A DNA stretch of 56,417 nucleotides from Betaproteobacteria bacterium (GTDB lineage Bacteria > Pseudomonadota > Gammaproteobacteria > Burkholderiales > Casimicrobiaceae): contig VBCG01000055.1 in the NCBI GenBank assembly GCA_005881895.1, positions 1 to 56,417 on the forward strand, written 5' to 3'. The notes under the pieces are model-generated. The model did no database searches, was not told the origin of the DNA, and saw only the letters and a list, made by a program, of their open reading frames with translations. The position numbers and the translations under genes were made by a program. The first letter of the stretch is position 1. The number at the start of each line of letters is the position of its first letter. Positions 1 to 56,417 of the stretch are shown in pieces.

Positions 1-710
1 TAAGCGGCGCGTACCTTGGGATCGTGCAGCAACGACCGCGCCTCGCCTTCGAGGATGATCTCGCCGGACTCCATGACGTAACCACGATGGCTGACTTCGA
101 GCGCGAGCTTTGCGTTCTGCTCGATCAGAAGGATCGTCACGCCCTCGGCGGAGACGGCGAGCACCGTTTCGAATACCTTCTCGACCATCAGCGGCGCTAG
201 TCCCATCGACGGTTCGTCGAGCAAAAGGAGCCGTGGCTTTGACATCAGCGCGCGGCCCATCGCCAGCATTTGCTGCTCGCCGCCGGACAACGTCCCCGCA
301 GTCTGCCGGCGGCGTTCCTTAAGGCGCGGAAATAGCGTGAACACCCGGTCGACGTCCGCCTTGACGCCTTCGCGATCGTTGCGCACATAGGCGCCCATCG
401 CGAGATTCTCTTCGATCGTCAATCCGCCGAAAACACCGCGACCTTCCGGCACCATCGCGAGTCCGCTACGCACCAGCTCGAACGGCGGCCGACCGGTGAC
501 GTCGCGTCCATCGTAGTGAATCGATCCCGCCTTGATCGGCAGCATGCCGCAGATGCCCTTCAGTGTTGTCGTCTTTCCTGCGCCGTTGGCGCCAATCAGG
601 CAAACGAGCTCGCCCAGTTCGACGCGCAGGTTGATCCCCTTGACGGCCTGGATGCCACCATAGGCGACGGCGAGTTTCTTCAATTCCAGTAAGGCCGTAG
701 ACGCGCTCAC
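1..710 (-). CDS. livF: LivF, branched-chain amino acid ABC transporter ATP-binding protein (partial, C terminus off the left edge)
   Basis: Second ATPase of the LivJHMGF importer for leucine, isoleucine and valine; it acts on the cytoplasmic face with LivG. About 236 residues are visible. They include a Walker A GANGAGKTT, the LivF-type signature LSGGEQQMLAMGRAL and a Walker B LLLLDEPSMGL. The start is a GTG whose last two bases overlap the TGA stop of livG (GTGA, 707-710), which is typical translational coupling in liv operons. The family is usually about 235-240 aa, so only a few C-terminal residues should be missing. The family call is firm; substrate choice is inferred from the complete operon. 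Confidence 0.93.
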   Translation of the reverse strand, partial: MSASTALLELKKLAVAYGGIQAVKGINLRVELGELVCLIGANGAGKTTTLKGICGMLPIKAGSIHYDGRDVTGRPPFELVRSGLAMVPEGRGVFGGLTIEENLAMGAYVRNDREGVKADVDRVFTLFPRLKERRRQTAGTLSGGEQQMLAMGRALMSKPRLLLLDEPSMGLAPLMVEKVFETVLAVSAEGVTILLIEQNAKLALEVSHRGYVMESGEIILEGEARSLLHDPKVRAA

Positions 711-1504
711 GCTGCCGCGCCTTTCAAATGCTCAGCGACGTCGCCGCCCAGATAGGCCTCGATGACCTTCGGGTTCTTCTGCACGTCCGCCGCGGGTCCC
801 TCAGCGATCTTCTTGCCGTAGTCGAGCACGAGCACCCGATCGCACACGCTCATCACGAGCTTCATGTCGTGCTCGATCAACAGAATCGTCGTGCCGTCGC
901 GGCGGATGTTTTGCAGCAACTGCTTGAGCGTCGTGGTCTCGGTGGCATTCATGCCGGCGGCCGGCTCGTCGAGCGCCAGCAATTTCGGTTCGGTGGCGAG
1001 CGCGCGTGCAATCTCGAGCCGGCGCTGATCACCGTACGCGAGATGCTTGGCGAGATCGTTGGCGCGTTTGTGCACGCCGACATATTCGAGCAGTTCGTAG
1101 GACCTTCGTTCGATGCCCTTTTCCTCGGCGCGCGTGCGTGCGTTTCGGAAGATGGCGCCAAAAACTGTCGCATGCGTGCGCACGTGTCGTCCGACCATCA
1201 CGTTTTCCACCGCTGAAAGGTTCGCGAACAAGCGGATGTTCTGGAACGTGCGGGCAATGCCGCGTTCGGCCACCTGGTTTGGCTTCAAACCCGAAAGCGG
1301 CGCGCCGTCGAAGATGAATGTGCCTCCGTCGTGCGGATAGATGCCCGTCAGCACGTTGAACAGCGTTGTCTTGCCGGCGCCGTTCGGTCCGATCAGGCCG
1401 TAGATCTCCCCGGGACGAATCGCAAAGCCGACGTCGGCCAACGCCTGCACGCCGCCGAAGCGCTTGGTGATCCCCTCGGCAGCGAGCAACGCGGCATCAC
1501 TCAT
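707..1504 (-). CDS. livG: LivG, branched-chain amino acid ABC transporter ATP-binding protein
   Basis: First ATPase of the Liv importer, 265 aa. It shows Walker A GPNGAGKTT near residue 40, the LivG-type signature LAYGDQRRLEIARAL, Walker B LLALDEP followed by AAGMNATE, and the H-loop LLIEHDM. The start overlaps the end of livM by 8 bp and the stop overlaps the livF start, so livM-livG-livF form one translationally coupled unit. Length and motifs are normal for the family. Nothing in the sequence distinguishes a leucine transporter from a urea or other amide transporter of the same superfamily; the leucine assignment follows usual annotation of this operon type. Confidence 0.95.
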   Translation of the reverse strand: MSDAALLAAEGITKRFGGVQALADVGFAIRPGEIYGLIGPNGAGKTTLFNVLTGIYPHDGGTFIFDGAPLSGLKPNQVAERGIARTFQNIRLFANLSAVENVMVGRHVRTHATVFGAIFRNARTRAEEKGIERRSYELLEYVGVHKRANDLAKHLAYGDQRRLEIARALATEPKLLALDEPAAGMNATETTTLKQLLQNIRRDGTTILLIEHDMKLVMSVCDRVLVLDYGKKIAEGPAADVQKNPKVIEAYLGGDVAEHLKGAAA

Positions 1505-2585
1505 ATTTCTGGCGCACGACCGACTCGAGCTCGCGCTTGCGCAGCGCCGACGGCAGAATCCCGGCCGGGCGGAACAGCATCATCAGGACGAGCGCGAAGC
1601 CGAAGAGCAGCATCCGGATCACTTCGGGTTCGAGCAGCATGCGGCCGAAAAGCTGCTCCTGTATCGGTCCAACGGTGTAGCGCAGGATTTCGGGCATGAA
1701 CGACAACAGCAGTGCGCCGAGGATCACGCCCCACACATTACCCATGCCGCCCAGCACGACCATCGCGACGACGTTGATCGACTCGACGAGGATGAAGCTC
1801 TCTGGGCTGATAAAGCCCTGAATCGCCGAGAACATGCCGCCGGCCAATCCGCCAAACGATGCGCCCATCGCGAACGCGAGGAGCTTGACGTTCCGCGTGT
1901 TGATGCCCATTGCACGCGCGGCGATCTCGTCCTCGCGGACTGCTTCCCATGCGCGGCCGAGTCGCGAATTCTGCAAGCGCAGGTTGATGACGATCACCGC
2001 GATCAAGACGATGAGCAAAAAATAGTAGTACTTGATCGGCCCGGTGAAATCGAGTCCGACGATCGTTTGACTGGTCTTGAAGTTGAAGCCGCCGATCCGA
2101 AACGGATCGATCAGCGTGATCCCCTGCGGTCCGTTGGTGATGTTGACCGGCTGCGACAGATTGTTCAAGAAGATGCGGATGATCTCGCCGAAGCCCAACG
2201 TGACGATCGCGAGATAGTCGCCGCGAAGCTTGAGCGTCGGCGCGCCCAGCAACGCGCCGAAGAGGCATGCAATCCCTGCACCGATCGGCAGAACGATCCA
2301 GAACGGCAGGTGGATGTTGAAGTGCGGGCTCGCCAGCAATGCATAGGTGTAGGCGCCCACGGCGTAGAACGCGATGTAGCCCAGATCGAGCAGGCCGGCG
2401 AAACCCACGACGATGTTGAGCCCGAGTGCCAGGAATACATAGAGAATCGCTGAGTTCGTGATCCGCACCCACGCAGTGCCGACGCCGGCGAGAGCGAAGG
2501 GCAACGCGGTCAGCGTCATCGCGACGACAACGATGCCGACCCACACAAGCTCGGGATGCTTTCGGGTGTCGAAGAATGCGTGCAT
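1497..2585 (-). CDS. livM: LivM, branched-chain amino acid ABC transporter permease
   Basis: Inner-membrane permease, 362 aa, with about nine hydrophobic segments starting near residue 13. Characteristic LivM stretches are visible: LNIVVGFAGLLDLGYIAFYAVGAY around residues 55-78, then LRGDYLAIVTLGFGEIIRI and the cytoplasmic EAA-like loop GRAWEAVREDEIAARAMGIN. The ATG at 2585 lies 13 bp behind the livH stop, and the 3' end overlaps livG. LivM and LivH are expected to form the heterodimeric channel. Length is usual for the longer betaproteobacterial LivM proteins. Confidence 0.95.
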   Translation of the reverse strand: MHAFFDTRKHPELVWVGIVVVAMTLTALPFALAGVGTAWVRITNSAILYVFLALGLNIVVGFAGLLDLGYIAFYAVGAYTYALLASPHFNIHLPFWIVLPIGAGIACLFGALLGAPTLKLRGDYLAIVTLGFGEIIRIFLNNLSQPVNITNGPQGITLIDPFRIGGFNFKTSQTIVGLDFTGPIKYYYFLLIVLIAVIVINLRLQNSRLGRAWEAVREDEIAARAMGINTRNVKLLAFAMGASFGGLAGGMFSAIQGFISPESFILVESINVVAMVVLGGMGNVWGVILGALLLSFMPEILRYTVGPIQEQLFGRMLLEPEVIRMLLFGFALVLMMLFRPAGILPSALRKRELESVVRQKYE

Positions 2586-2598
2586 CGAATGAGCCCGC

Positions 2599-3603
2599 CT
2601 ACGCGCGATCCGACACGCGCTCGCCGAGGAGCCCGGACGGCCGGAATACGAGCACGGCGATCAGCACGATGAACGCGAACACGTCCTGATAGTTGGAGCC
2701 GAACAGCGTCAGATTGGGATCGGTTTCGCAGCGCTCCGCAATCGTTGTCGACCAATCCGAGAGCTGGCACAGATTCGTGAGCTCGCCGACGTAACCGGCG
2801 CCGAGCGCCTCGATCATTCCGAGCAAAACGCCGCCCAGCATCGCGCCCGCGAGATTGCCGATGCCGCCCAGCACCGCGGCGGAGAACGCCTTGAGACCGA
2901 GCAGGAACCCCATCTGATAATGCGCGACCCCGTAATACGAGCCCACCATGACCCCGGCGACGGCGCCCAGCGCAGCGCCGATCACAAACGTCACGGCGAT
3001 CACGCGATCGATGTCGATGCCCATCAGTCCAGCGACCGCCTGGTTTTGCGACGTCGCCCGCATGGCAATGCCGAGCTTCGTTCGGTAGACCAGGGCGAGC
3101 AGTCCCCCCATCATCGCGAATGAGCCCCCAATGATCGCGATCTGAACGTTGGTGATCGTCGCGCCGTTGGGGCTGTCGGTGAGATGATACGGAACCGTCT
3201 GGACGATTTGCGGATAGGGGAGCGGGTTACGGCTCCAGATGATCATCGCGAGGTGTTGCAGGATGATCGACAAGCCGATGGCCGTGATGAGCGGCGCCAG
3301 GCGCGGGGCGCGGCGCAGTGGCCGATACGCGACGCGCTCGAGCGTGTACCCGACCGCCATGCAAACCGGAATCGCGGTGACGAGGCCGATCAGCACGATG
3401 GCGAGCGGCGGCAACGCGACTTTCGCCCCGACCAGTCCCACGATGACCGAGTAGGCGACCATCGCGCCGATCATCACGACTTCGCCGTGCGCGAAGTTGA
3501 TGAGCTGGATGATGCCGTAGACCATCGTATAGCCGAGTGCAACGATCGCGTACACGCTGCCGAGCGTAAGACCGTTGATGAGCTGCTGCAGGAAGGTGTC
3601 CAC
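2599..3603 (-). CDS. livH: LivH, branched-chain amino acid ABC transporter permease
   Basis: Inner-membrane permease, 334 aa from a GTG start at 3603. The protein then begins MDTFLQQLINGLTLGSVYAI, which matches where LivH proteins normally begin. An in-frame ATG at 3684 would add 27 residues, but that extension is encoded by the palindromic element at 3640-3708 and is not LivH-like, so I reject it. Family stretches include LGYTMVYGIIQLINFAHGE near residue 28 and the loop AMRATSQNQAVAGLMGID. A second unusual point is an inserted loop near residues 265-315 (about ELTNLCQLSDWSTTIAERC) seen in some betaproteobacterial LivH proteins. Confidence 0.93.
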   Translation of the reverse strand: MDTFLQQLINGLTLGSVYAIVALGYTMVYGIIQLINFAHGEVVMIGAMVAYSVIVGLVGAKVALPPLAIVLIGLVTAIPVCMAVGYTLERVAYRPLRRAPRLAPLITAIGLSIILQHLAMIIWSRNPLPYPQIVQTVPYHLTDSPNGATITNVQIAIIGGSFAMMGGLLALVYRTKLGIAMRATSQNQAVAGLMGIDIDRVIAVTFVIGAALGAVAGVMVGSYYGVAHYQMGFLLGLKAFSAAVLGGIGNLAGAMLGGVLLGMIEALGAGYVGELTNLCQLSDWSTTIAERCETDPNLTLFGSNYQDVFAFIVLIAVLVFRPSGLLGERVSDRA

Positions 3604-3639
3604 GTGAGGTGCCTGGCGACCGCGATTGTGCCCGAAACT

Positions 3640-3708
3640 AGGGTCAGACTCCCATTTTCGTGCGGGCAGCGCCACCGGTTCCATCCGACAAAATGGAAGT
3701 CTGACCCC
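3640..3708. repeat. REP-like palindrome, GGGTCAGACT family, copy 1
   Basis: Inverted repeat with 19-nt arms at 3640-3658 and 3690-3708 (17 of 19 pair) around a 31-nt spacer. Each arm carries GGGTCAGACT followed by a CCATTTT-type end. It lies between the livJ terminator and the livH start. A second palindrome with the same GGGTCAGACT core is at 47730-47808. Repeats of this kind are known near REP-associated tyrosine transposases, but no such gene is in the window, so the mechanism of spread is inference. Confidence 0.8.
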
Positions 3709-3731
3709 GAAAAAAACGGCGTGATCCCGAA

Positions 3732-3761
3732 AAAAACGGCGCCCCGCAGAGCGCCGTTTTT
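3732..3761 (-). terminator. Rho-independent terminator of livJ
   Basis: An 11-bp perfect stem (3732-3742 with 3751-3761) with an 8-nt loop. On the minus strand it is followed by seven T residues (complement of 3730-3736). It lies 21 bp past the livJ stop and before livH. It should end most livJ transcripts and let only part continue into livHMGF, which fits the usual need for excess binding protein. The upstream half is duplicated: CCCGAAAAAAACGGCG occurs twice in tandem within 3707-3742. Confidence 0.88.
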
Positions 3762-3782
3762 CGATCGTTGCCGGTACGCCGC

Positions 3783-5117
3783 TTACTTCTTCATCGCGTC
3801 CTTTTTCATGTCGTCTTTTTTCGTGTCGCCCTTCTTCATGTCATCCTTCTTCATCTCGTCCTTGGCGGGGGTCATCGATGTTTGCGCCATCGGGCCGGCC
3901 GAGCCCTTCATGAAGTCGGCGAATGCGATGCTCTTGCCGCTCTTGATGATCGCGATCGGCTCGAGCTTGCCGCCCTTCATCGTGAAGATTGTCATTTCCG
4001 CGTCTTTACGATCACCCTTGTCGTCGAATTCGATCTTGCCGGTCGCGCCCTGGTAGCTGATCTTTTGGAGCTCGGGCAGATACTTCGCCGGATCGGTCGA
4101 ATCGGCTTTTTGCATCGCGGCGATCAGCAGGTTGGCGGCGTCGTACGTGAACGGCGCATAGATGATCGGGTCGACGTTGTACTTCGCCTTGTACGTGTCC
4201 AGAAAGTCCTTCGACGCAGCAACCACCGGCAGGCCGGCCTGCGAGCAGATCAGCCCTTCGGCGTTCGTCTCGCCGGCGAGCTGCTTCATCGTGTCGGTGC
4301 ACGCGCCGTCGCCGAAGCTGAATACCGCCTTGATCCCGAGCTCGCGCGCCTGCTTCAGCATCGGACCGCCCGTTGCATCCATGCCGCCGTAGAAGACGGC
4401 ATCGGGCGCTTTACCCTTCATCTTCGTCAGAATGGCCTTGAAGTCAGTGGCCTTGTCGTTGGTCTTCTCGCGCGCGACGACATTCACGTGCGCCGCCTTC
4501 AGCGTTTTCTCGACTTCGTTCGCGAGCCCTTCGCCGTAGGCAGTCGCGTCGTCGACGATCGCGACCTTCTTGATCTTCATCGACTCGAGATACTGGGCGA
4601 CGGCGGGCCCTTGCTGGTCGTCTCGCCCGACGTCGCGAAAGATGTTTTTGAAGCCCTGCTCGGTCAGCTTCGGGTTCGTCGCCGAGCCCGAGATCATCGG
4701 GATGCCGGCCTGGCTGTAGACGGCGGAGGCCGGAATCGTGACGCCGGAATTCAAGTGCCCGACGACGCCCGCGACTTTCGCGTCCGCAAATTTCTGCGCG
4801 ATCGTGGGCCCGAGCTTCGGATCCGCCTGGTCGTCCTCGCCCTGCAACACGAAATGAACGGTCTTGCCGCCGATCTTCATTTTCTTGGCGTCGGCCTGCT
4901 CGACCGCGAGGCGCGCGCCGTTTTCGTTGTCCTTGCCGAGGTGCGCGATGCCGCCTGTCAACGGACCTGCATGACCAATTTTGACGGTGACCGCGTCGTC
5001 GGCGGGCGCCTTCGGTGCTTCGGCGGTTTTCTTCGGCTCTTCCTTCTGACCGCAGCCGTAAATCGTGACCAGCGCAGCGCTGACGAGGATGAAGCCGAGC
5101 TTTTGTGTGAAGTGCAT
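3783..5117 (-). CDS. livJ: LivJ-like branched-chain amino acid binding protein with a lysine-rich C-terminal tail
   Basis: Substrate-binding protein of the Liv importer, 444 aa from ATG 5117. A GGAGGA-type ribosome binding site lies at 5125-5130. The longer reading frame to 5168 would run through the promoter -10 box and is rejected. The N terminus has Lys at 6, a hydrophobic segment to residue 20 and Gly21-Cys22, so it is probably a lipoprotein although Tyr at -2 is unusual for a lipobox. Family motifs include VKIGHAGPLTGGIAHLGKD and IAHLGKDNENGARLAVEQ. The last 30 residues are KKDDM/KKGDT-type repeats not normal for LivJ. The gene heads the operon, with its own terminator at 3732-3761. Confidence 0.93.
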   Translation of the reverse strand: MHFTQKLGFILVSAALVTIYGCGQKEEPKKTAEAPKAPADDAVTVKIGHAGPLTGGIAHLGKDNENGARLAVEQADAKKMKIGGKTVHFVLQGEDDQADPKLGPTIAQKFADAKVAGVVGHLNSGVTIPASAVYSQAGIPMISGSATNPKLTEQGFKNIFRDVGRDDQQGPAVAQYLESMKIKKVAIVDDATAYGEGLANEVEKTLKAAHVNVVAREKTNDKATDFKAILTKMKGKAPDAVFYGGMDATGGPMLKQARELGIKAVFSFGDGACTDTMKQLAGETNAEGLICSQAGLPVVAASKDFLDTYKAKYNVDPIIYAPFTYDAANLLIAAMQKADSTDPAKYLPELQKISYQGATGKIEFDDKGDRKDAEMTIFTMKGGKLEPIAIIKSGKSIAFADFMKGSAGPMAQTSMTPAKDEMKKDDMKKGDTKKDDMKKDAMKK

Positions 5118-5153
5118 TTGGATTTCCTCCGGACGGGTAAAGGGAAACGTATG

Positions 5154-5182
5154 ATTATCGGTACGCAAGGAACAGGTGTCAA
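5154..5182 (-). promoter_or_regulatory. Sigma-70 promoter of livJ
   Basis: On the minus strand a perfect -35 TTGACA (5182-5177), a 17-bp spacer and a -10 GATAAT (5159-5154). The expected transcript start near 5147 leaves a 30-nt leader with a strong Shine-Dalgarno before ATG 5117. This is the best-matching promoter I see in the window and it fixes the livJ start. Confidence 0.85.
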
Positions 5183-5447
5183 CGCGCCCGGTCGACGCGA
5201 TCGTCGAGGCGATTTCGCCGCGCGTCTGGCGTCGAACGCCGCGCCCCGTCGCTGCCCGCCGCGCTTTGTCGCGCCGCGCTTGCCGCTTTCATGTCCGCAC
5301 GCCTAGGCTTCGGCGTTCGGGCGAATCCGGTTCTCGCACTGACCGCATCCAATCTGTGCAGTGACGGGGCGCGAACAACGCGCGGACACGTTATCGCACG
5401 TGTAGGGCGCGGTACAAAGAGGCGCGCGGACAGCGGAGAAGTCGTTC
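5183..5447. other. Intergenic region between divergent livJ and the RND adaptor gene
   Basis: 265 bp of GC-rich sequence between the livJ promoter and the adaptor start at 5448. I see no convincing gene or clear promoter for the plus-strand pump genes. GGAGAA at 5436-5441 is a reasonable ribosome binding site for the adaptor. No obvious operator palindrome is visible. Confidence 0.5.
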
Positions 5448-6620
5448 ATGGTACTCGGATTGACACGACGCCGTATGGTCGGCGCGCTGATCGCAACCGT
5501 GATCGCCACCGGCATCGCCGGCGCCGTCGCGCTCCGCGCGGCCAAAAAAGCCCAGGACGACAGTAAAGGGCTGCCGGTCGCGCTGCAGTTCGCGCCGACC
5601 GATTTGGCGTACTTGAAGGCTGTGCCGCTCGCCCGCTGGCTTCCGGTATCGGGAACGCTGCAGCCTATTCGGCAAGCAGTCGTCAAGGCGAGGGTCACGG
5701 GCGACGTGCGCCGGATCACGGTTCGCGAAGGCGAGACGGTCCGCGAGGGTCAACTCCTGGTCCGTATCGACACGACCGACCTCGATTCCAAGTTGATCGA
5801 TCGCATCGGCGCGCTGGAAAGCGCCAGGGCGCAGCTCGCCCTCGCCGAAAAGACGCGCGCGATGAATACCCGGCTGCTGAACGACAAGTTCATCTCGCAG
5901 AACGCGTTCGACAGCGCCGAATCGTCGTTCAACGTCGCGCTGGGCAACGTGAAATCGATGGAGGCGCAGGTCCAGCTCGCCCGCAACGCGTTAAAGGATG
6001 CCGTCGCGACCGCGCCGCTGTCGGGCATCGTGGCCAAGCGTCACGTGCAGCCGGGTGAAAAGGTCGCCGTCGAAGCGTCGCTCGTGACGGTGGTCGACCT
6101 CAGGGATCTCGAAGTGCAGGCGCTCGTTCCGGCGATCGATGTGCCGGAGCTCAGGATTGGCATGCCGGTCGAGTTCAACGTCGACGGTTACGGCGACCGC
6201 CATTTCACCGGCCATATCGAGCGGATCAATCCATCGACCGAACCGGGCACGCGCGCCATTTTGGTGTACGTCGGGCTGCCGAATCCCGACGCGCTGCTCA
6301 AAAGCGGCATGTTCGCGACCGGGCGTATCGCCCTCGCGGCGAGTGCGCCCGCGCTAACGCTTCCCGTGACCGCCGTGCGCACCGAGGCAGGTCAATCGTT
6401 CGTGTGGGTCGTCGACAAGGGCAAGCTGTCGCGGCGAATCGTGACGCTCGGCCGGCGGGACAACGACCACGGCATCGTCGAGATCAAAACGTCGCTTCCG
6501 TCCGATCTGCCCGTGCTCTCGGCGCGCTTCGACAACTTGAAGGACGGCGCACCCGCATTGGTCCGCTCGCCGACGTCATCACAGAACGCGACGACGAACA
6601 AGCCGGACCACAGCGGCTGA
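5448..6620 (+). CDS. RND efflux pump periplasmic adaptor (membrane fusion protein)
   Basis: 390 aa adaptor that should link the RND permease encoded next to an outer-membrane channel such as TolC. An uncleaved or lipid-free N-terminal anchor covers about residues 10-30. The lipoyl half-motifs are GTLQPIRQAVVKARVTGDV with VREGETVREGQLLVRID (about 70-110) and TAPLSGIVAKRHVQPGEKV (about 185-205). An alpha-helical hairpin lies between them (about 115-180), followed by beta-barrel and membrane-proximal domains. The stop is 26 bp before the permease start, so the two are co-transcribed. Drug specificity cannot be read from the sequence. No regulator sits upstream. Confidence 0.92.
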   Translation: MVLGLTRRRMVGALIATVIATGIAGAVALRAAKKAQDDSKGLPVALQFAPTDLAYLKAVPLARWLPVSGTLQPIRQAVVKARVTGDVRRITVREGETVREGQLLVRIDTTDLDSKLIDRIGALESARAQLALAEKTRAMNTRLLNDKFISQNAFDSAESSFNVALGNVKSMEAQVQLARNALKDAVATAPLSGIVAKRHVQPGEKVAVEASLVTVVDLRDLEVQALVPAIDVPELRIGMPVEFNVDGYGDRHFTGHIERINPSTEPGTRAILVYVGLPNPDALLKSGMFATGRIALAASAPALTLPVTAVRTEAGQSFVWVVDKGKLSRRIVTLGRRDNDHGIVEIKTSLPSDLPVLSARFDNLKDGAPALVRSPTSSQNATTNKPDHSG

Positions 6621-6646
6621 TCAATGACTGTGCGCGGACGGGCCCC

Positions 6647-9600
6647 ATGCTGATCACCCGCATCTCGATCAAGAATCCGGTCTTCGCGACGATGGTGATG
6701 ATCGGAATTACAGTGCTGGGTGTCTTTTCCTATGCGCGGCTGCGGGTTGAGCAGATGCCCGACGTGACGCTGCCGTTCGTGCTGATCCTCACGAACTATC
6801 CGGGGGCCGCGCCGGAAGCGGTCGAACTCGATGTCACGAAGCCGATCGAAAATGCGGTCAATCAGGTCTCCGGCGTCAAGCTGATCCGCTCGAATTCACT
6901 CGAAAACACGAGCCAGGTGTTCGTCGAATTCCGCTTGTCGACGAATTATGCACAGGCGATCCAGGACGTGCGCGACAAGATCGCGACGGTGCGTCCCGGT
7001 TTTCCCAAAGACGTCAAGGATCCGCTGGTCGTCCGCGCCGACACGGAAAATGCGCAGCCGATGATCTCGCTGGCCGTCACGTCGCCGACGACCGGGCTTC
7101 GCGAGCTCACGTCGCTCACCGATCAGACGATCGTCAAGGCGTTGGAAAACCTGCCGGGCGTCGCGCGGGTCGACGTCAACGGCCGGGTGACGCGACAGAT
7201 CCTCGTACAAATCAAGCCGAATGCGCTGACGGCGCTGGGCTTGGGCGTCGATCAAGTCATCAATGCGATTCGCGATGCCAATCAGGACGTGCCGGCCGGC
7301 CGCATTACGCGCGGACAAAGCGATTCGATCGTGCGCGTCGAGGGGAAGATCAAAGATCCTGCACAGTTCGGCCGGGTCATCGTCGCCCAGCAAGGCGGCG
7401 GCCCGGTCTATCTGTCGCAAGTCGCCGAGGTCATCGACGGCGAAAAGGAAGAGACGTCGTTTGCGCGCGTGAACGGCCAATCGTCGATCACGATTGACAT
7501 CCAGAAGGCGCAGGACGCCAACATCATCGAGACCGGTAACAACGTCAAGGCAGCCGTCGAGTCGTTGAAGAAACGGTTGCCCTCGGACGTCGACCTGCGC
7601 ATCACCTTCTCGTCCGCAGACACCGTCGAGAAGAGCGTCGACGGTGTCAAGCACACGATCATCGAGGGCGCCGCACTGACCGTGCTCATCGTCTTTCTGT
7701 TTCTGCACAGCTGGCGCAGCACGATCATCACCGGCCTCACGCTGCCGCTCGCGGTGATCGCGACGTTCATCGCGCTTTATGCGTTCGGATTCACGCTCAA
7801 CTTCCTGACGCTGATGGCGCTGTCGCTTTGCATCGGTTTTTTGATCGACGATGCGATTGTCGTGCGCGAGAACATCGTTCGCCACCTGACGCTCGGCAGG
7901 GACCATATGACGGCGGCGCGCGAGGGCACCGACGAGATCGGTCTCGCGGTGATGGCGACGACGTTTGCGATCGTCGCGGTGTTCGTGCCGATCGCGTTCA
8001 TGAGCGGCGTCATCGGCCGCTTTTTCTTCCAGTTCGGGCTGACGGTCGCTGTCGCCGTGCTGGTGAGCCTCTTCATCAGTTTCACGCTCGATCCGATGTT
8101 GTCGTCGGTGTGGCACGACCCGCCGGGATCGCGCTTCAAGCGAGTGCCGTGGCTCGCGCGTTTCATGGACCGCGTCGAGCGGGGCGTCGACTGGATTCAT
8201 GTCGTCTATGGTCGCTTGCTCCGCTGGGCGCTCGGTCACCGACCCGCCGTGCTGGGGATCGCGCTCGGCACGTTCGTCGCGAGCTTCTTGATCGTCCCGC
8301 TGGTGGGCACCGAGTTCATCCCCGAGGCGGATCAGAGCTTCATCTCGCTTCGCCTCAACACGCCGGTCGGATCGAGCCTCGAGTACACCGACGGGAAGGT
8401 CCACGAAATCGAGGACGCGCTGAAGAGTTTCCCCGAGATCGCTCTCGCCATGACGACGGTCGGGACGGAAGAGGGACGCAACTACGCGCGCGTCAATCTG
8501 AAGCTCGTCGAGCGCGCGTCGCGCGAGCGCTCGCAAAAGCAGCTCGAGAAGGCGATCCGCACGACATTGAAGTCGATTCCCGGCGTGGAGCTGTCGATCG
8601 GTTACGACCGCCCGATCTGGTTCAACATGCTGGGGCCTGATCAAGACACGCTTCCCGTTCTCGCACGCGAGTTTGCGCAGAAGGTCGCGAAAGTCCCGGG
8701 CATCGTCGACCTCGAAACGTCCGACAAAGCAGCCAATCCGGCGCTGTCGATTCGCCTCAACAATGACGCCGCGTCCGATCTCGGCGTCACGGTCCAGCAG
8801 GTCGGCGCCACGATCCGCCCGTTGCTGGCCGGCGATACGGTGAGCTACTGGCTTGGCCCCGATGGACAGAATTATGAAGTGAACGTGCAACTGCCAAGAG
8901 ACAGCCGGCGGCTCGCATCGGACCTCGGCAATTTGTATCTGACGACGAACAAGCGCGGTCCTGACGGCCAGATGCGGATGGTGCCGCTTCGACAGGTCGC
9001 CGAGATCGTTGAGTCGACGAGCCCGCAAATCATCAAGCGGCAGGATCTGCAACGGCGCGTCGGCATCTACGCGAACGTCGAAGGACGTCCATCCGGCGAC
9101 GTCGGCACCGATGTGCAGAAGGTTGCCGACGAGATGGCGCTGCCGCCGGGCTACCGTCTGCAGGTTGCCGGCCAGCAGCAGGAAATGCAGGAATCATTTC
9201 AGGCAGCGCTTGCTGCGCTCGGTCTTGCGATCATCTTCATTTATCTGATTCTGGCGTCGCAATTTGCGAGTTTCACCCAGCCGGTCGCGATCATGGCGTC
9301 GCTGCCGTTCTCGCTGATCGGCGTTTTCCTCGCGCTCCTGGTGACCGGAACGACGCTCAATATCTTCTCGATCATCGGCTTCGTCATGCTGATGGGCCTG
9401 GTGACAAAAAACGCGATCCTGCTCGTCGATTTCGCGAACCGCTCGCGACGCGCGGGCGGCGCGCTCGAGGCCTCGTTGCTCGACGCCGGGCAGGTGCGTC
9501 TGCGGCCGATCTTGATGACGACTGCGGCGATGATCGGCGGCATGTTGCCGCTCGCGTTGGGCTTGGGCGACGGCGGCGAGCAACAGGCCCCCATGGGTCG

Positions 9601-9760
9601 CGCGATCATCGGCGGCGTCATCACGTCGACGTTGTTGACGCTGGTCGTCGTGCCCGTGATCTACACCTACCTCGATCAGTGGAACGAGCGACGCAAGGCC
9701 CGGCGCGCCTTGCGCGTCGTATCGACGGCCGCACCGGCGAAGCTCGCTGCGGACGATTGA
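6647..9760 (+). CDS. RND (AcrB/HAE1 family) efflux permease
   Basis: 1037 aa from ATG 6647, starting [20 protein letters not shown], the usual first transmembrane helix of this family. Upstream in-frame codons read through the end of the adaptor gene in another frame and are rejected. The proton-relay residues are present: Asp401-Asp402 in [10 protein letters not shown] (helix 4) and Lys921 in [13 protein letters not shown] (helix 10). Two large periplasmic loops give the normal duplicated architecture. The neighbouring adaptor completes two of three parts; the outer-membrane part is probably the tolC at 14682. Substrates are unknown; the HAE1 branch mostly exports hydrophobic or amphiphilic compounds. 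Confidence 0.95.
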
Positions 9761-9770
9761 GTTTGTTATC

Positions 9771-9793
9771 GCGCGGCCGCAACGCGGCCGCGC
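9771..9793. promoter_or_regulatory. Perfect GC palindrome between the RND permease and tetR: terminator stem or TetR operator
   Basis: A 10-bp perfect stem GCGCGGCCGC with an AAC loop, 10 bp past the permease stop and 32 bp upstream of the tetR -10 box. There is no T-run directly behind it (the first T-rich stretch is 9801-9816), so it is weak as an intrinsic terminator. Its position fits an autoregulatory TetR-family operator equally well. The two readings cannot be separated here. Confidence 0.5.
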
Positions 9794-9825
9794 ACCCGGT
9801 CTTTCCTTCGTTTTTTGGACGGCCG

Positions 9826-9831
9826 TATAAT
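9826..9831 (+). promoter_or_regulatory. Consensus -10 box (TATAAT) ahead of tetR
   Basis: Exact TATAAT ending 7 bp before ATG 9839. A transcript from it would start at or next to the ATG, giving a leaderless mRNA. No good -35 is seen at 16-18 bp upstream. There is also no Shine-Dalgarno between it and the ATG. Confidence 0.5.
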
Positions 9832-9838
9832 AACTGCG

Positions 9839-10486
9839 ATGACGCGTCCTTCGCGCAATGTCGATCGCCTGCTTCTTCGCGCGGGGCGCGAGCTCTTCCC
9901 GGAAACCGGCGTTGCGCAGCTTTCGGTGCGCAAAGTGGCGCTTCGCGCCGGCGTGAATCCCGGCATGTTCCATTACCACTTCGGCAACAAGGACCTCTTT
10001 GTCCGGCAGCTGCTGCAGGACCTCTACGACGAGATGTTCGCCAGCCTGGAGCTTGCTGCGAGCGCACGTTCGCCGCGAGACGCGTTGCGGGCTGCCCTCA
10101 ACATACTGGGCCGTTTCGCGCGCGACAACACCAAGCTGCTGCGCCGGCTGATCGCCGATGCACTGTCCGGCGATCCATTGGCGCGCGAATTCCTGCGCGC
10201 CAACATGCCGCGCCATATAAGCGTTCTCCTCGGCCTGATCAAGAGCGGACAGCGCGCCGGCGTGTTGCGGGCGATGGCGCCGCCGCATGCGTTGGCGTTT
10301 CTGGCCGGCAGTGTGGCGGCACCGATTCTCATCGGTGGCACGCTCGCCGATCATGATCTGGTCCCCGGCGTTGCAGCAGGTCTTCCCGCGCTGATTGCGA
10401 CCGACGCCGCGATTGCAGAACGCGTCGACTGCGCGCTCGCTGGTCTCGCGAATAGGTCGGGACGCACCGCGAGAGGAAAAAAATAA
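9839..10486 (+). CDS. TetR/AcrR-family transcriptional regulator
   Basis: 215 aa DNA-binding repressor. The N-terminal helix-turn-helix spans about residues 8-55: LLRAGRELFPETGVAQLSV, then VRKVALRAGVNPGMFHYHFGNKDLF, the standard TetR signature. The C-terminal ligand domain is CecR-like in length. Its stop overlaps the next gene start (TAATG, 10484-10488), so it is the first cistron of an exporter operon. It probably represses that operon, perhaps through the palindrome at 9771-9793. An in-frame ATG at 9815 would add eight residues but would overlap the -10 box. Confidence 0.93.
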   Translation: MTRPSRNVDRLLLRAGRELFPETGVAQLSVRKVALRAGVNPGMFHYHFGNKDLFVRQLLQDLYDEMFASLELAASARSPRDALRAALNILGRFARDNTKLLRRLIADALSGDPLAREFLRANMPRHISVLLGLIKSGQRAGVLRAMAPPHALAFLAGSVAAPILIGGTLADHDLVPGVAAGLPALIATDAAIAERVDCALAGLANRSGRTARGKK

Positions 10487-11457
10487 TGCGCCGAATCGGA
10501 TTCGTCGCTGCGACGATCGGCGCACTGATGCTCGCCGGTTGCGGCAATTCGACACCGCCCGGATACCCCGGTTATGTCGAGGCGGATTACGTGCGCGTGG
10601 CTGCGCCGTTATCGGGCAGCTTGGCCCGCCTGTCGGTGAATCGCGGTGACGAAATCGCCGCCAATGCGCCGCTCTTTGTTCTCGAGAGCGCGCAGGAAGC
10701 AGCCGCGCGCGCGGAAGCCGAATCCAGGGCGCGGCAGGCCGAAGCCACGCTGGCCGATCTCGAAAAAGCCAGACGGCCGCCCGAGATCGCGGCCGTGCGC
10801 GCGCAACTCGCGCAGGCTGAAGCGGCGATCAAGCAGTCCGAGAACGATCTCACGCGGACACAGAAACTCGTCGCCGACAAATTTCTCCCGATGCAGCAAC
10901 TTGATCAGGCCACGGCGAAGCGTGACAGCGACCGGGCGCGCATTGCCGAGCTTCGCGCGCAGTTGGAGCTCGCAAACCTCCCGGCGCGCACCGATGCGAT
11001 CTCCGCGGCGCGCGCCGAAGCGAAGGCTGCGAACGACGCCCTTGCCCAGGCGCAATGGCGGCTCGATCAGAAGACGCAAACGGCTCCAGTCGCGGGCATC
11101 GTGTATGACACGTTGTATCGTCCGGGCGAATGGGTGGCCGCCGGGTCCCCGGTCGTTTCACTGCTGCCGCCGGGCAATGTGAAGATTCGCTTCTACGTTC
11201 CGGAACCCGCGCTTGCCACGCTGCGACGCGGCGCAGCGGTCAGCGTACGCTGCGATGGCTGCAGTGCACCGATCGCGGCACGCGTCGCGTTCATCGCGCC
11301 CCAGGCGGAATACACGCCGCCGGTGATCTACAGCCGCGAGAACCGGTCGAAGCTCGTGTTCCTGGTGGAAGCGCGTCCCGATGTGCCGAACGCCGCGTTG
11401 CATCCCGGACTGCCGGTCGAAGTTTCGCTTGAAGGCGGATCGGCGGAACACAAATGA
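10486..11457 (+). CDS. HlyD/YbhG-like periplasmic adaptor lipoprotein of an ABC exporter
   Basis: 323 aa. A lipoprotein signal peptide ends with lipobox LAGC (Cys about residue 19). Next come a half-lipoyl segment YVRVAAPLSGSLARLSVNRGDEI, a long coiled-coil hairpin (about residues 65-190, rich in Ala, Glu and Gln), the second lipoyl half TAPVAGIVYDTLYRPGEWV and a beta-barrel. This matches the YbhG/HlyD adaptor that partners YbhF-type ATPases. It overlaps tetR upstream and the ATPase gene downstream (ATGA, 11454-11457). Unlike the typical signal-anchored YbhG it is a predicted lipoprotein. Confidence 0.9.
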   Translation: MRRIGFVAATIGALMLAGCGNSTPPGYPGYVEADYVRVAAPLSGSLARLSVNRGDEIAANAPLFVLESAQEAAARAEAESRARQAEATLADLEKARRPPEIAAVRAQLAQAEAAIKQSENDLTRTQKLVADKFLPMQQLDQATAKRDSDRARIAELRAQLELANLPARTDAISAARAEAKAANDALAQAQWRLDQKTQTAPVAGIVYDTLYRPGEWVAAGSPVVSLLPPGNVKIRFYVPEPALATLRRGAAVSVRCDGCSAPIAARVAFIAPQAEYTPPVIYSRENRSKLVFLVEARPDVPNAALHPGLPVEVSLEGGSAEHK

Positions 11458-12395
11458 CGGAAGCCGCCATCGACGTACACGGTCTCACCAAGCGCTATGA
11501 CAATCGCGCAGTCGTCGACGATTTTGCGATCCGTGTCGACCGCGGTCAGATTTTCGGTTTTCTGGGACCGAACGGCAGCGGCAAGACGACGACGATTCGC
11601 ATGCTGTGCGGCTTGTTGACGCCCGATGCCGGCGAGGGCACGTGCCTCGGCTACAACATCCGGACCGAGGCGTCGAAGATCAAGCGCGAGGTCGGTTACA
11701 TGACGCAGCGCTTTAGCTTGTACGAGGATCTGTCGATCGAGGAAAACCTGGACTTTGTCGCGCGCATGTACGCGGTCCACGATCGCCGAAAGACGGTCGA
11801 GTCATCGCTCGAACGACTGGGTCTCGCTCCGCGGCGCGCGCAACTGGCCGGCGCATTGTCGGGCGGATGGAAGCAACGGCTTGCGCTCGCTGCGTGCCTG
11901 CTGCATTCGCCGCAACTGCTTTTGCTGGACGAGCCGACGGCGGGCGTCGATCCGAAAGCGCGCCGCGACTTCTGGGAGCACATTCACGATCTCGCGGCCG
12001 AAGGCATGACGGTTCTCGTCAGCACGCATTACATGGACGAGGCCGAGCGCTGTCATCAGCTCGCGTATCTTTCATTTGGCAAGCTGCTCGTGACCGGCTC
12101 TGCCACGGAGGTGATCGCCCATTCCGGATTGTCGACGTGGATTGTGGCGGCGCGTGGCGAAGGAGACGAACGAGAACTCACGCTCCTCGCGCACGATCTG
12201 CGCGACGTTCCAGCCGTCGAGACGATCGTGCCGTTCGGCACGACGTTGCACATTTCCGGGCACGATGGCGCGGCGCTCGAAGCGGCGCTTGCGCCGGTAC
12301 GCACACGCACCGGACTGTCGTTGATGAAAGTCGAGCCGTCGCTCGAAGATGTCTTCATCAGCTTGATGCAGACGGCGCCGGAAAAGATCCAATGA
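11454..12395 (+). CDS. ABC exporter ATP-binding protein (YbhF/CcmA-like)
   Basis: 313 aa single ATPase domain. Walker A is GPNGSGKTTTIRML (about residues 38-51), followed by the Q-loop in YMTQRFSLYEDL, a signature LAGALSGGWKQRLALAACLL, Walker B LLLLDEPTAGVDP and the H-loop STHYMDEAERC. The degenerate GGWKQR signature is typical of YbhF-type exporters. E. coli YbhF carries two ATPase domains; this protein has one and so should act as a homodimer. Start and stop overlap its neighbours by 4 bp, so all four operon genes are coupled. Confidence 0.93.
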   Translation: MTEAAIDVHGLTKRYDNRAVVDDFAIRVDRGQIFGFLGPNGSGKTTTIRMLCGLLTPDAGEGTCLGYNIRTEASKIKREVGYMTQRFSLYEDLSIEENLDFVARMYAVHDRRKTVESSLERLGLAPRRAQLAGALSGGWKQRLALAACLLHSPQLLLLDEPTAGVDPKARRDFWEHIHDLAAEGMTVLVSTHYMDEAERCHQLAYLSFGKLLVTGSATEVIAHSGLSTWIVAARGEGDERELTLLAHDLRDVPAVETIVPFGTTLHISGHDGAALEAALAPVRTRTGLSLMKVEPSLEDVFISLMQTAPEKIQ

Positions 12396-13555
12396 GTGCG
12401 ATGAACGCTCACAGGATCGGCAATGACGCGTTTTCGCTCGCTCGTGTGATGGCGATCCTGATGAAGGAATTCGTCCAGATGCGCCGCGACCGGTTGACGT
12501 TCGGCATGATCGTCGGCATACCGATTCTTCAGCTCGTGCTGTTCGGCTACGCGATCAACTCCGACCCCAAATCGCTGCCGACTGCCGTGGTCGACTACGA
12601 CAAGAGCGAATTTTCGCGGAGCATCGTGCGAGGGCTCGAGAACACGCGCTACTTCGCGATGACGAGCTCGCCGCAAAGCGAAATGGAAGCGGATCGCCTG
12701 TTGTCACGCGGCGACGTGCAATTCTCGATCGTGATTCCGTCCGATTTTTCGCGGCGCCTGTTGCGCAACGAGAAGCCTGAATTGCTGATCGCGGCCGACG
12801 CGACCGATCCGGCGGCAACAGGCAACGCGCTCGCCGCGCTGACGCAACTTGGCGCTACCGTGCTGCGCTACGACTTGATCGGCCCGCTCGCGCAGCGCGC
12901 GCAGAACGAGCTGCCGTTCGACCTCGTCGTGCAGCGCCGCTACAACGCCGAAGGCATCACGCAATACAACATCGTCCCTGGATTGCTCGGCGTCATCCTG
13001 CAAATGACGATGGTCATGATGACCGCGTTTGCGGTGACGCGCGAGCGCGAGCGCGGCACGTTCGAGAACCTGCTCGCGACGCCCGCACTTCCGCTCGAAG
13101 TGATGACCGGGAAAATCGTCCCATACATCGTCGTCGGATTCGTTCAGGCGGCGATCATTCTCGGTGCCGCCCGGCTGCTCTTCGACGTGCCGATGCTCGG
13201 CAGCTTCGTGCTGCTGTTTGCGGCGATGATGCTCTACATCGCGGCGCTGCTCGCGCTTGGCTTCACGATTTCGACGCTCGCCAAGAATCAGTTGCAAGCG
13301 ATGCAGATGACGTTTTTCTTCTTCCTTCCGTCGCTGTTGCTCTCCGGCTTCATGTTTCCATTTCGCGGTATGCCCGGGTGGGCGCAATCGCTCGGCGAAA
13401 TTTTTCCGCTGACGCATTTCCTGCGAATCGTCCGCGGTGTGCTCCTCAAAGGCAACGGCAGCGATGAAGTGTGGCCGCACCTGTGGCCCATCGCCTTATT
13501 CCTGATTGCTGTCGCCGCGCTGGCGCTGTTGCGCTATCGGCGGACGCTGGATTGA
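12392..13555 (+). CDS. ABC-2 type permease (YbhS/YbhR-like)
   Basis: 387 aa. One transmembrane helix lies near residues 30-50 (FGMIVGIPILQLVLFGYAIN), followed by a long periplasmic domain (about 55-180) and five C-terminal helices starting with QYNIVPGLLGVILQMTMVMM. The ABC-2 cytoplasmic motif RERERGTFENLLATP is present. The start ATG overlaps the ATPase stop (ATGA). E. coli-type operons carry two permeases, ybhS and ybhR; only one is present here, so it would work as a homodimer. A 176-bp hairpin element starts 30 bp behind the stop. Confidence 0.92.
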   Translation: MSAMNAHRIGNDAFSLARVMAILMKEFVQMRRDRLTFGMIVGIPILQLVLFGYAINSDPKSLPTAVVDYDKSEFSRSIVRGLENTRYFAMTSSPQSEMEADRLLSRGDVQFSIVIPSDFSRRLLRNEKPELLIAADATDPAATGNALAALTQLGATVLRYDLIGPLAQRAQNELPFDLVVQRRYNAEGITQYNIVPGLLGVILQMTMVMMTAFAVTRERERGTFENLLATPALPLEVMTGKIVPYIVVGFVQAAIILGAARLLFDVPMLGSFVLLFAAMMLYIAALLALGFTISTLAKNQLQAMQMTFFFFLPSLLLSGFMFPFRGMPGWAQSLGEIFPLTHFLRIVRGVLLKGNGSDEVWPHLWPIALFLIAVAALALLRYRRTLD

Positions 13556-13584
13556 TTGGCTGACGAATGATCCTGGTATTCATT

Positions 13585-13760
13585 TCGAAGCGGGGTGAGC
13601 CGCTGCGCTCGGTGCTTCGGCGTGGCGCAAATCACGTCGTCAAAGCGGGACAACCCGGCGCGGCCATGAGCGTCGACCCAACGCCGCCGACACGGCCGCG
13701 CCGCCCGCTTCGCCGACTGCGCCACAGGCGCCCCTCGCGCAGCGGCTCACTCCGCTTCGA
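13585..13760. repeat. 176-bp long imperfect palindrome after the ABC-2 permease gene
   Basis: Terminal arms of 24 nt (13585-13608 with 13737-13760) pair throughout except one position that is a G-U pair in RNA. Nested inside in order are GTGGCGCA with TGCGCCAC (13622-13629 / 13718-13725), AAGCGGG with CCCGCTT (13643-13649 / 13704-13710) and GGCGCGGCC with GGCCGCGCC (13657-13665 / 13694-13702). The whole unit can fold as one long hairpin. It has no coding look and no second copy in the window. It resembles a MITE or a structured 3'-end element. Confidence 0.75.
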
Positions 13761-13986
13761 CGCGCCGGTGATGATGCGAAGCTTCCGATACGTTCTGTTG
13801 GTCGTGCCGCTCGTCAGCACCGACGCATCGAAGGCAGCGGGCAGGGCGCGGCGAGCGCGAGTGTTTGCGGACATCCGAACGCTCAAGACGCGCACCTCGG
13901 TTGCGGACATCCGAGCGCAGAGCCGCGCCCTGTCCGCTGCCGTGCTAGAAGATAATGTTGTGAATGCAACCAAGGTGAAACGAATG
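13761..13986 (+). other. Upstream region of the pcm-like gene
   Basis: 226 bp with no convincing gene. It includes two near-identical copies of TGCGGACATCCGA-CGC (about 13867 and 13902) and a GATAAT at 13951-13956 that could be a -10 box 30 bp before the start, but no good -35. AAGGTGA at 13972-13978 is the likely ribosome binding site for 13987 or 13984. The reading frame stays open through the whole region back to 13567, but the encoded sequence is Arg-rich and unlike the family. Confidence 0.4.
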
Positions 13987-14643
13987 ATGGCATTCGATAT
14001 CGAACAAGCCCGCTACAACATGGTGGAGCAGCAGATTCGGACTTGGGAAGTGTTAGACGAGCGGGTGCTCGACTTGCTGTTCCATGTCCGGCGCGAGGAA
14101 TTCGTGCCCCGCGAATATCGCGCGCTCGCATTTGCCGACGTCGAAATTCCGTTGTCGGGCAACGCGCGGATGTGGACGCCGAAAATGGAAGCGCGGGCGC
14201 TGCAGGAGCTCGCGCTGAGGCCGACCGACCGCGTGCTCGAGATCGGCACGGGTAGCGGCTACTTCTCGGCACTGCTCGCGAGCCAGGCGGCCGAAGTCGA
14301 GAGCATCGAAATCGATCGTCGACTCGCGAGCGACGCGCGCGCGAAGCTCGCACGCCACGAGTTTCGCAGTGTCCGCGTCATCGAAGGCGATGGAGCGCGC
14401 GGCTACGGCAACGACATGTATGACGTGATCGTTCTGACCGGTTCCACGCCGCTGCTTCCAGAGCGCTTCTTCGAGCAATTGAAGCCCGAAGGCCGACTGT
14501 TCGCCGTTGTCGGCGAGGCGCCAGTGATGGAAGCGCGCCTCGTGCGCCAAACGACGCCCGGCGCACGCCTGTCGGTCGACTTGTTTGAAACCGTCATTGC
14601 CCCCCTCATCAACGCCGCCACGCCGGCGCGCTTTCAATTTTGA
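13987..14643 (+). CDS. Protein-L-isoaspartate O-methyltransferase-like protein
   Basis: 218 aa (ATG 13984 would add one Met). It starts MAFDIEQARYNMVEQQIRTW and has a Rossmann SAM-binding motif VLEIGTGSGYFSALLAS near residues 80-95, then acidic VESIEID and DVIVLTGSTP. The family is PIMT/Pcm. The loop that in E. coli Pcm reads G-Q-ISQP, holding the catalytic Ser, is here GNARMWTPKMEARAL, so true isoaspartyl repair activity is doubtful. This divergent form next to tolC is common in Betaproteobacteria. It is followed by tolC after 38 bp. Confidence 0.82.
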   Translation: MAFDIEQARYNMVEQQIRTWEVLDERVLDLLFHVRREEFVPREYRALAFADVEIPLSGNARMWTPKMEARALQELALRPTDRVLEIGTGSGYFSALLASQAAEVESIEIDRRLASDARAKLARHEFRSVRVIEGDGARGYGNDMYDVIVLTGSTPLLPERFFEQLKPEGRLFAVVGEAPVMEARLVRQTTPGARLSVDLFETVIAPLINAATPARFQF

Positions 14644-14681
14644 TCGTAACGCGCTTCCTTTGCGCCAACCGGACCAACAAC

Positions 14682-16049
14682 ATGAAACGTTTGCCCTCCA
14701 GTCGTGCGCGCGTCGCGGTGATAGCTTGCACGCTTAGCGCGATGTGTACCGCAATGCCCGCGTCGGGCGAAGATCTTATCCAGATCTACCGCGAGGCGCA
14801 GCAGAACGATCCAACGCTTGCCGCAGCGCGCGCCGCGTGGGTTGCCACGCAGGAAAGAGTGCCACAGGCCCGCGCCGGCCTGTTGCCGAACGTCAACGCT
14901 ACAGGGTCCGGCAATCTCAACAATTTTCACGAGAAGATTCACGACAACGACTTGCCTCCCGATACCCCCAACCCCATCGACCGCAACTTCCGTATCGGCG
15001 CGTTGGGGGTATCGGCTTCGCAGCCGTTGTATCGGCTGCAGAACAGAGTCGCCTACGATCAAGCGAAACAGCAGGTCTCGCAAGCCGATTACCAGTTCTC
15101 ATCGGTACAGCAGGACCTGATCCTGCGCGTCGCGCAAGCGTATTTCGACGTTTTGCTGGCCGAGTTCAACGTCGATCTGGCCGTCAGCCAGAAGGCGGCG
15201 GTGTCGGAAAATCTTGCACAGGCAAAGCGCAATTTCGAGGTGGGCGTCGCGACGATCACCGACACGAATGAGGCGCAAGCCAAGTACGATTCGATCGTTG
15301 CGCAGGAAATTTCGGCCCGCAATGATCTCGACAATAAGCGCACCGCACTTCGCGCGATTATCGGACGCTCGCCGAATTCGCTCAAGAAGCTCGGCGGTGG
15401 GTTCGAGCCGCCGCTCCCGTCGCCCAATTCGCTCGATTACTGGGTCGACCGCGCACTCGCGGACAATCTCGCCGTCAGAATCGCCGGCTACAATTTCGAT
15501 ATCGCGACGCTGGAAGTCGACCGGCAGAGAGCGGGCCATTATCCGACGCTCGATCTCGTCGCGAGCTACAGCGCGCAATATGGGACCGGCGCCACCAACA
15601 TCTCGTCGCCGTTCGATCTTCGCCAGGCGCAAATCGGCGTTGCATTGAACGTGCCGATCTACCAGGGCGGTTTCGTCGATTCGAAGGTTCGCGAAGCGAT
15701 CGCGTTGCAGGAAAACGCGCGACAGAATGTCGAAGTGGCGCGGCGCGCGGCGCTATTCAATGCGCAAACCGGCTTCACCGGGGTCAACAGCGCCGCGGCA
15801 TCGGTCAAGGCGAACGAGCAGGCGGTCAATTCGGCGCAGGTCGCGTACGAATCGAACCGATTGGGCCAGGAAGTCGGCGTGCGCACGAATCTCGACGTGC
15901 TGAATACGCAGCAGAACGTGTTTCAGGCACGGCGCGACCTTGCGCAGGCGTATTTCAACTATTTGATCGGCGTCTTGCGGCTCAAGTCGGCGGTCGGGAC
16001 GTTGAGCGAGCAGGATCTCGAGGAAATCAACCGCCGTTTGCAAGGCTAA
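14682..16049 (+). CDS. tolC: TolC-family outer membrane channel protein
   Basis: 455 aa. The ATG at 14682 gives a standard signal peptide: MKRLPSSRAR, a hydrophobic core, and cleavage after MPASG, just before EDLIQIYREAQQNDPTL. The family is OEP/TolC type I. The two repeats appear as ARAAWVATQERVPQARAGLLPNV (about 45-67) and VDRQRAGHYPTLDLVASYSAQYG (about 285-305), each followed by long helices. The C-terminal LGQEVGVRTNLDVLNTQQNVF is a strong TolC signature. An upstream TTG at 14640 is less likely. It probably serves both exporters upstream, which lack their own outer-membrane factor. Confidence 0.94.
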   Translation: MKRLPSSRARVAVIACTLSAMCTAMPASGEDLIQIYREAQQNDPTLAAARAAWVATQERVPQARAGLLPNVNATGSGNLNNFHEKIHDNDLPPDTPNPIDRNFRIGALGVSASQPLYRLQNRVAYDQAKQQVSQADYQFSSVQQDLILRVAQAYFDVLLAEFNVDLAVSQKAAVSENLAQAKRNFEVGVATITDTNEAQAKYDSIVAQEISARNDLDNKRTALRAIIGRSPNSLKKLGGGFEPPLPSPNSLDYWVDRALADNLAVRIAGYNFDIATLEVDRQRAGHYPTLDLVASYSAQYGTGATNISSPFDLRQAQIGVALNVPIYQGGFVDSKVREAIALQENARQNVEVARRAALFNAQTGFTGVNSAAASVKANEQAVNSAQVAYESNRLGQEVGVRTNLDVLNTQQNVFQARRDLAQAYFNYLIGVLRLKSAVGTLSEQDLEEINRRLQG

Positions 16050-16054
16050 GGTCG

Positions 16055-17332
16055 CTAAGGCGGCAAGCGCGGCGCAAGCCACGCCCATAGCCGGTCGGCG
16101 GCGCCCCGATGGTTCCCACAAAACGTGTCGGCCGCCATCCGCATTTGCTCTCGTGCGCGGGGATCGCTCAGCAGTCGTGCGATCTCGGCCATCAGTTCGT
16201 TCGCATCGGCGACACGCAAAGCCGCGCCGGCTTCGATCGCTTGCGAACTGGCTTCGGCAAAGTTGAACATGTGCGGACCGACCAACGTCGGCACGCCGAG
16301 CGCGATCGGCTCGATCAGGTTTTGTCCCCCCAGCGGCAGGAGGCTGCCGCCGACGAACGCGACGTCTGCCGCAGCATAATAGGCAAACATTTCGCCCATC
16401 GTATCGCCGAGCAAGACGCGCTTGTCTGGAGAAACGCGCGCGTTTTCGCTGCGGCGGGCGAATGCAATGCGGCGGGAGCGAAGCAGCTGCGCGACGGGTT
16501 CAAAACGCTGCGGATGGCGCGGGACGATGATCGTTAGCGTGTTGGCCGGCAGTGCGCGCGCCGCCGGTCCGGCAAGCGCGTCCAAGATCAGTGACTCTTC
16601 GCCCTCGCGCGTAGATCCGGCAACCCATACGGGTCGACCTTCGCCGGCACGCGCACGAAACTCGCGACCGAGCGAACGCGCAGCCTCCGGAATGACGAAA
16701 TCGAACTTCAAGTTGCCGATCGTCGCCACGTCGCGTGCGCCCAGGTCGGTCAATCGTTGCGCATCGGCCGATGTTTGCGCCGCCACGCCCGCGAACGATT
16801 GCAGCATGGGCCGGGATAGTGACGCGATGCGCGCATATCCGGCGGCCGAGCGCGCGGACAAGCGCGCATTGACGAGAAACAGCGGTATACCGCGACGGCG
16901 GCACTCGGCGGCGAGATTCGGCCACATTTCCGTTTCCATCAACACGCCGGCGCGCGGGGCGAAACGCTCGAGAAACGCGCGCACGGCGAACGGCACGTCG
17001 TAGGGAAGCCAGATTTGGATCGCGCGGTCGCCATAAAGCGCGCGCCCTGCATCGCGACCTGTGGCGGTCATGTTCGTTAGCAGCACCGTTGCAGTGGGCC
17101 GTTCGCGCGCAATGCGCTCGATCAGCGGCGCCGCAGCGCGCGTTTCACCCAACGATACCGCATGAATCCATAGGATGTCGCCGCCACCGTTCGGTGAACG
17201 GCGTCGATACCATCCGAAGCGCTCACCGATGCGCGCGCGATAGCCCGGTTCGCGCCGCCCACGCCACCACAATCGGAGTGGCAGAAAAGGCAGCGCAATC
17301 CACCAAAGCAGCGTGTAAAGTGTGCGCGCCAT
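16055..17332 (-). CDS. waaA: WaaA, 3-deoxy-D-manno-octulosonic acid (Kdo) transferase
   Basis: 425 aa inner-membrane-anchored glycosyltransferase that adds Kdo to lipid IVA. The N-terminal hydrophobic anchor is residues 1-22 (YTLLWWIALPFLPLRLWW). The conserved Glu of the WaaA N-terminal domain is in HAVSLGETRAAAPLI (Glu near residue 64). Also seen are LMETEMWPNL, NARLSARSAAGY, the C-terminal nucleotide-binding stretch LLGDTMGEMFAYYAAADVAFVGGSL and GGQNLIEP. It converges with tolC (5 bp apart) and lies 9 bp behind waaC in the same orientation. Number of Kdo units added cannot be inferred. Confidence 0.95.
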   Translation of the reverse strand: MARTLYTLLWWIALPFLPLRLWWRGRREPGYRARIGERFGWYRRRSPNGGGDILWIHAVSLGETRAAAPLIERIARERPTATVLLTNMTATGRDAGRALYGDRAIQIWLPYDVPFAVRAFLERFAPRAGVLMETEMWPNLAAECRRRGIPLFLVNARLSARSAAGYARIASLSRPMLQSFAGVAAQTSADAQRLTDLGARDVATIGNLKFDFVIPEAARSLGREFRARAGEGRPVWVAGSTREGEESLILDALAGPAARALPANTLTIIVPRHPQRFEPVAQLLRSRRIAFARRSENARVSPDKRVLLGDTMGEMFAYYAAADVAFVGGSLLPLGGQNLIEPIALGVPTLVGPHMFNFAEASSQAIEAGAALRVADANELMAEIARLLSDPRAREQMRMAADTFCGNHRGAADRLWAWLAPRLPP

Positions 17333-17341
17333 TGCGCAGCG

Positions 17342-18313
17342 TCAACAGTACGGCAGCCGGCGCATCAGCTCGCCTGTCGCGGCGATCACCGTTTCGACGG
17401 CAGGTATTTTCCCCTCGCTGCCGAGATCGCGCGCATGGGCACCCGCGCAACTCACACCGTGAACGGTTGGATCGGTGGCGAGAAACAAGCCGACCGTCGG
17501 TGTTCCGAGCGCGGCCGCGAGATGCGTGAAGCCGGTGTCGACGCCGACGACGACATCGGCGCGCGCGAGCGTTGTCGCGGCCTCCGGCAACGAGAGCCAT
17601 GGCGGAATGACTGCGCGATCGTCGCCGTCGGCTAACCGTCGGCTGCGCTCCTCTTCGTCGTGTGTCCCCCATGGCAGCACGGTTGCAAAGCCGGCGCCGC
17701 TGAAATGCGCGACGAGCGCGCGCCAGCGTTTCTCGGGCCACAGTTTTTCCGCGCGACTTGTCGCATGCAGCAGAACGGCATAAGGCCGCTCGGGAATTGC
17801 AGGCGCGGCCTTCGGCGGGACGATATGCCAGCGTGGCAAGCCTTCCAACGTGTAGCCGAGGGCGGACGCGGCCAAGTGACGGCAGCGCTCAACGAAGTGC
17901 AGGTGACGAGGCACGCGATGATGGACATCATGTGCGAATGTGGCGATGGGCTCGCGGACAGTAGTCCGATCGAAACCGTGGCGGCGTCCGCGTGCCGCGC
18001 GTGCAATCAGTGCGCCTTTGATCTGCTCCTGCAAGTCGAGGATTGCAGCGTACCGGTCCGCTTTGATCTGGCGCCGAAACACAGCGATTTCGCGCCACGT
18101 CGCTCGCGACAGCGGCGCGCGGCGCCAACGCCGCAACGCGACGGGAACAACGCGGCGTATGTCCGGGCACATCTCGAGCAGCGGCACAAAGCCATGCTCG
18201 GCGACCCAGTCGATCGCAAGGTCCGGCTTATGGCGCCGAATGTCGGACGCGATCGCGAGCGCGTAGACGATATCGCCGAGCGACGAAGGTCGGACGACGA
18301 GGATGGCGCTCAT
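17342..18313 (-). CDS. waaC: WaaC, ADP-heptose:LPS heptosyltransferase I
   Basis: 323 aa GT-B enzyme (family GT9) that adds the first heptose to Kdo. Its start VVRPSSLGDIVYALAIASDI is diagnostic. Other motifs are AILDLQEQIKGALIARAARG, LLHATSRAEKLWPEKRW near residues 183-200, and VVGVDTGFTHLAAALGTPTVGLF near 250-275. The pair waaC-waaA on one strand is a small inner-core operon. It is divergent from the glycosyltransferase at 18403; the 89-bp gap must hold both promoters but I see no strong consensus in it. Confidence 0.95.
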   Translation of the reverse strand: MSAILVVRPSSLGDIVYALAIASDIRRHKPDLAIDWVAEHGFVPLLEMCPDIRRVVPVALRRWRRAPLSRATWREIAVFRRQIKADRYAAILDLQEQIKGALIARAARGRRHGFDRTTVREPIATFAHDVHHRVPRHLHFVERCRHLAASALGYTLEGLPRWHIVPPKAAPAIPERPYAVLLHATSRAEKLWPEKRWRALVAHFSGAGFATVLPWGTHDEEERSRRLADGDDRAVIPPWLSLPEAATTLARADVVVGVDTGFTHLAAALGTPTVGLFLATDPTVHGVSCAGAHARDLGSEGKIPAVETVIAATGELMRRLPYC

Positions 18314-18402
18314 CTAAAGTAAACTTGCGGCACCGCGAGCGGGCCCACCAAGGCCGGACGATGCGCGCGGATTCGTCCCGACATCAGCCGACGCGAGCCC
18401 GA

Positions 18403-19173
18403 ATGTCAGCCAAGCTTCCTCTGTCACTGGTCGTGATCACACGCGACGCCGCCGCCGACATCGCCGACTGCGTTGCATCCGCGTCGTTCGCTGCCGACGT
18501 GCTGGTCGTCGATTCGGGCAGCCGCGATGATACCGTAGAACTCGCCCGCCGCTCGGGCGCACGGGTCATCGAGCGCGAATGGACGGGATTCGGACCGCAG
18601 AAGCAGTTTGCCACCACCGAGGCCGCGAACGACTGGGTGCTCTGCATCGATGCCGATGAGCGCGTGTCGCCGGAACTCGCCGCGTCGATTGCCGCGCTCT
18701 TTGCCGCAGGATCGCCACGCGCGTGCGCCTACGCGATCGCGCGGCGCAATCGCTTTCTCGGCTGCTGGCTTGCGCACGGCGAAGGCTATCCCGATTGGAC
18801 GATCCGCCTGTTTGATCGGCGGCGCGCGCATTGGTCCGACGACGTCGTCCATGAACGTGTTATTGCGAACGGTCCGGTCAAGCGCCTTGCCGGTGACCTG
18901 ATGCATGCATCGGCGGAATCGCTCGACGCCTATATCGCGAAGCAAAACCGCTATACGTCGCTGCAGGCCGCGGCGCTGCATGCGAACGGCAGCAAGGCGG
19001 GCGCAATGCATCTCGCGTTGTCTCCGCTCGCACGGTTTGTTCGCTTCTATGTATTGAAGCTCGGCTTTCTCGACGGCGCTGCGGGTTTCGCGCATATCTC
19101 AATCGGCGCTTTCGCCAGTTTTCTCAAGTACGCGAAATTGCGAGCGCTTGACGCCGAAGCGCGCAGCCGATGA
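18403..19173 (+). CDS. Family 2 glycosyltransferase (WaaE/KdtX-like LPS core enzyme)
   Basis: 256 aa from ATG 18403 (MSAKLPLSLVVITRDAAADI). Earlier in-frame starts at 18325 (TTG) and 18361 (ATG) give non-family N termini. GT-A fold motifs: LVVDSGSRDDTVELARRSGARV near residues 35-60, the metal-binding-type CIDADERVSPELA near 83-95, and a C-terminal amphipathic stretch. The pattern EWTGFGPQKQFA is typical of the WaaE/KdtX group, which adds a core sugar (often beta-glucose on heptose I). The sugar here is not determinable. Its stop overlaps the next gene by 4 bp. Confidence 0.86.
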   Translation: MSAKLPLSLVVITRDAAADIADCVASASFAADVLVVDSGSRDDTVELARRSGARVIEREWTGFGPQKQFATTEAANDWVLCIDADERVSPELAASIAALFAAGSPRACAYAIARRNRFLGCWLAHGEGYPDWTIRLFDRRRAHWSDDVVHERVIANGPVKRLAGDLMHASAESLDAYIAKQNRYTSLQAAALHANGSKAGAMHLALSPLARFVRFYVLKLGFLDGAAGFAHISIGAFASFLKYAKLRALDAEARSR

Positions 19174-20171
19174 CGAAGGCATCGCTCGCCGGACAACGCG
19201 TGCTCGTCACCGGCGCGGCCGGATTCATCGGAATGCATATGGCGAGTGCGCTGCTCGACGTCGGCGCCGAGGTCACGGGCACCGACAACTTCGATCCGTA
19301 CTATGACGTCGGGCTCAAGGAGGCGCGCGTCGGCACGCTCGCCGGCCGCACAGGCTTCATGTTCGCCCGCGTGGATTTGGCGGATGCGGGCGCAACCGCG
19401 CAGCTCTTTGGCGATGGGAATTTCGACAGCGTCGTGCACCTTGCCGCACAGCCCGGCGTTCGCTATTCGCTTGTCAATCCCGGCGCGTATGTGCGCAACA
19501 ATGTCGTCGCATTCGGTCACGTGCTCGAGGCTTGTCGCCACGCGCACATTGCGCACCTCGTCTATGCGTCATCGTCATCGGTCTATGGCGCGAACCACAC
19601 GCTGCCTTTTTCGGAGGATCAATCCGTCGACCATCCGCTAAGCCTCTACGCCGCGACGAAAAAGGCGAACGAGCTGATGGCCTATACGTACAGTCATCTG
19701 TACGGCCTGCCGTCGACGGGGCTGCGCTTCTTTACTGTTTATGGCCCTTGGGGCAGGCCCGACCAGGCGCCGATGTTGTTTGCGAAGGCGATTTTGGCGG
19801 GCGACCCAATCGTTGTCTTCAACCATGGCCGGATGCAACGCGATTTCACTTACGTCGCCGATATCGTCGAAGGGGTATTGCACGTGCTAAGCCAACCGCC
19901 GACCGTGTCCGGTCATAGCGGCGATGCGCCGTATGCGATCTACAACATCGGCAACCACGAACCGGTGCCGCTCGAGACGTTCATTGCGACGTTGGAACAG
20001 CTGCTCGGGCGTATGGCGGTGCGCGACTACCGTCCGTTGCAGGCCGGCGACCTCGTCGCCACCTATGCGGCGATTGATCGACTGCACGCGGCGACGGGAT
20101 TTGCGCCACACACGCCGCTTGATGTGGGCCTCGCGCGCTTTGTCGAGTGGTATCGGGGGTTCTACTGCTAG
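19170..20171 (+). CDS. UDP-glucuronate 4-epimerase-like NAD-dependent sugar epimerase
   Basis: 333 aa extended SDR. The Rossmann motif GAAGFIGMHMA lies near residues 15-25. Other features are LAAQPGVRYSLVNP, the active-site block YASSSSVYG with Ser, and YAATKKANELMAY (Tyr-x3-Lys near 158-162). The FFTVYGPWGRPDQAPMLF and VFNHGRMQRDFTYVADIVEG stretches are typical of the CapI/WbnF/Gla group that interconverts UDP-glucuronate and UDP-galacturonate. Specificity is a family inference. It is coupled to the glycosyltransferase upstream (ATGA) and is followed by rmlB after 31 bp. Confidence 0.86.
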   Translation: MTKASLAGQRVLVTGAAGFIGMHMASALLDVGAEVTGTDNFDPYYDVGLKEARVGTLAGRTGFMFARVDLADAGATAQLFGDGNFDSVVHLAAQPGVRYSLVNPGAYVRNNVVAFGHVLEACRHAHIAHLVYASSSSVYGANHTLPFSEDQSVDHPLSLYAATKKANELMAYTYSHLYGLPSTGLRFFTVYGPWGRPDQAPMLFAKAILAGDPIVVFNHGRMQRDFTYVADIVEGVLHVLSQPPTVSGHSGDAPYAIYNIGNHEPVPLETFIATLEQLLGRMAVRDYRPLQAGDLVATYAAIDRLHAATGFAPHTPLDVGLARFVEWYRGFYC

Positions 20172-20202
20172 AATCGCGGCGCATTCAACACTCGCGTCGA
20201 CC

Positions 20203-21258
20203 ATGATTCTCGTCACTGGCGGCGCCGGCTTCATCGGCGCCAATTTCGTTCTCGATTGGCTCGCACTGGAAAGCGAGCCGGTCGTCAATCTTGACGCACT
20301 GACTTACGCTGGCAATTTGGGCAATCTCGCGGCGGCCGCAGGTAATACGCGACATGTTTTCGTTCGCGGCGACATCGGTGACCGGGCACTCGTGGCATCG
20401 TTGCTCGCCCAGCATCGCCCGCGCGCAGTCGTGAATCTGGCCGCGGAAACCCATGTTGACCGTTCGATTGTCGGACCGGTGCCGTTCATCGAAACCAATG
20501 TCGTCGCGACGTGCTCGCTGCTCGAAACGGTCAAGGCGTGGTGGACGACGCTGGCGATGGCGGGGCGAAGCACATTTCGCTTTCTGCACGTGTCGACCGA
20601 CGAGGTATACGGTTCGCTCGATGCAACGGCGCCGCCCTTCACCGAGACGACCGCGTACGAGCCGAACAGCCCCTATTCGGCGTCGAAGGCCGCGTCCGAT
20701 CATTTTGTGCGCGCATACCATCACACGTATGGTTTGCCGACGCTCACGACCAATTGCTCGAACAACTACGGTCCTCGTCAGTTTCCTGAGAAATTGATCC
20801 CTCTGACGATCGTCAACGCGCTCGGCGGCAAGCCACTCCCGGTTTATGGCGATGGACACAACGTTCGCGATTGGCTTTACGTCGCCGACCATTGCGCTGC
20901 GATACGCAAGGTGCTCGCGCAAGGCACGCCGGGCGCGACCTACAACATCGGCGGAAACGCCGAAATGAAGAACGTCGATGTCGTGCGCAGTATCTGCACG
21001 GTGTTGAGCGAACGGAGACCCGGTCGGGACTACCTGCAGCAGATCACGTTTGTCCGCGACCGCCCCGGTCATGATCGCCGCTATGCAATTGACGCAACGC
21101 GCATGCGCAGCGAGCTTGGCTGGACGCCGGGCGAATCATTTGCGTCGGGAATTCGGCGCACGGTCAGCTGGTACCTCGACAACGAGGACTGGCTCGCCGC
21201 CGTGATGAGCGGCGCGTATCACGATTGGGTGTCGCTGCAGTATGCGGCGATCGCCTAA
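20203..21258 (+). CDS. rmlB: RmlB, dTDP-glucose 4,6-dehydratase
   Basis: 351 aa, second step of dTDP-L-rhamnose synthesis. The start ATG 20203 gives [20 protein letters not shown], the normal N terminus. The active site block is [14 protein letters not shown], with the Asp-Glu pair of RmlB, and [20 protein letters not shown] with Tyr-x3-Lys. [18 protein letters not shown] and [15 protein letters not shown] are diagnostic. It heads rmlBACD. A dispersed-repeat copy begins 20 bp behind its stop, and the rmlA frame runs through that repeat. Confidence 0.96.
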
Positions 21259-21277
21259 CACAGATGAGCAGGAACCC

Positions 21278-21371
21278 ATGAGCGCCGCCGGGCCGTCCCA
21301 AGCTACGAATTACTCCCCCTCCGGGGGCAGAGGGCATAGCGTACCGGCGAAAGCCGCAAGCGTGGGGGGGC
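21278..21371 (+). repeat. Dispersed repeat (ATGAGCGCCGC...GCGTGGGGG family), copy A, inside the rmlA frame
   Basis: About 94 bp sharing three blocks with copies at 23695-23785 and 29473-29557 (the last inverted): ATGAGCGCCGC-GGGCC at the left end, GGGGGCAGAGGGC...AGCGTA in the middle and GCGTGGGGG at the right end. A CCCCC-TCC-GGGGG mini hairpin is at its centre. Here it is translated as the N terminus of RmlA. It follows the rmlB stop in the rmlB sense. Confidence 0.82.
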
Positions 21372-22258
21372 TTGTCCGACGAAAAGGCATCATCCTCGCC
21401 GGCGGAGCCGGGACGCGGTTGTATCCGGTCACGCAAGTGATCTCGAAGCAGCTTTTGCCCGTGTACGACAAGCCGATGATCTACTATCCGCTGTCTACGC
21501 TGATGCTCGCCGGCATCCGCGACATTCTCTTGATTTCTACGCCGGACGATACGCCGCGCTTCATTCAGCTTCTCGGCGACGGCGAACAATGGGGGCTTAA
21601 TCTGTCGTACGCCGTGCAACCGTCGCCGGACGGGCTCGCGCACGCGTTCATCATCGGCCGCAACTTTCTAGGCGGCGACCATTCGGCATTGGTTCTCGGC
21701 GACAACATTTTCTACGGGCACGATCTGCAGTCGCAGCTCGATCGTGCGCGCGAAAAGCCGCGGGGCGCGACGGTATTTGCTTATCCGGTCGCCGATCCGG
21801 AGCGTTACGGCGTTGCGGAGATCGACGCCGAGGGCCGGGTGTTGTCGCTTGAGGAGAAACCACGCGCGCCGCGCTCGCGCTACGCAGTAACCGGTTTGTA
21901 CTTCTACGATGAGCGAGTAACGGATATTGCGACGAGTCTCAAGCCGTCGGCGCGCGGCGAGCTCGAGATCACCGATGTCAATCGCCATTATCTCGAGCTG
22001 GGCGAGCTCGATTGCGAGGTCATGGGCCGCGGTATGGCGTGGCTCGACACCGGCACGCATGAATCGTTGCTTGAAGCGTCGCAATACATCGAGACGATCG
22101 AGCGCCGGCAGGGCCTCAAGATCGCGTGTCCCGAAGAGATTGCGTATCGGATGGGTTACATCGATGCAGCGCGACTCGAAAAACTCGGCAGCGCGCTGGC
22201 GCGTAACGGCTATGGGCGTTATCTGCTCGGGCTGCTGCGCGATCCGGTCGTGCGTTGA
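21278..22258 (+). CDS. rmlA: RmlA, glucose-1-phosphate thymidylyltransferase
   Basis: First step of dTDP-L-rhamnose synthesis. The family core begins at [19 protein letters not shown] and shows [28 protein letters not shown] and [20 protein letters not shown]. From ATG 21278, with an AGGA at 21270-21273 in front, the protein is 326 aa. That is about 30 longer than the usual 290-300 because the first 28 codons are the dispersed repeat. A GTG at 21362, at the right end of the repeat, would give 298 aa, the normal length, but has a poor ribosome binding site. Either start is possible. The stop is 2 bp before rmlC. Confidence 0.95.
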
Positions 22259-22260
22259 CG

Positions 22261-22803
22261 ATGCAAGTCACGCCGACGGCAATTCCCGACGTCAAGCTGA
22301 TCGAGCCGAAAGTCTTCGGGGACGCGCGCGGATTTTTCTTCGAAAGCTACAACCGCCGCTCCTTCTCCACCGCAGGCCTCGACGCCGAATTCGTGCAGGA
22401 TAATCACTCACGCTCGCATCGCGGCGTGCTGCGCGGGTTGCATTACCAAATCCAGCATGCGCAAGGCAAGCTCGTGCGGGTCATCGCCGGCGCCGTGTTC
22501 GATGTGGCCGTCGACCTGCGCCGTGCATCGCCGACGTTTGGCGAACACGTTGCGATCGAGCTCTCCGCGGACAACAAAAGAATGCTGTGGATACCGCCCG
22601 GCTTCGCGCATGGGTTCATCGTTGTGTCGGAGGACGCCGAGTTCGTGTACAAGACGACCGACTACTGGTACGCCGAGCACGAGCGCACGCTGCTGTGGAG
22701 CGATCCTGCGCTGCGCATTCGCTGGCCGCTCGCCGGTGCGCCGGTCATCACTTCGCGCGATGCCGCGGGATCGCCGCTTGCCGCAGCCGAAACGTATCCG
22801 TGA
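22261..22803 (+). CDS. rmlC: RmlC, dTDP-4-dehydrorhamnose 3,5-epimerase
   Basis: 180 aa cupin, third step of the rhamnose pathway. Family markers are PKVFGDARGFFFESYN near residues 16-31, the catalytic His in RGVLRGLHYQIQ (His near 63), KLVRVIAGAVFDVAVDLR, WIPPGFAHGF and the Tyr in YKTTDYW. An ATG at 22261 follows the rmlA stop by 2 bp. A TTG six bases earlier is possible but unneeded. Length is normal. It sits between rmlA and rmlD, giving the order B-A-C-D. Confidence 0.96.
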   Translation: MQVTPTAIPDVKLIEPKVFGDARGFFFESYNRRSFSTAGLDAEFVQDNHSRSHRGVLRGLHYQIQHAQGKLVRVIAGAVFDVAVDLRRASPTFGEHVAIELSADNKRMLWIPPGFAHGFIVVSEDAEFVYKTTDYWYAEHERTLLWSDPALRIRWPLAGAPVITSRDAAGSPLAAAETYP

Positions 22804-22804
22804 A

Positions 22805-23698
22805 GTGACGCACGCACCGACGATTCTCGTCACCGGCGCGGGTGGCCAGCTTGGTTACGAATTGGCGGCAGCGCTCGGCGCGCATGGCAACGTCGTCGCG
22901 CTCGACCGTGCGGCGCTCGACCTTGCCGACCGCGAAAGCGTCGTCAAGACGGTTCGCGCGATTGCCCCGGCCTTGATCGTCAACGCGGCCGCTTACACCG
23001 CGGTCGATCGCGCCGAGCAGGAGCGCGACATCGCATTCGCCGTCAACGCCGATGCGCCGGCGATTCTCGCTCAAGAGGCAAAGCGCCTGAATGCCGTCGT
23101 GATTCACTATTCGACTGACTACGTCTTCGATGGCGCGCAACAAATACCTTACGATGAAAACGTGACGCCGAATCCGCTGAACGCTTACGGCGAAACCAAG
23201 CTCGCCGGCGAACGCGCGATCGCCGCATCGGGCACCGCGGCGATCGTGCTGCGCACCAGCTGGGTCTACGGCCTGCGCGGCAGCAACTTCCTGTTGACGA
23301 TCCGCCGTCTCGCGTCGGAGCGCGACGAATTGCGCGTCGTTGCCGATCAGATCGGCGTGCCGAATTGGTCGCGATCGCTGGCAAAGGCGACGGCAATCCT
23401 CGTCGGTCGAGGCATGCCTTATCTTGCCGAACGAACGGGCCTCTATCACATGAGCGCCGGCGGCCACACGACATGGTACGAATTTGCGCGGGCGATCGTA
23501 GGCGAGGGAACAAGGGCGCGCATTATTCCTATAGCAACCGCCGAATATCCGACGCCTTCGAGCAGGCCAGCCTACGGCGTGCTGAATACAGGCAAGTTCG
23601 AGCGGACCTTCGGACTGACGTTGCCGCACTGGCAAACGGCTTTGCAATCTTGCGTAACAAGTCCGGCGGAACCGCCGAACTCACCGGCAGTCGGATGA
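22805..23698 (+). CDS. rmlD: RmlD, dTDP-4-dehydrorhamnose reductase
   Basis: 297 aa, last step of the rhamnose pathway. The start is GTG 22805, one base behind the rmlC stop, giving MTHAPTILVTGAGGQLGYEL with the Rossmann motif at residues 11-17. Also seen are NAAAYTAVDRAEQE, HYSTDYVFDGAQ and the Tyr-x3-Lys in NAYGETKLAGERAI. Length is normal. Its TGA stop lies inside the first bases of dispersed-repeat copy B (ATGAGCGCC), so the last residues and the repeat share sequence. Confidence 0.95.
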   Translation: MTHAPTILVTGAGGQLGYELAAALGAHGNVVALDRAALDLADRESVVKTVRAIAPALIVNAAAYTAVDRAEQERDIAFAVNADAPAILAQEAKRLNAVVIHYSTDYVFDGAQQIPYDENVTPNPLNAYGETKLAGERAIAASGTAAIVLRTSWVYGLRGSNFLLTIRRLASERDELRVVADQIGVPNWSRSLAKATAILVGRGMPYLAERTGLYHMSAGGHTTWYEFARAIVGEGTRARIIPIATAEYPTPSSRPAYGVLNTGKFERTFGLTLPHWQTALQSCVTSPAEPPNSPAVG

Positions 23699-23785
23699 GC
23701 GCCGCAGGGCCGTGCCAAGGCGCGAGTTATTTCTCCTCTGGGGCAGAGGGCAAAGCGTAGCGGCGACAGCCGCGAGCGTGGGGGT
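23695..23785 (+). repeat. Dispersed repeat, copy B, at the 3' end of rmlD
   Basis: About 91 bp with the same blocks as copies A and C: ATGAGCGCCGCAGGGCCG, CCAAGGCGCGAG, GGGGCAGAGGGCAAAGCGTAG and GCGAGCGTGGGGG. It begins on the rmlD stop codon and reads in the rmlD direction. The remaining 149 bp to the protease gene show no gene; a TTACGCG...TACAGT pair near 23858 is only a weak promoter candidate. Confidence 0.82.
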
Positions 23786-23934
23786 TCACGCAATAGCGCC
23801 GTTGAGTCTGTCCGCGGGCACGGCCCGTCGGTTCGTCGGCGTCCCGCAGGGGTTACGCGTTACAGTAGCGGCCCAGCAGTGCGACGTCACTGTCGCAAAC
23901 CAACGACACCCATCATTTGCAATCAGGAGAAAGC

Positions 23935-25908
23935 ATGATTCATGTCTGGCTGCGCGCTCACATGCTCGCGCTGTTGTTGTCCTCGTTCGTCGTTTCGGGA
24001 CTTGCCCACGGCGCCGCAGCCATCACTTCAGTACCGCCGGCTGAAAATAAGACGACGCTGACTGAAAAGAAAGTCGCTGCTGCATTGGTTCTGCCTTCGA
24101 CAGCGCCCGCGATGCGTATCGCATTGCCTGCGCCAACCGATGCCGAGCGAAGCCTCGTCAAGGCGCGCAACACCAAGTCGGCGACCACGCAGAAAGAGCT
24201 CGCCAAAGGCGCAAAGGGTCGTCCGCTCGCGATCGGATACGGACGCAGCATCCCGGCCGCATCGCAAAGGATTGCCATCGCGTCGCTTCCCTGGCAAACG
24301 CTTGCGGACGGGACACGCGCCGCAAAACTGCAAATCGTCTCGCCCGATGCCGCTGCGTTGCGCGTCGCGCTGCAGGTCTCCGCCACCGATCCGGACTTGT
24401 CGGTGCGCTTTTCGGGTAATGCGCCCAACGCGGAAGTATTCGGACCGGTTCCCGCCAACACGATCGCGAATGACACCGCCCGCTTTGGCATGTTTTGGTC
24501 GCCGGCGCTCGACGGTGATGTCGCGACAATCGAATTCCATGCCGACGTCGGCGCCAAGATCGGCGGTGTAACGCTCATCGTGCCGCGCATTGCGCATCAC
24601 CTGATCACCGGTGCGGCGCTCAAGTCACCGAGCCTAAAAGCGGTCGGCGACATCGGTGCCTCCGGCGCGTGCAACATCGACGTCGCATGCGTGCCGCAGA
24701 CGACGGCATTCGTCAACAGCACTAAGGCGGTAACGCAGACGCTGACGACATGGGCGGACGGTTCCACGTGGCTTTGCACGGGCACGTTGTTGAACGACTC
24801 GACGTCGAGCAATACGGCGTATTTCTTTGCGGCCAATCATTGCCTTGACGATGACAACCCCGAGTTGCGATCGACACACGGCGCAGCGTCGGCGCGAACG
24901 ATCAACACATTCTGGTTCTTCGACGCAGTCGCGTGCGGCAATCACACGACGATTCCTGCGTACGTCCAGCAGACCACGGGCGCGACGCTGCTCGCGCGAA
25001 GCGAGGACTGGGATTGGACGCTCCTTCGTCTCAATGCAGCGCCGCCTCCGGGTGCGATTTTTTCGGCTTGGCGCGGCGAAACGGTCCCGGCAGGGACGAC
25101 CGTTTCGGTCATCCATCATCCTGAAGGCGACCTCAAGAAGTGGTCACAAGGCTTTTCGCCCGGGTACCAAAACTACAGCGACGGCTCCAGTTTCATCGAG
25201 GCGCAGTACTCGCAAGGCACGACGGAGGGTGGCTCAAGCGGTGCTGCGCTCCTGACGTTCAATAGCGGCGGTTTTTACGAAGTGCGCGGTGGTTTGTTTG
25301 GCGGAACGGCCTCGTGCTCCAATCTTTCCGGCCTCGACGTTTATTCGCGCTTCGACACGTTAGTGCCGCTCGTCCGCCAATACCTGACGCCCGGGAACAA
25401 TCCGAGCAACACGGTCGTAGCCGTGGAGTTCTACAACAGGACGTTGCAGCACTACTTTATCTCCACGGCGGCAGTGGAGATCAACGATCTCGACACCGGC
25501 GTGCACGTGGGCTGGGAGCGCACAGGCCTTCGGTTTCTCGCCTATGAGACGCAGGTCGCGGGTACCAGTCCGGTTTGCCGTTTCTACCGCAGGCCGGAGT
25601 TCGGCGACTCGCACTTCTATTCGGCGAGCCCAAAAGAATGCGCAGATACCGCCGCCGCGCATCCGGTCGACTGGATCTACGAGAAAGCGAACGTGTTCTA
25701 TATTCCGCTGCCGAATACGATCACGGGCATCTGTCCCGCCGGAACGCTACCGGTCTGGCGCTTTTTCAACCAGCTGACGACCAATCACCGGTATACGACC
25801 GACGTGGCCACGCGCGACGATATGAACAGTCAGCCGGCGACGTGGATTGCGGAAGGCTACGGCCCGGGGCCGTACTATCCGATCATGTGCACGCCGGTCG
25901 GTAGTTAA
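23935..25908 (+). CDS. Secreted trypsin-like serine protease with C-terminal DUF5648-type domain
   Basis: 657 aa. A Sec signal peptide covers residues 1-24 (to GLAHGA). A pro-region of about 200 residues comes next, then a trypsin-like domain resembling lysyl endopeptidase. The catalytic candidates are His302 in FFAANHCLDD, Asp360 in WDWTLLRLN and Ser435 in GTTEGGSSGAAL. Cysteines at CNIDVAC, WLCTG and ASCSN fit the disulfides of that family. From about residue 485 the tail has two repeats of the pattern VVAVEFYNRTLQHYF / GWERTG and PVCRFYRRPEFGDSHFYSA / NHRYTTD, the DUF5648 pattern. ATG 23935 has AGGAGA at 23925-23930. It is a lone gene on the plus strand. Confidence 0.87.
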   Translation: MIHVWLRAHMLALLLSSFVVSGLAHGAAAITSVPPAENKTTLTEKKVAAALVLPSTAPAMRIALPAPTDAERSLVKARNTKSATTQKELAKGAKGRPLAIGYGRSIPAASQRIAIASLPWQTLADGTRAAKLQIVSPDAAALRVALQVSATDPDLSVRFSGNAPNAEVFGPVPANTIANDTARFGMFWSPALDGDVATIEFHADVGAKIGGVTLIVPRIAHHLITGAALKSPSLKAVGDIGASGACNIDVACVPQTTAFVNSTKAVTQTLTTWADGSTWLCTGTLLNDSTSSNTAYFFAANHCLDDDNPELRSTHGAASARTINTFWFFDAVACGNHTTIPAYVQQTTGATLLARSEDWDWTLLRLNAAPPPGAIFSAWRGETVPAGTTVSVIHHPEGDLKKWSQGFSPGYQNYSDGSSFIEAQYSQGTTEGGSSGAALLTFNSGGFYEVRGGLFGGTASCSNLSGLDVYSRFDTLVPLVRQYLTPGNNPSNTVVAVEFYNRTLQHYFISTAAVEINDLDTGVHVGWERTGLRFLAYETQVAGTSPVCRFYRRPEFGDSHFYSASPKECADTAAAHPVDWIYEKANVFYIPLPNTITGICPAGTLPVWRFFNQLTTNHRYTTDVATRDDMNSQPATWIAEGYGPGPYYPIMCTPVGS

Positions 25909-25937
25909 AAACACGAAAAACCACGAGACGATTGCAA

Positions 25938-25966
25938 GTCCGCGCTTCGAACGAAGAAGCGCGGAC
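25938..25966. terminator. Bidirectional terminator-like hairpin between the protease and MOSC genes
   Basis: An 11-bp stem GTCCGCGCTTC with GAAGCGCGGAC and a 7-nt loop, 29 bp past the protease stop and 14 bp past the stop of the convergent MOSC gene. T-runs on either side are short, so strength is uncertain. Position between two convergent genes supports a shared terminator. Confidence 0.6.
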
Positions 25967-25980
25967 ACTTTGCCTAGGTC

Positions 25981-26826
25981 TTAAAACCGGTATTCGGTAT
26001 TCACTGCGCTATCCACCGCCAGCGTGCGACCCGCACCGGCGATGACGATGGCGTTCATGCCGAACGTAACGCCTGCGAGCGCATCGTCGCGCCGGTACGT
26101 CGATAGCGTCGGCAGCGGCTCGAATCCAACGTACCCGGTCGCTTGATCGGTCGTCGTCACCTTGCAGCGCACGCACGGCTTGACCAATCGCAGCGTGACG
26201 CCATCGCTTTCGACAGTATCGAGATGGTCTTCAGCATACGGATCCAGACCCGCGACGACCACATTCGGCCGAAAACGGTTCATCGGCAGCGGCTTTGCGC
26301 CTTTGGCGGTCAGCCGCGCATTCAAGTCGTCGAGCGACGCCTGACCGATGACCAGCAGCGGATAGCCGTCGGCAAACAGCGTATGTGCGCCGCTGTCGCC
26401 GGCGTAGTCGGGATTGCACATCCGCTGTCGCGAGTGGTCGAAGCGAACGATGCGAAGCTCCGCGCCGAGGAATGCGGAGATCCAGCGCGCCGCTGCATCG
26501 CCCGCATCAAACCCCCGTACGTTGCTGTGCCACACCCTGACGCCTTGCGACGATTCCCCAGGCAGCGCGCGCGGTAACTGGATCGTTCCGACGCCCGGCG
26601 CAGCGAGCGTCAAGCTACGGTCGTCGATCGTCGTTGCAATCAACGCGAGCCGCGGATATTCACGCTGCGTCACGAATCGGCCGTGCCGATCGACGACCAT
26701 CCACTCGCGATCGTGAATGGCATCGATGGCGAGCCCGGTAATGTGAACCTCTGCGCGCGCGACGTCGATGCCGCGGCAACCCTTGACGGGATAAACGTGG
26801 AGCCGGCTGATCCGGACGTCGTTCAG
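25981..26826 (-). CDS. MOSC-domain protein (MOSC N-terminal beta-barrel plus MOSC)
   Basis: About 281 aa. The N-terminal barrel motif is SRLHVYPVKGCRGIDVARAE and the C-terminal MOSC core includes MNRFRPNVVVAGLDPYAEDHLD and LVKPCVRCKVTTTDQATG, with the conserved Cys of the family (PCVRC). Members relate to the molybdenum cofactor sulfurase C-terminal domain and to YcbX/YiiM-type enzymes. No start ATG or GTG fits. The best start is CTG 26826, overlapping the cytochrome gene stop as CTGA, five codons before the conserved block. The function in this organism is unknown beyond probable sulfur or molybdenum-cofactor chemistry. Confidence 0.82.
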   Translation of the reverse strand: MNDVRISRLHVYPVKGCRGIDVARAEVHITGLAIDAIHDREWMVVDRHGRFVTQREYPRLALIATTIDDRSLTLAAPGVGTIQLPRALPGESSQGVRVWHSNVRGFDAGDAAARWISAFLGAELRIVRFDHSRQRMCNPDYAGDSGAHTLFADGYPLLVIGQASLDDLNARLTAKGAKPLPMNRFRPNVVVAGLDPYAEDHLDTVESDGVTLRLVKPCVRCKVTTTDQATGYVGFEPLPTLSTYRRDDALAGVTFGMNAIVIAGAGRTLAVDSAVNTEYRF

Positions 26827-27470
26827 TTTCGCAGCCCCGCCATGTAGTCGGCCACCGCTTTCATTTGGTCGTCCGACATTTTTTCGGCGATCGCGCCCAT
26901 GATCCGGCCGTTGGCATCCTTCCCCGCTTTGTCTGCGCCACGGTCCCCCGATTTGAACGCCTTCAACTGTGCGTATGTGTAGTCGGCGTACTGGCCCGCC
27001 ACGCGCGGGTAATTCTTGGGAATGCCCGCACCTGTCGGAGAATGGCACGCCGCGCAGGCTGGGAGCCCGGTCACCTGGTCGCCGCCGCGATAGATTTTCT
27101 GCGCAACTTGGACGAGCGCCGGATCCTTCGCAGTCAATCCTTTCGGCTTCTGTTGCGAGAAATAGACGCCGAGCGCCCGCATATCGTCGTCCGAGAGGTT
27201 GGCGGCCATGCCTTGCATGATCGCATTTGCGCGAACGCCGGCCTTGAAATGCGCGAGTTGCAGGGTGATATAGTCCGCGTGCTGTCCGGCAAGATTCGGA
27301 TTCGCGGGCGTCGCACTGTTGCCGTCCGGACCGTGGCAGGCGGCGCAAATCTGCGTGGCGGTCTGTTGCGCTTTCGCGAGGTCGATCTTGGCCGGCGCCG
27401 TTTCCTGCGCAGCCGCAGCGGCCGCAAGCACCACCGCGACGGCGGCGCTAAAGCGCCAGTTGCGAATCAT
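26823..27470 (-). CDS. Cytochrome c4, dihaem periplasmic electron carrier
   Basis: 215 aa. A signal peptide ends near residue 21 (AVVLAAAAAAQE). Two haem c motifs are present, CAACH near residue 42 and CAACH near residue 138, each followed by the Met-ligand pattern (MQGMAANLSDDDM and MGAIAEKMSDDQM). This two-domain layout is cytochrome c4. It is divergent from engB (72 bp between starts), an arrangement often seen in Betaproteobacteria, and it is probably a donor to a cbb3-type or other terminal oxidase. Translation is coupled to the MOSC gene behind it. Confidence 0.93.
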   Translation of the reverse strand: MIRNWRFSAAVAVVLAAAAAAQETAPAKIDLAKAQQTATQICAACHGPDGNSATPANPNLAGQHADYITLQLAHFKAGVRANAIMQGMAANLSDDDMRALGVYFSQQKPKGLTAKDPALVQVAQKIYRGGDQVTGLPACAACHSPTGAGIPKNYPRVAGQYADYTYAQLKAFKSGDRGADKAGKDANGRIMGAIAEKMSDDQMKAVADYMAGLRN

Positions 27471-27542
27471 GTTCTTCGAGCTCCTCGTTTACCGGCCGCG
27501 AAGGGCCTGACGGCAAACCCCGTTCGCCGCGTCGCCATCTGC

Positions 27543-29471
<1,929 letters not shown>

Positions 29472-29472
29472 G

Positions 29473-29557
29473 ACCCCCACGCTCGCCCCTTCGCGGCTAC
29501 GCTCTGCACTCTGCCCCCGCGGGGGGAGCACCCGCGCCTTGGCCCTGCGGCGCGAAT
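29473..29557 (-). repeat. Dispersed repeat, copy C (inverted), between hemB and the nucleotidyltransferase-like gene
   Basis: About 85 bp. On the minus strand it reads GCGCCGCAGGGCC, CCAAGGCGCG, CCCCCGCGGGGGCAGAG, AGCGTAGCCGCGAAG and GCGAGCGTGGGGG, matching copies A and B. It begins 8 bp behind the stop of the minus-strand gene at 29566 and so again follows a gene in that gene's sense. The CCCCC-GC-GGGGG centre is the strongest hairpin of the three copies. Confidence 0.85.
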
Positions 29558-29565
29558 GGTAGTCC

Positions 29566-30198
29566 CTATCTTTCCGCGAGCAACGCCGTCAACGCATCAA
29601 TTGAAAGACGCGCTTCCTCGTGTCCCTGCGCATCCCGTCGTGGACGTTGCCGCCGCGCGGCGTCGGTGACTACAATGAGCCGCACTCCGCAATGCGATGT
29701 TTCGATGTGCAGTTCGGACGGTGCTTCACGCGAGCGCGCCGGCGGCACCCGATAGCGAACGCCGTCGTTGATCAGCGCGAGCTCGACCGACTTCGCATCA
29801 TCGGCGCAAAGCTCGACACGAATATCGCTGTGCTCGGTGGCCCAACCCGCGGCCACGCCGCCGGTCAGCACGGGTCGGAACGTTGCAAGCCTGCTCATCC
29901 AAGCGAGCGCTTCCTCACGCTGACGCTGCAGCGTTTCATCATGCTCGGCGCCGCCGAAGAGTGCGTGGTGCTCGACAAGTGCGGTCTCGATCTCGCTGTC
30001 GGCCGGCAGTGCTTCGCGTTCCGACAGCATCAATTGCCGCGCCGCTTTTCGCTTGGCCAGCGACCAATCGACGATACCGTGCTCGGCGATCAAGCGGGCG
30101 GCCACCTGCGCGATCCGCGCCCGGTTTTGCGCGCCGCGGCCGAACGGGTCCGGTCCGTAGGGTCGGCCGTTTCGCGCCGAATGGCCGCGATGCCCCAT
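29566..30198 (-). CDS. Conserved nucleotidyltransferase-like protein of unknown function
   Basis: 210 aa from ATG 30198 (MGHRGHSARNG). The longer frame to 30312 overlaps the end of the PBP1A gene and is rejected. A helical part ARIAQVAARLIAEHGIVDWSLAKRKAARQLML is followed by EIETALVEHHALF and then LTGGVAAGWATEHSDIRVELCADD near residues 118-140. The last stretch resembles the GS...DID/DL core of nucleotidyltransferases (here ATEHSDIRVEL). I recall similar uncharacterised proteins beside mrcA-type genes in Betaproteobacteria. Substrate and role are unknown. It starts 11 bp behind the PBP1A stop and is probably co-transcribed. Confidence 0.72.
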   Translation of the reverse strand: MGHRGHSARNGRPYGPDPFGRGAQNRARIAQVAARLIAEHGIVDWSLAKRKAARQLMLSEREALPADSEIETALVEHHALFGGAEHDETLQRQREEALAWMSRLATFRPVLTGGVAAGWATEHSDIRVELCADDAKSVELALINDGVRYRVPPARSREAPSELHIETSHCGVRLIVVTDAARRQRPRRDAQGHEEARLSIDALTALLAER

Positions 30199-30209
30199 GC
30201 GATTCTCGC

Positions 30210-32579
30210 TTAGAACAGCTGGTCGCGAACGTCGCGCGCTGCGGGTCCGGGCGTCAACGCCGGCGTGAAAGAATCTTCGCGGGCGCGCGGCGTGAATTCC
30301 GCGAAGAACCAATCCGAGAGATTACTGCCTTCATCGCGCAAGCCCGAATCCGGATTGATCCGAATCGAGACGACGCCCGGCGGTATGTCGGGAAGCTTCT
30401 CCGGCATCCCCTTCAATGCGCGCTGCATGTAAGAAATCCAGATCGGCAGCGCGGCCACAGCGCCCGTTTCGTTGGTGCCGAGCGTTCGCGGTTGATCAAA
30501 GCCGATCCATGCGATGCCGACCTGCGCTACATTGAAGCCGCAGAACCACGCGTCGACATTTTCGTTCGTCGTTCCCGTTTTTCCGGCAAGGTCATGGCGC
30601 TTCAACTCCTGCGCGCGCGCGGCAGTGCCGTATGCGATGACATCGCGGAGCAGCGTCGTCATGATGAACGCGTTGCGCGGATCGACTACCCGCTCGGCCT
30701 TTTCGCCGGCGAGTTCGGGTGCGGCCTCCGATAGCACATTGCCTTTGGCGTCGGTGATCCGCGCAATCAGGTAGGGTGTGATCCGATAGCCGCCGTTGGC
30801 GAACACCGAATAGGCGGTTGCCATCTGCATGGGTGTCGCCGCGCCGGCGCCGAGGCCCATTGTCAGATAGGCGGGATGCAACTTCGGATCGAAGCCAAAG
30901 CGGCTGATGTAGTCCTGCGCGTATTGCGGCCCGATGGCCTGCAGCACACGCACCGTCACGAGGTTTTTCGATTTAGCGAGTGCCGTGCGCAACCGCATCG
31001 GTCCTTCGAATTTTCCGTCGTAGTTCTTAGGCTCCCAGTCCTCGCCGCCGGCTTGCGCGGCCGGCACAAAGAACGGCGCGTCGTTGATGATCGTCGCCGG
31101 AGAGAACCCTTTCTCGAGCGCCGCCGAGTAAATGAAGGGCTTGAACGCCGATCCCGGCTGCCGCAGCGCTTGCGTCGCATGGTTGAACTTGTTGCGGTCG
31201 TAATCGAAGCCGCCGACGAGCGCATAGATGGCGCCGTCGCGCGGCGACACCGCGATAAACGCGGCCTCGGCCTGCGGCAGCGACGTGATCGAGTAGCGCC
31301 CCTTTTCGTCACGAATGACACGAATTACGGCACCCCGCCGAATCCGCTGCGCGGCCGGCGCCTTGTCGGTTAACGCGCGCGCAACGAATTTGAGGCCATC
31401 GCCATTCACCTGGATCTGGTCACCGTTGCCGAGCACCGCCCGCACGTCGGTCGCCGTGGCCTGAAGCACGACCGCCGCTAGCAGATTGTCGCTGTCGGGC
31501 GAATCCTGGAACACGCGGTCGAGCACTGCGTCTTGCTCGGCGGGATCGTCGGGGAGGCTGATGATGGCTTCCGGACCGCGATAGCCGTGGCGGCGATCGT
31601 AGTCGATCACACCGCGCCGAATGGCGGCGTAGGCGGCTTCCTGATCGGCCTTGCGCACCGTCGTCCACACGGTCAAGCCACGTGTGTAGGCGTCCTCGCC
31701 ATAAGCGTCGAACACGACCTGCCGCGCCATTTCCGCGACGAACTCGGCATGCGTCGGCAGCGCCTCGCGCAACCCCTGACGAACGCCCAATGGCGCAATT
31801 TGTGCTTCGCGCAACTGGTCATCGCTGATGAAATGAAGGTCATGCATCCGTCGCAACACGTACTGCTGTCGGGTCTTCGCGCGCCGCGGATTGTTGACGG
31901 GGTTGTAGGCGGACGGCGCCTTAGGGAGTCCGGCCAGCATCGCGCATTCGGCAATCGACAAGTCCTTGAGCGGCTTGCCGAAGTAGATCTGCGACGCGGC
32001 GGCAAAGCCGTAGGCACGCTGGCCGAGGAAGATCTGGTTGACATAGAGCTCGAGGATCTCGTCCTTGCTCAAGCTGGCCTCGATCTTCCAGGCGAGCAGC
32101 GCTTCCCGGAGCTTGCGGGTGACCGTTTTCTCGCGCGTCAGGAAGAAGTTTCGGGCGACCTGCATCGTGATCGTTCCCGCCCCCTGCTGGGTGCCCGACG
32201 ACAGGTTCGCGAGCGCGGCGCGGGCGACGCTCAAATAGTCAACTCCGCCGTGCTGATAGAAACGTTCGTCCTCGGCGGCCAAAATAGCCTGTTTCATGAC
32301 ATCCGGGACCTCGCGGATGCCGACGATGGCACGCCGTTCCTCGCCGAATTCGCCCAGCAGCTCGCCCTCGGCGGAGACGACGCGCAGTGGAATTTTCGGC
32401 TGGTAATCCGTCAATGCGGTGAGCGGGGGAAGCGTGGGCCACAGCAATGCGAGAACGAACGCGCAGAGAAGCGCGCCGACCAAGCCCAAGCCGAGCAACA
32501 CAGATCCGACGTACAACAACCAACGCTTTAGCACCAAACCCGCCCGTTTTTTAAGGGAACACTTGGCCCGAAGTGGCAT
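30210..32579 (-). CDS. mrcA: Penicillin-binding protein 1A, bifunctional transglycosylase/transpeptidase
   Basis: 789 aa class A PBP for peptidoglycan synthesis at the inner membrane. A transmembrane anchor covers about residues 20-47. The GT51 domain follows, with catalytic Glu103 in AAEDERFYQHGGVD and GAGTITMQVARNFFL. The transpeptidase domain has Ser477-x-x-Lys480 (GSAFKP), SKN in LAKSKNLVTV and KTGTT. An OB-like insert typical of PBP1A lies between the two. It is divergent from pilM, a conserved proteobacterial arrangement. The start at 32579 is the first ATG and gives a basic N terminus. Confidence 0.95.
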   Translation of the reverse strand: MPLRAKCSLKKRAGLVLKRWLLYVGSVLLGLGLVGALLCAFVLALLWPTLPPLTALTDYQPKIPLRVVSAEGELLGEFGEERRAIVGIREVPDVMKQAILAAEDERFYQHGGVDYLSVARAALANLSSGTQQGAGTITMQVARNFFLTREKTVTRKLREALLAWKIEASLSKDEILELYVNQIFLGQRAYGFAAASQIYFGKPLKDLSIAECAMLAGLPKAPSAYNPVNNPRRAKTRQQYVLRRMHDLHFISDDQLREAQIAPLGVRQGLREALPTHAEFVAEMARQVVFDAYGEDAYTRGLTVWTTVRKADQEAAYAAIRRGVIDYDRRHGYRGPEAIISLPDDPAEQDAVLDRVFQDSPDSDNLLAAVVLQATATDVRAVLGNGDQIQVNGDGLKFVARALTDKAPAAQRIRRGAVIRVIRDEKGRYSITSLPQAEAAFIAVSPRDGAIYALVGGFDYDRNKFNHATQALRQPGSAFKPFIYSAALEKGFSPATIINDAPFFVPAAQAGGEDWEPKNYDGKFEGPMRLRTALAKSKNLVTVRVLQAIGPQYAQDYISRFGFDPKLHPAYLTMGLGAGAATPMQMATAYSVFANGGYRITPYLIARITDAKGNVLSEAAPELAGEKAERVVDPRNAFIMTTLLRDVIAYGTAARAQELKRHDLAGKTGTTNENVDAWFCGFNVAQVGIAWIGFDQPRTLGTNETGAVAALPIWISYMQRALKGMPEKLPDIPPGVVSIRINPDSGLRDEGSNLSDWFFAEFTPRAREDSFTPALTPGPAARDVRDQLF

Positions 32580-32690
32580 TATAGGCAGCGATGCAACAAC
32601 CCACGGCCAAAAAGGGAAAACAAATTGACAACAGTTGCACTTGCTGCCAGAGTTTAATGTAAATTGTCAGCATCCGGACTGACCCCTCCT
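32580..32690. promoter_or_regulatory. Divergent promoter region of mrcA and pilM
   Basis: 111 bp, AT-richer than its surroundings. It holds TTGACA (32625-32630), TTGCAC (32635-32640) and TAATGTAAAT (32655-32664) on the plus strand, but no pair has ideal 17-bp spacing; TTGCAC to TAAATT is 19 bp. Both genes must start from here. Exact promoters cannot be fixed by eye. Confidence 0.4.
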
Positions 32691-33782
32691 ATGGTTGCCG
32701 AAACCCTTTCATCTGCGCTGGACATCTTCAAGACCAAGGCCCCGTCCCTGGTCGGCATCGACATCTCGTCGACGTCGGTCAAGCTGGTCGAGCTCTCCGA
32801 CGCCGGCAAGGCGGGCTTCCGGCTGGAACGCTATGCGATCGAGCCACTGCCCAAGGACGTTGTCGCCGACGGCAACATCTCCAATATGGACCAGGTCGCG
32901 GAGGCGCTGCGCCGTGGCTGGAAGCGCCTCGGCAGTCGCAATCGCAACATTGCGATGGCACTTCCAGCCGCGATGGTCATCACCAAGCGCATTATCGTCC
33001 CGGCCGGCCAGAAAGAGGAGGAACTCGAGCTGACGGTCGAGGCCGAGGCGAACCAGTACATCCCTTTCGCCCTTGACGAGGTCAATCTCGATTTCCAGAT
33101 CCTCGGCCCCGCGGCGACGAACGCCGATGAGGTCGAGGTTCTGATCGCTGCTTCGCGCAAGGAGAAAGTTGAAGACCGCGTCGCCGCTGCCGAGGCGGCC
33201 GGGCTCAAGCCACGCATCATGGACGTCGAATCGTATGCGACGCAGGAGACCTTCCAGCTGATCGGCCCTTCGCTTCCCGCCAACGGCCGCGACCAGAACA
33301 TCGCGCTCGTCGACATCGGTTCGCACGTCAGTCATTTCTATGTCCTGCGCAATAACCAATTCCTTTTTTCGCGCGACCAGGCGTTCGGCGGCAATCAGCT
33401 TACTCAAGATATTCAGCGCGCATTCAATCTGTCGGCGGAGGAGGCGGAGTCCGCGAAGAAGAACCAGGGCTTGCCGGAGAACTACGACAGCGATGTGCTG
33501 CAACCGTTCATGGAAACGCTCGCGCTCGAGATCACGCGAGCGCTGCAATTCTTCTTTACGTCGACATCGTATAACCAGGTCGATCAGATCGTGCTGGCCG
33601 GTGGTTGCTCGTTGTTGCCCGGCTTGGACGAGCTGGTGTCGAAGCGCGCCGGCGTGGGAACGATGGTCGCGAATCCATTCGCCAACATGCAAGCCTCCGA
33701 GCGCATCCGGCCGCGGCAACTGGCGATGGACGCGCCGATGCTGATGATCGCCACCGGGCTTGCGATGCGGAGCTTCGAATGA
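32691..33782 (+). CDS. pilM: PilM, type IV pilus inner-membrane assembly protein (actin-like)
   Basis: 363 aa cytoplasmic actin-like ATPase of the alignment subcomplex PilMNOP. It starts from ATG 32691; a TTG at 32664 would add nine residues. SLVGIDISSTSVKLVELS is the phosphate-1 motif, NIALVDIGSHVSHFYVLRN is phosphate-2 and VLAGGCSLLPGLDELV is the adenosine motif. It binds the N terminus of PilN. Unlike most pilM-pilN pairs, which overlap, 133 bp of structured sequence separates it from pilN. Confidence 0.95.
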   Translation: MVAETLSSALDIFKTKAPSLVGIDISSTSVKLVELSDAGKAGFRLERYAIEPLPKDVVADGNISNMDQVAEALRRGWKRLGSRNRNIAMALPAAMVITKRIIVPAGQKEEELELTVEAEANQYIPFALDEVNLDFQILGPAATNADEVEVLIAASRKEKVEDRVAAAEAAGLKPRIMDVESYATQETFQLIGPSLPANGRDQNIALVDIGSHVSHFYVLRNNQFLFSRDQAFGGNQLTQDIQRAFNLSAEEAESAKKNQGLPENYDSDVLQPFMETLALEITRALQFFFTSTSYNQVDQIVLAGGCSLLPGLDELVSKRAGVGTMVANPFANMQASERIRPRQLAMDAPMLMIATGLAMRSFE

Positions 33783-33783
33783 G

Positions 33784-33901
33784 CGCGGCGGCCGAAGGCC
33801 AGGCCCGAAGGGCGCGTCGCCGCGCGATTGAGCGAGGGCGACTCGAAGCGCGGCGATTGGCACCAACGGTCCAAGGAGGCCGAGGTATGAGCGCCGCCGC
33901 G
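33784..33901. repeat. Nested inverted repeats in the pilM-pilN gap
   Basis: An outer pair CGCGGCGGC (33784-33792) with GCCGCCGCG (33893-33901) encloses TCGCCGCGC (33817-33825) with GCGCGGCGA (33848-33856). It starts 2 bp behind the pilM stop and ends 14 bp before pilN. The last part, ATGAGCGCCGCCGCGGGGG (33888-33906), resembles the left end of the dispersed repeat at 21278 and may be a truncated copy. No gene is seen. Confidence 0.6.
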
Positions 33902-33915
33902 GGGGCACATCGATA

Positions 33916-34542
33916 ATGGCTATTGTTCGTATCAATCTGCTGCCGCACCGCGAGGAACGACGTCGCGCGCGCCAACGCCAATTCGTCTCGCTGACCGCTG
34001 CGATGGCGGTGCTCTCGTTGGCGGCCATCCTGCTTGTGCACGGCATCCTGAAGGCGCAGATCGACAACCAGAATAGCCGCAACGCGCTTCTCAAGACGGA
34101 GATCGCGAAGCTCGATGAGCAAATCAAAGAGATTGATCGACTGCGCGAGCAGATCCAAGCGGTGATCTCGCGCAAGCAAGTCGTCGAAACGCTGCAGGCG
34201 AATCGCAGCGAAGCGGTCCACTTGCTGGATCAACTCGTGCGGCAGCTTCCCGACGGCGTTTATCTGCGCTCGATCAAGCAAACCGGCCCGAAGGTCACGC
34301 TGGTCGGTTATGCGCAGTCGAACGCGCGCGTGTCGACGCTGATGCGCAACATCGAATCGTCGCCGTGGGTCGAAAAGCCCGAGCTCGTCGAGATCAGGTT
34401 GGTGCCGGCGCCGAATGCGGGCGGCGCGCCAAAGGTGTCGGAGTTCACGCTGAATCTGCAAGTCAAACGCGCTGCGCCCAGCACCGATACGGGCCAAGGC
34501 GCGCCAGGTTCGCAGGCGCCTGCTAAGGGGGGCAAGGCATGA
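33916..34542 (+). CDS. pilN: PilN, type IV pilus inner-membrane assembly protein
   Basis: 208 aa bitopic protein. The N-terminal cytoplasmic INLLPHREERRRARQRQF motif (residues 5-22) is the PilM-binding site. A transmembrane helix covers about 25-45, then a coiled coil (about 48-92), then a ferredoxin-like periplasmic domain with GVYLRSIKQTGPKVTLVGYAQSNARVS. The Pro, Ala and Gly-rich C terminus is longer than average. It overlaps pilO by 4 bp (ATGA). It dimerises with PilO in the alignment complex. Confidence 0.95.
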   Translation: MAIVRINLLPHREERRRARQRQFVSLTAAMAVLSLAAILLVHGILKAQIDNQNSRNALLKTEIAKLDEQIKEIDRLREQIQAVISRKQVVETLQANRSEAVHLLDQLVRQLPDGVYLRSIKQTGPKVTLVGYAQSNARVSTLMRNIESSPWVEKPELVEIRLVPAPNAGGAPKVSEFTLNLQVKRAAPSTDTGQGAPGSQAPAKGGKA

Positions 34543-35162
34543 CGCTCGACGATTTCCGCCGACTTAACTTTCGCGAAGCTGGCAGCTGGCCGCTCGCGGC
34601 GAAGATCGTCATTCTGTCGATCCTCGCGGTGTTCATTCTCGCTGCGGGGGCGTTCTTCGATTGGAAAGATCAGTTCGAAACGCTCGACGCCGCGAAAGGC
34701 GAGGAGACACGGCTGCGCGAGCAGTACGCGCAGAAGAAGGTCAAGGCGATCAATTTCGAGCTCTACGTCCAGCAGCTGAAGGAAGTCGAGCAATCGTTCG
34801 GTGCGCTCGTCAAGCAGTTGCCGAATCGCGCCGAGATCGATGCGCTGTTGACGGACATCAACCAGGCCGGGCTTGGCCGCGGCTTGCAATTCGAATTGTT
34901 TCGCCCGGCGGCGCAGGAGAGGATGGCCGACTTCTACGCCGAGCTGCCGATCGCCATCAAGATCACGGGCAACTATCACGACATGGGCGCTTTCGCGAGC
35001 GACGTCGCTCAATTGCCACGGATCGTGACTCTCAACGATCTCGCCATTGCCAACAACGCAGGTGTGCTGTCGCTCGATGCCACTGCGAAGACGTTCCGCT
35101 ATCTCGACGAGGATGAGATCGCGAGGCAGCGCGCAGCCACCAAGGATAAGGCGAAGAAATGA
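34539..35162 (+). CDS. pilO: PilO, type IV pilus inner-membrane assembly protein
   Basis: 207 aa partner of PilN. It begins MTLDDFRRLNFREAGSWPLA; the transmembrane helix is about residues 22-42, followed by a coiled coil (about 45-85) and the periplasmic domain with LPNRAEIDALLTDINQAGLGRGL and IAIKITGNYHDMGAFASDVAQLPRIVTL, both diagnostic of PilO. It overlaps pilN at its start and pilP at its end (ATGA at 35159). Length is normal. Confidence 0.95.
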   Translation: MTLDDFRRLNFREAGSWPLAAKIVILSILAVFILAAGAFFDWKDQFETLDAAKGEETRLREQYAQKKVKAINFELYVQQLKEVEQSFGALVKQLPNRAEIDALLTDINQAGLGRGLQFELFRPAAQERMADFYAELPIAIKITGNYHDMGAFASDVAQLPRIVTLNDLAIANNAGVLSLDATAKTFRYLDEDEIARQRAATKDKAKK

Positions 35163-35695
35163 TGAAGCGCGGCGCGCTCCTCGTGGTATTGGCGTCTGCG
35201 CTCGTCGCCGGCTGTGGCGGCGAAAGCCATCAGGATTTGCGCGCGTGGATGGCGGAACAGGGAAAGAACGCCAAGGGCCGGCTCGACCCATTGCCGCAAA
35301 TCAGGCCCTACGAACCGTTCGCGTACAACGCGTACGACCTGCCTGACCCGTTCAAGCCCCGCAAGATCGAGCCGACGAAGGGCAGCAACCTGCTTGCGCC
35401 GGACCTGGCGCGGCGGCGAGAACCGCTGGAAGCGTATCCGCTGGAATCGCTGTCGATGGTGGGAACGTTGGAAAAAGGCAAAGGAGTCTACGCGCTGGTG
35501 CGGACGCCCGAGAAGGACATCTACCAGGTGCGACCCGGCAACTACCTGGGTCAAAACTTCGGCGTCGTCACCGGCATTACCGACTCCGAGATCAAGCTCA
35601 AGGAACTGGTGCAGGACGGCTCGGGCGATTGGGCCGAACGAACAAGCACGCTCAACCTGCAGCCGGATCAGCGAGCACAAGGGAGCAGCAAATGA
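35159..35695 (+). CDS. pilP: PilP, type IV pilus assembly lipoprotein
   Basis: 178 aa inner-membrane lipoprotein that links PilNO to the secretin PilQ. The signal peptide ends in lipobox LVAGC (Cys near residue 19). A flexible segment follows, with the PilO-interacting region LDPLPQIRPYEPFAYNAYDL and the C-terminal beta domain LESLSMVGTLEKGKGVYALV and YLGQNFGVVTGITDSEI. A second ATG at 35162 could equally be used. The stop overlaps the pilQ start (ATGA). Confidence 0.95.
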   Translation: MMKRGALLVVLASALVAGCGGESHQDLRAWMAEQGKNAKGRLDPLPQIRPYEPFAYNAYDLPDPFKPRKIEPTKGSNLLAPDLARRREPLEAYPLESLSMVGTLEKGKGVYALVRTPEKDIYQVRPGNYLGQNFGVVTGITDSEIKLKELVQDGSGDWAERTSTLNLQPDQRAQGSSK

Positions 35696-37920
35696 TCGCG
35701 TATAGCGACACTCGTCGGATGATCGGCATTCGCCGTGCATGGAGCGCCGTTGTAGTTGCTCTGTGCAGCCTCGTTGTCTCCGCGCACGCTTTTGCGCAAG
35801 CGTCTAACGCGATTGAACAAGTTTCGGTTACGCGCGGCGCATCGGGGCGCACGGTCGTGAAATTCACGCTGAAGGCGCCCCCGGCGAATCCGCCTGCCGG
35901 ATTTGCCATCGCAAATCCGCCACGGATCGCGCTGGATTTCCCCGATACGTCGAGTGCGCTGCCGAGCAACCAGCGGCCCGTCGACAGCCCGACGCTACGC
36001 AGCCTGAATTTTGTGCAGGCCGGAAACCGCACCCGCGTCGTGTTCAATCTCAACACGCCGCAGACGTTCGAAACGACCGTCGAGGGACGCGACGTCCTCG
36101 TCACGCTGGCCGATACCGGCGCCGTGCCGGCGGACCAGGCGGCCTCGGTGCAACGCTTTGCCGAACCGCGCCCGGGGGACGTTACGCATGCATTGCGTGA
36201 AGTCGACTTTCGTCGTGGCAGCAACGGCGAAGGCCGCGTCGTCGTCGAGCTGTCGGACAACACAACGGGCATCGACATTCGCCAACAGGGACGCACGCTG
36301 GTCGTGGATTTCCTCCAGACGTCACTGCCGCGCAATCTCGAGCGCCGGCTGGACGTCGGCGATTTCAATACGCCGATCGTTACAGTGGACACCTTCGCGC
36401 AGGGCGGCAACACGCGGATGGTGATCGAGCCGAAGGGCCTGTGGGAGCACTCGGCGTATCAGGCGGATAACAAGTTCATCGTCGAAGTCAAGCCGATCCA
36501 GGAAGACCCCAACAAGCTCACGCAGGGTACGCGGGGGGGTTACAAGGGCGAGAAGCTGTCGCTCAACTTCCAGAACATCGACGTGCGCGCGGTGCTGCAG
36601 GTGATCGCCGACTTCACGGGATTGAACATCATCACGAGCGACACCGTGCAAGGCAACCTCACGCTGCGGCTCAAAGATGTGCCGTGGGACCAGGCGCTCG
36701 ACATCATCATGCAGACGAAGGGCCTCGACATGCGCAAGAACGGCAACGTCGTTCTGATCGCGCCGCGCGAGGAGCTTGCGTTGAAGGAAAAGCAACAACT
36801 CGAGTCGCAAGTGCAAATCAATGATCTGGAGCCGCTGCAGACCGAGCTGTTCCAGTTGAATTACGCGAAAGCCGCGGACATTCTCAATATCGTCAACGTC
36901 GCGAAGGCCGGGCAAGGCGGCGCAGCGGGTGCGCAGTTCCTGTCGAAGCGCGGCACGGCGTTCGTCGACCCGCGCACCAACATCCTGTTCGTCACCGATA
37001 TTCCGAGCAAGCTGGACGAGGTCCGGCGCGTCATCCGGCAGATCGACACGACGGTGCGGCAGGTATTGATTGAAGCGCGCATCGTCATCGCCGACGACAA
37101 GTTCAGTCGCGAGCTTGGCATCCGCTTCGGTCAGCAGACAGGCGCGACGCTGGGCAACCGGCGCTATGCAGTCGGCCTCGGCGGGACGCTCAGCACGACG
37201 CCGGTCGTCAGCTCAACGGGCGGCACGGGAACGGCTACTCGGGAAACCCGTACGCAAACGCCGTTCGAGCTTGCGTCGGGAATTGCCTCGGCCGGGTATT
37301 CCGACTCGCCTCAGCTCAATGTCAATCTGCCGGTTGCGAATCCGGCTGGGCAGCTCGCGCTCACGTTGATCAACCTCGGCAGCGGCAACCTGATCAACCT
37401 CGAGCTCTCTGCGCTCGAGGCAGACAATCGCGGCAAGGTCGTGTCGAGCCCGCGCGTCATCACGGCGGACAATCAAAAAGCGGCGATTGAGCAGGGGAGC
37501 GAAATCCCGTACGTGACGCCGGGTACCGCGAACAATCCGGCGACTGTGAGCTTCAAGAAAGCCGTGTTGCGTCTCGAAGTCACGCCGCAAATCACGCCGG
37601 ACAACCGGATCATCATGAACGTGGAAATCCGCAAGGACTCCGTGGGCGCACTCGTGCCCACCGGCGGTGGTGGATTCGTCCCGGCGATCGACACGAAAAA
37701 CGTCGTGACGCAGATCGCTGTCAACAACGGCGATACAGCGGTGATCGGCGGCATCTTCGAAGAAACCGTCCGCAGCGACGTCAACAAAGTTCCGTTCCTG
37801 GGCGACTTGCCGGGCCTCGGATACCTGTTCAAGCAAACGTCCCGGTCGAGCGAGAAGACCGAACTGCTGATCTTCCTTACGCCACGCGTTGTTCGTGAAT
37901 CGATTACTGCGGTGAAATAA
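35692..37920 (+). CDS. pilQ: PilQ, type IV pilus secretin
   Basis: 742 aa outer-membrane secretin through which the pilus exits. ATG 35692 gives a signal peptide cleaved near AHAFAQA (about residue 36). Two AMIN domains (about residues 40-270) include VTRGASGRTVVKFTLKAPP. A secretin N0/N1 segment EKLSLNFQNIDVRAVLQVIA is next, and the secretin core ends with VVSSPRVITADNQKAAIEQG, TQIAVNNGDTAVIGGIFEE and FLGDLPGLGYLFKQ. It overlaps pilP. Peptidoglycan binding through AMIN is a family property. It completes pilMNOPQ. Confidence 0.96.
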   Translation: MIAYSDTRRMIGIRRAWSAVVVALCSLVVSAHAFAQASNAIEQVSVTRGASGRTVVKFTLKAPPANPPAGFAIANPPRIALDFPDTSSALPSNQRPVDSPTLRSLNFVQAGNRTRVVFNLNTPQTFETTVEGRDVLVTLADTGAVPADQAASVQRFAEPRPGDVTHALREVDFRRGSNGEGRVVVELSDNTTGIDIRQQGRTLVVDFLQTSLPRNLERRLDVGDFNTPIVTVDTFAQGGNTRMVIEPKGLWEHSAYQADNKFIVEVKPIQEDPNKLTQGTRGGYKGEKLSLNFQNIDVRAVLQVIADFTGLNIITSDTVQGNLTLRLKDVPWDQALDIIMQTKGLDMRKNGNVVLIAPREELALKEKQQLESQVQINDLEPLQTELFQLNYAKAADILNIVNVAKAGQGGAAGAQFLSKRGTAFVDPRTNILFVTDIPSKLDEVRRVIRQIDTTVRQVLIEARIVIADDKFSRELGIRFGQQTGATLGNRRYAVGLGGTLSTTPVVSSTGGTGTATRETRTQTPFELASGIASAGYSDSPQLNVNLPVANPAGQLALTLINLGSGNLINLELSALEADNRGKVVSSPRVITADNQKAAIEQGSEIPYVTPGTANNPATVSFKKAVLRLEVTPQITPDNRIIMNVEIRKDSVGALVPTGGGGFVPAIDTKNVVTQIAVNNGDTAVIGGIFEETVRSDVNKVPFLGDLPGLGYLFKQTSRSSEKTELLIFLTPRVVRESITAVK

Positions 37921-37955
37921 GTAGCCGCCGCAACAGCGCTGGCGATCCTCTACAA

Positions 37956-37981
37956 TGCCCCGGTGTCGCTTCACCGGGGCA
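37956..37981 (+). promoter_or_regulatory. Hairpin holding the aroK start codon
   Basis: A perfect 10-bp stem TGCCCCGGTG with CACCGGGGCA and a 6-nt loop, 36 bp past the pilQ stop. The GTG start of aroK (37963-37965) is inside the left arm. A short T-rich run (TTTATTT) follows. It could be a partial terminator of the pil operon and would hide the aroK start in the pil transcript. Confidence 0.6.
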
Positions 37982-38484
37982 ATTTATTTCTAGTCGGTCT
38001 AATGGGCGCGGGCAAATCGACGCTCGGGCGTCAACTCGCGCGCCGACTCGCGTTGCGCTTCGTCGATGCGGACCACGAGCTCGAGCAGCGGCTCGGCGTC
38101 ACGATCCCGACGATCTTCGAAATCGAGGGCGAAGAGGGATTCCGCGACCGTGAAGAGACTGTGATTGCCGATCTCACGCGCCTCACGGGGATCGTATTGG
38201 CGACCGGCGGAGGGGCCATCCTGCGCGCCGCAAGTCGCACGCGCCTTAAACAAAACGGCACCGTCATCTATCTTTACGCCTCGCCGGAAACGTTGTGGGA
38301 GCGTGTTCGCAACGCACGCCATCGGCCGATGCTGCAGGCACCGGATCCACGCTTGCGGCTGAGCGAGCTCTTCACGCAACGCGATCCGCTTTATCGCGAA
38401 GTTGCCGATCACGTCGTGCCGTCGGAACGCGACGCTGTTCTACGCTTTGTTCGTTCGCTGGAAGCGGGCACGCAAGAGGCGTGA
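37963..38484 (+). CDS. aroK: AroK, shikimate kinase
   Basis: 173 aa, fifth step of the shikimate pathway. Walker A is GLMGAGKSTLGR (about residues 12-23), followed by the shikimate-binding DADHELEQRLG, FRDREE and TGGGAILR, then the lid RPMLQAPDPR. GTG 37963 places the conserved NLFLVG six residues from the start, as in relatives. The GTG lies in a hairpin (37956-37981). The aroK-aroB pair behind pilQ is a standard proteobacterial arrangement. aroB begins 4 bp behind the stop. Confidence 0.94.
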   Translation: MSLHRGNLFLVGLMGAGKSTLGRQLARRLALRFVDADHELEQRLGVTIPTIFEIEGEEGFRDREETVIADLTRLTGIVLATGGGAILRAASRTRLKQNGTVIYLYASPETLWERVRNARHRPMLQAPDPRLRLSELFTQRDPLYREVADHVVPSERDAVLRFVRSLEAGTQEA

Positions 38485-38488
38485 AGCC

Positions 38489-39562
38489 ATGAGGACACTG
38501 GAAGTCGTCCTCGGTGATCGAAGCTATCCCGTTCATGTCGGCAGCGGGCTGTTGAACCGGGCCGGCGATCTGCTTGCAAACATGATCGATCGCCGCGCGG
38601 TCGTCGTCACCAACGCAATCGTCGCAGCACATCACCTTGCGCCCGTTCGCAATAGCCTGGCATCGCGCGGCGTTGGCGTGGATGTCGTCGTTGTTCCGGA
38701 TGGAGAAACGCACAAGTCGTGGGCCACACTGGAAGACATAATTACCCGACTGCTGGAGTTGCATGTTGATCGCGCGACAACGCTCATCGCACTCGGCGGC
38801 GGCGTTGTCGGCGATCTAGCGGGATTCGCGGCGGCGATCTGCCTCCGCGGTCTGCCATTCGTGCAGATCCCCACGACGCTGCTTGCGCAAGTCGATTCCT
38901 CGGTCGGCGGCAAGACCGGGATCAACCATCCGCTTGGCAAGAACATGGTCGGCGCGTTCTGGCAACCGCGCGCCGTATTGATCGATGTCGGTTGCTTGCA
39001 GACGTTGCCCCAACGCGAACTAAAAGCGGGCCTCGCCGAAGTGATCAAGTACGGCGCGATTCGCGATGCGGCATTTTTTGGTTGGCTGGAACAGAATTCG
39101 GCGCGCCTTTTGGGCGGCGACAGCGTTGCACTCGAGCATGCGATCCATGAAAGCTGTCGCATCAAAGCCGAGATTGTGAGCGCCGACGAACGTGAATCAG
39201 GCGAGCGCGCGCTGCTCAACTTCGGACACACATTCGGTCACGCGATCGAGAACGCGCAGGGCTATGGCGCGTGGCTCCATGGGGAAGCGATCGCCGCGGG
39301 TATGTTGATCGCGTCGCGTTTATCGGAACGCGTTTGCGGCTTGCCGCCAAATGAGCGCGATCGTATTGAACGATTGATCGCGGACTGCGACCTTCCAACT
39401 GCGCCACCGAAGATTGGCGGCGAGCGCTGGCTCGAATTGATGAGTCACGATAAGAAGGCGATCGATGGCGCAATCCGATTTGTGTTGCTCGAAAGGGTTG
39501 GCCATGCAGTCCTCAAAAACGGGATCGCGCGCGAACAATGGGAGGCCGCGCTGCCAAGGTGA
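38489..39562 (+). CDS. aroB: AroB, 3-dehydroquinate synthase
   Basis: 357 aa NAD- and metal-dependent enzyme making 3-dehydroquinate, second step of the shikimate pathway. NAD-binding GGGVVGDLAGFAAA lies near residues 98-111, followed by IPTTLLAQVDSSVGGKTGINHP, the metal ligands in KAEIVSADERE and NFGHTFGHAIE, and HGEAIAAGML. ATG 38489 sits 4 bp behind aroK. Length is normal. A terminator hairpin follows at 39585. Confidence 0.96.
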   Translation: MRTLEVVLGDRSYPVHVGSGLLNRAGDLLANMIDRRAVVVTNAIVAAHHLAPVRNSLASRGVGVDVVVVPDGETHKSWATLEDIITRLLELHVDRATTLIALGGGVVGDLAGFAAAICLRGLPFVQIPTTLLAQVDSSVGGKTGINHPLGKNMVGAFWQPRAVLIDVGCLQTLPQRELKAGLAEVIKYGAIRDAAFFGWLEQNSARLLGGDSVALEHAIHESCRIKAEIVSADERESGERALLNFGHTFGHAIENAQGYGAWLHGEAIAAGMLIASRLSERVCGLPPNERDRIERLIADCDLPTAPPKIGGERWLELMSHDKKAIDGAIRFVLLERVGHAVLKNGIAREQWEAALPR

Positions 39563-39584
39563 GTAACTCTGTGGCTTGCAAAAC

Positions 39585-39611
39585 GAAAGCGGCGCCTTGG
39601 GCGCCGCTTTC
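39585..39611. terminator. Terminator hairpin between aroB and the lipoprotein gene
   Basis: A perfect 11-bp stem GAAAGCGGCGC with GCGCCGCTTTC and a 5-nt loop. It is 22 bp past the aroB stop and 19 bp past the stop of the convergent lipoprotein gene. On the minus strand it is followed by GTTTTG, on the plus strand by a weak AGTTA, so it may serve both genes. Confidence 0.75.
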
Positions 39612-39630
39612 AGTTACGCGAGCACGTTTA

Positions 39631-40953
39631 CTACGGGCCGCAGTGCACGGTGGCCGTCGCCTGCTGTGATCCGGAGGAAACGACGATCGAAAAATCTCCG
39701 TGCGCCGACGCGGTCGCGCCCACCGATACGGCAATTTGACCCGTGCTGGTCGGAGGGACGATCAGAGTGCCACTCGTCCCACCCGATGCGGCGGGAATAA
39801 AGGTGCCTGTTCCGCCGGACGCAAGGATTTGCCCGAGCTGGGCGCTCGCCGGGCAGCTACCTGGGCTAAGCACAGGGGGGTTTAGTACAACCGGCCCCGG
39901 TAGCGGCGCCGCAGTTCCGAGAACGTTGTCGACGGTTGGCGGGTTGAGCAATAAACGGCCCGCCGCGTCGGTAATCGCGAATGTCGCGCCCGTAAAGCAT
40001 CCCCCAGTGGGACTCACGAGGAAGCTCCCTCCGCTCGTTAATACCGGGACTCCGGTGAGCGTAAGCGCCGTCGGAAAGTTGGTCTGCACTGTGTAGGGCG
40101 GCGTGCCGCCGAAGATATAAAACGCCGCGATTCCTCCGGACGCGCAATGCGCAGTATCAGGTCCTGTGAAAGTTGTCACGCCCGTCGGAATAACGGTCAG
40201 CACGGTGCTGCCGTTCACAAACTGCGCAATCGTGAATTGCCCGATCACGCTGCTGCCGGTCGCGACGTCAGTTGCGCGAATCGTGCCGAATTGCGTGATC
40301 GCGCTGGCTGGAACGCGGATGGTGACCGCTGCCACTCCATTTTGATCGGTCATAACGGTCACTGTTTGTGCCGGCGTAGCACTGTTCGCCGCGATCAGGG
40401 AGAAATCGCCGAGCACGACATCGAATTTGATCTGTCGCCCTGCCAACGGAGCACCGGCCGCCCCCGCAACCTTAACGGTTGCCGTCCCGTCTTGTCCCGA
40501 GCAAAGCTGCGCACCCGAGCCCCCGCAGACAGGGTTGCCGATAATGGTGATCGAGGCGGGCAACAAAAGTGATGGATGTACTGTCACCGGGACATCGACC
40601 TGATTACCCCGCGCATCGCGAATTGTGATCGTTACCGTTTGGTCCGTGGCCACGGTTGCCGGGAGCAGCGGAATCGTCGTCGACACTGTCGAGGGAACCG
40701 GCAACACAGCGGTATCGCTCGAAAATGCGCTAAAAGGCGCGGTTCCGCTTGTGATGGTGATGGTTGTCGGCACTCCGGAGTAAGCGGTCACTGTTGCAGG
40801 AAGCACCGCTAGCGTGGGAGTAACGGCGGGCGGTGCGAACATGTTATTCGGCGCGCCGTTGCCTCCACCGCAGGCCGCCAATGAGAAGATACCGGCCAGC
40901 GCAAAAAGGGTGAGCGCGGGGCGCAGCCAGGCGGTCAAACGGTTTTTCGACAT
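39631..40953 (-). CDS. Secreted lipoprotein with bacterial Ig-like repeats, function unknown
   Basis: 440 aa. The signal peptide ends in lipobox SLAAC (Cys near residue 28), followed by a GGGNGAP linker. The rest is Thr-, Val- and Pro-rich beta sequence in repeated Ig-like (BIG/cadherin-like) units, for example PTLAVLPATVTAYSGVPTTI, VATDQTVTITIRDARGNQVD, GAPLAGRQIKFDVVLGDFSL with VTVMTDQNGVAAVTIRVP, and GTPPYTVQTNFPTALTL. Cysteine pairs occur in CGGSGAQLC and CASGG/GGCF. No catalytic motif is seen. Such proteins are often surface or periplasmic adhesin-like proteins, but that is only inference. Its promoter must lie in 40954-41050. Confidence 0.85.
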   Translation of the reverse strand: MSKNRLTAWLRPALTLFALAGIFSLAACGGGNGAPNNMFAPPAVTPTLAVLPATVTAYSGVPTTITITSGTAPFSAFSSDTAVLPVPSTVSTTIPLLPATVATDQTVTITIRDARGNQVDVPVTVHPSLLLPASITIIGNPVCGGSGAQLCSGQDGTATVKVAGAAGAPLAGRQIKFDVVLGDFSLIAANSATPAQTVTVMTDQNGVAAVTIRVPASAITQFGTIRATDVATGSSVIGQFTIAQFVNGSTVLTVIPTGVTTFTGPDTAHCASGGIAAFYIFGGTPPYTVQTNFPTALTLTGVPVLTSGGSFLVSPTGGCFTGATFAITDAAGRLLLNPPTVDNVLGTAAPLPGPVVLNPPVLSPGSCPASAQLGQILASGGTGTFIPAASGGTSGTLIVPPTSTGQIAVSVGATASAHGDFSIVVSSGSQQATATVHCGP

Positions 40954-41272
40954 GATCGGATTCCCTGATGATGTTGTCCTAAAGGCGCCGGCCGGCCATC
41001 GTCATTTTGGACGTTGCAACAAGCATCTAGCCGACTTTGTTCAGATTAAAGCCTAAGAAATGTCAGGACGCAAGCGTTTCCTGGGCCCCGACGATTATGA
41101 GAGCCGCGATTGTTGCGCGTCCGCCCGCCTTGAACGGTTGGTTTTGCTGTCTTGCCGCATTGCAGCATCCCGCGTACGATTAGAGGGTTTTGATGCGTTT
41201 TTACGACGCGCGAAAAGGCGACCTCTTGTCTCGTCAACCGCGGCCGCCTAAAACAGTCGCAGCGAGGTCAGC
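40954..41272. other. Divergent intergenic region between the lipoprotein gene and gltB
   Basis: 319 bp without a convincing gene; short open frames here have no family look. The right half carries the probable gltB promoter at 41152-41180. AT-rich patches at 41035-41055 may hold the lipoprotein promoter on the minus strand (TTTAATCT), with no clear -35. Confidence 0.5.
41152..41180 (+). promoter_or_regulatory. Probable sigma-70 promoter of gltB
   Basis: -35 TTGCCG (41152-41157), 17-bp spacer, -10 TACGAT (41175-41180). The predicted start near 41187 gives an 86-nt leader before the GTG at 41273, with GCGAGG at 41261-41266 as ribosome binding site. Confidence 0.55.
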
Positions 41273-44200
41273 GTGACACCAGTGCCATCCACACATCGCG
41301 AATCGCCGTGGCCGCCGCGCGCGCAGGGTCTCTATCACCCTGCGCAGGAACATGATGCTTGCGGCCTTGGATTTATCGCGCACATCAAGGGACGCAAAAG
41401 TCACGCCATCATCGAACAAGGATTGCAGATCCTCGTCAATCTCACGCATCGCGGCGCGACGGGCGCCGATCCTCTTCAGGGCGATGGAGCCGGCATTCTG
41501 CTGCAGCTGCCGGACGCGTTTTTTCGTCGCGCCTGCGGCAAATTGGGTATCACGTTACCGGCGCCGGGGCAGTACGGGGTTGGCATGGTGTTTCTGCCGC
41601 GCGAGCCGGCGTCACGGGTGGCATGCGAACAGGAAATCGAACGCGCGATCCATGCGGAAGGCCAAGTATTGCTTGGCTGGCGCGAGGTGCCGACCAACAA
41701 CGTCGGACTTTCCCTGCGCACGAAGGAAGTCGAGCCGGTGATTCAGCAGGTGCTCGTGGCGCGCGGAACGCGCGACATGGACCAGGACGCGCTCGAGCGC
41801 AAGCTCTATGTGATCCGCAAACGTGCCGGACACGCGATTCAGGCGCTCAATTTGCGCCACGGAAAGGAATTCTTCGTGCCGTCGTTTTCGACGCGCACGA
41901 TTGTCTACAAGGGGATGCTGCTCGCGCATCAGGTCGGCGAATACTATCGCGATCTGCACGACGAAACGATGGTCTCGGCGCTCGCGATGGTGCACCAGCG
42001 CTTCTCGACCAACACGTTTCCTACATGGGATCTCGCGCATCCATTCCGTTTCGTCTGTCACAACGGCGAAATCAATACGCTACGCGGCAACTTCAACTGG
42101 ATACGCGCCCGCGAAGGCGCGATCGCATCGAAGGTTCTCGGCGACGATTTGGCGAAGCTGTGGCCATTGATCTACGAAGGCCAGTCCGATTCGGCGTCCT
42201 TCGATAACGCGCTCGAGCTCTTGACGATGGGTGGCTATTCGCTCGCGCACGCGATGATGATGATGATTCCCGAAGCGTGGGCGGGCAATCCGCTGATGGA
42301 CGAGGATCGTCGGGCATTTTACGAATATCACGCGGCACTGATGGAGCCTTGGGATGGTCCCGCAGCGATGGCGTTCACCGACGGTCGTCAGATCGGTGCA
42401 ACGCTCGACCGCAACGGCTTGCGTCCGGCGCGCTACGTCGTCACCGACGACGATTACATCGTAATGGCCTCGGAAGTCGGCGTTCTCGACATTCCCGAGC
42501 GCAAGATCGTCAAGAAATGGCGCTTGCAACCGGGCAAGATGCTGCTGGTCGACTTGGAGCAGGGACGCATCGTCGACGACGATGAGTTGAAGCGCACGCT
42601 TGCGACGCAAAAGCCCTATCGGCAATGGATCGCGCAATGTCGGCTTTCGCTCGAAGACATGCCCGAGCCCGCGCCGCCGGCGCCGTCTGAGGTCTCGCTG
42701 CTCGATCGGCAACAAGCGTTCGGCTACACGCAGGAAGATTTGCGCGTGATCTTGGCGCCGATGGCGCAAAACGGCGAGGAAGCCGTCGGATCGATGGGCA
42801 ACGATACCGCGCTGCCGGTGCTGTCGAATCGGCCGAAGGTCTTCTACCACTATTTCAAGCAGTTGTTCGCACAGGTGACGAATCCGCCGATCGATCCGAT
42901 CCGCGAAGAGCTCGTGATGTCGCTCGTGTCTTTCATCGGACCGCGACCGAATCTGCTCGCCGTAGACGTCACCGAACCGCCGATGCGCCTGGAAGCGCAG
43001 CAGCCGATCCTCACGCCCGAGAATATGGAGAAGCTGCGGCATGCCGAGCTTTTTTCGGGCGGCGCGTTCCGGTCGATCGAGCTCGACATGTTATCCGGCG
43101 TCGTGGGGCGCGAACGGCATGGAAGCTGCGCTCGCAAGCCTCGCTGCGCATGCCGAAGATGCGATCCATCAGAACTTCAATATCGTAATCCTCTCCGATC
43201 GCAGCGTGTCGGAGGCGCTGTTGCCGATCCCCGCGCTCGTCGCGACGGCCGCCGTGCACGAGCATCTCGTCAAGAAAGGTTTGCGGACATCGGTCGGTCT
43301 CGTCGTCGAGACCGGTTCTGCGCGCGAAGTGCATCATTTCGCATTGCTCGCAGGTTATGGTGCCGAAGCGATCCATCCGTATCTGGCGCTGGAAACGCTG
43401 GCGGAATTGCACAAGCAGATACCGGAGATCGATCCGAAGCAATCGCAAAAGCGCTACATCAAGGCGATTTGCAAAGGCCTCTACAAGGTCATGTCGAAGA
43501 TGGGTATCTCGACCTACCAATCGTATTGCGGCGCGCAGATCTTCGAAGCCGTCGGACTGCAGAAGGCTTTCGTCGAAAAATATTTCACCGGCACGGCGAG
43601 CAACATCGAAGGTATCGGGTTGTTTGAAGTGGCCGAGGAAGCGGAGCGCCTGCACGCGCTCGCGTTCAGCGATGATCCGCTGCTGCGCAACGCGCTCGAC
43701 GCCGGCGGCGAGTACGCCTATCGCGTGCGGGGCGAAGAGCATATGTGGACGCCGGACTCAATCGCGAAGCTGCAGCACGCCGCGCGCGCCAATTCGTGGT
43801 CGACGTATCGCGAATACGCAGCGTTGATCAACGAGCACGGAAAGAAGCTTAAGACGCTACGTGGCTTGTTCGAGTTCAAGACCGGCGAACGCACACCGAT
43901 CCCGATCGACGACGTCGAGCCGGCGAAGGAAGTCGTCAAGCGTTTCGCGACCGGCGCGATGAGTCTCGGCTCCATCTCGACCGAAGCGCACACGACGCTT
44001 GCGGTGGCGATGAATCGGATCGGCGGCAAGTCGAACACCGGCGAGGGCGGCGAAGATGCGCTCCGTTATCGCGCCGAGATGCGCGCGGGCAAGAGTACGG
44101 TCAAGAACGGCGACACGCTTGCCAGCATGATCGGTCATGATCGCGTCGAAGCAGATGTGCCGCTCAAGGCGGGCGACAGCCTGCGCTCAAAAATCAAGCA

Positions 44201-46016
44201 GGTCGCCTCGGCGCGCTTCGGCGTCACGGCAGAGTACCTGTCATCCGCCGATCAGCTGCAGATCAAGATGGCACAAGGCGCAAAGCCGGGCGAGGGCGGT
44301 CAATTGCCCGGCCACAAGGTGTCCGGGTACATCGCGACGCTGCGCTACTCGGTGCCCGGTGTCGGGCTCATCTCGCCGCCGCCGCATCACGACATCTATT
44401 CGATCGAGGATCTGGCGCAGCTGATCCACGATCTCAAGAACGCGAATCCGCGGGCGTCGATATCGGTGAAGCTCGTGTCGGAAGTCGGCGTGGGCACCGT
44501 CGCTGCCGGCGTGGCGAAAGCGAAAGCGGATCACGTGACGATCGCGGGGCATGACGGCGGCACGGGCGCTTCGCCCGAGTCATCGATCAAGCACGCGGGC
44601 ACGCCGTGGGAATTGGGCCTTGCAGAAACGCAGCAGACGCTCGTGCACAACCGGCTGCGCGGTCGGATCGCCGTGCAGGTCGATGGCCAGATGAAGACAG
44701 GTCGCGACGTGGTGATCGGCGCCATGCTCGGCGCCGACGAGTTCGGGTTTGCGACGGCGCCGCTTGTCGTCGAAGGCTGCATCATGATGCGCAAGTGCCA
44801 TCTCAACACGTGCCCGGTCGGCATCGCGACGCAGGATCCCGAGTTGCGCAAGCGGTTTGCCGGATCGCCGGAGCACGTCGTCAATTATTTCTTCTTCGTT
44901 GCGGAGGAAGTGCGCGAATTGATGGCACGGCTCGGGTTTCACACGTTCAGCGAAATGATCGGCCGCTCCGACTTGCTCGACATGCGCAAAAGCATCGAGC
45001 ATTGGAAAGCGCGCGGGCTCGATTTCTCGCGCGTGTTCTTCCAGCCGAAGATGCCGCCCGAGGTCGCGCGCCATCAGTGCGAAGAGCAGGACCATGGCCT
45101 GGCCCGAGCGCTCGATCATCAGCTCATTGCAGCGGCCGCAAAGGCGATCGAGACCCGCGAGCCTGTACGACTCGAATACCGGATTCGCAACGCGCACCGC
45201 TCCGTGGGGGCCATGCTCTCCGGCGCTATTGCGCGCAAGCTCGGACACGAGGGATTGCCGCCCGACACGATCCACGCGACGTTCGACGGTATTGCCGGTC
45301 AGAGCTTCGGTGCGTTTCTCGCGCGCGGCATCACGTTCGAGTTGCAGGGAGCGACCAACGATTATGTCGGCAAGGGATTGTCCGGCGGCCGGATCGTGGT
45401 GTACCCCGATCCTACGTGCCCCGCGAAGCCCGAAGAGAACATCGTTATCGGCAACACCGTCATGTACGGCGCGATCGAAGGCGAGGCGTATTTCCGCGGT
45501 GTCGCCGGCGAGCGTTTCTGCGTCCGCAACTCCGGCGCCTTCGCGGTCGTCGAGGGCACCGGCGATCACGGGTGCGAATACATGACCGGCGGAACGGTCG
45601 TGGTGCTCGGCCGCACCGGACGCAATTTCGCGGCCGGCATGAGCGGCGGCATCGCGTATGTCTATGATCCCGATCAAACCTTCGCGTCGCGTTGCAATCT
45701 ATCGATGGTCGCGCTCGAGACGCTGTTGCCGGAAGACGAGCAGACCCGCGTCGAAACGGAGCTTGCCGCGTCGGGCAAAGGCCGGAATTTGCATCTCGAC
45801 CGTTGCGACGAGCCGCTCGCGCGCAGTTTGATCGAAAAGCATCTGCGCTATACGGGATCGACGCTGGCGCTCACGCTGCTCGACAATTGGGAAAACGAGC
45901 GCGCGAAGTTCGTCAAAGTATTTCCCCACGAGTACAAGCGCGCTCTTTCCGAGATGTTTGCGAAGCGTGCCGCTGCGAGGGTCACCGAAGCCGCCAAGGC
46001 GCGTCAGGTCGCCTAG
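41273..46016 (+). pseudogene. gltB: gltB, glutamate synthase large subunit, interrupted by a frameshift near 43091
   Basis: Large subunit of NADPH-dependent GOGAT (glutamine + 2-oxoglutarate to 2 glutamate), about 1580 codons. The glutaminase nucleophile is Cys30 in QEHDACGLGFIAHIKG, exposed after propeptide removal. The FMN and central domains follow, with the 3Fe-4S ligands in [15 protein letters not shown] (about 44780) and the GXXGXXXG-type beta-helix at the end. Frame 1 is family-like to ELDM (43090); family-like [17 protein letters not shown] resumes one base later in the next frame from 43092. A two-base loss (LDM-TYP expected) or one-base gain explains it. The frame 1 product would end at 43627, before the FMN domain. 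Start GTG 41273. Confidence 0.92.
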
Positions 46017-46289
46017 GAGCCTCTGAATGGGTCCCGCGCGGTTGCGCTGCTATGCAAAATGCGGATGACTGCTAGACGAACGACGAAGGTAATAGTTCAT
46101 CCTATTACCGAGGAGGGCGGCGACGCAGGCGCCGCATTTTGCCGCAGCCCGGGGGGACGGCCCCGTTTCGGTCTGTCTACTTTGTCGCAGCTTCGCTCGT
46201 GTACGCTCGGTACACGTCGCTCGCTGCTTCGCGTATCCCATCCCGAAACGGGGCCGTCGCAACCGCGCGGGGCCCGTTCAGAGGCTCCT
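46015..46289. repeat. 275-bp structured inverted-repeat element between gltB and gltD
   Basis: Terminal inverted repeats of 32 nt (46015-46046 and 46258-46289) match at 30 positions; the other two are G-U pairs in plus-strand RNA. Between them are two arms. Arm 1 is GCAAAATGCGG with CCGCATTTTGC (46054-46064 / 46132-46142), enclosing hairpin GGTAATAG-CTATTACC (46088-46109). Arm 2 is a perfect 16-bp stem (46156-46171 / 46243-46258) enclosing CGTGTAC-GTACACG (46198-46216). The gltB stop codon overlaps the left end and the right end supplies AGAGG 7 bp before gltD. No coding potential is seen. Confidence 0.85.
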
Positions 46290-46291
46290 TA

Positions 46292-47728
46292 ATGGGGAAA
46301 GTCACCGGCTTCATCGAATTGCAGCGGATCAAGGAGGCAGCTGAACCGATCGCGCGGCGCGTCACCCACTATCGCGAATTCATCGTGACCCTCGCCGACG
46401 ATGAAGCTTCGCGGCAGGGCGCTCGCTGCATGGACTGCGGCATTCCGTTTTGCCAGACCGGATGTCCGATCAACAACATCATTCCGGACTGGAACGATCT
46501 CACGTATCGCCGGCAATGGCGCGCGGCTCTCGACGTCCTCCACTCAACGAACAACTTCCCCGAGTTCACCGGCCGCATCTGTCCCGCGCCGTGCGAAGCG
46601 GCTTGCACGCTCAACATCAATAACGATCCGGTAGGCATCAAATCGATCGAGCATTTTCTGATCGACAAAGGGTGGGAAGAAGGTTGGGTCGTTCCGCTGC
46701 CGCCGGCGGTGAAAACGGGCAAGCGCGTCGCGGTCGTAGGCTCCGGCCCTGCGGGAATGGCCTGCGCTCAGCAACTCGCGCGCGCGGGTCACGCTGTCGT
46801 GCTGTTCGAACGCGAAGACCGGATCGGCGGACTGCTTCGCTACGGCATCCCGGACTTCAAGATGGAGAAGCATCTGATCGACCGCCGAATGGCGCAGATG
46901 TCCGAGGAAGGCGTGGAATTCCGACCGAACATGAATGTCGGCGTTGATGTTTCGGCGCGGAGTCTGCTCGACCAGTTCGATGCCGTTGCGCTGACCGGCG
47001 GCGCCGAAGCGCCGCGCGATTTGCCGGTGCCCGGCCGCGATCTTGCCGGCGTCCATTTCGCGATGGAGTTCTTGCCGCAGCAGAACAAGGTTGTCGCGGG
47101 CGACGAGGTCGCGAATCAGATCAAGGCGAAGGGCAAGCACGTCGTCGTCATCGGCGGCGGCGACACCGGTTCAGACTGCGTCGGCACGTCCAACCGACAA
47201 GAGGCGGCGTCGGTGACGCAATTCGAGCTGCTGCCGCAACCACCGGAAGAGGAAAACAAGCCGCTCGTGTGGCCCTACTGGCCGATTAAGCTTCGCACGT
47301 CGTCGTCGCATGAGGAAGGCGTGGCGCGCGACTGGGCTGTCGCCACGAAGCGATTCGAGGGCCGCGACGGCCGCGTCGAGAAGCTCGTCGCCGCTCGGGT
47401 CGAGTGGCAAAAAGACGCAGGCGGCGCGATGAAGATGGTCGAGATTCCGGGGAGCGAATTCGAGATGAGCGCCGATCTCGTGTTGCTCGCGATGGGCTTC
47501 ACCGGCCCGGGGTCCCCGCACATGCTCGAGGAATTCGGCATCGAGCGCGACGCGCGCACGAATGTCAAGGCCAATACCGATGACTATCGAACATCGGTGC
47601 CTAAAGTATTCGCTGCGGGCGACATGCGTCGCGGGCAATCGCTTGTCGTTTGGGCAATTCGCGAAGGGCGGCAATGCGCGCGTGCGATCGATGAATTCTT
47701 GATGGGCACGTCGGCGCTACCCAGATAA
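46292..47728 (+). CDS. gltD: GltD, glutamate synthase small subunit
   Basis: 478 aa FAD and iron-sulfur subunit that passes electrons from NADPH to GltB. ATG 46292 gives [17 protein letters not shown]; the frame is open upstream through the repeat element but that part is not family-like. N-terminal cluster ligands are [17 protein letters not shown] and [14 protein letters not shown] (about residues 47-110). The FAD motif is [15 protein letters not shown] and the NADPH motif is [31 protein letters not shown] ends the protein. The distance from gltB is unusually large because of the 275-bp element. Confidence 0.95.
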
Positions 47729-47729
47729 A

Positions 47730-47808
47730 GTAGGGTCAGACTCGACTTTCCACGAGCAGTCAGGCAAACGCGTGATCATGAGTGTAGGAAAGTCGAGTCT
47801 GACCCTAC
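47730..47808. repeat. REP-like palindrome, GGGTCAGACT family, copy 2
   Basis: A perfect 22-nt inverted repeat (47730-47751 and 47787-47808) around a 35-nt loop, starting 2 bp behind the gltD stop. Each arm contains GGGTCAGACTCGACTTTCC. It shares the GGGTCAGACTC core with the palindrome at 3640-3708. The start of the next gene lies in its loop and right arm. Confidence 0.88.
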
Positions 47809-48665
47809 TCGAAATCGCGAGCTGGCATCCCACGATTGCCGCTTCGCGTACTGAAGCGCTGGCGCACGCGCTCGAGGGCGGCGACGTTCTCGTGCTGCCC
47901 AAGCTCGCTTTTGCATTCGAGCAGGGAGAAGAGCGGTTTCTCGATGCGAAATGGTCGGACGCGCGCGCAAAGAACATCAGCTTCGATGCCGGAAAAATCA
48001 AGGGCGCGAAAGGGGCTCCGGAAGATCTTGCGGACCTTGGTCGCATGATCGCCCGATTCGCGAATTGCGCGAGTGAATTGATTGCCGCCTTGTTTCCGCG
48101 TTACGCACCGCATCAGAAGCGCGCGCAGACGAGCTTTCGTCCGCATCCGGCGCTCGGACGTGACGTTTCATGGCGCAAGGACGACACCCGTTTGCATGTC
48201 GACGCTTTTCCGTCGCGGCCCAATCGCGGCGAGCGGATCTTGCGCGTGTTCTGCAATGTCAATCCACGCGGCGAAGATCGCGTATGGCGGGTCGGCGAGC
48301 GCTTCGAGGCGATGGCCGAACATTTGCTGCCGCGCGTGCGCACCATGCGGCGCTTTGAGGCCGCCACGCTGGCGGCGCTTCGCGTGACGAAAGGCCGGCG
48401 CAGCGAGTACGATCACCTGATGCTCGGTTTGCATGACGGCGCGAAGGCGGACATCGATTACCAGCGCAACAGTGCCCAGCAGGAAGTGCGGTTCGCGCCG
48501 GGCACGACGTGGATCTGCTATTCGGATCAGGTGATGCACGCCGCAATGGGCGGCCAATTCATGCTCGAACAGACGATTTATTTACCGCTGTCGGCGTTGT
48601 ATCAGCCGGACCTTTCGCCGATTCGCGTTCTCGAGCGGATGACCGGTCGTCGGCTCGCCGCGTGA
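47778..48665 (+). CDS. Kdo hydroxylase-like Fe(II)/2-oxoglutarate dioxygenase
   Basis: 295 aa from ATG 47778. Family resemblance is to the KdoO group that hydroxylates Kdo at C3 to D-glycero-D-talo-oct-2-ulosonic acid (Ko) in lipopolysaccharide. The conserved block [18 protein letters not shown] has the His-x-Asp iron ligands (about residues 138-140), followed by [22 protein letters not shown] and the distal His in [14 protein letters not shown]. The first ten codons, through LTLLE, are the right arm of the REP-like palindrome, so the true native start may differ. A GTG at 47772 is also in frame. It stands alone between gltD and hemE, about 30 kb from waaA. Confidence 0.8.
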
Positions 48666-48687
48666 GCGATTCCGCATTGTCACGCGA

Positions 48688-49764
48688 GTGTCCGTTTTAA
48701 GAAACGACACGCTGCTGCGCGCGCTGCGCCGCGAGCCCACCCCGTATACGCCCATCTGGCTGATGCGGCAGGCCGGGCGCTATCTTCCCGAATACAACAC
48801 GACCCGGTCGCGCGCAGGCAGCTTCATGGCGCTCGCCACGACCCCGTCTCTCGCCGCCGAAGTGACGCTGCAGCCGCTGGCGCGTTACCCGCTCGACGCC
48901 GCCATACTTTTTTCCGACATCTTGACGATTCCCGATGCGATGGGCCTCGGACTGTCGTTTGCCGAAGGAGAAGGCCCGCGCTTCGCACGTACGACGGCCG
49001 ATGAAACGTCGATCCGCGCACTCGCCGTGCCCGACATGGCGAAGCTGCGCTATGTCTTCGACGCGGTAATCGAAATCCAGCGCGCACTTGCGCACGCCGT
49101 TCCGCTGATCGGCTTCGCCGGCAGCCCATTTACACTTGCTTGCTACATGATCGAAGGCGGCGGCAGCACCGATTTCGCGACGGTGCGCCGGATGGCGTAC
49201 GCGCGGCCCGACTTGTTGCAGCACATCGTCGACGTCAACACCGAGGCCGTCGCCGCGTACCTGGGCGAGCAAATCACGGCCGGCGTCGATGCCGTGATGA
49301 TCTTTGATACTTGGGGAGGCCTTCTCGCCACCGATCAGTGGCGTCGTTTTTCGCTCGCGCCGATGCGGTCAGTCCTGGAGCAGCTATCGGGCGCGACAGC
49401 TCGCGCTCGGGTGCCGGCAATCATCTTCACAAAGGGTGGCGGCGCCTGGCTCGATGACCTCGCGCAAAGCGGCGCGGACTGCGTCGGTGTGGACTGGACC
49501 GTGGACATCGGCGCGGCGCGGCATCAGATCGGTGGTCGCGTGGCAGTGCAAGGGAACCTCGATCCCGTGGCCCTGCTGACCGATCCCGAGACTATCGCCA
49601 ACGCGGCGCATGCAATCATCCGCGCCGCCGGTTCCTCGCCCGGCCACGTCTTCAACCTTGGCCATGGCATCGTCCCATTGACGCCGCCGGAAAACGTCGC
49701 TGCTCTCGTGGGTGCCGTCCATGGCCATTCCAATGCTCTTTCGCGGCAAACCAGCGGCGTGTGA
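48688..49764 (+). CDS. hemE: HemE, uroporphyrinogen decarboxylase
   Basis: 358 aa cytoplasmic enzyme converting uroporphyrinogen III to coproporphyrinogen III. GTG 48688 is the start ([16 protein letters not shown]). The diagnostic [15 protein letters not shown] with active-site Arg lies near residues 23-37, [20 protein letters not shown] holds the catalytic Asp, and [44 protein letters not shown] and FNLGHGI complete the family pattern. It is preceded by the Kdo hydroxylase (22 bp) and followed by the DnaA-box region. hemE-priA order is usual in Betaproteobacteria. Confidence 0.96.
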
Positions 49765-50122
49765 GAAATGGGCTTGACAAAGTGGAAAAACCGCTTTCCC
49801 CCGAGCCACTTATGCACATGTCCTAGGCAGATCGGCTCGCAGCCGACTTCAGCGCCATACGCTATATTTTTTAGGACGTAATGTATTGAATTGTCATATA
49901 AATTGTCGATCACTTGGGTGCTCGCCTTACCCAGTTCTCGCGTTGCCTGCCGGGCGTCACGGGCGGGCGGTCGACTTACGCACATAATTATCCACAGCTC
50001 TGGGTCAAAGTTGCCGGTTCCTGAAAAATGAATGACTTGCGAGTCATTGCTACGCACTGTGATGAGGAGTTCGAACACTACAACGTGTTCGGTGCAATCG
50101 GTTTCGCTGCGCCGTCACCCCA
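49765..50122. other. hemE-priA intergenic region with DnaA-box cluster and AT-rich stretch
   Basis: 358 bp without a gene. It holds TTATGCACA (49810-49818) and TTATCCACA (49988-49996), both exact matches to the DnaA-box consensus, and TTACGCACA (49976-49984) with one mismatch; all are on the plus strand, and the last two are 12 bp apart. Between them 49861-49910 is about three-quarters A+T, far above the surroundings. A small stem AAAGTGG-CCGCTTT at 49779-49797 behind hemE could be a weak terminator. It is either a replication-origin-type site or a DnaA-responsive promoter region for priA. Confidence 0.6.
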
Positions 50123-52108
50123 ATGACGATTGCGCGTGTGGCGCTACCGGTTGCGCTCGATCGCAGCTTTGATTACTGGGCTCCCGAAGGTCTTGCTCTC
50201 ACGCGCGGGAGCATCGTTCGCGTGCAACTCGCGCGACGTTCGATCATCGGCGTCGTCGTCGCCGTCACAAGCGAATCCGCAGTGACACGGGAACTACTCC
50301 AACCGATCGACGAGGTCGTTTCGTTGCCGCCGCTCCCCGACGACGTGCTCGCGCTATGCGAATTTGTTGCCGGCTACTATCAGCAGCCGCTCGGCATGGC
50401 GCTGGGGCTCGCCGTGCCGCCGCTTGGAGTCCGTCGCGCATTACGAGCGAGAGCCGAGACGGCGGAGCCACCGCCTCCCATCGCCGAAACCCCGCTGAAC
50501 GACGATCAGAAGGCGGCCGTCGATGCAATCCGTGCGGCCGCCGGGACCTTCGCGGCGTTCCTCCTTCAAGGCGTCACGGGTAGCGGAAAGACCGACGTTT
50601 TTCTCGCCGCTGCCGGTACGGCGATCGCGCGGGGCGGGCAGGTGTTGCTGCTCGTGCCGGAAATAAATCTGACGCCACAACTCGAAGCGCGCGTGCACAA
50701 TGCGCTGCCGCGCGCACAGGCGGTGACGTTGCACAGCGGGCTTTCCGACGGCGAGCGCCGCGCGCATTGGAACGCCGCCTCGACCGGTGCCGCGCAGTTC
50801 GTGCTGGGCACGCGGCTCGCGGTGTTCTGCACGCTGCCACGCCTCGCCCTGGTCGTCGTCGACGAGGAACACGATACGTCGTACAAACAGCAGGACGGCG
50901 TGCACTATCACGCGCGCGACGTCGCCGTGTGGCGAGCGCGCTCGCGCAATATTCCCATCGTGTTGTCGAGCGCCACGCCATCGCTCGAATCGTTCGCGCG
51001 GACGCGCGCGGAAAGGTATCGCCGCCTGCTGCTTCCCCGCCGTGCCGATCCTCGCGCGAAACTACCGCGGATCTCGCTCGTCCCCAATCGCGGCGAAGGC
51101 GCGCGCGACGGAATCTCGGGTCCGCTGTGGCACGCGATTGGCGCATGCCTTGCGCGCGGCGAGCAGGCGCTCGTGTTCGTCAACCGCCGCGGCTATGCGC
51201 CGTCGCTCAAATGTTCCGCCTGCGGATGGCAGGCCGATTGCCCGCGCTGCAGCGCGCGTTTGACGATGCATCGCGACCCGCCCGGCATGCAGTGCCATCA
51301 CTGCGGCCATCAGGAAGCACTGTCTCGCGCATGTCCCAAGTGCGGCAACGTCGATTTGCTCCCGCAAGGCTATGGAACGCAGCGGCTCGAACGCACGCTG
51401 ACGCAGGCGTTCCCGCACGCGCGAATCATGCGCGTCGATCGCGACAGCACGCGAACCAAAGGGGCCTTCGCCGCCATGCGTACGCAAGTCGCGGAGCAGG
51501 CGATTGATCTCCTGGTGGGAACGCAAATGCTGGCGAAGGGGCACGATTTTCCACGTCTCACGCTGGTCGGCGTGCTCGGCGCTGACAACGCGCTTTACAG
51601 CGCTGATTTTCGCGCGACCGAACGACTCGCAGCGTTGTTGACGCAAGTAGGCGGTCGCGCCGGACGCGCGGACCTGGCGGGCGCCGTCATCGTGCAGACC
51701 GATTTTCCTGCGCACCCGGTATTCACGGCGCTCGAAACACATGATTACGATCGCTTCGCAAGCGACCTTCTGCTCGAACGCGAAGCCGCACAGTTACCGC
51801 CGGTCACTCACGCAGCGTTACTGTTGGCCGAAGCGCATCGGCGCGCGGACGTCGACGCATTTCTTCATCACGCCCACGCTGCCGCCTGTGCGCTCGTCGA
51901 GAAAAGCACGGACGCCGTGACTGTTTATTCGCCGGTGCCCGCCGTGCTCGCGCGGCGCGCGGGATTCGAACGCGGTCAACTTGTCGTACAGAGCGCCAAT
52001 CGCGCCAACCTGCAGCGCTTTGTGGCGCGATGGCGCGAGGCACTCGTCGCCCCACCGGGTAAACGCGTGCGCGTTTCGCTGGACATCGATCCCGCGAGCT
52101 TCTGCTGA
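50123..52108 (+). CDS. priA: PriA, primosomal replication-restart helicase
   Basis: 661 aa 3'-5' helicase that reloads replisomes at stalled forks. It has the N-terminal 3'-end-binding domain (ARVALPVALDRSFDYWAP), Walker A GVTGSGKT at residues 150-157, Walker B DEEH at 247-250, and the zinc region CSACGWQADCPRC and CHHCG with CPKCG, giving eight cysteines. LVGTQMLAKGHDFPRLTLVGV and QVGGRAGRADLAG are helicase motifs V-VI. The protein is shorter than E. coli PriA (732) but normal for Betaproteobacteria. It starts at ATG 50123 directly behind the DnaA-box region. Confidence 0.95.
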   Translation: MTIARVALPVALDRSFDYWAPEGLALTRGSIVRVQLARRSIIGVVVAVTSESAVTRELLQPIDEVVSLPPLPDDVLALCEFVAGYYQQPLGMALGLAVPPLGVRRALRARAETAEPPPPIAETPLNDDQKAAVDAIRAAAGTFAAFLLQGVTGSGKTDVFLAAAGTAIARGGQVLLLVPEINLTPQLEARVHNALPRAQAVTLHSGLSDGERRAHWNAASTGAAQFVLGTRLAVFCTLPRLALVVVDEEHDTSYKQQDGVHYHARDVAVWRARSRNIPIVLSSATPSLESFARTRAERYRRLLLPRRADPRAKLPRISLVPNRGEGARDGISGPLWHAIGACLARGEQALVFVNRRGYAPSLKCSACGWQADCPRCSARLTMHRDPPGMQCHHCGHQEALSRACPKCGNVDLLPQGYGTQRLERTLTQAFPHARIMRVDRDSTRTKGAFAAMRTQVAEQAIDLLVGTQMLAKGHDFPRLTLVGVLGADNALYSADFRATERLAALLTQVGGRAGRADLAGAVIVQTDFPAHPVFTALETHDYDRFASDLLLEREAAQLPPVTHAALLLAEAHRRADVDAFLHHAHAAACALVEKSTDAVTVYSPVPAVLARRAGFERGQLVVQSANRANLQRFVARWREALVAPPGKRVRVSLDIDPASFC

Positions 52109-52120
52109 ATGTACGTCAAC

Positions 52121-52126
52121 TATAAT
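52121..52126 (+). promoter_or_regulatory. Consensus -10 box ahead of argS
   Basis: Exact TATAAT, 12 bp past the priA stop and 33 bp before ATG 52160. No good -35 is seen. It supports independent transcription of argS and makes the in-frame ATG at 52109 an unlikely start. Confidence 0.45.
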
Positions 52127-52159
52127 GCGCGCTCGGCGCTACCGCGGATACACGTTCAA

Positions 52160-53815
52160 ATGGATGTCGATGCACGAGAAAAAATAGAAGAGGCGCTGAA
52201 GCACGCGATCCGCAAGGAATTGCCCGACGTTACGGACCCCACGCCGACGCTCGAACGCCCGCACAATCCCGATCATGGCGATTTCGCCACGCCCGAAGCG
52301 CTGAACCTCGCGAAAAAGGCACGGCAGAATCCGCGGAAGCTCGCCGAAGCTCTCGCCGCATCGAGCGCCGCCATGCTGGGCAATGTCGTGACCGCCGTCG
52401 AAACGGCAGGTCCCGGGTTCATCAATTTTCGTCTGTCTCCCGCCGAGCGACAGGCGATCGTGCCACGCGTGCTCGAGCTTCGCGATCGCTTCGGGCGTAG
52501 CGACGCGCACGTAGGCGAGCGCGTCATCGTGGAATTCGTCTCGGCGAATCCGACGGGGCCGCTGCACGTCGGACATGGGCGCCAGGCGGCGCTCGGCGAC
52601 GCCATCGCGACGCTGCTCGAATGGCAAGGCTACGCAGTTTCACGCGAGTTCTATTACAACGACGCGGGCGCGCAAATCCAGAATCTCGCGCTTTCCGTAC
52701 GCGCGCGCGCACAAGAGCTTCTCGACGAGCATGCGCATTTCCCGGAGGACGGCTATCACGGCGAATACATCCGCGAGCTCGCCCAGCGTTATCTTGACGA
52801 AGTCGGCAACGATCTATCGGATATCGAATCGATCCGCCGGTTTGCGGTCGCGGCGTTGCGCGAAGAGCAGGATCGGGATCTGCAGACCTTCGGCGTCAAG
52901 TTCGATCGCTACTATCTCGAGAGCTCGCTTTATGCCGACGGCCGCGTTGACGCAACGGTTTCACGTCTTTCCGCATCCGGCGCAATGTACGAAAAGGACG
53001 GCGCACTGTGGTTGCGCACGACTGACTACGGCGACGACAAGGATCGCGTGATGCGCAAATCCGATGGCGGGTACACGTATTTCGTGCCCGACGTCGCCTA
53101 TCACATCACGAAATTCGAGCGCGGATTTGCGAAAGCGATCAACGTGCAGGGCGCCGACCATCACAGCACGATCACGCGTGTACGCGCCGGCCTGCAGGCC
53201 CTCGGAATGGGCATTCCTGCCGGCTATCCCGATTATGTTTTGCACAAGATGGTCACGGTGATGCGCGGCGGCGAAGAGGTCAAGATCAGCAAGCGCGCCG
53301 GAAGCTATGTGACGATTCGCGACTTGATCGACGAAGTGGGCCGCGATGCGGTCCGCTTCTTCCTCATATCGCGCAAGGCGGATACCGAGTTCGTTTTCGA
53401 TATCGATCTCGCGCGTTCGCAGTCGGAAGATAATCCGGTTTACTACGTTCAGTACGCGCATGCGCGCGTGTGCTCGGTGCTGAAGCAGGCCGGCATCCCC
53501 CTTGACGAAGCGCCGGCGCGGCTGGCGGAGGTCGATCTCTCGCCGCTGACAAGCGGTTACGAGAACCCGTTGTTGCGGCGGCTGGCCGATTTTCCGACGG
53601 AGCTCGCCGTTGCCGCCCGCGATTTCGCACCGCATCTCATCACGTTCTACCTCAAAGATTTGGCGCAGGAATTCCACAGTTACTATAATGCGGAACGTTT
53701 TCTCGTCGACGATGAACGCGAGCGACTCGCGCGTCTTGCCTTGGTCGTTGCCGTAGGACAGGTGTTGCGGAACGGCCTTGCCGTGTTGGGCATCGGCGCA
53801 CCCGAACAGATGTGA
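52160..53815 (+). CDS. argS: ArgS, arginyl-tRNA synthetase
   Basis: 551 aa class I synthetase. ATG 52160 gives [21 protein letters not shown], the usual N-terminal additional domain; ATG 52109 would add 17 residues across a TATAAT box. The HIGH-type motif is [20 protein letters not shown] (His-Val-Gly-His, about residues 122-135), with [13 protein letters not shown] behind it. The KMSK loop is degenerate, [16 protein letters not shown], as in many ArgS. The C-terminal anticodon-binding domain ends with [14 protein letters not shown] and [15 protein letters not shown]. It is followed by the SPOR gene after 38 bp. Confidence 0.95.
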
Positions 53816-53853
53816 TACATATCGCGACCGATGCGAAACCTTAATCACCTATC

Positions 53854-54531
53854 ATGAGCCGACCCAACATCTCGCGCACCGCCGGAACGTCACGCTCGCG
53901 ACGCGACCACGGCGGCACGTTGCTCGGTATTTTCATCGGTCTCATCATCGGCCTCGGCATGGCTGCGTCGGTGGCGTTCTGGCTGATGAAGAACAATCCC
54001 GCGCTCCAGTCCCCGGTGTCCGCGAACAATGCACGCGAGCCGGGCAAGGAACCCGCCCGCGTTGCAAAAGGCGACGTCTCCGAAAAGCCGCGTTTTGATT
54101 TCTACAAGATTCTTCCCGGCGTCGAGGAAACCCGCGCGCACTCGGAGCGCAGGCCCGCCGAAAAAACCGACCGTGCCGTTGTTGAACAAGCCAAGGAACG
54201 CACGAGCCCCAAAACCCCTGACCGCGCTGTGGAGACTGTCCCTGAGCGCGCACCTTCGATCGTCGCAAGCTTGGACCCGTCAAAGGCGGTCAAGGGCGGC
54301 GAGAAGTTCTGGTTGCAGACGGGATCGTTTTCAACCGAGTCGGATGCCGAAAATCTGAAAGCGCGTCTGGCGTTCGCCGGTTGGGAAGCATCGGTCCAGC
54401 AGGGCCTTCTGCCGGACAAAGTCGTCCGTTTCCGCGTGCGCCTTGGTCCCTACGACAATCAAGACGAGATGCAGCGGATCAAGACCGAGCTCGGAAAACG
54501 AGGTTTCGAGGCCGCTGTCATCAAGTTCTGA
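53854..54531 (+). CDS. SPOR-domain cell division protein (FtsN-like)
   Basis: 225 aa bitopic inner-membrane protein. A basic cytoplasmic N terminus (residues 1-22) is followed by a transmembrane helix TLLGIFIGLIIGLGMAASVA (about 23-45), a charged disordered linker (50-150) containing RFDFYKILPGVEE, and a C-terminal SPOR domain (about 150-225: KFWLQTGSFSTESDAENLKA, RVRLGPYDNQDEMQRIKTEL). SPOR domains bind denuded septal glycan. The FDFYKILPG element and the argS-SPOR-dsbA order are common in Betaproteobacteria. FtsN identity is probable but the essential FtsN region cannot be confirmed by eye. Confidence 0.88.
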   Translation: MSRPNISRTAGTSRSRRDHGGTLLGIFIGLIIGLGMAASVAFWLMKNNPALQSPVSANNAREPGKEPARVAKGDVSEKPRFDFYKILPGVEETRAHSERRPAEKTDRAVVEQAKERTSPKTPDRAVETVPERAPSIVASLDPSKAVKGGEKFWLQTGSFSTESDAENLKARLAFAGWEASVQQGLLPDKVVRFRVRLGPYDNQDEMQRIKTELGKRGFEAAVIKF

Positions 54532-54628
54532 TTGGCGCCCTGGCGTCTACGGCGCCGCTGTGCACGCGCCCGGAACTCCGTCATCCCGCAACCACCCAAC
54601 GACGTTGTTAACCACCGAGGTGATTCTC

Positions 54629-55324
54629 ATGGGAGTCTCGATGAGCACGATCAGAGCGCAGGCGAATCCGCAGCGTGCACCGATGCGCCGGCGCGCGTTC
54701 CTTGCGGTGACAGTGGGCGTTGTCCTGGCGGCGGTCGGGCCAAAGGCGTTCGCTCAGCTGATGGAGGGGAAGAATTATTTGCGGCTGAAGGCTCCGGTGC
54801 CGGTCGAAACCGGCAAGAAAATCGAGGTCATCGAATTCTTTTCCTACGGATGCCCACACTGCGCCGAGCTCGAACCTTACCTTGACGCCTGGCTCGCCAA
54901 GTTGCCGGCTGATGTGCAATTTCGCCGTGTACCGGTGATGTTTCAAGAACGCTGGTTCAACCTCGGCAAGATTTATTACACACTCGACGCGATGGGTGAA
55001 GATGCGAAGCTGTCGCCGGAAGTGTTCACCGCGATCCACGGCAAGAACGTGAGCTTGTGGAACGACAAGACGTTCTTCGACTGGGCGGCGAGCAAAGGCC
55101 TCGATCGAAAGAAGGTCGAGGATGTCTACACGTCATTCGCGATATCCGGCAAGATGAATCGCGCCAAGCAGCAGGCGCAGACGTTCGACATCCAATCGGT
55201 GCCTACCGTTGTCGTCGACGGTAAGTTCGTCACCGGGTCCGACAAAGTCGGCTCGCATGCGCAGCTTCCTGCTGCCATCGACGAGCTTGTCGCGAAAGCG
55301 CGCAGCGAGCGCTCCAAGAGCTGA
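54629..55324 (+). CDS. dsbA: DsbA-family thiol:disulfide interchange protein
   Basis: 231 aa periplasmic oxidase that forms disulfides in exported proteins. ATG 54629 has GAGG at 54617-54620; an ATG 12 bp later is possible. A signal peptide (RRRAFLAVTVGVVLAAVGPKAFA) is cleaved near residue 43. The thioredoxin-fold active site is FFSYGCPHCAELEPYL (CPHC), and the cis-Pro loop is IQSVPTVVVDGKFVTG. An alpha-helical insert lies between them. Length is normal for DsbA with a slightly long N terminus. Substrates in this window may include PilQ, the protease and the lipoproteins. Confidence 0.95.
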   Translation: MGVSMSTIRAQANPQRAPMRRRAFLAVTVGVVLAAVGPKAFAQLMEGKNYLRLKAPVPVETGKKIEVIEFFSYGCPHCAELEPYLDAWLAKLPADVQFRRVPVMFQERWFNLGKIYYTLDAMGEDAKLSPEVFTAIHGKNVSLWNDKTFFDWAASKGLDRKKVEDVYTSFAISGKMNRAKQQAQTFDIQSVPTVVVDGKFVTGSDKVGSHAQLPAAIDELVAKARSERSKS

Positions 55325-55366
55325 TCGAAACGGCCGGTCCAGCGCGACTTGCGACACCGAGCGCCG

Positions 55367-56128
55367 ATGAACGTCTTCTTGACGGGCGCATCGTCGGGCA
55401 TCGGCGCGGCGCTCGCGACGTTCTATGCAGCGCGGGGCGCAACGCTCGGGCTTTTCGCGCGGCGGGAGACCGAGCTCAAGCTGATCGCCGCTACGCTCGA
55501 GCCGGCGGACGTTCGCACCTATGCGGGCGACGTACGCGAAGCCGCCGCGCTTTCTGCAGCGGCGCGCGATTTCATCGCGAGCGTTGGTGTCCCGGATGTT
55601 GTGATCGCCAGCGCCGGCGTCTCGCGCGGAACACTCACCTCATACGCCGAGGATCTGCCGGCGTTTCGCGCGGTATTCGACACCAACGTGCTTGGGATGG
55701 TGGCGACGTTTCAACCATTCGTCGATCCGATGCGGGGGAAAAGTAGCGGCGTTCTCGCCGGTATCGCCAGCATCGCCGGTTTTCGCGGTTTGCCGGGCGC
55801 GGGTGCGTATTCCGCATCGAAGGCAGCGGCCATCGCCTATCTCGAAAGCCTGCGCGTGGAGCTCTCCGACAGCGGCGTTGCGGTCGTCACGATTTGCCCG
55901 GGTTTCATCGCCACGCCGATGACAGAGGACAATCCCTATCGGATGCCGTTCCTGATGCCTGCCGACGTTGCGGCACGGAAGATAGCGCGAGCGATCGAGC
56001 GCAAGAAGCGCTTTTACGTATTGCCGTGGCAGATGGCCGTCGTAGGGCGCGCGCTGAAGGTTGTGCCGCGGCCGCTCTATGACCGGCTGGTTGCGCATCG
56101 ACCGCACAAACCGCGAATCACGGATTGA
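55367..56128 (+). CDS. Short-chain dehydrogenase/reductase (SDR)
   Basis: 253 aa classical SDR. The cofactor motif is LTGASSGIGAALA (residues 5-17), with NAG replaced by ASAGVSRG, and the catalytic set is Ser in GIASIAGFRG with YSASKAAAIAYLESL (Tyr-x3-Lys). ARRETEL after the second strand suggests NADP preference. CPGFIATPMT is the typical post-catalytic loop. The C terminus has basic residues (FYVLPWQMAVVGRALKVVP, RPHKPR). Its substrate is unknown. It commonly follows dsbA in Betaproteobacteria. The stop overlaps the start of the next gene (TGATG). Confidence 0.9.
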   Translation: MNVFLTGASSGIGAALATFYAARGATLGLFARRETELKLIAATLEPADVRTYAGDVREAAALSAAARDFIASVGVPDVVIASAGVSRGTLTSYAEDLPAFRAVFDTNVLGMVATFQPFVDPMRGKSSGVLAGIASIAGFRGLPGAGAYSASKAAAIAYLESLRVELSDSGVAVVTICPGFIATPMTEDNPYRMPFLMPADVAARKIARAIERKKRFYVLPWQMAVVGRALKVVPRPLYDRLVAHRPHKPRITD

Positions 56129-56417
56129 TGTCTTCGCCGATCGAAGCGAACCCGACTAACATCGATTGGATGGGCGTTGCGCATTCGCCCGCCGGCGACG
56201 CGCCGCGGATCGCCAGTTTGGTGCCGAGTCTCACCGAGCTATTGTTTGCGCTCGCACTCGGCCCGTATGTTGTAGCGCGTACCGGCTTTTGCGTGCACCC
56301 GAAGCCGGACATCGTCCGTGTGCCGAAAATCGGCGGCACGAAGGATCCTGATCTCGCGCGTCTGCGAACGCTTGCGCCGACGCATCTCGTCGTGAACGTC
56401 GACGAAAACCGGCGCGA
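56128..56417 (+). CDS. Cobalamin-binding/BtuF-like periplasmic binding-fold protein (partial, C terminus off the right edge)
   Basis: The first 96 codons are visible, starting at ATG 56128, which shares one base with the SDR stop. PRIASLVPSLTELLFALALG, VVARTGFCVHPKPDIVRVPKIGGTKDPDLARLRTLAPTHLV and NVDENRR match the N-terminal lobe of BtuF-like ABC substrate-binding proteins of the short, signal-less kind often called cobalamin-binding protein. No signal peptide is visible, so it may be cytoplasmic or start is misjudged (an internal ATG at 56170). Ligand unknown. The frame is open to the end of the window. Confidence 0.85.
   Translation, partial: MSSPIEANPTNIDWMGVAHSPAGDAPRIASLVPSLTELLFALALGPYVVARTGFCVHPKPDIVRVPKIGGTKDPDLARLRTLAPTHLVVNVDENRR

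Follow-up and report, generated by a model that had tools for sequence, protein, structure and literature searches.

The 273-bp element that lies between gltB and gltD in the stretch of betaproteobacterial DNA analysed here (56,417 nucleotides, referred to below as the window) is very probably a non-autonomous MITE of the IS5 family, judging from its ends, its target site and its copies elsewhere. It is a MITE ordinary in kind, with an insertion that probably left the stop codon of one gene and the start codon of the next in place. Going by sequence comparison, the more novel result is that its arms are of one covarying type that is joined to seven end types, in Betaproteobacteria and in a planctomycete MAG. 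As far as our searches of the open-licence literature and Rfam reach, this wider two-arm family with interchangeable ends is undescribed.

Anatomy and fold of the element

The element occupies positions 46016–46288 on the plus strand and has the ends GGAGCC...GGCTCC, with bounds set by comparison with other genomic copies and of the TIRs. An earlier note on the same DNA had proposed a structured two-armed element of 275 bp at 46015–46289; the element is present but its exact bounds are the narrower ones. On the left, the target copy CTAG (46013–46016, plus strand; recognized by comparison with other copies) includes the gltB stop codon TAG (46014–46016), which thus overlaps the first bases of the element as had been proposed. 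The last G of this target copy is common with the element, leaving one base fewer than the usual YTAR + GG. On the right, the target copy TTAA (46289–46292, plus strand; recognized from other copies and from the empty site in the congener L112) overlaps the gltD start codon ATG (46292–46294).

The two plus-strand terminal repeats (46015–46046 and 46258–46289) are 32 nt long and complementary at 30 of 32 positions (94%). Of the first 30 element positions, 28 form Watson-Crick pairs and two form G-U pairs in plus-strand RNA, in agreement with the earlier description of repeats that pair over their full length with only G-U exceptions. The right repeat contains AGAGG (46280–46284), the likely gltD Shine-Dalgarno sequence that the note had also placed there, 7 nt before the ATG at 46292.

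Between the repeats lie two arms that are the same conserved, laddered hairpin unit in inverted orientation: arm A (46051–46142, minus strand) and arm B (46163–46254, plus strand), which score 64.2 and 53.5 bits with the covariance model R1, both being among the 31 sequences used to build it. A 20-nt linker (46143–46162) that contains CCCGGGGGG separates them; in many relatives the linker reads CCCGAAGGG or near variants. The previously reported inner stems are present, one of 16 bp and perfect (46156–46171 with 46243–46258) and one of 11 bp closing the other arm (∼46053–46137), each arm having its own apical hairpin. In single folds, however, the arms are not plain stems but hairpins interrupted by regular small internal loops. 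The two-armed structure was confirmed by folding 46000–46300, which gave an MFE of −179.8 kcal/mol compared with −122.2 ± 4.75 for shuffled sequences (z −12.1; 0 of 100 dinucleotide shuffles equally stable). The longest ORF with an ATG, GTG or TTG start wholly within the 273 bp encodes 70 aa, and there is no transposase gene.

Searching the window against Rfam gave no match at the gathering score; weak matches at E values up to 1 (Guanidine-II, 17.9 bits against 32; SNORA49, 20 against 35) were taken as chance. In 18 related loci the only Rfam matches were four tRNAs and one group I intron (L156 533–765, RF00028, 57.7 bits). No description of this two-arm repeat family was found in the open-licence PMC literature, which together with the Rfam result bears out the earlier remark that this is not a described family.

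Ends, target sites and copies point to an IS5-family MITE

The element's own genome, a 4.29 Mb draft in 260 contigs, holds two more copies with 87% identity (contigs C247 and C130), a 70-nt piece of the arm core with 94% identity (C63) and diverged copies on C95 and C41, to which C42 was added by its end pattern. At E ≤ 0.001 the element had DNA matches in seven of 64 family genomes, with 12 and 13 matches in two of these. No match to the element was found in the plasmid and phage collections at E 1e-5. Dispersed copies, which would be expected from the suggestion in the earlier note that the element is a MITE, are thus found in its own genome and in relatives.

The copies end in GGAACCTCTGAA and TTCAGAGGTTCC or close to these. 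For the 18 elements with GGAACCTCTGAA-type ends, YTAR was present on at least one side in 13, on both sides in 8 and on neither side in 5. Identical YTAR copies on both sides were seen in five of the 18 (L019, L041, L050, L057 and L163); those of the window copy are only approximate, CTAG against TTAA with one base missing on the left. Duplication of a YTAR target is described for IS5 in a passage of PMC10359306, and an excerpt of PMC2266754 gives YTAR as the target of IS711 also.

Complete insertion sequences with similar ends were found on the viral contigs L087 and L090 (1196 bp; flanks CTAG/CTAG and CTAA/CTAA) and in family genomes, with YTAR on both sides in L199 and L200 and on the right flank only in L198 and L202, which are at contig starts. 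Their ends are alike but not identical to those of the element, L198 being the nearest (GGAACCTCTGAATAAT). The transposases of L087, L198 and L200 are of the IS5 type (NF033581, 329–349 bits, cut-off 140). Complete IS5-family elements of this type in sister genomes share GGAACCTCTGAA-type ends and YTAR flanks with the window element, which differs in being 273 bp long without a transposase gene, and in inner arms that were not seen by eye in the L087 insertion sequence.

Overall, TIRs like those of an IS5 insertion sequence, YTAR duplications, a missing transposase, dispersed copies and empty sites were all observed, whereas an autonomous partner in the same genome was not. The L087-type transposase gave 0 matches there at E ≤ 1e-10 (the draft is rated 96% complete), so that the mobiliser may have been lost, may lie on the missing part of the draft, or may be another enzyme. 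Autonomous partners of MITEs are often lost, and we did not count one as a required feature. The ends and target suggest that the element would have been mobilised in trans by an IS5 transposase.

Two IS5 elements in the same genome, on C141 and C71, were rejected as mobilisers because their ends (GAGNTTATCCGTAAATAA) differ. These elements (L099 and L103) are IS5 of another type; the former gives an NF033580 match in two frames that overlap, and beside it is a lone end like those of the window element.

Probable insertion at an overlapping stop and start codon

The flanking genes are on the plus strand: the C-terminal frame of gltB at 43041–46016 (Pfam Glu_synthase and GXGXG) and gltD at 46292–47728 (TIGR01317, 748 bits, cut-off 447.7). 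The GltB end is present in 20 of 22 congeneric genomes, the element's own included. Since the stretch from L115 has no gltD, the junction could be compared in 18 of the 19 others, and the element was absent between gltB and gltD in all 18. In the nearest congener, L112 (67% identity across the end of GltB), the site is empty, and the stop codon of gltB shares bases with the gltD start codon in TGATG. In the window the junction reads CTAG-element-TTAATG. Dispersed copies, IS5-type ends, YTAR flanks and an empty-site relative bear out the third option of the note, a MITE that became part of the operon. At the same junction, the congener L124 (G014) has a different, shorter inverted repeat with 19-nt arms (GAAATCCGGGTCAGAGATG).

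These arrangements suggest an ancestral overlap of the form ..YTAATG.. between the gltB stop and the gltD start, with the MITE inserting at YTAA. The resulting 4-bp target duplication would have provided the left flank with a stop codon and the right flank with a start codon, and both reading frames would thereby have survived. An insertion at YTAA that retained both codons is probably what happened; the anatomy and the empty-site relative support frame preservation, and the YTAA step remains inferred rather than proved because the target copies now differ and the left base is missing. An insert can thus sit between overlapping genes without breaking either, given that the target may contain the stop codon and that the duplication restores it.

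At its right edge the inverted end of the element reads TTCAGAGGCTCC, and this places AGAGG at 7 nt from gltD, where it is presumably used. Once transcribed, the 32-bp stem would juxtapose the gltB stop and the gltD start and would bury the gltD Shine-Dalgarno sequence. Translation of gltD would then require either that gltB ribosomes finish on the left strand of the stem or that RNase III cuts it. A ribosome ending at gltB would cover that strand and free AGAGG; the ancestral coupling of the overlapping genes could thereby persist across the insert. We judge such translational coupling across the element to be plausible and slightly less probable than its absence. RNase III cutting is the chief alternative to coupling, and either would be a consequence of the insertion, not evidence of selection.

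We noted that gltB is split over two frames, 41273–43627 and 43041–46016, with the break within the Glu_syn_central domain at ∼43.09 kb. This break may be an assembly error or a real loss. If the split is real, the gltB stop would be reached by few ribosomes, which would weaken the case for coupling.

Elements avoid gene interiors and often lie at stop codons

By pairing ends around arms we collected 59 elements with seven end types, after removal of false end pairings (L043, L156 at 21, L171 at 7144, L190 at 1032 and L191 at 1122). With gene calling based on codon usage, none of the 59 lay inside a called gene, 36 were intergenic and 23 had a stop codon no more than 2 nt from an edge. The 409 control YTAR sites from the same loci were divided into 47 at a stop, 204 intergenic and 158 inside genes. 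Avoidance of gene interiors is thus clear with the codon-usage caller.

Enrichment at stop codons relative to other non-coding YTAR sites is less certain, as it depends on the tolerance and on the gene caller. At tolerances of 0, 1 and 2 nt, 14, 21 and 23 of the 59 elements were at a stop, compared with 47 of 409 controls at each. Against control stop and intergenic sites this gave P values of 0.37, 0.008 and 0.0016, and against all control sites 0.013, 1e-5 and 8e-7. The 2-nt tolerance was chosen before these tolerances were compared, and an offset of 1 nt is expected where the listed end of an end type begins one base inside the target. A greedy long-ORF caller placed 13 elements at a stop, 6 inside genes and 40 in intergenic DNA; with it there was no stop excess over control stop and intergenic sites (odds ratio 1.03, P = 1.0), compared with 2.4 (P = 0.017) over all control sites. 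This caller was replaced by codon-usage scoring because we judged by eye that it picked spurious long ORFs in G+C-rich DNA. Neither the MITE identity nor the findings on the arms rest on the stop-codon habit, and both are unaffected.

Individual cases hold independently of these statistics: gltB is one, and in two loci (L019 and L193) both of two convergent genes stop at the target. For 10 of the 59 elements, both neighbours are on the same strand and no more than 15 nt from the ends, as for the window copy (L001, L003, L048, L053, L055, L059, L141, L153, L156 and L157).

End pairing shows no preference for the sense RNA strand

The earlier note had taken the two G-U pairs of the window copy as wobble-preserved pairing and hence as a sign of RNA-level function. 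Terminal mismatches were counted in 46 elements, the other 13 of the 59 having fewer than 22 of 30 end positions paired. There were 52 plus-strand wobbles, 51 minus-strand wobbles and 139 other mismatches; read in the sense of the adjoining gene, 17 were GU and 21 AC. For two transitions, the window copy's two GU out of two has a chance of one in four. The orientation of elements relative to the gene at whose stop they sit was 14:12, or 10:8 without those between convergent genes. Over the 46 elements the ends therefore give no indication that RNA pairing is maintained in the sense strand, and the step from wobble to RNA-level function is not supported. The even orientation, together with end mismatches without G-U bias, disfavours a conserved sense-RNA role.

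These counts bear directly on the idea that the element is a cis-regulatory RNA under selection in the gltBD operon, setting the GltB:GltD ratio and keeping its pairing by wobble. Such an RNA would suit the very stable fold and the gltD Shine-Dalgarno sequence within the stem; it is nevertheless improbable given the absence of the element at this site in 18 of 18 other congeners with both genes placed, the similar elements adjoining other genes, and the lack of wobble preference or of a preferred orientation to genes. Still more improbable is a palindrome of the REP/BIME type mobilised by a RAYT (IS200/IS605) transposase. The element does share with REP/BIMEs opposed palindromic units at gene ends, and PMC3733652 reports that GTAG REP ends often supply the TAG stop codon of flanking ORFs. 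However, its abstract gives REPs as 20–40 bp, compared with arms of ∼80–100 nt here, and true TIRs with 4-bp target duplications and IS5-type ends do not fit such a palindrome. By eye, the arms also lack a GTAG or CGTC end tag. For a chance or assembly-made palindrome, which a draft genome of 260 contigs might have suggested, the 87% copies on other contigs and the relatives in other genomes leave a negligible probability.

The MITE reading is compatible with a later role in RNA processing. Correia (Neisseria) and ERIC (Yersinia) elements have ends that differ from those of the window element, whose family differs from them also in its two-armed layout and exchangeable arms, and no sigma-70-like promoter site was found within 45900–46400. 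According to a MITE review (PMC10969869), both resemble the window element in being short, TIR-bounded and beside genes, and can act on transcripts: RNase III cutting is recorded for Correia elements and altered transcript levels for ERIC. With this precedent, the MITE might now act as an RNase III site or 3′-end stabiliser that separates the fates of the gltB and gltD mRNAs. The 32-bp near-perfect RNA stem would suit such a role, as would the way in which elements of both orientations stay clear of genes and often sit at their ends; no terminator-like site lies within 45900–46400, which counts against it, and by analogy we regard the role as possible while leaning against it.

The arms are one covarying hairpin type

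Arms A and B belong to one hairpin type in opposite orientation, which folds as a ladder of short paired steps with small internal loops, mostly pyrimidine on both sides, and a variable tip. Scanning a genome collection for GCTTTGTCGC...GCTTCGCGCNATC gave 60 contigs, of which 56 look genuine; L150, L164, L168 and L195 were dropped by eye as chance, as were all seven matches to the arm pattern in viral contigs. The 56 contigs are labelled as Betaproteobacteria and Burkholderiales MAGs, Rhodocyclaceae, Thiobacillus, Hydrogenophilaceae, Sterolibacterium, Pelomonas and Candidatus Nitricoxidireducens, and also include an unplaced proteobacterial MAG, one gammaproteobacterial, one acidobacterial and one planctomycete MAG (seven contigs). 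For arms found in this way the core bases are invariant by construction, and only free positions count as evidence.

Covariation was assessed with 31 arms chosen for diversity; L146, L151, L161 and L162, where the arm is interrupted, were left out of the arm alignments. Of 23 pairs, 17 had changed on both sides (14.8 in shuffles), and the covariation score was 0.441, compared with 0.151 ± 0.015 for shuffles and 0.269 for the best slid version. The consensus structure had been drawn up manually from single folds, which gives it some advantage over its slid versions. Further pair types numbered 42 against 47.0 in shuffles, and this was the one of five measures that went against covariation. RNAalifold on an unguided arm alignment found almost nothing, we think because arm types differ by one base in phase. 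One pair beside the arm core was CG in 18, GC in 21, TA in 6, AT in 7 and unpaired in 7 of 59. The covariation that the note had proposed looking for in the stems is seen for the arms. It may come from selection on the folded strand, or could come from copying of one palindrome strand onto the other during replication; selection fits better because the unpaired loops are conserved.

The covariance model detected the arm in 31 of the 64 family genomes (E ≤ 0.001), with up to 47 matches in one. In a class-wide sample it was found in 5 of 369 genomes at E ≤ 1e-4, the element's own included, by a search that scored few candidates per genome and so misses some (it found 8 of the 10 own-genome arms). 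Of the 110 arm matches, which come from 73 sources, 70 lie in 35 neighbouring pairs and 40 have no partner above threshold. The pairs are tail-to-tail in 34 of 35 cases, with 29 of those 34 spaced by 19–22 nt; the sole pair with both arms in the same orientation is at L153 5326–5525. Integron attC sites are likewise imperfect hairpins with conserved unpaired bases and a variable tip, a resemblance only, as no attC core sites were noticed by eye. Copies of 405–434 bp (L146, L151, L161, L162 and L175) have an extra segment of 140–170 bp beside an arm, apparently a nested repeat.

One two-arm body occurs with several ends

The two-arm body was found with the ends GGAACCTCTGAA, GGAACCACTGAT, GAGCCTATTTCA, GAGCNNNTAACA and GGGTCTGTTCTCA, and elements seen with one arm have the ends AACCTCAGTTGACC or, in the planctomycete MAG, TAGCCCGGCACGAT. 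As GGAACCTCTGAA resembles GGAACCACTGAT and GAGCCTATTTCA resembles GAGCNNNTAACA, these are different types of end but not all unrelated. The own-genome element on C63 matches the window copy over the arm core only (66 of 70 positions identical); its basal stem differs and its ends are its own, so that either arms have moved from one element to another or elements have changed ends. The sister genome G023 shares copies with records labelled as Betaproteobacteria, the arms of L184 and L189 recurring unchanged in L044 and L048, and it is this one sister genome that gives the family of the window its Betaproteobacteria label.

MITEs are commonly classified by their ends. That one covarying two-arm body is found with several different ends suggests a repeat family in which the body, rather than its ends, is what endures, and this would bear on MITE classification. 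More speculatively, the arms could be a hairpin cassette in their own right (GCTTTGTCGC...GCTTCGCGC ladder, pyrimidine-pyrimidine loops and variable tip), selected as folded DNA or RNA, set mostly as opposed pairs round a short linker, recognised by a host or element factor, and re-ended several times by the ends of different transposases. Such a cassette would outlive any one transposase; we consider this reading rather unlikely.

The planctomycete elements (L143, L165, L167, L176, L178, L182 and L190) are ∼160 bp long, with one arm that has the same core and other ends, and may reflect transfer or mis-binning. In a one-contig genome of the same order (G287), a two-armed element at L245 1407–1674 has 24-nt ends (AGAGCGTG..CACGCTCT) and directly follows a TAA near the contig start. 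The protein end upstream of it (LEQTLKG, read by eye) resembles that of DnaA.
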